From an uncultured Bacilli bacterium (GTDB lineage: Bacteria; Bacillota_I; Bacilli_A; RF39; UBA660), in the NCBI GenBank assembly GCA_947623625.1, contig CANQHD010000005.1, positions 1 through 39,618 of the forward strand: DNA of 39,618 nt, given 5' to 3'. Below are positions 1-39,618 of this stretch, piece after piece; position 1 is the first letter of the stretch; each line of letters opens with the position of its first letter. The notes beneath the pieces were generated by a model. The model was not told the DNA's origin. It did no database searches and was given only the letters and a program-made list of their open reading frames with translations. Made by a program: the position numbers and the translations under genes.

Positions 1-81
1 AATTTAAAAGAGGAAAAATTTCCTTTTCCAAAACAAAAAAAGAACTGAACAGAAATTATTCATTTCCACTCAGCCCCAATT

Positions 82-1269
82 TTAATACCTTATTCCAATG
101 TTTTTTCTTAAAAATCTTACTAGCACATGTAAGTCATTTTTCATTATAAAAAGCATATCTTTAAATTCACTCCAATTTTCACAGTTAGTTACCATTTTAT
201 ATAATTCTGCAAAATCAACTGATATTGCTTTTTCATCTTCATCAAATTCCAATTTGTATTTTTCAACTTCGGTGAAATGATGAAAATTTCTAAGTTTATA
301 AGCAAAGTCAGTTGTTTGCCTATTAAATATTTTTAATTTGTTTATTTCATTTTCTAATAGAACATTATTAACACAAAATTTTCCCCCATCTTTGATTAAT
401 AGTTCAATAGCATCCCGTATCTGATCGTATTTAATTGCAACAAATTGAGTAAAAAAATATAATAATATTGGATCTTCAATACTTTTTTCTAAATCTAACA
501 TATAATCCAAATATATTTCCATCCCTGCAATTTCTTCAATTAAGAGCATAAATATGAAAACACTCAATTTGTCATAATTACTTTTGCTAACCATTTTTTC
601 AAATTTTGTAGTTTGATTATATATCTGAAAAAATCTTTTTCTTTCCTTTAGTTTTACTTTAGGTAAGTCGATTCCGTCTTTAAATAAAGTTTTTTCGAAC
701 ATTCTATAGAAAGATTCTAGATGATAAGAAATACTATTAGTAAACTTATATAAATCCCCTTCTTTTTTACATAATTTAAGTGGTTCGTAGAAAACATATT
801 CATAATATAAGTTTGAGCCAAATACCAAATTTTCACCTAAAAAGTAGCCACAATAATAAGCTACATCATTTTTATATGTTCTTAATATATTAGTAGGATA
901 TTTATTTTTACAGTTTTCCAATATTTTATCAATTGTTTTTCGTTTTGGAAAAAACTTCATGTTATTTCTCAATTTCTTTAAAAATACTCTAAATTCTTTA
1001 AACTCTAGATATTCTTTTGAATAATCATCCCAAATGTTTGGTAATATTGAATCAGAAAATATATACAGTTCATTTAATTCAATAGCCATATCTTTGAGCA
1101 TCGCCGTATTTGCAAAAGTCATAAAACTATTCAATTTTTTATCATCCTTAACTTGCTTGTATAAGCTAACTAAACCGTTATATAAGCTTATATATCCAAT
1201 CAAATTAATTGCAATTTGATACATACTTAGATAACTAGGATTACTTGTATCAGTTTTAACAATTTTCAT
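82..1269 (-). CDS. hypothetical protein, 395 aa, predicted largely helical, no recognised family
   Basis: Long ORF with ATG start; upstream GGTGATT could serve as RBS. Not recognised; contains a KLRNFHHF motif. Confidence 0.7.
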   Translation of the reverse strand: MKIVKTDTSNPSYLSMYQIAINLIGYISLYNGLVSLYKQVKDDKKLNSFMTFANTAMLKDMAIELNELYIFSDSILPNIWDDYSKEYLEFKEFRVFLKKLRNNMKFFPKRKTIDKILENCKNKYPTNILRTYKNDVAYYCGYFLGENLVFGSNLYYEYVFYEPLKLCKKEGDLYKFTNSISYHLESFYRMFEKTLFKDGIDLPKVKLKERKRFFQIYNQTTKFEKMVSKSNYDKLSVFIFMLLIEEIAGMEIYLDYMLDLEKSIEDPILLYFFTQFVAIKYDQIRDAIELLIKDGGKFCVNNVLLENEINKLKIFNRQTTDFAYKLRNFHHFTEVEKYKLEFDEDEKAISVDFAELYKMVTNCENWSEFKDMLFIMKNDLHVLVRFLRKNIGIRY

Positions 1270-1295
1270 TTTGAATCACCAACTATATTATACCA

Positions 1296-1324
1296 TCAAA
1301 AAAGGCACCTATATCAAGTACCTT
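1296..1324 (-). terminator. intrinsic terminator following the cwlD remnant
   Basis: Minus strand AAGGTAC-ttgatatag-GTGCCTT-TTTTT; 7-bp stem plus U-tract. Confidence 0.65.
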
Positions 1325-1372
1325 AAACTCTTGTATTTACTTACCAAAATAGTCATTCCACTATTTTTGGAT

Positions 1373-1519
1373 TTAACCGATACCTCCATGCCCTGCATCC
1401 ACTGTAATGACTTTTCCAAATAATGGTAGAGATGGTTTTTTGACTTTTGCATCGACAACTTGGATAATAAAAAGAAAAAGACAAAAAATTATGAAAGCTT
1501 GAAATTTATACCGATACAT
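1373..1519 (-). pseudogene. cwlD: truncated N-acetylmuramoyl-L-alanine amidase, CwlD-like (48 codons)
   Basis: Manual translation MYRYKFQAFIIFCLFLFIIQVVDAKVKKPSLPLFGKVITVDAGHGGIG*; N-terminal TM plus the 'LPL.GK.I..D.GHGG' start of an Amidase_3 domain, then a stop. Good SD (AAGGTGATAGG). Confidence 0.7.
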
Positions 1520-1598
1520 CCTATCACCTTATATCAGTATATGCTTTCTTTAATAAATGAAGTATCTATCATTTTTATCAGTCTTTAAATTTCTTTGC

Positions 1599-3227
1599 TT
1601 AATTACTTTCTTTCAAAAAAATTCCAAAATTTAACATAAGTGCAAATACATATGGCAAAGCATATCTAAAATAAGAGTTGACAGGAGATGCAATACAAAC
1701 AAAAAACAAAACAAATGATGGAGCTAAATAAATGAGTTCTTGATACTTTTTTTTATAAATGAAATAACTTCCCATAAATAATAATATCCATACATTAAAA
1801 CCAATGTTTATGAATATATTAAATGGTGGAATATATGGAAAGATTAGTCCATAGTTTGTTAAGATATTTCTTAGTGATTTCAAATGATTATAGTGATAAT
1901 TAAATCCGTTTTCAGTAATTCGTTTATCAAATTTATAGTAGATATACCAATTTGTTTTGAATGGATAATAATATCCATAAGTATTGCTAATCGTTGCTTC
2001 TATATATGTTTTGGGATGTTTTTTAAGCTGTTTAAACCATACAGAAAAATATTTTTTTAAATCTTCTTTTGTAGCATATTTATTAAACTTATTTTTAACA
2101 GGATCAGCATTATTATATTGATAGCGACTTGATAAAGTATCATAATCTAAAACTTTATCGATGACTTTTCTTTCTTCTTCGCCTATCTCATCACTATGTT
2201 CTTTAACATATCTTGCAGTTTGTTGAAATGGAATGGATAATGTTTCTCGAACACTAGAGGGTGTTATTTTAAAAGCTGGCAATAAAATAGAGTGATATGA
2301 AACGTAAAATCCTAAAATCAGTACAAGCATCATTAATATCTTTATTTTATATTTTAATTTTTTCTTCAGGAATAATAAGAGTGGAAAAGATAATAAAACA
2401 GTATGAATCCCATTATTTCGAAATAGAATAACAAGAACAATTATGATGAATATTTTAATTTCTTGCTTTCGAGTGATTTCTTGTCTTTTCATCCATCGAT
2501 ATATTTCTATAATATAGAGAATCGTAAAACTCGCAAACATAACGTCTTTCACTGCAGATATACTATAAAAAGGATAAATAGGAACAATACTATAAACCAA
2601 AAGCATTATCAATAAATATAAGTCACTAATTCGTCTTTCTTTTAAAAAATGAATGGTATAGGCAAGTACAGATGCAAACACGATTATTTGAATGAGACTA
2701 TATAAAAATAAACCTATGTTGACTTCACCAATTTCTTCTCCAATCTTCACACAAGTTCCAAGTAATAAAGTATGAATAACGGGATGATGATTGGTTATGG
2801 TTACTTTTGGATCCAGCATGATAGAATAAGTAGAATACTTATTGGGAATTTGAAAATACTGCTTTATTTGAAAAGACGGATCAGGAGATAGTATTGCTGG
2901 ATAAAATGCAAAAAGATAAGGTAGCCAGCTAATAATAATCCAGACAAAACTAAATAAAAATGTTTTTTGAGAAAATAACAGATAAAGTTTTGTTTTTTTA
3001 AACTTTTTTAATTGAATCTTTTTTCTCTTCTTACTATCAAGCATTTTAAATAATTTATTCACAATTTTATAGAAAAACAAAATCAAAAAAGGATAAAGAA
3101 TAATTGTTATTAGTAAGTTATTTTCAATGTATTGAAAACTTTCTTTCATCATAAAAGAGTGCCCAATGATTATCAATGTAGCATACACAATACTTAATAA
3201 TAATACGATTCTTTTTTTTCTTATCAC
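1599..3227 (-). CDS. polytopic membrane protein, probable DUF6020-type/glycosyltransferase-like
   Basis: Multiple TM segments; 'SPDPSFQIKQYF' and 'NHHPVIHTLLLG' motifs; family from memory. Confidence 0.55.
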   Translation of the reverse strand: MIRKKRIVLLLSIVYATLIIIGHSFMMKESFQYIENNLLITIILYPFLILFFYKIVNKLFKMLDSKKRKKIQLKKFKKTKLYLLFSQKTFLFSFVWIIISWLPYLFAFYPAILSPDPSFQIKQYFQIPNKYSTYSIMLDPKVTITNHHPVIHTLLLGTCVKIGEEIGEVNIGLFLYSLIQIIVFASVLAYTIHFLKERRISDLYLLIMLLVYSIVPIYPFYSISAVKDVMFASFTILYIIEIYRWMKRQEITRKQEIKIFIIIVLVILFRNNGIHTVLLSFPLLLFLKKKLKYKIKILMMLVLILGFYVSYHSILLPAFKITPSSVRETLSIPFQQTARYVKEHSDEIGEEERKVIDKVLDYDTLSSRYQYNNADPVKNKFNKYATKEDLKKYFSVWFKQLKKHPKTYIEATISNTYGYYYPFKTNWYIYYKFDKRITENGFNYHYNHLKSLRNILTNYGLIFPYIPPFNIFINIGFNVWILLFMGSYFIYKKKYQELIYLAPSFVLFFVCIASPVNSYFRYALPYVFALMLNFGIFLKESN

Positions 3228-3311
3228 TAAGAACTCTCCTATTCTTTTTTATTCATATTTATATTTTGCCCACTGCTAGAAAAACAATACTTCTTAAGCG
3301 TTTTTGGGCAC

Positions 3312-3345
3312 AAAAAAATACAGATTAATACTTATATTTCTGTAT
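3312..3345 (-). terminator. intrinsic terminator overlapping the 3' end of smpB
   Basis: Minus strand ATACAG ... CTGTAT followed by TTTTTTT. Confidence 0.55.
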
Positions 3346-3777
3346 CTTTTCCATTTCTCTTTTTAGATCTTTTTGCTTTAAACTTTCTCTTTTATCATAA
3401 TTTTTTTTACCTTTACATACACCTAATAATAATTTTGCTTTGTTTTTAACAAAATAGATTTTTAAAGGAATCAGTGTATATCCTTCTAAAGTCGTTTTTT
3501 GAGAAAGTTTTCGAATCTCGGTTTTATGTAGTAATAACTTCCTTGTTCTATTCTCATCATGATTAAATAAGTTTCCTTCTTTATAGTGTCCAATAAACGT
3601 GTTAAGAAGAAAACATTCACCGTTTCGAATTATGGCATAACTGTCTTTTAAATTGCAGTGCCCATTTCGAATCGATTTGATTTCTGTGCCTTTAAGACTC
3701 ATTCCACATTCATAACTATCTTCTATAAAGTAATCATGTTTCGCTCGTCGATTGACTATTTCCATATCAAGATTCAT
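3325..3777 (-). CDS. smpB: SsrA-binding protein SmpB
   Basis: NRRAKHDYFIEDSYECGMSLKGTEIKSIR and C-terminal KKNYDKRESLKQKD are characteristic of SmpB. Confidence 0.97.
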   Translation of the reverse strand: MNLDMEIVNRRAKHDYFIEDSYECGMSLKGTEIKSIRNGHCNLKDSYAIIRNGECFLLNTFIGHYKEGNLFNHDENRTRKLLLHKTEIRKLSQKTTLEGYTLIPLKIYFVKNKAKLLLGVCKGKKNYDKRESLKQKDLKREMEKIQKYKY

Positions 3778-3814
3778 TCCTTTCTATTGACTACGGGTGG
3801 CTTTAAGAGCATTT

Positions 3815-4978
3815 TTAAAGCTGTGGCATTTCTACTTGTTCTCCTAAGAGTTTTTGAACAACTCCTTTATAACGATTATAATATGTAGGGTAATTTGGCA
3901 ATATTGTATTAGAAAGTTGTGTATATGGATAAACTTCAAAGTCTCTAATAGCAGAATTATAGTGTGTATAAAGAAGTTCTGCTTTTAAATCCGTTAAAGA
4001 AATACTGCTAACACCACGATTTACTGTCTTGTTTATCTTAACAGATGCAAGAAGTCCCGTCAATTTTTCAACACCTTCCTGTGCTGAGATAAAATTACCT
4101 AGTGAATAAATAACAAGGGTGTTTCCAACATAATCAATTGGCTCTACAACATGTGGGTGAGATCCAATAATAATATCAACACCCAAAGATGATAAATATG
4201 AAGCAATCCGTTCTTGATCAGATGATACTCCTAAAGAATACTCTGTTCCCCAGTGCATTGCAACTAAAACAACATCCACTTTGTCTCTTACAGCTTCAAT
4301 ATTTTTTTTAGCAAGCTCGTCACTATAAACATTGTTTAAATACTCTTTTCCTTTTGGCGTTTCTAATCCATTTGTCCATGTTGTATAAGAGAAAAAGGCA
4401 TATTTAATTCCATTAATCTCATAAATTCTTTCTTTATCCCTCTCTTCAAAAGATGGATACGTTCCAGCACTGACTGCTGGTTTATCTTTCCAATAATTCA
4501 TTGAATTAAGAACCCCTTGTTCCCCTTTATCCATTGTATGATTGGTTGCTAAAGAAACTAAATTAAATCCAGCGTCTAAAAAGGCATCTCCTACTTCTTG
4601 GGGAGAATTAAATCTTGGATAGTTGGAGTATCCAAGAGACGCCCCTCCTAAAATGGTTTCCTGATTATAATACTTTAAATCATAATTTTGAACAATCGGT
4701 TTAATTCTTGCAATCATCGGTTTAAAATCATATCCGTTGCTTGTCTTTGCATCTTCATAAACTGCTCCATGAATTAAAGCATCTCCTACCATCACTAAAG
4801 AAGCGGTTGAAACAGTGGGTTCTTTTATTGAAACATCATAAATCTTTCTTTCTTTTTCTCCACCGTTTTTTGCATACATCTGAAAGCTAATACCAGCGAC
4901 TACTAAAAAAATTCCTGCTAAGAAAAGAAGCATTAAAGTTTTTATAGGACGCTTTAACTTTCTTTTCTTCTTTTTCAT
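3815..4978 (-). CDS. CapA family protein (PGA_cap, metallophosphoesterase-like)
   Basis: N-terminal TM; VGDALIHG, NQETILGG, SLATNHTMDKG, AMHWGTEY, GSHPHVVEP, YSLGNF motifs. Confidence 0.9.
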   Translation of the reverse strand: MKKKKRKLKRPIKTLMLLFLAGIFLVVAGISFQMYAKNGGEKERKIYDVSIKEPTVSTASLVMVGDALIHGAVYEDAKTSNGYDFKPMIARIKPIVQNYDLKYYNQETILGGASLGYSNYPRFNSPQEVGDAFLDAGFNLVSLATNHTMDKGEQGVLNSMNYWKDKPAVSAGTYPSFEERDKERIYEINGIKYAFFSYTTWTNGLETPKGKEYLNNVYSDELAKKNIEAVRDKVDVVLVAMHWGTEYSLGVSSDQERIASYLSSLGVDIIIGSHPHVVEPIDYVGNTLVIYSLGNFISAQEGVEKLTGLLASVKINKTVNRGVSSISLTDLKAELLYTHYNSAIRDFEVYPYTQLSNTILPNYPTYYNRYKGVVQKLLGEQVEMPQL

Positions 4979-4979
4979 A

Positions 4980-7079
4980 CTACACCTTCTTTACTATCTC
5001 AAAATCAATTTGTTTTTCTTCTTTCGATGCACGAACAACTTTTACGATAACTCTTTCTCCTATTCGATATTCTATGTGACTTTTCTCTCCTGTTAAAGTC
5101 ATTCTTTCTTCATCGTAATGGAAAAAATCATCCATATCACGAATTGGAACCAACCCTTCAATCAAATTATCAAGTTCAACAAACATTCCAAAGCTCATCA
5201 CAGAAGAAATCATTCCTTCAAATTCTTCTCCAATATGACTTTCCATATACTCTGCCATCTTCATATCTTCTACTGCTCTTTCGCAATCAACACTTGCTCG
5301 TTCTCTACTCGATGAATGATCTGCGATATATATGAGTTTTTCTTCATTTTGATGAAGTGTATGACTACTCATATTTTTATCAAAAAGATAAGTATGTAAA
5401 AGTCGATGAACGGTCGTATCTGGATATCTTCTAATCGGACTTGTAAAATGGGTATAGCAGCGACTTGCAAGTCCAAAGTGTCCTAGATTTTGTGGAGAAT
5501 AAATAGCTTTTTGCATACTTCGAAGCATCAGTGTCGCTAAAATCTTATATTCTTTTTTATCTTGAAGTTGATTTAGTATTCTCTGAATAGTCTTCGGATG
5601 TGTATCTTTAACATTTCCATCTATATGATATCCTAAAGTACTAACAAAACTTAAGAAATCTCTAATCTTTTCTTCTTTTGGATTTTCATGAATACGATAA
5701 ATAAATGGTAAATTCATATAAAAGATGTGACTTGCAACACACTCGTTTGCTGCAATCATAAAGTCTTCGATTAATTTTTCTCCAGCTCCTCTATTTCTTA
5801 AGACGACTTCTTGTGGAACACAGTTTTCATCAACCAATATTTTTGCTTCATCAATATCAAAATCGATGGCTCCACGAGTTGTTCTAACCTTTCTTAAAAT
5901 TTGAGAAAAGGTATACATCTTTTTGAGTGTTGAAGCAAAGTTCTCATAGCCAGATGGAATTTCATTTTTTTCTAAAATTTGATTAACGCATCGATAAGTC
6001 ATTTGTTTTCTACTTCTTATCACACTTGGAAAAATGTCATAAGAAATCATTTTTCCTTCTCTATCATATTGCATAACACAGCTAATTGTTAGACGATCGA
6101 CTCCTGGGTTAAGAGAACAAATTCCATTCGATAATTCATGAGGAAGCATTGGAATAACTCGATCTACTAAATAAACACTGGTTCCTCTTTCCATAGCTTC
6201 TTCATTTAAAGCTGTTCCTTCTTTTACATAATAACTCACATCTGCGATATGAACTCCTAATTCATAGCCATCTTTTGTCTCTTTCAAAGAAATGGCATCA
6301 TCAATATCTTTAGTATCATCTCCATCAATGGTAAAAATCTCTTCTTCCCTTAAATCTGTTCTTCCCTGATATTCACTTTCTAATACAACATCTGGTATCT
6401 TTCTTACTTCTTCTTTGACTTCTTCACTAAATTCTGTTGGAATATCATATTGATAAACAATCGATAAAATATCCACTCCCGGATCATTTTTATGTCCAAT
6501 AATATCAACAACTTTTCCTTCACTTTGATGATTTGAAAGACGTTTGATAATCTCAACAACAACCTTATGACCGTCCACAGCATGCATCGTATTTTCTTTT
6601 GAAACGATTACTTCCATTAATATTTTTTCATCATCCAGCTTTACAACGCCAACATCATTTTGAAAATGAATCTCTCCTACAAAACGATTACTAGAGCGTT
6701 TTAAAACCCTTAAAATTCTTCCTTCTTGTCTATCAATATTTTTCTTGCTAGTCACTTCTACTAAGACGTGATCTCCATGAAGAGCACCATTAACATTTTC
6801 TTTGGCAATATAAACATCTTCCACTTCATTATCCACATCGACAAAACCAAAACCTCTTTTATTCGCATGCATAATTCCTTTTTTTAAGTGACTATCTTCT
6901 AATAACATATATTTATCTTTATTGGTGTGATAAATAAGAGCATTTTCTTCTAATCCATACAAAATTTTTGTCAATTCTTCTAAAGGCATTTCATTTTTTA
7001 ATCCAAGCAACTCTTCGATTTCAAAAATAGTCAAAGCCTTTTTCTGTTCTTTTAAAATTTCTAAAATTTTTTCATCCAT
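4980..7079 (-). CDS. rnr: ribonuclease R
   Basis: RNB domain TIDGDDTKDIDDAISL, HIADVSYYV, HFTSPIRRYPD, C-terminal S1 domain. Confidence 0.96.
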   Translation of the reverse strand: MDEKILEILKEQKKALTIFEIEELLGLKNEMPLEELTKILYGLEENALIYHTNKDKYMLLEDSHLKKGIMHANKRGFGFVDVDNEVEDVYIAKENVNGALHGDHVLVEVTSKKNIDRQEGRILRVLKRSSNRFVGEIHFQNDVGVVKLDDEKILMEVIVSKENTMHAVDGHKVVVEIIKRLSNHQSEGKVVDIIGHKNDPGVDILSIVYQYDIPTEFSEEVKEEVRKIPDVVLESEYQGRTDLREEEIFTIDGDDTKDIDDAISLKETKDGYELGVHIADVSYYVKEGTALNEEAMERGTSVYLVDRVIPMLPHELSNGICSLNPGVDRLTISCVMQYDREGKMISYDIFPSVIRSRKQMTYRCVNQILEKNEIPSGYENFASTLKKMYTFSQILRKVRTTRGAIDFDIDEAKILVDENCVPQEVVLRNRGAGEKLIEDFMIAANECVASHIFYMNLPFIYRIHENPKEEKIRDFLSFVSTLGYHIDGNVKDTHPKTIQRILNQLQDKKEYKILATLMLRSMQKAIYSPQNLGHFGLASRCYTHFTSPIRRYPDTTVHRLLHTYLFDKNMSSHTLHQNEEKLIYIADHSSSRERASVDCERAVEDMKMAEYMESHIGEEFEGMISSVMSFGMFVELDNLIEGLVPIRDMDDFFHYDEERMTLTGEKSHIEYRIGERVIVKVVRASKEEKQIDFEIVKKV

Positions 7080-7151
7080 TCTATCACCTTCTGTTCTACT
7101 ATTATCATAACATGTTTTTCCTATCTTTACACACGTTTTCTTCTAGAAAAA

Positions 7152-7183
7152 GAAAAAAAACCATTGGCTACTAAGTCAACAGT
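7152..7183 (-). terminator. intrinsic terminator downstream of secG
   Basis: Minus strand ACTGTTG ... CAATGGT TTTTTTTT, 7-bp stem with two G-U pairs. Confidence 0.5.
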
Positions 7184-7199
7184 CTTACTTTATTAATAA

Positions 7200-7415
7200 C
7201 TACATAAAAGAAGCGACTAAACAGATAACAAAGAATGCAAGTCCAAGTCCCATTGTAATTCGACTCATTGCAAGCTCTGCTCCTCTTTCTTTTCTTTGAC
7301 TAAATAAATCAGAATTTCCACCTGAAAAAATTTGAGATGCACCTTCTGCTTTTCCACTTTGTAAAAGAACGATTATAATTAAACAAATCGAAATAATTAA
7401 AAGTACTGTTTCCAT
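7200..7415 (-). CDS. secG: preprotein translocase subunit SecG
   Basis: 71 aa, two TM, 'LLQSGKAEGAS..FSGG' motif; adjacent to rnr and smpB. Confidence 0.93.
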   Translation of the reverse strand: METVLLIISICLIIIVLLQSGKAEGASQIFSGGNSDLFSQRKERGAELAMSRITMGLGLAFFVICLVASFM

Positions 7416-7480
7416 AATGCCTCCATAACGCTAATATCTTATCATAAATCAGTGAAGAATGCAAAATTTTTTGAACACAT

Positions 7481-8476
7481 TTATGATTCTTGTTCTAATT
7501 TTTTGACTTGTTCTAATAAAACTCCGGTTCCCTCCACAACACATGTAAGCGGAGAATCTGCGATAAAAACCGGAACTTGTAATTCTTTTTGAAAAAGTTC
7601 TGAAAGACCTTTCAGCATCGCTCCTCCACCTGTTAAAACAATTCCTTTCTCAACAATATCTCCTGCTAACTCAGGTGGGGTTTGTTCTAGTACATTTGTT
7701 GCCACTTTAATAATCTTATAAAGGCTTTCATGAAGAGCTTTTGAAACTTCCTCTTCAGTAATTTGAACTGTATCTGGAAGTCCTGTTACTAAATTTCTTC
7801 CTCTTACTTCCATTGTCTCTTTTTTATTAGGTTTAAAAACATTGCCAAATTCAATTTTAATTTCTTCTGCTGTTTTATCTCCAACTAGAAGTTTATATTC
7901 ATCTTTAATATACTTAATAATATCTTGGTCAAATACATTTCCAGCAACTCGAATCGAAGCACTTGTGACAATATCGTCTAAAGATAAAATCGCAATATCT
8001 GTTGTACCTCCTCCAATATCAATCACCATATTGGCACTCGGTTTAGAAATATCCATTCCTGCTCCAATCGCTGCTACTTTAGGTTCTTCTTCAATATAGA
8101 CACGGCGAGCTCCTGTTCTCTCAGCCGCCTCCTTTATTGCATTTTTCTCAACAGGCGTAATATTAGAAGGACAACAAATTAAAATACGAGGACGAGAAAG
8201 CAAACTTTTTGCATGAATTTTTTTAATAAAAGTATTCAACATAATTTCAGTCACTTCAAAATCTGCAATCACTCCATCTTTCATAGGTCGAATTGCTTTA
8301 ACCTTTCCTGGAGTTCTTCCAAGCATTTCACTTGCTTCCTTCCCAACTGCGACTATTTTCTTTGTATCTGTATCAATTGCAACCACAGAAGGTTCATTTA
8401 AAACAATTCCCTCTCCTTTAATATAGATGAGTACATTGGCAGTCCCAAGATCAATTCCAATATCTTTTGCTAACAT
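7481..8476 (-). CDS. mbl: MreB family cell-shape protein, Mbl type (start moved to MLAKDIG)
   Basis: DIGIDLGTANVLIY, VIDIGGGTTDIA, GIVLTGGGAMLKGL; very Mbl-like sequence and adjacent to spoIIQ. SD AAAGGCGTG precedes the internal ATG. Confidence 0.92.
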   Translation of the reverse strand: MLAKDIGIDLGTANVLIYIKGEGIVLNEPSVVAIDTDTKKIVAVGKEASEMLGRTPGKVKAIRPMKDGVIADFEVTEIMLNTFIKKIHAKSLLSRPRILICCPSNITPVEKNAIKEAAERTGARRVYIEEEPKVAAIGAGMDISKPSANMVIDIGGGTTDIAILSLDDIVTSASIRVAGNVFDQDIIKYIKDEYKLLVGDKTAEEIKIEFGNVFKPNKKETMEVRGRNLVTGLPDTVQITEEEVSKALHESLYKIIKVATNVLEQTPPELAGDIVEKGIVLTGGGAMLKGLSELFQKELQVPVFIADSPLTCVVEGTGVLLEQVKKLEQES

Positions 8477-8574
8477 TTTTTTCACGCCTTTCATCGTTTT
8501 TATTCTACCAAAAACAAAAACACTTGTAAATCATTCAATTCTCTTTTCTAGTATATGCAAAAAGAATTTTTTCA

Positions 8575-8601
8575 TACAAAAAGAAAGCTTATTCTGCTTT
8601 C
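8575..8601 (-). terminator. intrinsic terminator at spoIIQ 3' end
   Basis: Minus strand GAAAGC-agaataa-GCTTTC-TTTTTG. Confidence 0.7.
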
Positions 8602-9230
8602 TTTGGAACAACTTGATCAAAATGTTTCATAGGATCAACGATAACACCATCTTTATAAAGTTCAAAATGAAGATGATTTCCCATTGCCTTATCAATTTCA
8701 TTTTCGCCACTTTTACCAATGACTTGTCCTTGTTGTACAATATCACCTTTTTTAACAGACACTTCACTTAAGCTTTGATAAGTACTAATATAAGAACCTT
8801 CATCATGCTTAATTTCAACTGTTTTTCCCATTAATTCATCATCACGAACATCTAAAACAGTTCCCTTTAAAACAGCAGTAACATCAAAAGTATTATCTGC
8901 CTTAAAATCCATTCCTGAATTTTGAATGTAGGTATTTTCATGATAAATAATGGCTTTTTCTTGTTGTTCTTGTTCTGCTTGATAGTCATAAAAATATTTT
9001 TCTATAGTAACACTAGATTCATTATAAGGCTTTAGTAATTTCAACTCTTCTGTTTGAACAACTGGAATATCGTCTTGTAAAATAGAATCATCCACATAAT
9101 CAACAGTCTCTTCATGCTTTTCATCTTTTTTCAAAGAATTGGATACTAAAAATGTGCCTCCTAAAACAGTTAATACTATACAAACATAAATTCCTACAAC
9201 TGCGAAACGTTTTAATTTTAGTTTTTTCAT
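8589..9230 (-). CDS. spoIIQ: M23 family (LytM-domain) protein, SpoIIQ-like
   Basis: N-terminal TM plus degenerate LytM domain (NSGMDF ... STYQSL ... NHLHFELYKDG); neighbour of mbl and DUF1146 gene. Confidence 0.8.
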   Translation of the reverse strand: MKKLKLKRFAVVGIYVCIVLTVLGGTFLVSNSLKKDEKHEETVDYVDDSILQDDIPVVQTEELKLLKPYNESSVTIEKYFYDYQAEQEQQEKAIIYHENTYIQNSGMDFKADNTFDVTAVLKGTVLDVRDDELMGKTVEIKHDEGSYISTYQSLSEVSVKKGDIVQQGQVIGKSGENEIDKAMGNHLHFELYKDGVIVDPMKHFDQVVPKKAE

Positions 9231-9280
9231 CCTTTCACCTCATTAAAAGTGTTTCCCTTAATGAAGTTTTTATACATTTT

Positions 9281-9478
9281 TTAATAAATTTGTGAACTTG
9301 TAAAAAAATCCATAATAAAATTAGAAACTAAATAAATAAGTGAAATGGCAACTAAAAAGTAAAAAAGACGTGCTTGAGTAATTTTATCTTTTTTAAAGAT
9401 TTGATTTATTCTTACTGAATCCATTGAATAAATGACAATGATTGTTACAAATAAATAGACAAAAAATTTAACGGACAT
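9281..9478 (-). CDS. DUF1146 (YwzB-like) membrane protein; start moved to MSVKFF
   Basis: DSVRINQIFKKDKITQARLFYFLVAISLIYLVSNFIMDF resembles DUF1146; AGAGGA SD before the internal ATG. Confidence 0.75.
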   Translation of the reverse strand: MSVKFFVYLFVTIIVIYSMDSVRINQIFKKDKITQARLFYFLVAISLIYLVSNFIMDFFTSSQIY

Positions 9479-9917
9479 AATGTTCCTCTTCATATTTCGT
9501 TATTTTTTCAATTCTTTTTTTATGGCGTTCTTCTAAAGAAAATGGTGTTGTTAAAAAAGCATCTACCATTTCTTGAGCAAGAAGATAATCTGTATCTTCT
9601 GATAAACAAATAATGTTAGCATCATTGTCTTTTCTCGTTGCAATAACATCTTTTAACGAATTCACTTTACCAGCACGAACACCTTTTACTTTATTACAAG
9701 CAATTGAAATACCAATACCACTTCCACAAATAGCAATTCCTCTTAAGACTTCTTTTTGAGAGACCGCTTGTCCTAAACGAAATGCATAATCTGGATAATC
9801 AACAGACTCTTCACTATCTGTACCAAAATCAATAATATCTACTTTATCTTTTAAATACTGAACTAATTTTTCTTTTAATAAGTAACCTCGATGATCACTT
9901 GCAATTCCAATTTTCAT
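9468..9917 (-). CDS. rpiB: ribose 5-phosphate isomerase B
   Basis: IASDHRGYLLKEKL, DYPDYA, GICGSGIGISIACNKVKGVRA. Confidence 0.96.
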   Translation of the reverse strand: MKIGIASDHRGYLLKEKLVQYLKDKVDIIDFGTDSEESVDYPDYAFRLGQAVSQKEVLRGIAICGSGIGISIACNKVKGVRAGKVNSLKDVIATRKDNDANIICLSEDTDYLLAQEMVDAFLTTPFSLEERHKKRIEKITKYEEEHYVR

Positions 9918-9983
9918 ATCTCCTCCTATTTTTATTGTACCACATTTGAATCATTATTTTTACAAAAGAAAAAAAGCACTTTT

Positions 9984-10202
9984 TTATTCAGTTGCTTCTT
10001 TTTGATCAAAACCATACTTTTTATTGAACTTCTCTACTTTACCAGCACGAGATGCTCTTGCTTGCTTTCCTGTAAAAAAAGGATGACATTTTGAACAAAC
10101 TTCTACTGTAATTTCATCTTTCGTTGATTTTGTTTCAAATGTTTCACCACAAGCACAAGTAACTTTACAAGTTTTGTATTCTGGATGAATTCCCTTCTTC
10201 AT
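9984..10202 (-). CDS. rpmE: 50S ribosomal protein L31
   Basis: MKKGIHPEY..., CACGE and [12 protein letters not shown]; cysteine-containing type. Confidence 0.96.
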
Positions 10203-10281
10203 ATTTCATCCTCCTTCCGCCATGATTTCTTATCAAAACATAGTAATTCGATTTGCTTTACTTACTATAGCAAAATATTCT

Positions 10282-11037
10282 TTATTTTGCAAGAGAATTC
10301 AAAAGATTTTCTTCTAAATATGCAACAATTTTATTAGATATTGCACTATATCCTTGACTTCCTGGATGAATATTAAAGGGATTTGGAAGATAATCTTGAT
10401 GATTTTTAAAAAGAGAAGAAATAGAAATATAAGCGACTTTCTCATCGAGAGTAACTTTTTGATAGCCATTTTCAAAATAAGTAAAAAGTCGATTGATTTT
10501 AGCATCTGCTTCTTGAAAGGGATTGTAATAGCCAACGACGATGATTTTTGCTCGTGTGTATTTTTTTAATGTTTTCAATACACTTTTAAAGGATAGAAAG
10601 AGCTGATCTAACTCCTCTGTTAACTTTTTTTCATCAATTAATGAAAGCGATAATGTACTTTCGGTGATTTCACTTAAAATATCATTCGCTCCAATTGAGA
10701 CTGTTATTATATCTGCATCTCTTAGAATTTTTTTTAAAACATATTGTTCGTCATCAATTTGAATTGTCTCATTTTTTAAAATAGCATTTTCAAGATCACG
10801 AATGCGATATCCACTCTTTGCGAAAGACTTGGTATAAAATCTTAATAAATTATTCTTTTCTAAATAAGAAGCAACATAATCACTATATCCATATTGAACA
10901 TCACCATAAGCATTTTCTCCTAAAGCAAGAGAGTCCCCTAATGATAAATAGGTAAGTTTTTTGGTTGCAGTAAAATGGTATATTAAGTAAATAATAAAAC
11001 ACATCAGTAGACAAAATAAAAGTTTTTTATTTCGCAA
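10282..11037 (-). CDS. SGNH/GDSL-type hydrolase, membrane anchored (TTG start preferred)
   Basis: LSLGDSLALGENA, ITVSIGANDI, NPFNIHPGSQGY blocks; N-terminal TM. GGAGG precedes TTG at 11037. Confidence 0.88.
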   Translation of the reverse strand: MRNKKLLFCLLMCFIIYLIYHFTATKKLTYLSLGDSLALGENAYGDVQYGYSDYVASYLEKNNLLRFYTKSFAKSGYRIRDLENAILKNETIQIDDEQYVLKKILRDADIITVSIGANDILSEITESTLSLSLIDEKKLTEELDQLFLSFKSVLKTLKKYTRAKIIVVGYYNPFQEADAKINRLFTYFENGYQKVTLDEKVAYISISSLFKNHQDYLPNPFNIHPGSQGYSAISNKIVAYLEENLLNSLAK

Positions 11038-11052
11038 AGGAATGCCTCCAAT

Positions 11053-11091
11053 CAAAAAGAAAGAGTTATTTTATTATATTTCTCTTTCTTT
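11053..11091 (-). terminator. intrinsic terminator of murA, overlapping its stop
   Basis: Minus strand AAAGAAAGAG ... CTCTTTCTTT TTG, perfect 10-bp stem. Confidence 0.65.
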
Positions 11092-12327
11092 GATATTAGC
11101 ACCAATGCTTGTCAATTTTTCGATAATTTGCTCGTATCCTCTTAAAATATGTTCAACACTTGTAATTTGTGTTTTTCCTCTTGCTATTAGTCCTGCAATA
11201 ATAAGGGCAGCTCCTGCTCGCAGATCCGTTGCGACGACTTCATCTGCTATAAGCTGAGTTGGTCCAATAATTGTAACTGTTTGATTTTTCGTTCGAATAT
11301 CTGCACCCATTTGATGAAGATAAGGAACATGCATAAATCTATTTTCGTAAATTGTCTCTTCGATTTTACTTTTTCCTTGACACTGTGTTAAGAAGACGGA
11401 AAGTGGTTGTTGTAAATCTGTCGGAAATCCAGGATATGTTTGTGTTTTTACTTGAATAGCTTTTAGGTGATCTGCTCTTGTAACAATCATAGAATCTGTC
11501 CCTATTTCAAGTTTTACACCTGCTTCTTGAAGTTTTGATGTTAAAGACTCAACGTGTTCTGGGATAATATTTTCAATTTTTAAATGATCTCCACAACATG
11601 CACCAATAATGATGTAGGTACCCGCTTCTATTCGATCTGGGATAACCTCATGAAAACACCCTTTCAAAGAAGAAACACCTCTTATTTTAATCGTTGAAGT
11701 TCCTGCTCCTGTAATTTTTGCTCCCATATTATTCAGTAAAGTTGCAACATTGACAATTTCAGGTTCCTTAGCAGCATTATCAATAACCGTCGTTCCCTTT
11801 GCCTTAACAGCTGCTAACATAATATTGATGGTTGCTCCAACAGAGGCAAAATCAAGATAAATATTGGCGCCACACAATTCTTTGGCTTCAACAATATAGC
11901 AATTATCTTCTTCTTTAATCGTTGCTCCTAAAGCTTCAAATCCTTTTAAATGTAAATTAATCGGTCTCGCACCAATCGAACATCCACCTGGAAAACACAT
12001 TTTAACAGAACCATATTTTCCAAGAAGTGCGCCCATAAAATAATAAGATGCTCTTAATTTCTTAGAAAGACGCGCTGGAATTTCTTTATTTTCAATATGA
12101 CTTGGTTCAATAACAATACTCTCAGAATTTTTTGTAACATCCGCACCTAAATATTTTAAAATCTCATAAAGTGCCTTGGTATCTGTAATCTCTGGAACAT
12201 TGCAAATCGTTACCTCCTCATCCGATAAAATTGCTGCTGGAATTAAAGCAACTGCACTATTTTTAGACCCACTTACACGAACGGTTCCGGAAAGCGTATT
12301 TCCTCCTTCAATTTCTAAAATTTTCAT
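11074..12327 (-). CDS. murA: UDP-N-acetylglucosamine 1-carboxyvinyltransferase
   Basis: EPSP synthase-like fold; catalytic-Cys block PGGCSIGARPINLHLKGFEALGA; FPTDLQQP. Confidence 0.97.
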   Translation of the reverse strand: MKILEIEGGNTLSGTVRVSGSKNSAVALIPAAILSDEEVTICNVPEITDTKALYEILKYLGADVTKNSESIVIEPSHIENKEIPARLSKKLRASYYFMGALLGKYGSVKMCFPGGCSIGARPINLHLKGFEALGATIKEEDNCYIVEAKELCGANIYLDFASVGATINIMLAAVKAKGTTVIDNAAKEPEIVNVATLLNNMGAKITGAGTSTIKIRGVSSLKGCFHEVIPDRIEAGTYIIIGACCGDHLKIENIIPEHVESLTSKLQEAGVKLEIGTDSMIVTRADHLKAIQVKTQTYPGFPTDLQQPLSVFLTQCQGKSKIEETIYENRFMHVPYLHQMGADIRTKNQTVTIIGPTQLIADEVVATDLRAGAALIIAGLIARGKTQITSVEHILRGYEQIIEKLTSIGANIKEREI

Positions 12328-12372
12328 GGGTCACCTCCTACTACTATATTTTATTTTTCTTTCATTTTGTTG

Positions 12373-13221
12373 TTACTTTCTATTTTGCTCAAAAAGCGAT
12401 ACGATTTCAGTAATTCTTTTTTGAATCGCTTCTTTTCCACTTCCAATAATTTTTCTTGGATCATAAGCTTCCTTATTTTCTTCTAAAAATTTTCGAACTG
12501 CTTTACTCCAAACAATTTGTAATTCTGTATTAATATTAATTTTTGCAATTCCACAAGAGATGGCTTTTTGAATTTTCATCTCTTCAATCCCAGTACCACC
12601 ATGTAAAACCATTGGAATTGGTAAATGTTGTCGCATCTCATCCATCACTTTAAAATCTAAGTTCGGCTCTCCTTTATAAAGTCCATGAACACTTCCAAGA
12701 GCTGGCGCAATAGCATCGATTTGTGTTTCTTGATATAGTGTCATAGCGTCTTCTAGTGTTGCATTAAAAGATGTGGATGAAACATTATCTTCGCTTCCTC
12801 CAATATGTCCAACTTCTGCTTCAACAGAAATCCCTCTTTCATGAGCATAAGAGACAACTTCTTTTGTAATTTTAATGTTTTCTTCTAATGGATATTTAGA
12901 TGCATCAATCATTACAGATGTAAAGCCAGCGTCAATGGCTTCTTTACAGACAAGAAAACTACTTCCATGATCAACATGTAAACAAACAGGTATTGTAATA
13001 TGCATCGTCTCTATTAAAGAAGAAACCATTTTAGAAACAACTAAAAATCCTCCCATATAGCGGGCTGCTCCCTCACTCACACCAAGAATAACTGGACGCT
13101 TTAATTTTTCCATTTGCTCTAAGATATACATTGTCCATTCTAAATTATTGATATTAAAGTGTGCAACTGCATAACCTTTATTTTTAGCATCATTTAACAT
13201 TTCTATCATATTTACCAACAT
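12373..13221 (-). CDS. fba: class II fructose-bisphosphate aldolase
   Basis: AVAHFNINNLEW, CLHVDHGSS, EAEVGHIGGSED, MVLHGGTGI, KININTELQ. Confidence 0.96.
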   Translation of the reverse strand: MLVNMIEMLNDAKNKGYAVAHFNINNLEWTMYILEQMEKLKRPVILGVSEGAARYMGGFLVVSKMVSSLIETMHITIPVCLHVDHGSSFLVCKEAIDAGFTSVMIDASKYPLEENIKITKEVVSYAHERGISVEAEVGHIGGSEDNVSSTSFNATLEDAMTLYQETQIDAIAPALGSVHGLYKGEPNLDFKVMDEMRQHLPIPMVLHGGTGIEEMKIQKAISCGIAKININTELQIVWSKAVRKFLEENKEAYDPRKIIGSGKEAIQKRITEIVSLFEQNRK

Positions 13222-13305
13222 ATAATCACCAATCTAATCATAACGAATGCCCACTCTTTTGTCAAAAGAAAGATATGTTTTTTTAGTTTTAAGAACTATT
13301 TCATC

Positions 13306-13341
13306 TATAAAAAAAGACAAGCTTTTATTTTACTTATCTTT
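13306..13341 (-). terminator. intrinsic terminator downstream of 13334-14062
   Basis: Minus strand AAAGATAAG ... CTTGTCTTT TTTT, 9-bp stem with one G-U. Confidence 0.65.
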
Positions 13342-14062
13342 GATAAACTTTTCTAGAGAGTTCCTTTAATGCAAAAGAAGTCGTAGAAGATGGAGTCATC
13401 CCAATCGATGTAAAGTTGCGATATAAGTTGACATCTTTAAATTTTAAATAGTCATGAATTTGTCTTAAAAATGGAATTAAATGTGTATCTTGTTTTGTCA
13501 ATTCATCATAAGCTTCTGTCTCATCAGAAATTCTTTCAATATGCGTATTTTCGATAAATTCTCTTCCTTCGCGTGTTGTATGAGCAACGGATACTGAATC
13601 ATCGTTTTTAAAAACAGAAATATCTTCATAAGGAAGTGGTGAGTGTAAATAGCTTTGATGAATACTAAAATAAGAATCTTGATCCACATCCATTGAAAAA
13701 ACAACACCATCTTCCTTTTTAAAACGACATGATATACTTTGTTGATAAACTTCATTTAAGCTATTTAATTGAACTGTATGAACTCCCCGAATTGTATCAT
13801 AAGGTTTTCCTACGACTTGAAGTGAAAAGCATGCCCCAGTTTCACAAAAGAAACCGTTAATTGTTCCAAGGTTTGTCTTTAATTGAAAAGATAGATCACC
13901 ATCTTTTTCTATCATATAACCGACTTGCTCTTCTTGACTGACAAAGTAGGCTCTTCCCTTTAAAGGATTTCTTGCAACATCTTCAATTGGAACTGAAAAA
14001 AGATTGCCCAATAAGAACATTTGCTGGATGTACTGCTCATTCATATGTAATTGTGTTTTCAT
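13334..14062 (-). CDS. hypothetical protein, 242 aa
   Basis: Intact ORF with its own terminator; no recognised domain. Confidence 0.7.
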   Translation of the reverse strand: MKTQLHMNEQYIQQMFLLGNLFSVPIEDVARNPLKGRAYFVSQEEQVGYMIEKDGDLSFQLKTNLGTINGFFCETGACFSLQVVGKPYDTIRGVHTVQLNSLNEVYQQSISCRFKKEDGVVFSMDVDQDSYFSIHQSYLHSPLPYEDISVFKNDDSVSVAHTTREGREFIENTHIERISDETEAYDELTKQDTHLIPFLRQIHDYLKFKDVNLYRNFTSIGMTPSSTTSFALKELSRKVYQR

Positions 14063-14154
14063 AAATTTCTCCTTTTCGTTATATTAAATACTAAAAGGAT
14101 GAAAAATGCAACAAAAAAAAGACAACATTTTTCGACAAAATAAAAGAAAAAAAG

Positions 14155-14289
14155 CTATTCACATTTTTTCTCTTCTACATTTTGATAATAGACTATACCT
14201 TTTTCAATGGTTTCTTTTTTCCTATTGAGTCCATCTTGTTGTTGTTTTTTCAAACATTTCATACATTTTTGCTTTTGGTATTTTTTCAT
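14155..14289 (-). CDS. small 44-aa CxxC protein (absent from the supplied ORF track)
   Basis: MKKYQKQKCMKCLKKQQQDGLNRKKETIEKGIVYYQNVEEKKCE*; GGAGGC 4 nt upstream of ATG. Confidence 0.5.
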   Translation of the reverse strand: MKKYQKQKCMKCLKKQQQDGLNRKKETIEKGIVYYQNVEEKKCE

Positions 14290-14328
14290 ATTGCCTCCTA
14301 CAATTAGTCTGTAACAAAATAGTTTAGT

Positions 14329-14862
14329 TTATCCAAACAAGTAAAGAACGGATAATAAAAACAAAAGAAAACAACCAAAAAGATTTGCTTTTCTATCAAA
14401 AAATGAATGAATTTTCTCCCCCAACAAAAGACCTGTATAAGTAAATAAAAAACTACAAACAGTAAAAACACACCCTGCTAGTAAAATATTTTCATGGCTT
14501 GCTCCAAACCCTAATCCAACTGAAAAACTATCTAGACTAACCGTAAATGAAAAAGCAATGATATGAAAAATATTATTAATCGGACTCACCTTTTCTTCCT
14601 CTTTAAGAGAAAAAAGCATCTCAAGAGCCAATATGAAGAAAATAAGACTCACTAAATAATTAGGATTGGCTAAATACTTTGCAATGCAAAAAGAACCAAT
14701 TAGGCTTCCTATTATAGGCATAAAGAAATGAAATAGACCAACAAAGCAACTTAATATGAAAGCAAGATGTTTATTTTTTAAAAATAAACCATATAAAATA
14801 GAGAGAGAAAAGGCATCCATGGATAAACCAATTCCAACAATTAAATAGCGAACAAGTTCCAT
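14329..14862 (-). CDS. mntP: MntP/YtaF-type manganese efflux membrane protein
   Basis: Two half-repeats 'GIGLSMDAFSLSI' and 'SLDSFSVGLGFGAS'; close to spoIIR as in Bacillus. Confidence 0.8.
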   Translation of the reverse strand: MELVRYLIVGIGLSMDAFSLSILYGLFLKNKHLAFILSCFVGLFHFFMPIIGSLIGSFCIAKYLANPNYLVSLIFFILALEMLFSLKEEEKVSPINNIFHIIAFSFTVSLDSFSVGLGFGASHENILLAGCVFTVCSFLFTYTGLLLGEKIHSFFDRKANLFGCFLLFLLSVLYLFG

Positions 14863-15001
14863 AAATTCCTCCAGTTATTTTATCGTATGAAGAAAAAAAA
14901 TCATCTAGAAGTAATTCTTTGAAGATCTCAGTTAAAAGAGGTATTTTATTTAAAAAAAGGGAAAACCATGTTATACTAAAAAATAAGGAGGCATCATAAA
15001 A

Positions 15002-15694
15002 ATGAAGAATAGACTACGTTTAAAAATTAAAATGAGTGAGATTATTTTTCTTCTTGTTTGGAGCTTAGGTCCTACTATTTTTGCTATTATGTCTATTGTT
15101 ATTATTCAAAAAAAAGGACTATATTTTTATGCTGTCAATAACAGTTTATTATTTTCTGTTTCGCTCTTTTTTATTGTTTTAGAAATAATCGGAATCATTT
15201 CTTTTATTAAAAACTACTTAATAGGAATTAAACCTAAAGCCGTTTATCTACTGGAAATAAATCAAAATGAAAGCAGTTTATTATTCAAAATGAAGAATGG
15301 AAAATTATTAAGATTAAAGAATAAACGGGTAATAAAAAATATTCAACAATACCAAGCAACTCAATTTTATGATGTCTATATTCACAATAAAGATATTATC
15401 AAGGTTTTAGGTCTTACTAAAAAATCTTTTCCTCTTATTCCTTATCATCCGAACAAAATCATAAAATACTTTCAAAAATTTTATGGACCTTATGGAAAAG
15501 AATATGAAAGTTATGTGTTAATTATTTTATACGTAATCATAGTCCCTATTATTCTTTCATTATTCACAGGAAATTTATGGATAGTTTTAATGACTCTAAT
15601 TACATTTGGAATTCCATTATTCTATATTTTGAATGATTTTTATTACAAAATAAAATGGCATTATTTTGAAGATGAATTTGAAGAAGATATTTAA
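15002..15694 (+). CDS. hypothetical membrane protein, 230 aa
   Basis: AAGGAGG SD, TATACT -10-like box upstream; four predicted TM segments. Confidence 0.75.
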   Translation: MKNRLRLKIKMSEIIFLLVWSLGPTIFAIMSIVIIQKKGLYFYAVNNSLLFSVSLFFIVLEIIGIISFIKNYLIGIKPKAVYLLEINQNESSLLFKMKNGKLLRLKNKRVIKNIQQYQATQFYDVYIHNKDIIKVLGLTKKSFPLIPYHPNKIIKYFQKFYGPYGKEYESYVLIILYVIIVPIILSLFTGNLWIVLMTLITFGIPLFYILNDFYYKIKWHYFEDEFEEDI

Positions 15695-15725
15695 ATTCAT
15701 TTTTTTTGATGTGATTCAATTCCAG

Positions 15726-15753
15726 GAAGAAAAAAAGAAGTTCCAAGCTTCTT
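15726..15753 (-). terminator. intrinsic terminator downstream of spoIIR
   Basis: Minus strand AAGAAG-cttggaa-CTTCTT-TTTTTC. Confidence 0.6.
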
Positions 15754-15762
15754 ATTGAATAT

Positions 15763-16290
15763 TTAGAAAATAGCTTCTAATATTTCTTGAATCAATGAAG
15801 TATATTCTATCTTTTCACTGTCTGTTTTTTCTCCTTCTAATAAGCAAAGTGGTGGAAACAATACACACCAGAAGTTTTCACCCTTTCCTTCTCCTAAAGT
15901 GACAACCAAGGACTCATATTCTCCTTCTTGATAAGTGACTCCTTGATACTCTTTTTGAGGAAAATAATTCATACCATATTGAATTTCATAAGTTTCATCT
16001 TGATTTTGTGACTTGAGTGTTGATTGGACTTTGTCTTCAAGAACAGGTGTCATTAAAGAAAGATTTTGTTTCATTTCACTTTTTGTTTTACTGGATAACA
16101 TTAGTGGTGTTAGTACGTCATTTAAGGCATCACGCACTAAAACTTTAGTATCCTGATCCGTTTTACTATTACTGTTTGCAATGACACGATACCGAATCGC
16201 GTCTTCTGGAATTATCATTTTATTGGTTGATTTTCCTCCTAAATTAATTACAAATACAATTAATAATATGATAATGAGTGCTTTTTTCAT
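15763..16290 (-). CDS. spoIIR: stage II sporulation protein R
   Basis: IPEDAIRYRVIANSNSKTDQDTKVLVRDAL and VTLGEGKGENFWCVLFPPLC signature; next to prmC/prfA. Confidence 0.95.
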   Translation of the reverse strand: MKKALIIILLIVFVINLGGKSTNKMIIPEDAIRYRVIANSNSKTDQDTKVLVRDALNDVLTPLMLSSKTKSEMKQNLSLMTPVLEDKVQSTLKSQNQDETYEIQYGMNYFPQKEYQGVTYQEGEYESLVVTLGEGKGENFWCVLFPPLCLLEGEKTDSEKIEYTSLIQEILEAIF

Positions 16291-16356
16291 CTTCTCATTC
16301 CCTTCAATAAAAAAATGAGAAAAACAAAAAGATCTTATACAGAAAAAAAGAAAACA

Positions 16357-17193
16357 CTATCCGACAATATCAGCATTTTCTATTACAAGAATTCTATCAC
16401 GATCTTGCATATCTTTAAAGCATTCTATTTTAATGTTTGTTAAATATTTTTCGGCAAGACGAGTCACTGCCTCTTTTTGTTCACAGCCAATTTCAAAAAC
16501 GATTAAAAATTTATCTTTTAAATATAAAGAAGCTCGTCTTAATATTTGTTCATAATAAAGAAGTCCATCTTCTCCTGCATAAAGTGCGATAGATGGTTCA
16601 TTATTTTTGACAATTTCTTCGATGGGTTCTTTTTCTCTAATATAAGGGGGATTTGAAATAATAATATCAAACTTTTCTATTGCTAAATCATTGAGCATAT
16701 CCCCTTTTTTAATTTGAACATCAAGATGCAATTTTTCTTGATTCGCTAAAGCAACTTCGAGTGCTTTTTCACTAATATCGGTTAACGTGACATCTAAATC
16801 TTTCATTTTATCTTTTAAAGTAAGCCCAATCACACCACTTCCACAGCCAATATCAAGTACTTTCAGGTGAAAATCCAAAAACTTTTCTTTTATTTTTGAA
16901 AGTGCTTTTTCGACAACTTCTTCTGTCTCAAATCGTGGTATTAATACATTTTCATTCACATAAAATTCTCTTCCATAAAAGTTCACATGTCCCATTGCAT
17001 ATTGAATTGGGGTTCCATTATGAATGGCATCCACTTCTCTTTGATATTGTGTATAAATAGCTTCATCTATTTCTTCATCTAGACAAACATAGAGTTCCAA
17101 AGGATTTTTTCCAAGTAAGTCTGCTAAAAGAATTTTAGCTAAATCTGAGTGAATTTTGCTTTTTCCAAATTGAAGCGCATCTGTAATACGCAT
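16357..17193 (-). CDS. prmC: peptide chain release factor N(5)-glutamine methyltransferase
   Basis: VLDIGCGSGVIGL and NPPYI motifs; immediately downstream of prfA. Confidence 0.95.
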   Translation of the reverse strand: MRITDALQFGKSKIHSDLAKILLADLLGKNPLELYVCLDEEIDEAIYTQYQREVDAIHNGTPIQYAMGHVNFYGREFYVNENVLIPRFETEEVVEKALSKIKEKFLDFHLKVLDIGCGSGVIGLTLKDKMKDLDVTLTDISEKALEVALANQEKLHLDVQIKKGDMLNDLAIEKFDIIISNPPYIREKEPIEEIVKNNEPSIALYAGEDGLLYYEQILRRASLYLKDKFLIVFEIGCEQKEAVTRLAEKYLTNIKIECFKDMQDRDRILVIENADIVG

Positions 17194-18284
17194 TATTCTT
17201 CACCTTTTAATTTTCTTTTTTGATCTTCTGTTATCAAAGCTTCAATAACATCTTCTAGCTGACCGTTCATAACTCTGTCAAGATTATTGGTTGTATAACC
17301 AATGCGGTGATCGGTGACTCTATTTTGTGGATAGTTATAAGTTCTAATTTTTTCTGCTCGATCACCTGTTCCAATTTTATTTCTTCGCTCAATTCCCAAC
17401 TCTTGTTCTTTTCTTGTTTGTTCTTGCTCATAAAGACGTGCTTTTAATACTTTCATTGCTTGTTCTTTATTTTGAATTTGACTTCTTTCATTTTGACAAG
17501 TTACAACAATTCCACTTGGAATATGTGTGATTCGAACCGCACTATCTGTTGTATTTACACCTTGTCCTCCACAGCCACTACTTCTATAAATATCAATGCG
17601 CAAATCTTGTGGTTTAATCTCAATCTCAACATCTTCTACTTCTGGCATGACAAGAACGGTTGCCGTGGATGTTTGAATGCGACCGTTGCTTTCGGTAACA
17701 GGAACTCTTTGAACTCGGTGGGATCCACTCTCATATTTTAACTTGGAATAGACATTATCCCCTTTTACCATAAAAGAAATTTGTGAAAATCCTCCTGCAG
17801 TTCCTTCTATTGCATCCAAAACTTCAACCTTAAAACCTTCTTTTTCAGCATATTTGGAATACATTTTAAATAAATCTCCTGCAAAGATATTGGCTTCATC
17901 ACCACCTGCTGCACCGCGAATTTCAACAATTACATTTTTACCATCATTTAGATCCTTTGGAATTAAAAGAATTTCTAATGTTTGTTCTAAATGATTTTTT
18001 TCATCTTCCAACAAAACAAGTTCTTCTTTTGCAATACTTCCTAACTCAGCATCTTTTGCAAGTTCTTTATCTTCTTTGATGGATGCTAAAACTTCTTTGT
18101 AACGATTATACGTCTTAACTGTTTCTTCTAATGAGACAAGTTCTTTAGATAGAGTTTTCATTTTATTCATATCACGCAAAACTTCTTCCTTAGTTAACTC
18201 TTCTTCTAAAGCATGATATTTTTCTAAAATTGCCTCTAATCTTTCTATCACAGTATCACCCTTTCGTTTGTCTTTATTATACAC
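17193..18284 (-). CDS. prfA: peptide chain release factor 1
   Basis: [20 protein letters not shown]; start probably the internal [12 protein letters not shown]. Confidence 0.97.
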
Positions 18285-18296
18285 GAAAACTCTTCA

Positions 18297-18330
18297 AAGA
18301 AAAACTAGAATTATTGTTCTAACTCTAGTT
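18297..18330 (-). terminator. intrinsic terminator of rpoE
   Basis: Minus strand AACTAGA ... TCTAGTT TTTC. Confidence 0.55.
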
Positions 18331-18787
18331 CATCTTCATCAATGACAACTAAGTCTTTTAATTCATCATCTGTATCATTATAATCTTCATCTGTGTCATC
18401 TTCATCATCATATGAATCTTCTTCTGTTGGCATATCTTCTTTGGGCTCTTCTTCATCCTCTTCATCTTCTTCTATTTTTACAATTTTATCTGAAGTATGA
18501 CGTGTTCTTAAATCCCAATTACCATCTTCTAATAGAATGAATCTTTTATCTGTTGCTAAAGATGTGTAAAAGTCGCCTATTTTAGAATCATATGTACTCT
18601 TTGGTAAGTTTAATATTTCAATAATCTCTTTGAATATATCACTCGTATTCATTGCCCCTTTTTCTTCGAGCAATAGACAAGTAATATCTTTATTTCCTAA
18701 TTGTTCTAACTCTTCTTGAGTCAATTTTTCTAATTTTTTCATATAACTGTTTCCTTTCGTTAAAGCATTATATGCATCTAGAATCAA
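18311..18787 (-). CDS. rpoE: DNA-directed RNA polymerase delta subunit (start may be the internal MKKLEKLTQEEL)
   Basis: HARE-HTH-like N-terminus, D/E-rich low-complexity C-terminal tail, located by argS. Confidence 0.88.
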   Translation of the reverse strand: MILDAYNALTKGNSYMKKLEKLTQEELEQLGNKDITCLLLEEKGAMNTSDIFKEIIEILNLPKSTYDSKIGDFYTSLATDKRFILLEDGNWDLRTRHTSDKIVKIEEDEEDEEEPKEDMPTEEDSYDDEDDTDEDYNDTDDELKDLVVIDEDELELEQ

Positions 18788-18854
18788 TGTGACTTATAAA
18801 ATCAAGAACATTTATATCATTTTTTTATATCTTTGACAATACCTTTTTGTAAAT

Positions 18855-20606
18855 TTACATTTTTTCTGGAACTTCGATTCCTAGAATATTTAAAAGTGTG
18901 GTGTTGATTTGATAAACCAATTTAGTCAGGGCTATCCACGTTTCTTTTAAGGATTTATCTTCTTCTGTTAAAATGTAGTGATCCTGATAAAAAGAATTAT
19001 ATGCACTTGTTAGCTGATATAAATAATCTGCTATTTCATGTAAACTTTTCTGTTCAAAACTTCTTGTTAAAACTTGAGCAAACTCCAAAAGAAGAAGTGC
19101 TATTTGTCGTTCTTTTGAATCTTTTAATGTTGTAAAGTGTGGAGCCTCATCTTTTACTTTATCTAACAAACTTTTCATTCGAATGGTTGAATAAAGTAGA
19201 TAAGGTCCTGTTTTTCCTTCTAAATCCGTAAATTTTTCCACATCAAAAATATAGTCTGTCATTCTGTTGGGCAAAAAGTCAGCATATTTAATCGTCGCAA
19301 TAGTAATTTGTTCTTTGATCCGTTCTTTTTTCTCTTCTTCGATTTTATCACTTAATTTTTTTCCAATTTCTTCTTTAACCATTTCAATTAAGGTATGAAG
19401 TGTTGCGGCGTTGCCATCTCTTGTTTTAAATGGTTTTCCATCTTTTCCGTTCATTGTTCCAAACCCATAAAAAGAAAGAGTTGTTTTCTCATCCACAAGA
19501 TGTGTTAAGTAGCTTGCTCGAAAAAATTGTTCAAAGTAAAGTGCTTGACGGTTATCAGCAAAATACCAAATTTCATCAGGATGAAATCTCTCTATTCTTG
19601 AGTAGAGTGTTGCAAGCTCCCGTGTTGCGTAAAGGGTCGCTCCATTGGACTGTAGGACAACCAAAGGAGGCATTGGTGCTTTGTCTTCTTCTGTTTGAAC
19701 AAAAATAACTTTCGCCCCTTCACTTTCTTGTAAACAATGACTCTCATTTAAAAAGTGCAATAACTCATCCATATAAGAATAGCTATCACTTTCTCCCTCC
19801 CACAAATCAAAAGTAGCATTTAAACGCTTATAAATATTTTGAATATCTGGAATAGAAATTTTCTTTATCTCTTCCCAAAGAGCAACTAAATTCGGATCAT
19901 TTTCTTCTATTTTTTTTGTAATATTTCTTACTTCTTCCATCACTTTTTCATCTTCTTTAGCTCTTTTAGATGAAAAAGGATAAATTTCTTCTAATTCTTT
20001 CGCAGTAATTGGAAGTGGATCATATTTATCTGGAACTTCTGTTTGAAAATAGTTAAGGTTTGGATATCTTCTTTTAAGTTCTAAAATCACCATACCGGAT
20101 TGTCTTCCAATATCTCCAAAATGAACATCACTCATCACTTCAAGACCTAAAAACTTGGCAAGACGCTTATTGGCTTCCCCAATATTGGCACTTCTTAAAT
20201 GCCCCACATGCAACGTCTTAGCAATATTTGCACCACCATAATCCATAAAAATTTTTTTTCTTGGAAGAGTATCTACATTATAAAAAATGTCTTTTAACAT
20301 TTCATTTAAAGATTCACATAAAAACTCTTCTTTTAAAGAAACATTAATAAAACCAGGTCCTGCAACATTAATATCAGAAAAACAATCCATTTTTTCTAAC
20401 ACTTGAGCCAATTCATTTGCAATGACAACAGGTGATGTATGAACAACACTTGCAAGTTGCATACAATCGTTGATTTGAAATTCTCCTAAATCTCTTCGAT
20501 TACTTTTTACAAGTTCAAAATTTTTTAAAGGAATTTTACTTTCATTGGCTCGTATTTCTATCTGCTGATTTAATTTTTTTAAAATACTCATTCGATCATC
20601 TCCCAT
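18855..20606 (-). CDS. argS: arginyl-tRNA synthetase
   Basis: DYGGANIAKTLHVGHLRSANIGE, DALR-type C-terminus. Confidence 0.96.
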   Translation of the reverse strand: MGDDRMSILKKLNQQIEIRANESKIPLKNFELVKSNRRDLGEFQINDCMQLASVVHTSPVVIANELAQVLEKMDCFSDINVAGPGFINVSLKEEFLCESLNEMLKDIFYNVDTLPRKKIFMDYGGANIAKTLHVGHLRSANIGEANKRLAKFLGLEVMSDVHFGDIGRQSGMVILELKRRYPNLNYFQTEVPDKYDPLPITAKELEEIYPFSSKRAKEDEKVMEEVRNITKKIEENDPNLVALWEEIKKISIPDIQNIYKRLNATFDLWEGESDSYSYMDELLHFLNESHCLQESEGAKVIFVQTEEDKAPMPPLVVLQSNGATLYATRELATLYSRIERFHPDEIWYFADNRQALYFEQFFRASYLTHLVDEKTTLSFYGFGTMNGKDGKPFKTRDGNAATLHTLIEMVKEEIGKKLSDKIEEEKKERIKEQITIATIKYADFLPNRMTDYIFDVEKFTDLEGKTGPYLLYSTIRMKSLLDKVKDEAPHFTTLKDSKERQIALLLLEFAQVLTRSFEQKSLHEIADYLYQLTSAYNSFYQDHYILTEEDKSLKETWIALTKLVYQINTTLLNILGIEVPEKM

Positions 20607-20947
20607 TCAAGCTTTAATGTGTGGAAAAAATCATTTCCTTCTATTTGATATTCCAAATGAACTTTTCCTTCTTCATACTGATTTAGTTTCGTTGTCAGTA
20701 ATATTCTTGTTCCTTTTTGATATTCTTTTAAATAAATCTCTAAAGTTCCTTCTCTTTCAAAGTGATAACTAAAAATACTTTCTTTTGTGTCTCTTACAAG
20801 CAAATGATTTTGAAAATAAAAATGCATTGAATTCTTAAGTGAATCTAAAAAGAATAATTCTTTCTCTTGCTCTTTATAAATTCCCTCACAATACTCATCT
20901 ATATTTTCATTTTCATAATGCAGTAGTAAATGAATTTTTACTTTCAT
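20588..20947 (-). CDS. DUF1934 (YwiB-like) beta-barrel protein
   Basis: Small beta-rich protein directly upstream of argS, as in Bacillus ywiB-argS-rpoE. Confidence 0.75.
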   Translation of the reverse strand: MKVKIHLLLHYENENIDEYCEGIYKEQEKELFFLDSLKNSMHFYFQNHLLVRDTKESIFSYHFEREGTLEIYLKEYQKGTRILLTTKLNQYEEGKVHLEYQIEGNDFFHTLKLEWEMIE

Positions 20948-21048
20948 TTTTCTCTCCTTTTTTCTATTGTGAATTATATCATAATTCTTTCAAAAACTAT
21001 ACATAAAAGCAAAAGTTTAAGTCGATACTACAAAAAGGAGGAAAAAAG

Positions 21049-23031
21049 ATGAAATTCATTAAGAAATTATTAAAATGGTTTTGTTTTCTTCTTTTTCTTT
21101 TTATTTTAGGAAATGTTGGCGTTTATGTTTATGCAAAAATAACACCGAAGCTTCAGATTAAGAGTGCGAATAGTTTTATGCTTTTTGACAATAACAACAA
21201 CGTCTTCTTTCAAGGAAGTGGATCAAGAGAATGGATTGGATTAGATGATATTTCAGATCATTTAATTTTAGCAACAGTTGAGACTGAAGATCAACATTTT
21301 TATCAGCATAAAGGTTTTGATTTTGCTCGTATTTTAAAAGCTTTTATGGCAAACATTGCATCACGAAGTAAAAGTCAAGGTGCCAGTACAATTTCTCAAC
21401 AATATGCCAAAAACTTATTTCTTGATTTTGATAAAACTTGGAAAAGAAAATGGGATGAAATGTGGTATACGATTGAATTAGAATCAGACTACAGCAAAGA
21501 CGAGATTTTAGAAGGATACTTAAATACTATTAATTATGGTCATGGAATGTATGGAATTGAAAATGCAAGTAAGTTTTATTTTAATAAAAGTGCCAGTGAG
21601 TTAACACTCGCAGAAAGTGCTATGTTAGTAGGAATTCCGAAATCACCTTCCAATTATTCCCCACTTGTTAATTTGGATAAAGCAACCAACAGACAACACT
21701 ATGTTTTAAAAACGCTTCTGAATCATAAAAAAATTACGGAAGATGAATACAACAAAGCTATCCATGAACAATTAACTTATGTTGGTGAGAAAACGCAAGA
21801 AGAGTTGACAACCATAATGTATTATCAAGATGCAGTAATGAAAGAGTTAAAGACAATCAAAGAAATTCCATCGACTTTTCTTGAAACTGGTGGATTAAAA
21901 ATTTATACAAATCTTGATTTAGAACAACAAAAAAAATTAGAAGCAACGGTTAAAGAAGCCATTCCAGCTGATTCTACAATTGAAACAGCAACTGTTGTAA
22001 TGGATCCAAATACAGGAAAAGTTTTAGCTCTTGTTGGAGGTCGAGATTACAACAAATCTTCTTACAATCGTGCAGTGGATGCGATGAGACAAGTTGGATC
22101 AACAATGAAGCCCTATCTTTATTATGCAGCTCTTGAAAATGGATTTACTTCATCCAGTACTTTTACAAGTGAAAAAACAACATTTACATTTGCTCAAAAT
22201 AAAACATATTCTCCACAAAATTATAATGAAACTTATGGAAATAAACCGATTTCAATGGCAACAGCAATTGCTTACAGTGAAAATATTTATGCTGTTAAAA
22301 CACATACTTTTTTAGGCTATGATACTTTGATTAATATGGCAAAACGTGTTGGTATTACTGCCAAATTACAACCAGTTCCATCTCTTGCTCTTGGAACAAG
22401 TGAAATTAATATGTTAGAAATGGCTGCTGGATATGCTACTTTTGCAAACGAAGGATATAAAGTAACACCACACTTTATTGAGCGAATTGAAGATAAAGAG
22501 GGAAATATTTTATATCAAGCGGATGAAGAAAAAGAGCTTGTTTTAAATCCAAATCTTACATTTATTTTAAACAATTTGTTAACGAGTACTTATGATGCTG
22601 ACTTTATTGATTATAACTATCCAACGGCAATTAGTATCGCTCCAAAATTAACACATAAATATGCCCTAAAGTCTGGAACAACGAATACAGATACTTGGTA
22701 TATTGGTTATAATCATGATGTTTTAACTGCTACCTGGTGTGGATATGACGATAATAAAGAGGTTGCTGTAAAAGAATATAAATATTCCCAAACAATTTGG
22801 CTCAAGACAATTGAAGCTTATATGGAAGGAAAAGAAGATGCTTGGTATGAAAAACCAGATGGTGTCTCTGGTGTTTTAGTAGAACCCATCTCAGGACATC
22901 TTGCAACGGAAGCAGATGCGAAGAAAAAAATGATGTATTTCTTAAAAGGAACCGAACCCCTCACCACAGAAACAGTTTTTGATGAATTGCTAGAAGATAA
23001 TCAAGAAGAAGATGAAAAGACACCCTCATGA
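21049..23031 (+). CDS. class A penicillin-binding protein (transglycosylase/transpeptidase)
   Basis: GT51 block ETEDQHFYQHKGFD, GASTISQQYAKN; transpeptidase QVGSTMKP, YSENIYA, KSGTTNTDTW. Confidence 0.96.
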   Translation: MKFIKKLLKWFCFLLFLFILGNVGVYVYAKITPKLQIKSANSFMLFDNNNNVFFQGSGSREWIGLDDISDHLILATVETEDQHFYQHKGFDFARILKAFMANIASRSKSQGASTISQQYAKNLFLDFDKTWKRKWDEMWYTIELESDYSKDEILEGYLNTINYGHGMYGIENASKFYFNKSASELTLAESAMLVGIPKSPSNYSPLVNLDKATNRQHYVLKTLLNHKKITEDEYNKAIHEQLTYVGEKTQEELTTIMYYQDAVMKELKTIKEIPSTFLETGGLKIYTNLDLEQQKKLEATVKEAIPADSTIETATVVMDPNTGKVLALVGGRDYNKSSYNRAVDAMRQVGSTMKPYLYYAALENGFTSSSTFTSEKTTFTFAQNKTYSPQNYNETYGNKPISMATAIAYSENIYAVKTHTFLGYDTLINMAKRVGITAKLQPVPSLALGTSEINMLEMAAGYATFANEGYKVTPHFIERIEDKEGNILYQADEEKELVLNPNLTFILNNLLTSTYDADFIDYNYPTAISIAPKLTHKYALKSGTTNTDTWYIGYNHDVLTATWCGYDDNKEVAVKEYKYSQTIWLKTIEAYMEGKEDAWYEKPDGVSGVLVEPISGHLATEADAKKKMMYFLKGTEPLTTETVFDELLEDNQEEDEKTPS

Positions 23032-23043
23032 TGTCTTTTTTTT
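23015..23043 (+). terminator. intrinsic terminator of the PBP gene, stop codon inside the loop
   Basis: AAAGACA-ccctcatga-TGTCTTT-TTTTT. Confidence 0.7.
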
Positions 23044-23104
23044 ATTATATATTCATCTTAACCACATATTTCTTTTTCTTTGGGCAAGGAACACATCATC
23101 ATGA

Positions 23105-23233
23105 AACCAATTCTCAGGCGAATACACTATATATAAATACAATGACACTAATTTAGTAAATCATATTGAAATTTTTGCTGATGAATTGATTGTACAGCTA
23201 TCTAAAATAATAAAAGTCATCTATTGCATCTAA
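23105..23233 (+). pseudogene. possible 3' gene remnant
   Basis: ATG-less open frame NQFSGEYTIYKYNDTNLVNHIEIFADELIVQLSKIIKVIYCI* with protein-like composition. Confidence 0.25.
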
Positions 23234-23806
23234 AATTTTGTATATACTTGTATGCGGATTTGCTTTTATTAACTCTTCTTTATCACTAATGGCTTTTTGT
23301 TCCAAAGACTTTGCAGTGGCTCTTGCTTCAGCAGTATGCTTTTTTATACTTTTATACATATCCATAGTTTCTGAATAGGTTCCATTTACCTTTACTATTT
23401 CTTTTTTTACATCTTGGCTACTATTAAATTTTAATTTATTTGCTCTATAATGCAGCAAATACCATATTTCAAATGTTGGAGCTGAAGTTATTATTTCTAT
23501 ATTGTGTTCTAAACATTTTCTTTCTATTTCTTTGATTTCGTTTATTCTTCTATCAACTAAATCCGTATCTAATACTAAAAATATTCTTACATTATCTTCT
23601 GATTCAATATCTTCATTTTGCATATATTTTAGCAAATCAGAAAACATACCTTTGGGGTCTGTACTATTTCCTGTTGAAAATTGTATTCTCAAATTTCTAG
23701 TACGATAATTTCTAAAATAATAGTACTCTGAAGACTTTATCCCACCCTCGGAGCATATGACAATTAATGGTATTTTTTTGTGTTGTTTTAATTGTCTTCT
23801 AGCCAT
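23198..23806 (-). CDS. RloB-like (AbiLii-like) TOPRIM protein
   Basis: IVICSEGGIKSSEYY, FLVLDTD, APTFEIWYLLHY motifs; overlaps the ATPase gene by 19 nt. Confidence 0.85.
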   Translation of the reverse strand: MARRQLKQHKKIPLIVICSEGGIKSSEYYYFRNYRTRNLRIQFSTGNSTDPKGMFSDLLKYMQNEDIESEDNVRIFLVLDTDLVDRRINEIKEIERKCLEHNIEIITSAPTFEIWYLLHYRANKLKFNSSQDVKKEIVKVNGTYSETMDMYKSIKKHTAEARATAKSLEQKAISDKEELIKANPHTSIYKILDAIDDFYYFR

Positions 23807-25056
23807 AAATCAACATCTTTTATAAATGGAATTGCACCGTATCTACCATTTATATAACCCTTCTGAATATTTTCATCTTTTCTTACAGAAAATGAATCAA
23901 GTGGATATAAATCAGAAATACCTGTTTTAGAATTTTTTTCAGTAAACCAAATTTGATCTCTTCTTAATAAATCAAGACTTAATAGATTTGTTGCATGTGT
24001 CATAAATATTAACTGACTATTCGCTTTATTCATATTTTTATTGTTAAATAATTTTACAATAAACTCTGCTAATGCTGGATGCATACTTTTCTCTAATTCA
24101 TCAACAACCATTACTTTAGTACTTTCAAATGCTCTTTTTAAAAAGGGGGCCAGAGCGAATAATACACGTGTACCAGAAGATTCGTCATCAAAATTCAATT
24201 TATAGTAATGTGTGTTATTTTTTTCGTCAACCACTTCATGATCTAGTTCAATATTTACATTAGATATTTTAAAAACTTTATTTGTTCTAGCAAGTGGAGG
24301 AATAAACATATTAATCATTGTATTATCCATTTCTTTTTCTTCATAATCAACATGTATGTCTTTAATTAATATATCAGCTTCTTTTAATAATTTTAAAGCA
24401 AACTCTTTTAAATTTTTATTATCACTACTGTATTCTTTTAAGTCTTGATCTGAAATATTATAAAAAGAATCATATGTATCTATCACATTGCTAAACCATA
24501 GATAGGCATCTTTCGTTTTGTCATAATTCCAGTTTGTTGCGGTAGATAAGAACAATTTGTTTTCCGTATTTTTTACTTTCAATGAATCTAATTTGTTTTT
24601 ATCATGGTTAAAATCATAGATATCTGTTTGAGTTCTTGTAAAAATATTGGTTGGTTTTTGTGTATAATATGCATCTAAAATTTCATCATAGATTTTATTA
24701 ACATCTGCACTGAAGAAGTATCTATATTTTACATTATTAGCTACAAAGATAAATTCAAATTCACTAGGATTATTTTTGGTTTTTTCATCGAATAAAAAGG
24801 GCTTCAAAAAACTCCATTTACCTCCTACTGGAATTAAGTTAGAATTTTTAACCATAAGTATTGCACAAGCAAAAGCTTTTAATAAGTTAGATTTACCAGA
24901 TGCATTTGCTCCATATATAGCTGCTGTTTTTAGCAAATTCAATCCATCTTTAGTCATTATATTATCTAAATTTTCATCGCCATTACCTTTTTCCATTGAC
25001 AATGTTACTTTATCTTTAAAAGATAAAAAATTTTTAACACTAAATTCAATAAGCAT
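23788..25056 (-). CDS. AAA15-type ATPase (RloA/AbiLi-like); start moved to MLIEFSVKNFLSF
   Basis: NFLSFKD, Walker A GANASGKSN, Walker B KVMVVDELEKSMHP, SQLIFMTHATNLL; GGAGGAG SD before ATG at 25056. Confidence 0.88.
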   Translation of the reverse strand: MLIEFSVKNFLSFKDKVTLSMEKGNGDENLDNIMTKDGLNLLKTAAIYGANASGKSNLLKAFACAILMVKNSNLIPVGGKWSFLKPFLFDEKTKNNPSEFEFIFVANNVKYRYFFSADVNKIYDEILDAYYTQKPTNIFTRTQTDIYDFNHDKNKLDSLKVKNTENKLFLSTATNWNYDKTKDAYLWFSNVIDTYDSFYNISDQDLKEYSSDNKNLKEFALKLLKEADILIKDIHVDYEEKEMDNTMINMFIPPLARTNKVFKISNVNIELDHEVVDEKNNTHYYKLNFDDESSGTRVLFALAPFLKRAFESTKVMVVDELEKSMHPALAEFIVKLFNNKNMNKANSQLIFMTHATNLLSLDLLRRDQIWFTEKNSKTGISDLYPLDSFSVRKDENIQKGYINGRYGAIPFIKDVDLWLEDN

Positions 25057-25301
25057 AATTATCTCCTCCAATAATATTATACTCTTTTTTATGAAAAAAC
25101 TTGTTTATTTTTATAAAATTTGTATTTTTTTCACAAATTTATAAATAATATTCATATTTTAACTGTTATTTTTGTTTTTGGCAATACAAATATTATTTAA
25201 GTTTCATTTTTATATCATATTTTTCCTCTTGAATAAACCAACTGTACGTCAAATATAAATTTTTTTCTTCATGCACTTTCCTAGTATAATTGTTCATCTA
25301 A

Positions 25302-25340
25302 AAAAATAAATCTGTGGATAAAACAAATTTATTTTTTCTT
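25302..25340. terminator. possible bidirectional terminator between pduL and the ATPase gene
   Basis: AAATAAAT ... ATTTATTT flanked by A- and T-tracts. Confidence 0.4.
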
Positions 25341-25388
25341 TTATTCTAATTTTTTTTGAAGAAACTCAAATGCTTTCAAAGTTTTATT

Positions 25389-25964
25389 TTATTGATCAAT
25401 ATAAATCGTTCCCATATCTCCGGTTTTTAATAAAGCACCATTTGCATCATCTGTATCTAGATGAAGTTCTAAAACACCATCCGCTTGTTCTTTAATAAAA
25501 ACATCATGGAAAGTCGTCATCTTCTCGCTTTTGAAGAAAACACTCACCTTTGATACTTCTAAAAGTCCAAGCTTTTCTCTTGTCTCATGATTCATATGAA
25601 TATGTCGGTTTGCTAAAATAGCACATGGCTTTTTAATGCTTCCTTCTTTTCCAATAATCGTAACTTCTATAGCACCTTCTAAATCACCGGATGTCCGAAT
25701 TGGAGGTGTTATCTTTAAAAATCTTGCATCGGTTTCTGAGAGTTCAACTTGTGTATAATCTCTTAACGGACCAAGAACCCTTACCCTTTCAAGTTTTCTG
25801 TCTTCAACTTGTATTGTTACAAATTGATTGGATGCAAACTGATTTTTTTGAACCAAATTTTTGACAACTTCAAGTGGACTATCCCCAAATAAAATATGAT
25901 AATCTTCTTCTGTTAAATGCACATGTCGGTTGGACACACCTAAGAGAACTTGCAATTTTATCAC
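25389..25964 (-). CDS. pduL: phosphate acyltransferase PduL
   Basis: GVSNRHVHLTEEDY, LGPLRDYTQVELSETDAR, ANRHIHM, DTDDANGALLKTGD. Confidence 0.93.
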   Translation of the reverse strand: MIKLQVLLGVSNRHVHLTEEDYHILFGDSPLEVVKNLVQKNQFASNQFVTIQVEDRKLERVRVLGPLRDYTQVELSETDARFLKITPPIRTSGDLEGAIEVTIIGKEGSIKKPCAILANRHIHMNHETREKLGLLEVSKVSVFFKSEKMTTFHDVFIKEQADGVLELHLDTDDANGALLKTGDMGTIYIDQ

Positions 25965-26044
25965 CTCAAAGTAATTATATCATTAAACGGTATTTTTTTA
26001 AGGCAAAGTACATAGATTTTACTGTAAAGGAAAGGAGAATAGCT

Positions 26045-26386
26045 TTGAATCAAAATGTTTATCCAAATTACCCAAACAACTTAGATATTGCAAGTCAAAG
26101 TAGTGCACCACCTGTTGATAATCTTTATCCAACTTATCCTAGTGCGAATTTAGCAGATCCAAGATATGCTGAAAATATTTTAGAGAAAAATATAGGAAGA
26201 CGCGCATCATTTTATATGTCTTATAATGATTCTTTAGAATGGCGTGATCGTATTTTTACTGGAGTTATTGAACAAGCTGGAAGAGACTATGCAGTTTTAA
26301 AAGAAGATGGATCTGAAAAATTTATTTTACTTTGGACAGTTTACTTAAATTTCGTAGAATTTTTTGAACGTCCTATTTTAAATTAA
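26045..26386 (+). CDS. gerQ: spore coat protein GerQ (TTG start)
   Basis: YAENILEKNIGRRASFYMSYNDSLEWRDRIFTGVIEQAGRDYAVL matches the GerQ core; AAAGGAG SD upstream of TTG at 26045. Confidence 0.88.
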   Translation: MNQNVYPNYPNNLDIASQSSAPPVDNLYPTYPSANLADPRYAENILEKNIGRRASFYMSYNDSLEWRDRIFTGVIEQAGRDYAVLKEDGSEKFILLWTVYLNFVEFFERPILN

Positions 26387-26410
26387 AGAATGTTGTTTCA
26401 TTCTTTTTTT
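26385..26410 (+). terminator. intrinsic terminator of gerQ
   Basis: AAAGAATG-ttgttt-CATTCTTT-TTTT. Confidence 0.75.
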
Positions 26411-26438
26411 CTTGTTATAATAAAATAGAGGTGGTTAA

Positions 26439-26972
26439 ATGATAATGATTATCTTTGCAATTGTCTTTCTTATCGTATGTGTTGGAATGATTTGTTTTCG
26501 TTATAGTAAAGAACAATTTGAAGATTTAAACATTAAGTTAAATGAAGCTGAAAAGCATTTAGATATTTATTTAGAGAAAAAAATTGAATTATTAAATCGT
26601 TTAATAAAGTTGATGAAAAAGAAAAAAATCACGGCAGAATATCCGGATGTTGAACAGTATAAAAAGACTGAGTTAGAAAAGCGAAATCTTCATCATGTTT
26701 TATTTGATACTTATACAGATATGATTCAAATTGTCGATGAAAAAGAAGATAAATTAACCGATGAAAAAAGTATTTCTTTTCTAGATCAGTTAAGTGACAA
26801 TGAAGATGATTTAATTGCAACGGTTAAATATTATAATGATAATGCCACAGAATTTAATCACTTACTTCATCATTTTCCAACTTCGATTACAGCACATTTT
26901 CTAAAAATGCAACAATTAGAATTTTATTATAATGAAAAACGAGAAACATTTGAAATACTAAAAGAAAAATAG
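26439..26972 (+). CDS. LemA-like single-TM protein
   Basis: N-terminal TM then coiled coil; 'KYYNDNATEFNHLLHHFPTSITA' resembles the LemA C-terminal segment. Confidence 0.6.
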   Translation: MIMIIFAIVFLIVCVGMICFRYSKEQFEDLNIKLNEAEKHLDIYLEKKIELLNRLIKLMKKKKITAEYPDVEQYKKTELEKRNLHHVLFDTYTDMIQIVDEKEDKLTDEKSISFLDQLSDNEDDLIATVKYYNDNATEFNHLLHHFPTSITAHFLKMQQLEFYYNEKRETFEILKEK

Positions 26973-26999
26973 CTCAAATAAATTTTTGAGTTTTTTTTC
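26973..26999 (+). terminator. intrinsic terminator of the LemA-like gene
   Basis: CTCAAA ... TTTGAG TTTTTTTT. Confidence 0.7.
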
Positions 27000-27008
27000 G
27001 TATTTTTT

Positions 27009-27380
27009 TTAAATAAAGCTTTGAACAAATTCAATAACTTGATCCACTTGTTTTTCATCCAGCCTAAAGATGCGTTCTGTTACTTTTTCTTTTTTATGAA
27101 ATTCACGATATTCTTGCTTTCCCTTTTCATAGATTTCAAGATATCTATTTTCTTCATAAAAAGACATGCTTTCTTCTTCTTCCTCATTCACTTTTACAAA
27201 ATAATTGACTTTTTGTTCTTTTAATTTTTCAATAACTTTTTGAATACTTCCAATTGGAAAGCCACTTTTCCCATTATTGATTTTATAATGAAAAAGTGAA
27301 AAAAGAAGGATTGCATCTTCATCAAAGGCATGATAAAAACCACCTACTTTTCTTAAAAAAACTGTCTGGCTTTCATTCAT
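27009..27380 (-). CDS. stand-alone MutS domain I-like protein, 123 aa
   Basis: VFLRKVGGFYHAFDEDAILLF...FPIGSIQKVIEKLKEQKVNYFVKV parallels the mismatch-recognition domain I of MutS. Confidence 0.55.
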   Translation of the reverse strand: MNESQTVFLRKVGGFYHAFDEDAILLFSLFHYKINNGKSGFPIGSIQKVIEKLKEQKVNYFVKVNEEEEESMSFYEENRYLEIYEKGKQEYREFHKKEKVTERIFRLDEKQVDQVIEFVQSFI

Positions 27381-27473
27381 TTTTTTCTCCTCCTGTTTTA
27401 TTTAGTATAGAAACAAGAAGAAAAATTAAAACTACTCTTCCTTAAAAAGACATTTTTTGGAACTTTTTATCCT

Positions 27474-28133
27474 TTAAAGTTGACTAAATACAATTGCAAG
27501 TAATGGAATTAACAAACTCAGTAGCAAAATAACAAATGGCAGTAAAAATGTCTGGATAAACGCTGTTTGATTTCGATTATCAGGGTTTTCAAAGGGATCT
27601 TTAAAAGCTTTTCCCACTGGTGTTGCTTTACTGTAAGATCTAGAAGATGAAGCACCACCTAACTCTTCATCTAGCTTTCCCATTTGTTCTTGATTCTTTT
27701 TTTCCACATAATCAGCAAGATAGATCATTGCATTATAAGCAAATACTTTTTTATAAAAAGCAAAATCCTCTTCTGGAATAAAGGGTGCAAAGCGATCAAA
27801 ATTTTCTTTAAGAAATGCTGGAGTAAATGAAATTGTCATATCTGTTAGCATAGAACAATAAATTCCAATTTCTTGAAAACACTCTGTCTTAATATTTTTT
27901 TGCATATATTCTTTTTCTTGATTTTCTGGAAGTGGACTTACTTCTTTAAAAACAATATATTTTTGATTTTTTTCTAACTCTCCTACTAAAATTTGGCTTA
28001 GATTAAAATCTGTAACATAGTAACCATACTGATGAGTTTTCTTAAGAGCCGTTGATTGCGCATAAAAAACTTGACGCATTTCATCTGTTGAATGATAATG
28101 ACCTACCCACTCTTCTAATGTTATCTCATCCAT
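27474..28133 (-). CDS. hypothetical tail-anchored protein, 219 aa
   Basis: C-terminal hydrophobic TM segment; N-terminal soluble domain not confidently assigned. Confidence 0.7.
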   Translation of the reverse strand: MDEITLEEWVGHYHSTDEMRQVFYAQSTALKKTHQYGYYVTDFNLSQILVGELEKNQKYIVFKEVSPLPENQEKEYMQKNIKTECFQEIGIYCSMLTDMTISFTPAFLKENFDRFAPFIPEEDFAFYKKVFAYNAMIYLADYVEKKNQEQMGKLDEELGGASSSRSYSKATPVGKAFKDPFENPDNRNQTAFIQTFLLPFVILLLSLLIPLLAIVFSQL

Positions 28134-28182
28134 ATTATCTTCTCCCTATTTTAATTTTACTATTTTTTATTAGGCTTTTCAA

Positions 28183-28779
28183 CTAGAAAATAGAGGGCTT
28201 TTTTTTCTTTAATTTTTCTAAGGCATGAGAAACTTTATGCATAGAAATATCTAACAATTCACTAATTTCACGATACTTAAATCCATTATAACGCAGTTCA
28301 AATATACAAGCATCTTGAAAACAAAGTGTATTTTGAAAATCTCTAATTTTTTGTTCGAAATCATTATTTTCACAAATTTCATAAGGCTGCTTTTCAAAGC
28401 TCGGAATAATATCTTCATAATAAAGACCATTTTCTAAGGGTTCTTGAATTGAAATTGCATAGTTTAATGGATAGTCTTTTTTCCTTGTAATTGTTCTTTT
28501 ATATAGTGAAAGTTGATTCTTTATACAAGAGACAACATAAGTATAAAAAAGAATATTTTTCTCATCATCAAAATGAAGGATAGCTTTTTCAAACCCATAA
28601 CAGGCTTCTTGATAAAAATCATCATATGAGATGCCATTAATACATTTACAACTTGCATAACTTTTTTTCGCAAAATGAACTAAAATACTTCGATATTTTT
28701 GATACAAAAAACTTTTGGCTTCTTCATCTTGTTGATGAACTAAATAAAGAAGTTCATAATCATTCATTGAATCATTCAT
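28183..28779 (-). CDS. sigH: RNA polymerase sigma factor, SigH-like (start moved to MNDSMNDYELL)
   Basis: Sigma-70 region 2 (DDFYQEACYGFEKAILHFD) and region 4 HTH; located next to rlmB/mrnC/cysS as Bacillus sigH. Confidence 0.82.
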   Translation of the reverse strand: MNDSMNDYELLYLVHQQDEEAKSFLYQKYRSILVHFAKKSYASCKCINGISYDDFYQEACYGFEKAILHFDDEKNILFYTYVVSCIKNQLSLYKRTITRKKDYPLNYAISIQEPLENGLYYEDIIPSFEKQPYEICENNDFEQKIRDFQNTLCFQDACIFELRYNGFKYREISELLDISMHKVSHALEKLKKKKPSIF

Positions 28780-28786
28780 TTTTTTC

Positions 28787-29503
28787 CTACTTTCTATTTC
28801 TTTTTGCCTCATAAATTAAAAGTCCAGCAGCAACAGAAGCATTTAAACTTTCTACTTTAGAAGAGATTGGAATAGAGGCAATGAAATCACAATTTTTTTT
28901 CATAAGAGAAGAGATTCCTTTTCCTTCATTTCCAATAACAATCGCAATTTTCCCATGATAGTTAATGGATTGATAATCAACTCCATCCATATCTGTTCCA
29001 ATAATCCAAAATCCATGTTTCTTTAAAATATCGACTGTTTGATTCAAATTCACAACTTGAACAACATCCATATTCAAAACGGCACCCGCACTTGTTTTCA
29101 TAACGGTTGCAGTCACGGATGCACAACGATTATCTGGAATAATTACTGCATCAACATCTGCAGCAGCACAAGTTCTAATAATTGCACCTAAATTATGTGG
29201 ATCTTCTATGTGATCTAAAATGACAAGGAAACGACTCTTATCTATGATCTCTTCTAACGACGCATATAAATATTCGTCGACAAGTAAGATTATACCTTGA
29301 TGAAGTCCATTTACCAAATGATCCATTTCGCCTTTTGAAAGAATTTCGACCTTTAATTTTGCAAATTCAAAGGCTTTTTTCATTGTTTCATCATAAATTC
29401 TTTCTTGTAAATACACTTTTTTTATCATTTTTAACTTTTTTTCTTGTTTTAAAAATTCTTTTGCAACATTCTTTCCATATAAATACATCTTATTCCTCCA
29501 CAA
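28787..29503 (-). CDS. rlmB: 23S rRNA (guanosine-2'-O-)-methyltransferase RlmB (SpoU family)
   Basis: LDHIEDPHNLGAIIRTCAA, VIGNEGKGIS, SLNASVAAGLLIYE. Confidence 0.94.
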   Translation of the reverse strand: MWRNKMYLYGKNVAKEFLKQEKKLKMIKKVYLQERIYDETMKKAFEFAKLKVEILSKGEMDHLVNGLHQGIILLVDEYLYASLEEIIDKSRFLVILDHIEDPHNLGAIIRTCAAADVDAVIIPDNRCASVTATVMKTSAGAVLNMDVVQVVNLNQTVDILKKHGFWIIGTDMDGVDYQSINYHGKIAIVIGNEGKGISSLMKKNCDFIASIPISSKVESLNASVAAGLLIYEAKRNRK

Positions 29504-29867
29504 TTTTTTCTAATAAATTTTTAAGTCTTTCATCTTTGTTTGTATACGAAAGATACCCAATTACAGCCTCTAGTGCAGTTGCATACTTATAAGTCATGAC
29601 ATCACTGTTTTTGGGCTTATGATGATTCTTTGCATTACGAGCTCTTCTTAAAATACTTATTTCATCTTCATTAAAATAGTTTTGATCGAAAAGTTTCTTT
29701 AAAAGAGCACTTTGACTTTTAGCACTGACAAAAGAAAGGGAAGCCTCCTGTAAGCTTTTTACATTCGGATATCCCTTTGTAATTAAGTATTCACGAATAA
29801 ATTTTTCATAAACTGCATCACCTAAGTATGCAAGTACTAATATATTTATCTCATCCACTCTCATCAC
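29490..29867 (-). CDS. mrnC: Mini-ribonuclease III
   Basis: LAYLGDAVYEKFIREYL, RRARNAK; no dsRBD; between rlmB and cysS. Confidence 0.93.
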   Translation of the reverse strand: MMRVDEINILVLAYLGDAVYEKFIREYLITKGYPNVKSLQEASLSFVSAKSQSALLKKLFDQNYFNEDEISILRRARNAKNHHKPKNSDVMTYKYATALEAVIGYLSYTNKDERLKNLLEKIVEE

Positions 29868-29869
29868 AC

Positions 29870-30571
29870 CTAATCATCATCACTTCGACCAATCACAATA
29901 AGAACAAGTCTTCCTATTTCAAGTAACGTTGTTAATAAAGAAGCAACATAAGTAAACGCTGCTGCATGAAGCATTCGAGATACAGATTGATTTTCACCTG
30001 CTTGAGCAAGTTTTAAGCGGTCTAGTTCTCTCTTAGCCCTTTTGGATGCATCAAATTCAACAGGAAGCGTTACAAGTTGAAAAAGCAAAATGAATAAAAG
30101 TAATCCAATCCCTACCCAAGCAAGATTTATCATTCCAAAGATAAGTCCTAATAAAACTGCAATATATCCAAACCGTGATCCAAAGTTCACTAAAGGAATA
30201 ATCAAAGACCGAATGCGCATAAAAGTATAGCCTTCCTTATCCTGTATCGCATGACCGCATTCGTGAGATGCAACAGCCATTGCAGCAATAGTTGTTCCAT
30301 TATAGATATCATGAGAAAGACGAACAACTTTCTGATTGGGATCATAATGATCCGATAAAACTCCTTTTGTCTCAACTACATAAACATCTTCTAGTTGATT
30401 CTGCTTTAATATTTCTCTTGCAACTTCACTTCCGGTGATTCCTTTGCTGTTTTTTCGTCTTTTCATCTTTCGATAATTCGTCTGTAAATAAACATCTGCA
30501 AGAAACGTAATTAAAACACCAATGAGTATAAGTCCATAACCAACAAAATCATAGCCACTATAATAGTACAT
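29870..30571 (-). CDS. neutral zinc metallopeptidase, YugP family
   Basis: VASHECGHAIQD zinc motif plus TM segments. Confidence 0.88.
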   Translation of the reverse strand: MYYYSGYDFVGYGLILIGVLITFLADVYLQTNYRKMKRRKNSKGITGSEVAREILKQNQLEDVYVVETKGVLSDHYDPNQKVVRLSHDIYNGTTIAAMAVASHECGHAIQDKEGYTFMRIRSLIIPLVNFGSRFGYIAVLLGLIFGMINLAWVGIGLLLFILLFQLVTLPVEFDASKRAKRELDRLKLAQAGENQSVSRMLHAAAFTYVASLLTTLLEIGRLVLIVIGRSDDD

Positions 30572-30575
30572 TGTA

Positions 30576-31976
30576 TCACTCCTTTATTTGTTCATAAGTT
30601 ACACCATCACGATTATCAATTAAGCGAATTCCCTCTTTTAAAAGTTGATTGCGAATTGCATCTGCTTCTTCATAGTTTTTATTTTCTTTCGCAAGACGTC
30701 TTTTTTCTATCATTTTCTCAATATAAGCAGTATTCATCTTATTATCTATCTCTTCGTCTTCAAATAATCCAAGGGATAAGACAGTATCAAATTTCTTGAT
30801 TAAATCATATTTTGTTGCATCTGTTATCATTTTATCTTTTAATACATCATAAAGAATCGTTAGAGCACTTGCCGTGTTTAAATCATTAGAAAGAGCTTCT
30901 TTAAACGCCTCGATATAGTCTTGAAATTTATCTTTTTGAATTTCCCCGATAGGTGATAAAAGTTGAATGCGTCTTTTTAATTTATCATATGCACTCTTTG
31001 CTCCTTTTAAAGATTCATAAGAGAATGTCAGTGAATTTCGATAGTGAGAATTCAGACAGAAATAACGGTAAACCAAAGGAGGATAACCTTTTTCTTCAAG
31101 AAGTGAAAGTGTTAATATTTCTCCTTTAGATTTACTCATTTTACCACTTTTATCATTTAAGTGTCCTCCATGCATCCAGTATTTGCACCAAGGATGTCCA
31201 AGATAAGCTTCGCTTTGAGCAATTTCATTCGTATGATGTGGAAAAATATTATCTACACCGCCACAATGAATATCTAAGTATTCTCCCAAATAATGACAAG
31301 CAAGACCAGAACACTCAATATGCCAACCAGGATAGCCTACTCCCCAAGGAGAATCCCACTTCATGATTTGATTTTCAAATTTACTTGTCGTAAACCATAA
31401 ACCGAAATCAAATGGATTCTTTTTAAAAGTATCTAAAGAAACACTATCACGAACAGCAATCAATAATTCTTCTTGTTTTTTTCCAGATAATTGATAATAA
31501 TTGGTCGCTTTACTAATGTCAAAATAAATATTTCCCTCTTTTTGATAAGCATAACCATCTTTTAACATTTTCTCAATCATCTTAATATAAATATCAATAT
31601 GATCGCTTGCTTTTTCTAAAATATCCGGCATTTTTACATGAAGTTTTTCTAAGTCCTTTAAAAAAGCATTTGTATAAAACTCTGCAATTTCTTGAACTGT
31701 CTTCCCTTCTCTTTTGGCGCCTTTATACATTTTATCTTCGCCTGTATCTCCATCACTTGTCATGTGTCCTACATCTGTAATATTCATAACTCTTGTTACA
31801 TCATATCCTAAAAAGATAAGAGTTTTCACTAAAATATCTTCAAAAAGATAAGAACGCAAATTACCGATATGAGCATAATGATAAACTGTCGGACCACAAG
31901 TATAAATTTTTACTTTTCCCTCTTCATGGGGAACAAAAGGTTCTATTTTTTTTGTTAATGTATTATAAATTTGCAT
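30576..31976 (-). CDS. cysS: cysteinyl-tRNA synthetase
   Basis: TCGPTVYHYAHIGNLRSYLFEDIL, GWHIECSGL, KMSKSKGE. Confidence 0.97.
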   Translation of the reverse strand: MQIYNTLTKKIEPFVPHEEGKVKIYTCGPTVYHYAHIGNLRSYLFEDILVKTLIFLGYDVTRVMNITDVGHMTSDGDTGEDKMYKGAKREGKTVQEIAEFYTNAFLKDLEKLHVKMPDILEKASDHIDIYIKMIEKMLKDGYAYQKEGNIYFDISKATNYYQLSGKKQEELLIAVRDSVSLDTFKKNPFDFGLWFTTSKFENQIMKWDSPWGVGYPGWHIECSGLACHYLGEYLDIHCGGVDNIFPHHTNEIAQSEAYLGHPWCKYWMHGGHLNDKSGKMSKSKGEILTLSLLEEKGYPPLVYRYFCLNSHYRNSLTFSYESLKGAKSAYDKLKRRIQLLSPIGEIQKDKFQDYIEAFKEALSNDLNTASALTILYDVLKDKMITDATKYDLIKKFDTVLSLGLFEDEEIDNKMNTAYIEKMIEKRRLAKENKNYEEADAIRNQLLKEGIRLIDNRDGVTYEQIKE

Positions 31977-32060
31977 CTTATTCCTCCTTTTATAGTATAC
32001 GGCGAATTTCTATTTATTTGCCTAACATTATATCACGAATTAAAAAGAAATGAAATGAGC

Positions 32061-32088
32061 AAAAAAAACTAGTAACAAAACGTACTAG
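32061..32088 (-). terminator. intrinsic terminator of clpC
   Basis: Minus strand CTAGTA ... TACTAG TTTTTTTT. Confidence 0.7.
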
Positions 32089-32101
32089 AATTTTTTAGTG
32101 A

Positions 32102-34393
32102 TTATAGTTCAATACATGTTTTTCCTTCACAATAAGCTTCAATAATATCCGTTTCAATTTTATCTTCAATCACTTTTTCAATACGACGAGCTCCAAACCT
32201 CTTATATTCACACTCATTTAAAATTTTATCCACAACAGATGAAGATAAAGTTAGTTGAAAACCTTTTTTTTCATATTTTTTCTTCAAGAATTGAAGTTGT
32301 TTTTTGATAATTAATAAAATTGTCTCTTCAGTTAGAGGTTCAAAATGATAGATTTGCCCAATACGATTAATAAATTCAACACCAACAAAAGATTCTAGTT
32401 CTTTTAAAGTTTGTGTTTTTCCTTCTAAAAATCCTAGTGAATAATTCTTACTATCTAAATTAGATGTCATAAATAGAAAGACATGATTAAAATGAACTTC
32501 TCTTCCCTTAGAGTCTTTAATAATACCTTCATCTAATATTTGAAGAAAGAGCTTTAAGACATCTGGATGCGCTTTTTCAACTTCATCAATTAGAATAACG
32601 GAAAAGGGTTGTTTTCTTACTTTTTCAAGAAGTGTAGAACCATCATCATAACCAACATATCCTGGTGGTGAACCAATAATTTTACTGACAGAATGCGCTT
32701 CTTTATATTCACTCATATCTAATCTAAAGAAGCTGGATTTTCCATATAATAGGGAGGCATATTCTTTGACTAAGTAAGTTTTTCCTAAGCCAGTTTTTCC
32801 AAGAAAAAGGAAAGAATGAATTTTAGATTCTGGTTCAAATCCAAAGTGAACTCGTTTTGTAATTTTACACAAATCATCAATAATTTTATCTTGCCCTAGT
32901 ATTTTACTTTTTAAATTTGAAGAGAGTTGAATTAATTTTTTCTGTTCTTGTGGTAGAACTTCATAAACAGGAATTTTTGTTTTTAAATAAACAACTTCTG
33001 CAACCATTTCATCTGTAATTTTAACAGGCGTTTTCTTTTTTAAATTTTGAAGTTCCAACTTATTTTTTTTGCTAGTAGCCTCTAATTCTTTTTGCTTATA
33101 ATAACTTGCTTTTTCAAAATTCTGCTTTAAAATTGCATTTTTCTTTTGCTCCTCATATTTTTTTATCTCCCGTTGAATTTCTTTTTTCTTCTCATCTTCC
33201 CTATTTTCTTGTAATGAAGCTCGAGCACAAACTTCATCTAATATATCAATGGCTTTATCTGGTTGGTATCTTGTGTAAATATATTGGTTGGATAGATGAA
33301 TAATTAGTTTTAAGATAGAATCCGTCATTTTTACAGAGTGAAAGCTTTCATAAATAGGTTTTAATTTTTTTAGAATTTGATAGACTGCTTCTTCGCTTGG
33401 TTCTTCAACATAAATGGGCTGAAATCTTCGATCAAGAGCTTTATCTTTTTCGATAAATCCTCGATATTCTTCTGTTGTTGTGGCTCCTATTAATTTGAGT
33501 TTTCCTCGAGCAAGTGCTGGTTTTAAAATATTGGAAGCATCAATAGCTCCTTCTGCTCCTCCTGCACCGACAAGTGTATGAATCTCATCAATAAAAACAA
33601 TAATTTCATCGCTTTCTTCCACTTCTTTTAAAAGCTTTCCAACACGTTCTTCAAACTCACCTCGATACTTAGTACCTGCAATAAGACCTGCCATAGAAAC
33701 AGATAAAATTCTTTTATTTTTCAAATCATCTGGAACATCACCTTCGACAATTCTTCGTGCCAACTCTTCAACAATTGCTGTTTTTCCAACACCTGCTTCT
33801 CCTAATAATAAAGGATTGTTTTTATTCCGTCTTGATAATATTTCAAGCAATCTATCAATTTCTTTATCTCTTCCGATTACAGGATCAATATTTCCTAACA
33901 TTGCTCTTTGATTAAAATCAACAGCAAACTCTTCAATATAAAGCCTTTTTTTATTCTTTGCATTCTTTTCAATAAAGTGTGTTGATAAATCACTATAAAG
34001 TTTATCAACATCAATATTCATGCCGATTAAAAGTCTTATCGCAACGCCTTCTCCTTCTTCTAGTAAAGATAGAAAAAGTTCTTCAACGCTTACGTCTGTT
34101 TTTTCTTCTTTTGCATTCAAAATAGCAGTTTCTAAAACCCTTTTTAAAAGGGGTGTATATAAAAACCAATTACTTTTATTTTTACCAGTACCAACAACAT
34201 CAATAAGTTCCTTTCGAAATCTATCATATGTTATTGAATAACTTTTTAATCTCTTCGTAAGTGGTTCATCTTCTTCTTTCAAAATAGCTAAAAGGAGATG
34301 TTCACTTCCAACATATGGATGAGAAAGTGACTGCATTTCTTCCTTGGCTTGTAATAATATTTTTTGTGCTTCTTCACTAAATTTTGAGAACAA
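32102..34393 (-). CDS. clpC: ATP-dependent Clp protease ATP-binding subunit ClpC (TTG start)
   Basis: Clp N-domain repeats, two AAA+ modules ([30 protein letters not shown]), UVR-like middle region. Confidence 0.93.
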
Positions 34394-34539
34394 TTAAATC
34401 TCTCCTTTCAAATTCTATTCTATGGTAAATTTTCCCCTACTTTCAAGAATTTATGTCCCCAAAATAATGACAATTTGTACAAATTTTATGTCTATCTTTA
34501 TAAGTTTTTGTTGCTTCTTTTCGAAAAATAGTATTCAAC

Positions 34540-34566
34540 AAAAAAAGAAGTCCTTTTGAAACTTCC
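34540..34566 (-). terminator. intrinsic terminator of the YfcC-like transporter gene
   Basis: Minus strand GAAGT-ttcaaaagg-ACTTC-TTTTTTT. Confidence 0.65.
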
Positions 34567-34568
34567 TT

Positions 34569-35978
34569 TTAAATAAGCATAAGTACTGTGAAAACTATAA
34601 ATAAAACAACAATTAATTCTAAGAAGAGTTTCCAACTATACTGAATCCAATCTTTATAAGAGACTTTTAAATATGCAAGTGATATCATTAAAAGAACAGA
34701 AGTTGGTACTACAAGCATAACTACTCCATATAATGATTGAAACATCGTTGCAATTAATGGATAAAGTTTTGTATCTGTAACAATGGATGCAAGATATGGA
34801 ATAACACTTTGAAATGCATAAGATGGTTCAACGTTAAATAATCCTGCAAGCAATGCAACAATTCCTGCTGTAAAGACATTAAATCCTTTGGTAATCTCTA
34901 AAATTGCTTTATAAATAACCAATTGGAATGGATGATAAGTTGTAATAACCAAACCACTATAAATTAAAATAATAATAACGGCTGGCAATAGTGCTTTTTT
35001 AGCCCCTTCAACGAATCCATCTATCGCATCATCCCACTTAATTTTATAAATAAACTTAAGAGCAATGATTGCAACTAATAGTACTGTGCCAAGTTCTCCA
35101 ATAGACCAATAACCAAATGAATTGAGTGTCGTTCCTAAAAGTTTTCCAAAGATTGGAAAGCCAAATAATTTAAATCCAGTAACAGCATTGGTTGCCTCAT
35201 CAAAAATCGTGAGTCCAAAAGCTCCATTCCATGAAATAAAAGATAAAATCATGATAAGGAGGATAACATCAAATACGACAACTAATGGCCATATTTTCTT
35301 TGTCTTTCCTTTTGCTGTTGATTTAACTGCAGCTGGAAGAAAATCATCTTTATCCTTTTCTTCTTTTACATTTTGTTTCTTTCCAAATTTTAAAACATTT
35401 AGAATTAATAAAATGAGTCCTACGACTAAGATAATTACTTTTGCCCATATTCCATCTAACACTTCCAAAGAAAGATATTGAACGAGTACATTTGTTGTCG
35501 TTGTTGCAAAAGTGGTTCCCATTAATCCTACTAGAGTTGATCCTACAGTCACAGAAATAGCAGCTAATTTGCTATAACCCATCAATAGTGTTAAGGAAAT
35601 AACAAATGGGAAGAAAATTAAAAGTCCCATCTGTAGTCCACAAACTGATGTGAGTACTGCAAAAAGAATCATAATAATTGTTAGTGCTAACCATTCCTTA
35701 CCTTTGAACTTTTTAGCAAGAGAATCTAACATTCTGCGATAAGCACCTGTCTTATTTAAAAGACCATAGAATCCACCAATCAATAAGACAAATAAGGAAA
35801 TTTGTCCAAAATAGGAAAGAGATGTATTTTGATATGTGAAAATATCAAATATTCCCATTTGAATTCTTCCTTGCTCATCATATGCTGATTGAAATATAGC
35901 AGATGGAAAAATCCAAGTCAGTACCATGAACAAAGCAAGCGTAATTAAGATAACTTTGAATATGTTATGTTTTTTCAT
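34569..35978 (-). CDS. YfcC/DcuC-superfamily membrane transporter (start moved to MKKHNIFKV)
   Basis: About 12 TM segments; AAAGGAG SD before ATG at 35978, making the 41-aa 5' extension in the ORF track unlikely. Confidence 0.7.
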   Translation of the reverse strand: MKKHNIFKVILITLALFMVLTWIFPSAIFQSAYDEQGRIQMGIFDIFTYQNTSLSYFGQISLFVLLIGGFYGLLNKTGAYRRMLDSLAKKFKGKEWLALTIIMILFAVLTSVCGLQMGLLIFFPFVISLTLLMGYSKLAAISVTVGSTLVGLMGTTFATTTTNVLVQYLSLEVLDGIWAKVIILVVGLILLILNVLKFGKKQNVKEEKDKDDFLPAAVKSTAKGKTKKIWPLVVVFDVILLIMILSFISWNGAFGLTIFDEATNAVTGFKLFGFPIFGKLLGTTLNSFGYWSIGELGTVLLVAIIALKFIYKIKWDDAIDGFVEGAKKALLPAVIIILIYSGLVITTYHPFQLVIYKAILEITKGFNVFTAGIVALLAGLFNVEPSYAFQSVIPYLASIVTDTKLYPLIATMFQSLYGVVMLVVPTSVLLMISLAYLKVSYKDWIQYSWKLFLELIVVLFIVFTVLMLI

Positions 35979-36053
35979 CTTTTCTTCTCCTTTCAACTTC
36001 ATTATACTTTTAAACACTATATTTGACAACAATTTGCCCCTTTTTTTTACCAA

Positions 36054-36085
36054 AATTTCAAAAAAAAAGAGGTTTTTTTCCTCTC
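36054..36085 (-). terminator. intrinsic terminator of lysS
   Basis: Minus strand AGAGG-aaaaaaa-CCTCT-TTTTTTT. Confidence 0.65.
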
Positions 36086-36090
36086 TTATT

Positions 36091-37566
36091 TTATTTTTCA
36101 TCTAAAGGTCTCATTAATGGGAAGAGAACCACATCTTTAATATTTTCGCTTCCTGTTAAGAGTTGAACAATACGATCAATTCCCATTCCCCAACCTGAAA
36201 TTGGAGGCATTCCATATTCCATTGCATGAATATAATCATAATCCATATCCATTGCTTCTTCATCCCCTTGTGCCTTAAGCGATGCTTGTTGTAAAAGTCG
36301 TCTTTCTTGTTCTTGTGGATCAACAAGTTCACTAAATCCATTTACAATTTCAGCACCATTGACTACCAATTGAAAACGATCTGTAATTTGAGGTCGCTCA
36401 TCATTCGCTCTTGCAAGTGGTGATAAACTAATCGGATGTTCTGTTAAGTAAATAGGGGTTAAAATGTGAGGTCTGGCAACTTTTTTATAAAGATAATCTA
36501 CTAAATTACCATATCCAAGTTTTTCAATTGGTGTTTCACTATCAAGTTCAATGTGCTCTTCTTGAATTTTCTTAAGTAGCTTTTCTCTTGTGTCAAAAAC
36601 TTCAATATCAATGTTAGCGTATTTTAAAATAAGTTCACGGAATGAAACACTAGGCCAATCTCCACTCATATCAATTGTTTTATCGCCAATTAAAATCGTT
36701 AAAGTCCCAAAAATATTTTGAATAATTGTTTGAAGCATCTTTTGAATTAATTTCATATTATCTTGATAATTATAATAGGCTTGATAGCACTCGATCATTG
36801 TAAAGTCTTGCAAATGAGTCGCATCCATTCCTTCATTACGAAAACATCTTGCAATTTCATAAACTTTAGGCATTCCTGCAATAACAGCTCTTTTCATATA
36901 TGTCTCAGGAGCAATTCTTAAATAAACATCTAAATCAAGTGCATTATGATGAGCAACAAAAGGACGAGCAACAGCTCCACTGGCTTTACTATTTAAAATA
37001 GGTGTTTCAATTTCATAATACCCAAGATTATCGAGAAAATTACGAAGTTCTTTGATAAATTTCATTCGAATTTTAAAGCGATGTCTTGTCTCTTCATTCA
37101 TAATCATATCCACATAGCGGTTTCGATAACAAAGTTCTGGATCTTGAAGACCATGAAATTTTTCTGGAAGTGGACGAAGAGCTTTCCCTAAAAAAGTAAT
37201 TTTATCGGCTCTTAATGTTTTTTCCCCTGTATGTGTTGTAAAAATTTCTCCAACTGCTCCTATAAAATCACCAATATCAATATTGGCTTTAAAGAATTCA
37301 TATTCTTCTTCACCAATTAAATCAATTTTGACAGAAACTTGTAAATCCCCATCAATATCTCTTAATTTTAAGAAGCTCATCTTGCCCATTTTTCTCATGA
37401 ACACAATACGTCCTGCCACTGAGACATCTTTAGTCTCATCTTCTAGATGAGAAGCTTCCTCTAGACTATGTGTTACTTCGTAACGTTCAGGATAAGGATT
37501 TCTTGTTTCTTTAATTTTTTCTACTTTTTCACGTCTTACAATTTCTTGTTCTGTTAACTCTCGCAT
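36091..37566 (-). CDS. lysS: lysyl-tRNA synthetase (class II)
   Basis: OB-fold plus class II motifs; RNEGMDATHLQDFTMIECYQAY; GWGMGIDRIVQLLT. Confidence 0.97.
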   Translation of the reverse strand: MRELTEQEIVRREKVEKIKETRNPYPERYEVTHSLEEASHLEDETKDVSVAGRIVFMRKMGKMSFLKLRDIDGDLQVSVKIDLIGEEEYEFFKANIDIGDFIGAVGEIFTTHTGEKTLRADKITFLGKALRPLPEKFHGLQDPELCYRNRYVDMIMNEETRHRFKIRMKFIKELRNFLDNLGYYEIETPILNSKASGAVARPFVAHHNALDLDVYLRIAPETYMKRAVIAGMPKVYEIARCFRNEGMDATHLQDFTMIECYQAYYNYQDNMKLIQKMLQTIIQNIFGTLTILIGDKTIDMSGDWPSVSFRELILKYANIDIEVFDTREKLLKKIQEEHIELDSETPIEKLGYGNLVDYLYKKVARPHILTPIYLTEHPISLSPLARANDERPQITDRFQLVVNGAEIVNGFSELVDPQEQERRLLQQASLKAQGDEEAMDMDYDYIHAMEYGMPPISGWGMGIDRIVQLLTGSENIKDVVLFPLMRPLDEK

Positions 37567-38186
37567 TTTTCTCCCTCCATTTCCTTGATACGTAAATCAA
37601 CTTTAACGACTTCTGTTTGAACTAATTTATCATGCAATCCATTCTTTTCTTTTGAAAATGCCACTAAGAAAACACTAATTATCACAAATAAATATTGAAC
37701 AGTATCTAAAATAGTACTTCCCCAAATATAAACATCTTTGCTCGCTAGTAAAACGAGTGCTGTTACAATAATATTAAAGAAAATAGAATTAATCAAAGAT
37801 GATCGAATCACTAAATCATTCATTGTCAATTTAGAGTTATCTTGCTTCTGAACCTTTATCTTTAAGAGATTCTTCCCAATTGTTTGACCTTGATGATAAA
37901 ATGGATAAACACAAAAATATAAAATAGAGAAGAATATACTAATGATAGAAAAAAGAGCTGTTTGTCTAGAAAGCTGATAACTTAAATCTAGACTTTGATT
38001 GAGATATGTCATCATATTCATTTTTCCCTCACTATATTTTTCTATAATTTCATTTTGTTCTTTATAGAGTTTTTCAACACTTTTAGACTCAGGAATCATA
38101 ACAGATATAAAACTAGTAGCAAAAGACACTAAAAAGATATCAATTAAATAGGCACAAACTCGTGCTCCAAAACTTGCTTTATTCAT
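37554..38186 (-). CDS. RDD family membrane protein
   Basis: ASFGARVCAYLIDIFLVSF and HQGQTIGKNLLKIKVQ. Confidence 0.85.
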   Translation of the reverse strand: MNKASFGARVCAYLIDIFLVSFATSFISVMIPESKSVEKLYKEQNEIIEKYSEGKMNMMTYLNQSLDLSYQLSRQTALFSIISIFFSILYFCVYPFYHQGQTIGKNLLKIKVQKQDNSKLTMNDLVIRSSLINSIFFNIIVTALVLLASKDVYIWGSTILDTVQYLFVIISVFLVAFSKEKNGLHDKLVQTEVVKVDLRIKEMEGEKCES

Positions 38187-39162
38187 GGAAATCCTCCTTA
38201 AATTTCTTTAATACTTGCATTATATCACAAAGTGTTTTACATTGAAATATTTTATTTTTGACATTTACTCCTGAGGGAATTCCCTTTAAATACCAAGCAA
38301 TATGACTTCTTATTTCAAGTACTGCATAGTGTTCACTTTTAAATTGATTTAAATATTTTAAATGATGAAGACACATATCTATTTTTTCTTGATAACTGAT
38401 CTTTTTTGGAAGAATTCCTTTATCAAGATATAAAACAGTATCTTTAATTAACCAAGGGTTTCCTAAAGCACCTCTTCCAATCATCACTGCATCGCATCCA
38501 GTTTCATTGAGCATTTTCTGGGCAAGAAAAGGCGTTGTTATATCACCATTTCCTATCACTGGAATATGAACGGTTTCCTTCACTTGCTTAATAATTTGCC
38601 AGTTGGATAATCCACTATACCCTTGACTTCTTGTCCTTGGATGAACAAAGATTGCACTTGCTCCTGCTTCCTCACAAATTTTTGCAATTTCACAAGCATT
38701 AATAGATTCTTGATCCCAACCACTTCTTATTTTTACAGTCACAGGAATAGAGATACTTTCAACTACTTGAGATACTATTTCAAAAACTTTATTCGGATTT
38801 TTTAAAAGAGCACTTCCAGCAGATGAGCGTACTGCAACTTTTGGAACAGGGCACCCCATATTAATATCAATAAATTGAATCGGATACATATCTGCTAAAA
38901 TTTTGGCAGCTTGTGCCATAACAGGAGCAGAAGAACCAAAAATCTGAATACCAACAGGGATTTTCAACGTCTCAATTCCCCTTAACATTTCAAATGTTTT
39001 TGAATTGTTTCGTACGACTGCTTCTGCACTAATCAGCTCTGTAACGGCATACCCTACACCCATTTCTTCACAAATTTTCATATAAGCTGGATTCGATACA
39101 CCCGCCATTGGAGCTAATCCCACTTGATTCTTTATTGGAACTGTCTTTATTTTCCACTGCAT
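38179..39162 (-). CDS. dusB: tRNA-dihydrouridine synthase
   Basis: LAPMAGVSNPAY, DINMGCPVPKV, GSALLKNP, VKIRSGWD, IGRGALGNPW. Confidence 0.96.
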   Translation of the reverse strand: MQWKIKTVPIKNQVGLAPMAGVSNPAYMKICEEMGVGYAVTELISAEAVVRNNSKTFEMLRGIETLKIPVGIQIFGSSAPVMAQAAKILADMYPIQFIDINMGCPVPKVAVRSSAGSALLKNPNKVFEIVSQVVESISIPVTVKIRSGWDQESINACEIAKICEEAGASAIFVHPRTRSQGYSGLSNWQIIKQVKETVHIPVIGNGDITTPFLAQKMLNETGCDAVMIGRGALGNPWLIKDTVLYLDKGILPKKISYQEKIDMCLHHLKYLNQFKSEHYAVLEIRSHIAWYLKGIPSGVNVKNKIFQCKTLCDIMQVLKKFKEDFHE

Positions 39163-39185
39163 TCACTATCAACCCTTTTTTAAAG

Positions 39186-39605
39186 TTATTGCTGTTTTTT
39201 TAATAAATCACGAATTTCTTCTAATAAAATGACTTCATCTGGTTTCTTAGTTGGAACAGATTCTTTTTCTTTTTTTTGTTCATGTTTTAATACGGTAAAT
39301 ATCTTTACCATAATAAAGATACAAATGGCAATAATTAAAAAATCAACAATAGACTGAATAAAAGAACCATACGCAATTGTTGCATCATTAATTTTAATAG
39401 ACAAATTGCTGAAATCTAGTCCGCCCAAAAAAACTCCAATCAAAGGCATTAAAACATCACTTACTAAACTTGTAACAATCTTTCCAAAAGCACCTCCGAT
39501 AATCACACCAACTGCCATATCAAAAACACTTCCACGAGAGATAAATTCCTTAAATTCATGAATAGGTTTTACAATTTTTTCTTTTTCTTCTTTGACTTTT
39601 TTCAC
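39186..39605 (-). CDS. mscL: large-conductance mechanosensitive channel
   Basis: FKEFISRGSVFDMAVGVIIGGAFGKIV and C-terminal EVILLEEIRDLLKK. Confidence 0.96.
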   Translation of the reverse strand: MKKVKEEKEKIVKPIHEFKEFISRGSVFDMAVGVIIGGAFGKIVTSLVSDVLMPLIGVFLGGLDFSNLSIKINDATIAYGSFIQSIVDFLIIAICIFIMVKIFTVLKHEQKKEKESVPTKKPDEVILLEEIRDLLKKQQ

Positions 39606-39618
39606 TTTCTACACCTCG

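What the first reader, a model, noticed from the sequence alone, without database searches (positions are those of the whole stretch)
23198..25056. Two-gene AAA15 ATPase + RloB operon: RloA/RloB (AbiL-type) candidate phage-defence module
Seen: translationally coupled genes (19-nt overlap). The first encodes an ATPase with Walker A GANASGKSN, Walker B VMVVDELEKSMHP and an SQLIFMTHATN motif. The second encodes a TOPRIM-like RloB with SEGG, LVLDTD and APTFEIWYLLHY motifs. Known: ATPase/RloB pairs occur as RloA-RloB near type I RM loci and as AbiLi-AbiLii; PARIS uses a comparable AAA15 + TOPRIM (DUF4435) logic. Inference: a stand-alone toxin-like effector held by an ATPase and released on phage sensing. 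There is no RM or other defence gene beside it, so it may be a solitary acquired cassette in a housekeeping region.
Basis: partly seen in the sequence, partly recalled or inferred. Interest (0 to 1): 0.75.

Follow-up and report, generated by a model that had tools for sequence, protein, structure and literature searches.

The report
AbiL-type (RloA/RloB) phage-defence gene pair
This is a genuine two-gene bacterial anti-virus module of an already described type (an ATPase plus a toxic nuclease-like partner) that was inserted as a compact cassette between two household genes; what is new here is a conserved mirror-image DNA site in front of it, shared with many relatives in unrelated bacteria and phages, which looks like its own control switch.

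Summary
Observation confirmed: ATPase 23788-25056(-) and RloB 23198-23806(-) overlap by 19 nt, with every quoted motif present. PADLOC AbiLi (310.7 bits) and AbiLii, and Pfam AAA_21 and RloB (77.5 bits), all hit; AAA_15 and DUF4435 do not. The pair is an acquired cassette. Four congeners have the two flanking genes adjacent with nothing between them. One congener has an 82/86% identical pair elsewhere, more alike than its flanking genes. Homology to about seven relatives at other sites starts ~135 nt upstream and ends at the RloB stop. The genome carries a second, divergent pair. RloB is TOPRIM-like by profile (E20, D80, D82, E113 conserved), though Foldseek against PDB gave no TOPRIM hit. It is therefore a new member of a known kind, AbiL/RloAB. 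Most likely it is an abortive-infection pair: the ATPase restrains and senses, RloB is a nucleic-acid-cleaving effector. The target (tRNA or DNA) was not tested. Unexpected: a 19-bp dyad, TTTG-N11-CAAA (window 25119-25137), lies upstream of 48/131 non-redundant relatives' ATPase genes versus 8/743 control regions. Its arms covary, and it sits at helically phased distances from the -10 box. I found no earlier description. Self-regulation through this site is inferred, not shown.

The parts
23788..25056 (-). AbiLi/RloA-type ABC-fold ATPase gene (422 aa)
   Evidence: AbiLi 310.7 bits; AAA_21 122 bits; AlphaFold mean pLDDT 89.5; Foldseek: Rad50, SMC heads, PtuA, OLD
24886..24912 (-). Walker A GANASGKSN (aa 49-57)
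   Evidence: sequence; G49, G54 and K55 identical in 56/56 homologues
24076..24114 (-). Walker B and following segment VMVVDELEKSMHP (aa 315-327)
   Evidence: D319, E320 and H326 identical in 56/56
23986..24018 (-). H-loop segment SQLIFMTHATN (aa 347-357)
   Evidence: H354 identical in 56/56
23198..23806 (-). AbiLii/RloB effector gene, TOPRIM-like (202 aa)
   Evidence: Pfam RloB 77.5 bits, cut-off 31.5; AlphaFold mean pLDDT 94.8; profile relation to OLD TOPRIM, 0/200 shuffles as good
23741..23752 (-). TOPRIM-like motif 1, SEGG (E20)
   Evidence: E20 and G21 identical in 78/78
23561..23578 (-). TOPRIM-like motif 2, LVLDTD (D80, D82)
   Evidence: D80 78/78; D82 is D in 71 and E in 7
23462..23473 (-). 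Third acidic motif FEIW (E113)
   Evidence: E113 78/78, W115 77/78
23788..23806 (-). 19-nt gene overlap (translational coupling)
   Evidence: coordinates; short overlaps or gaps typical of the relatives
25119..25137 (-). Conserved 19-bp dyad TTTGTGAAAAAAATACAAA, candidate operator, starting 81 nt upstream of the ATG
   Evidence: 48/131 relatives vs 8/743 controls; arm covariation
25076..25081 (-). -10-like box TATAAT, 56 nt from dyad start to box start
   Evidence: 21 of 22 perfect TATAAT boxes downstream of a dyad lie at 56-58, 66-67 or 79 nt
23207..25196 (-). Extent of the mobile cassette (promoter region plus two genes), as shared by copies at unrelated insertion sites
   Evidence: homology blocks begin between 25158 and 25196 and end between 23207 and 23216 in G005, L062, L063, L064, L065, L066 and L067

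Best explanation
A horizontally acquired AbiL-type (RloA/RloB) abortive-infection module. Shown here: an ABC-fold ATPase and an RloB protein with a complete set of TOPRIM-like acidic residues are translationally coupled and travel together as a ~2-kb unit consisting only of a promoter region and the two genes. Inferred: the ATPase oligomer binds RloB, keeps it inactive and senses a phage-made trigger; ATP-dependent rearrangement frees or activates RloB; RloB then cleaves a host nucleic acid (tRNA, by analogy with AriB of PARIS, or DNA, by analogy with OLD/GajA) and stops growth before phage release. Also inferred: expression is set by a protein that binds the conserved dyad as a dimer. Because the cassette carries no regulator gene, the likeliest binder is a product of the cassette itself.
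For: Family profiles. Second pair in the same genome. Empty sites with the flanking genes PBP1A and PduL adjacent in G001, G003, G004 and G005. Patchy presence: RloB above cut-off in 48/395 class genomes, and 4 of 60 relatives match this RloB. The G005 copy is 86/82% identical while its PBP1A and PduL are 79/63%. RloB follows the ATPase in 129 of 136 testable homologous loci, on chromosomes and in viral contigs, and also on plasmids and annotated phages. Relatives sit beside CBASS, type I R-M, an integrase and transposases. TOPRIM relation: hhalign E 1e-4, 0/200 column shuffles as good, aligned on E20 and D80/D82. RloB disrupted beside a full-length ATPase in about 10 loci. Published toxicity of AbiLii/RloB relatives.
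Against: No phage assay exists for this pair. Foldseek against the PDB did not retrieve a TOPRIM structure for the RloB model, and hhalign probability against OLD TOPRIM is only 48-58%. The one published antitoxicity test of an AbiLi was negative. The asymmetry of RloB versus ATPase decay was not tested properly: the ATPase-anchored search favours intact ATPases, and the RloB-anchored set held one frameshifted ATPase in 29.
Confidence: 0.68

Rival explanations
1. Same family, but the ATPase is a co-effector or activator rather than an antitoxin: RloB acts only as part of an ATPase-RloB complex that loads on its substrate, as in OLD/Gabija-type ATPase-nucleases.
For: AbiLi of F. nucleatum did not neutralise AbiLii, and L. 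lactis AbiLii alone was not toxic in E. coli (PMC3985639). In OLD proteins both domains are needed (PMC10568477). The ATPase model resembles Rad50/SMC/PtuA/OLD heads.
Against: A Clostridium RloB-type/AAA pair is presented as a toxin-antitoxin pair in neutralisation assays (PMC10440598). About 10 loci have RloB broken beside an intact ATPase, as expected if RloB is the costly part, although the sampling was biased.
Confidence: 0.25
2. The dyad is the binding site of a conserved host transcription factor (class-I activator-like position in Firmicutes), not of a cassette product.
For: Dyad centre lies about 48, 58 or 70 nt upstream of the -10 box, phased by helical turns, as for class-I activators (general knowledge); the window's promoter has no recognisable -35.
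Against: The same half-site recurs in Bacilli, Clostridia, Proteobacteria and phages, and the inner bases change by lineage while staying complementary. In the genus the pattern is no commoner than its reversed control (17 vs 19 sites), so it is not an obvious regulon.
Confidence: 0.3
3. An inert, decaying remnant of a defence module.
For: Related copies are broken in several genomes.
Against: Both reading frames here are full length with every conserved catalytic residue, and the promoter dyad and -10 box are kept.
Confidence: 0.07

Closest known systems
AbiL (AbiLi/AbiLii) of Lactococcus lactis
   Same: Two-gene ATPase plus RloB organisation in the same order; PADLOC AbiLi and AbiLii profiles hit both proteins
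   Different: Chromosomal in a small-genome Bacilli MAG rather than plasmid-borne; the closest annotated Lactococcus phage homologue of the ATPase is only 27.7% identical; no phage phenotype known
RloA/RloB of type I restriction-modification loci
   Same: RloB family (Pfam) beside an ATPase
   Different: No R-M or other convincing defence gene in the 39.6-kb window; some relatives do lie by R-M genes
PARIS (AriA/AriB)
   Same: Separate ABC ATPase and TOPRIM-type effector genes
   Different: Effector is RloB, not DUF4435; DUF4435 not found in this genome; profile relation to DUF4435 weak
OLD / Gabija GajA / Retron-Eco8 effector
   Same: ABC ATPase joined in function to a TOPRIM domain; shared E and DxD motifs
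   Different: Two proteins instead of one, and no helicase or reverse transcriptase partner

Membership tests
AbiL / RloAB | AbiLi-type ATPase profile match | tested here: met
   PDLC02335 AbiLi 2.5e-93, best of all PADLOC models
AbiL / RloAB | AbiLii/RloB profile match | tested here: met
   Pfam RloB 77.5 bits over cut-off 31.5; PADLOC AbiLii 6.1e-14
AbiL / RloAB | Adjacent, same strand, ATPase first | tested here: met
   19-nt overlap; same order in 129/136 relatives
AbiL / RloAB | Intact Walker A/B and conserved RloB acidic residues | tested here: met
   residue counts over 56 and 78 homologues
AbiL / RloAB | Protects against phage by abortive infection | not testable with these tools
   needs a plating assay
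RloA/RloB in type I R-M loci | Linked hsd genes | tested here: not met
   no R-M family among window genes
PARIS | DUF4435 AriB partner | tested here: not met
   no DUF4435 match for this RloB or in the genome
TOPRIM superfamily | E after strand 1 and DxD after strand 3 in a TOPRIM fold | tested here: inconclusive
   motifs, strand order and profile comparison agree; Foldseek against PDB found no TOPRIM structure

The most novel reading that the evidence does not exclude
AbiL/RloAB modules across phyla and phages are controlled through a portable 19-bp operator (TTTG-N11-CAAA) recognised by one of their own two proteins, so the defence pair is also its own transcription regulator and its half-site specificity drifts with the cassette.
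Probability: 0.35. Interest if true: 0.6.

Novelty: new member of a known kind. Interest (0 to 1): 0.4.

Why it matters
The gene pair is a known kind of system, so by itself it adds one well-supported member in small-genome gut Bacilli. What would matter is the conserved dyad. Regulation and triggering of AbiL have no description that I could find in the open-access library. A cis site shared by modules in Firmicutes, Proteobacteria and phages, with arms that covary and phased spacing to the -10 box, gives a direct experimental handle: purify AbiLi and RloB and ask which one binds it, and whether phage infection releases it.

Tried and rejected
Core gene pair: rejected by empty sites and patchy distribution. 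Retron or other hidden RNA component: no Rfam match at E<=1 around the cassette. PARIS membership: DUF4435 absent. RNA hairpin instead of DNA dyad: disfavoured, because G-T combinations at pair 6/14 occur about as often as column composition predicts (my estimate) and the site lies upstream of the phased -10 box in Firmicutes; not excluded. Dyads with other half-sites in the remaining 83 loci: 12 found, not clearly above chance, not claimed. Direct PDB sequence search for RloB: only spurious hits. Shuffling only mononucleotides gave too low an expectation for the dyad (0.6); replaced by dinucleotide shuffles (mean 2.1) and real upstream controls.

Full report
OBSERVATION. The ATPase runs 23788-25056 on the minus strand (422 aa) and RloB 23198-23806 (202 aa), overlapping by 19 nt; all six quoted motifs are in the translations. 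Pfam gives AAA_21 (5.9e-35) and RloB (2e-21); PADLOC gives AbiLi (2.5e-93) and AbiLii (6.1e-14). AAA_15 itself is not among the Pfam hits, so 'AAA15' is only a loose label. The downstream end meets the convergent PBP1A gene, with a terminator-like hairpin at 23015-23039.

SETTING. The window is part of contig 5 of a 1.14-Mb, 94.9%-complete assembly. Its close relatives in the genome collection are mostly titled uncultured Bacilli. The immediate neighbours are household genes: arginyl-tRNA synthetase, a class A penicillin-binding protein, phosphate propanoyltransferase (PduL), GerQ, LemA and an SpoU methylase. No convincing defence neighbour was found among the 37 other window genes; four PADLOC models matched one member each, and I did not trace these.

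AN ACQUIRED CASSETTE. In G001, G003, G004 and G005 the PBP1A and PduL genes are adjacent, with a gap of a few tens of bases and no cassette. G005 carries an 82/86% identical pair elsewhere, beside KsgA and an ImmA/Fic gene. Its PBP1A and PduL proteins are only 79% and 63% identical to those of the window genome. G002 has a 48/32% pair between mutS and nusB. The window genome itself carries a second, divergent pair (32/26% over the aligned parts) next to rpsD and a DDE transposase, with a longer, 299-aa RloB. Copies at unrelated sites share sequence from about 25158-25196 down to 23207-23216, that is, promoter region plus two genes ending at the RloB stop, and nothing outside. RloB above the Pfam cut-off occurs in 48 of 395 genomes of the class. 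This is the pattern of a mobile accessory module, not of a core pair.

THE FAMILY AT LARGE. An ATPase-anchored search gave 80 loci in bacterial and archaeal genomes and 77 in viral contigs. Of 136 loci with a testable downstream ORF, 129 encode RloB. In the reverse direction, most of 29 RloB-anchored loci in the class have the ATPase directly upstream. The pair also lies on plasmids and in annotated phage genomes, including a Klebsiella Peduoviridae phage between replication and portal genes and a Lactococcus prophage after the lysin gene. Neighbours of the relatives include CBASS cyclase and SAVED genes directly downstream of an 80%-identical copy (L064), a phage integrase, type I methyltransferase and specificity genes, AbiEi, and transposases. 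In about ten loci RloB is frameshifted, interrupted or deleted beside an intact ATPase, once (L061) by insertion of a PD-(D/E)XK-type gene. That fits RloB being the costly, toxic part, but the search favours intact ATPases, so I give it little weight.

WHAT THE PROTEINS ARE. Over 78 diverse RloB sequences E20, G21, E27, Y30, D80 and E113 are invariant, and D82 is D or E; over 56 ATPases the Walker A lysine, the D-E of Walker B and the H-loop histidine are invariant. The RloB model is confident (mean pLDDT 94.8), with E20 after strand 1 and D80/D82 at the end of the third main strand. Profile comparison with OLD TOPRIM domains taken from the same class gives E 1e-4, aligned on the E and DxD, and none of 200 column-shuffled profiles scores as well; the relation to DUF4435 (AriB) is weaker but also beyond shuffles. 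Foldseek against the PDB did not return a TOPRIM structure, so the TOPRIM claim is supported by profile and motif, not settled by fold. The ATPase model matches Rad50, SMC heads, PtuA and OLD.

MECHANISM. Direct precedent is thin. F. nucleatum AbiLii is toxic in E. coli, L. lactis AbiLii is not, and the tested AbiLi did not neutralise (PMC3985639). A Clostridium algidicarnis RloB-type toxin with an AAA partner is presented as a toxin-antitoxin pair, and its authors speculate that it is an abortive-infection system (PMC10440598). PARIS, an analogous two-gene ATPase/TOPRIM system, holds its tRNase AriB in an AriA hexamer until a phage trigger arrives (PMC12409363). The best account is therefore an ATPase-restrained or ATPase-licensed nucleic-acid-cleaving effector. 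Presence, family and intact active sites are shown; restraint, trigger and target are inferred.

AN UNEXPECTED PROMOTER ELEMENT. Comparing upstream regions revealed a 19-bp dyad, TTTG-N11-CAAA, at window 25119-25137, starting 81 nt before the ATG. It occurs within 200 nt upstream of 48 of 131 non-redundant relatives, against a mean of 2.1 in dinucleotide shuffles and 8 of 743 upstream regions of other genes from the same loci; neighbouring spacings stay at background. Controls are on average less AT-rich (55% vs 66%), which the shuffles and the spacing comparison correct for. The inner arm positions change together: 40 double-change cells against 17.3 +/- 3.4 in shuffles, 0 of 500 as high, and the signal vanishes when the register is slid by one base. 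Pairs include TTTGCA/TGCAAA, TTTGTG/CACAAA, TTTGAC/GTCAAA and TTTGGT/ACCAAA. Additional plasmid and phage records gave 3 of 17 exact, and RloB-anchored class loci 10 of 22, some of these overlapping the first set. Of 22 perfect TATAAT boxes downstream of a dyad, 21 lie 56-58, 66-67 or 79 nt from the dyad start, one or two helical turns apart, although their distance to the ATG varies from 22 to 78 nt. Many of these loci are related, so the binomial figure printed there overstates significance, but several lineages agree. In Proteobacteria and phages the dyad lies closer to the start (34-54 nt) and sometimes contains TTGACA or TATAAT. In the genus the pattern is not otherwise enriched. The cassette has no regulator gene, so I infer that one of its own proteins binds; a conserved host activator remains possible. 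Dedicated regulators of other defence islands (BrxR, RptR) bind different repeats (PMC9122601, PMC12255303), and my paper searches found no AbiL operator; subscription journals are mostly not in that library.

VERDICT. The finding is correct and largely ordinary: a new member of AbiL/RloAB. The promoter dyad is the part worth following.

Noticed in passing
window 25119-25137: Conserved TTTG-N11-CAAA dyad upstream of the ATPase, shared with many AbiL/RloAB loci in other phyla and phages and phased to a -10 box; candidate operator.
   Followed up: yes
window 25192-25380: Just upstream of the cassette: a decayed repeat. 25300-25380 is an AT-rich palindromic repeat (contains TGTGGATAA) that recurs in several congeners, often within 20 bases of contig ends, and 25192-25295 keeps a 34-aa ORF like a remnant in G003:C10; probably the end of an old insertion sequence.
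   Followed up: partly
L038 8532-10737 (contig 7 of the same genome): Second AbiL pair in a 1.14-Mb genome, with a 299-aa RloB carrying an internal extension; G417 of the same family has a similar-length one. Upstream it has a dyad of the same geometry but other outer bases, AATGTGAAAAAATCACATA.
   Followed up: partly
L061 7242-8943: RloB of a close relative is split by a ~1.2-kb insertion carrying a PD-(D/E)XK-type gene (PADLOC PDC-S02), a defence candidate nested inside another defence gene.
   Followed up: partly
L064 1655-4701: An 80%-identical AbiL pair is followed at once by a CBASS SAVED effector and an oligonucleotide cyclase.
   Followed up: partly
L183 7223-7951 and L189 6396-7097: AbiLi-like ATPases in viral contigs with a different partner gene in place of RloB (about 230 aa, no RloB similarity), possibly an effector swap.
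   Followed up: no
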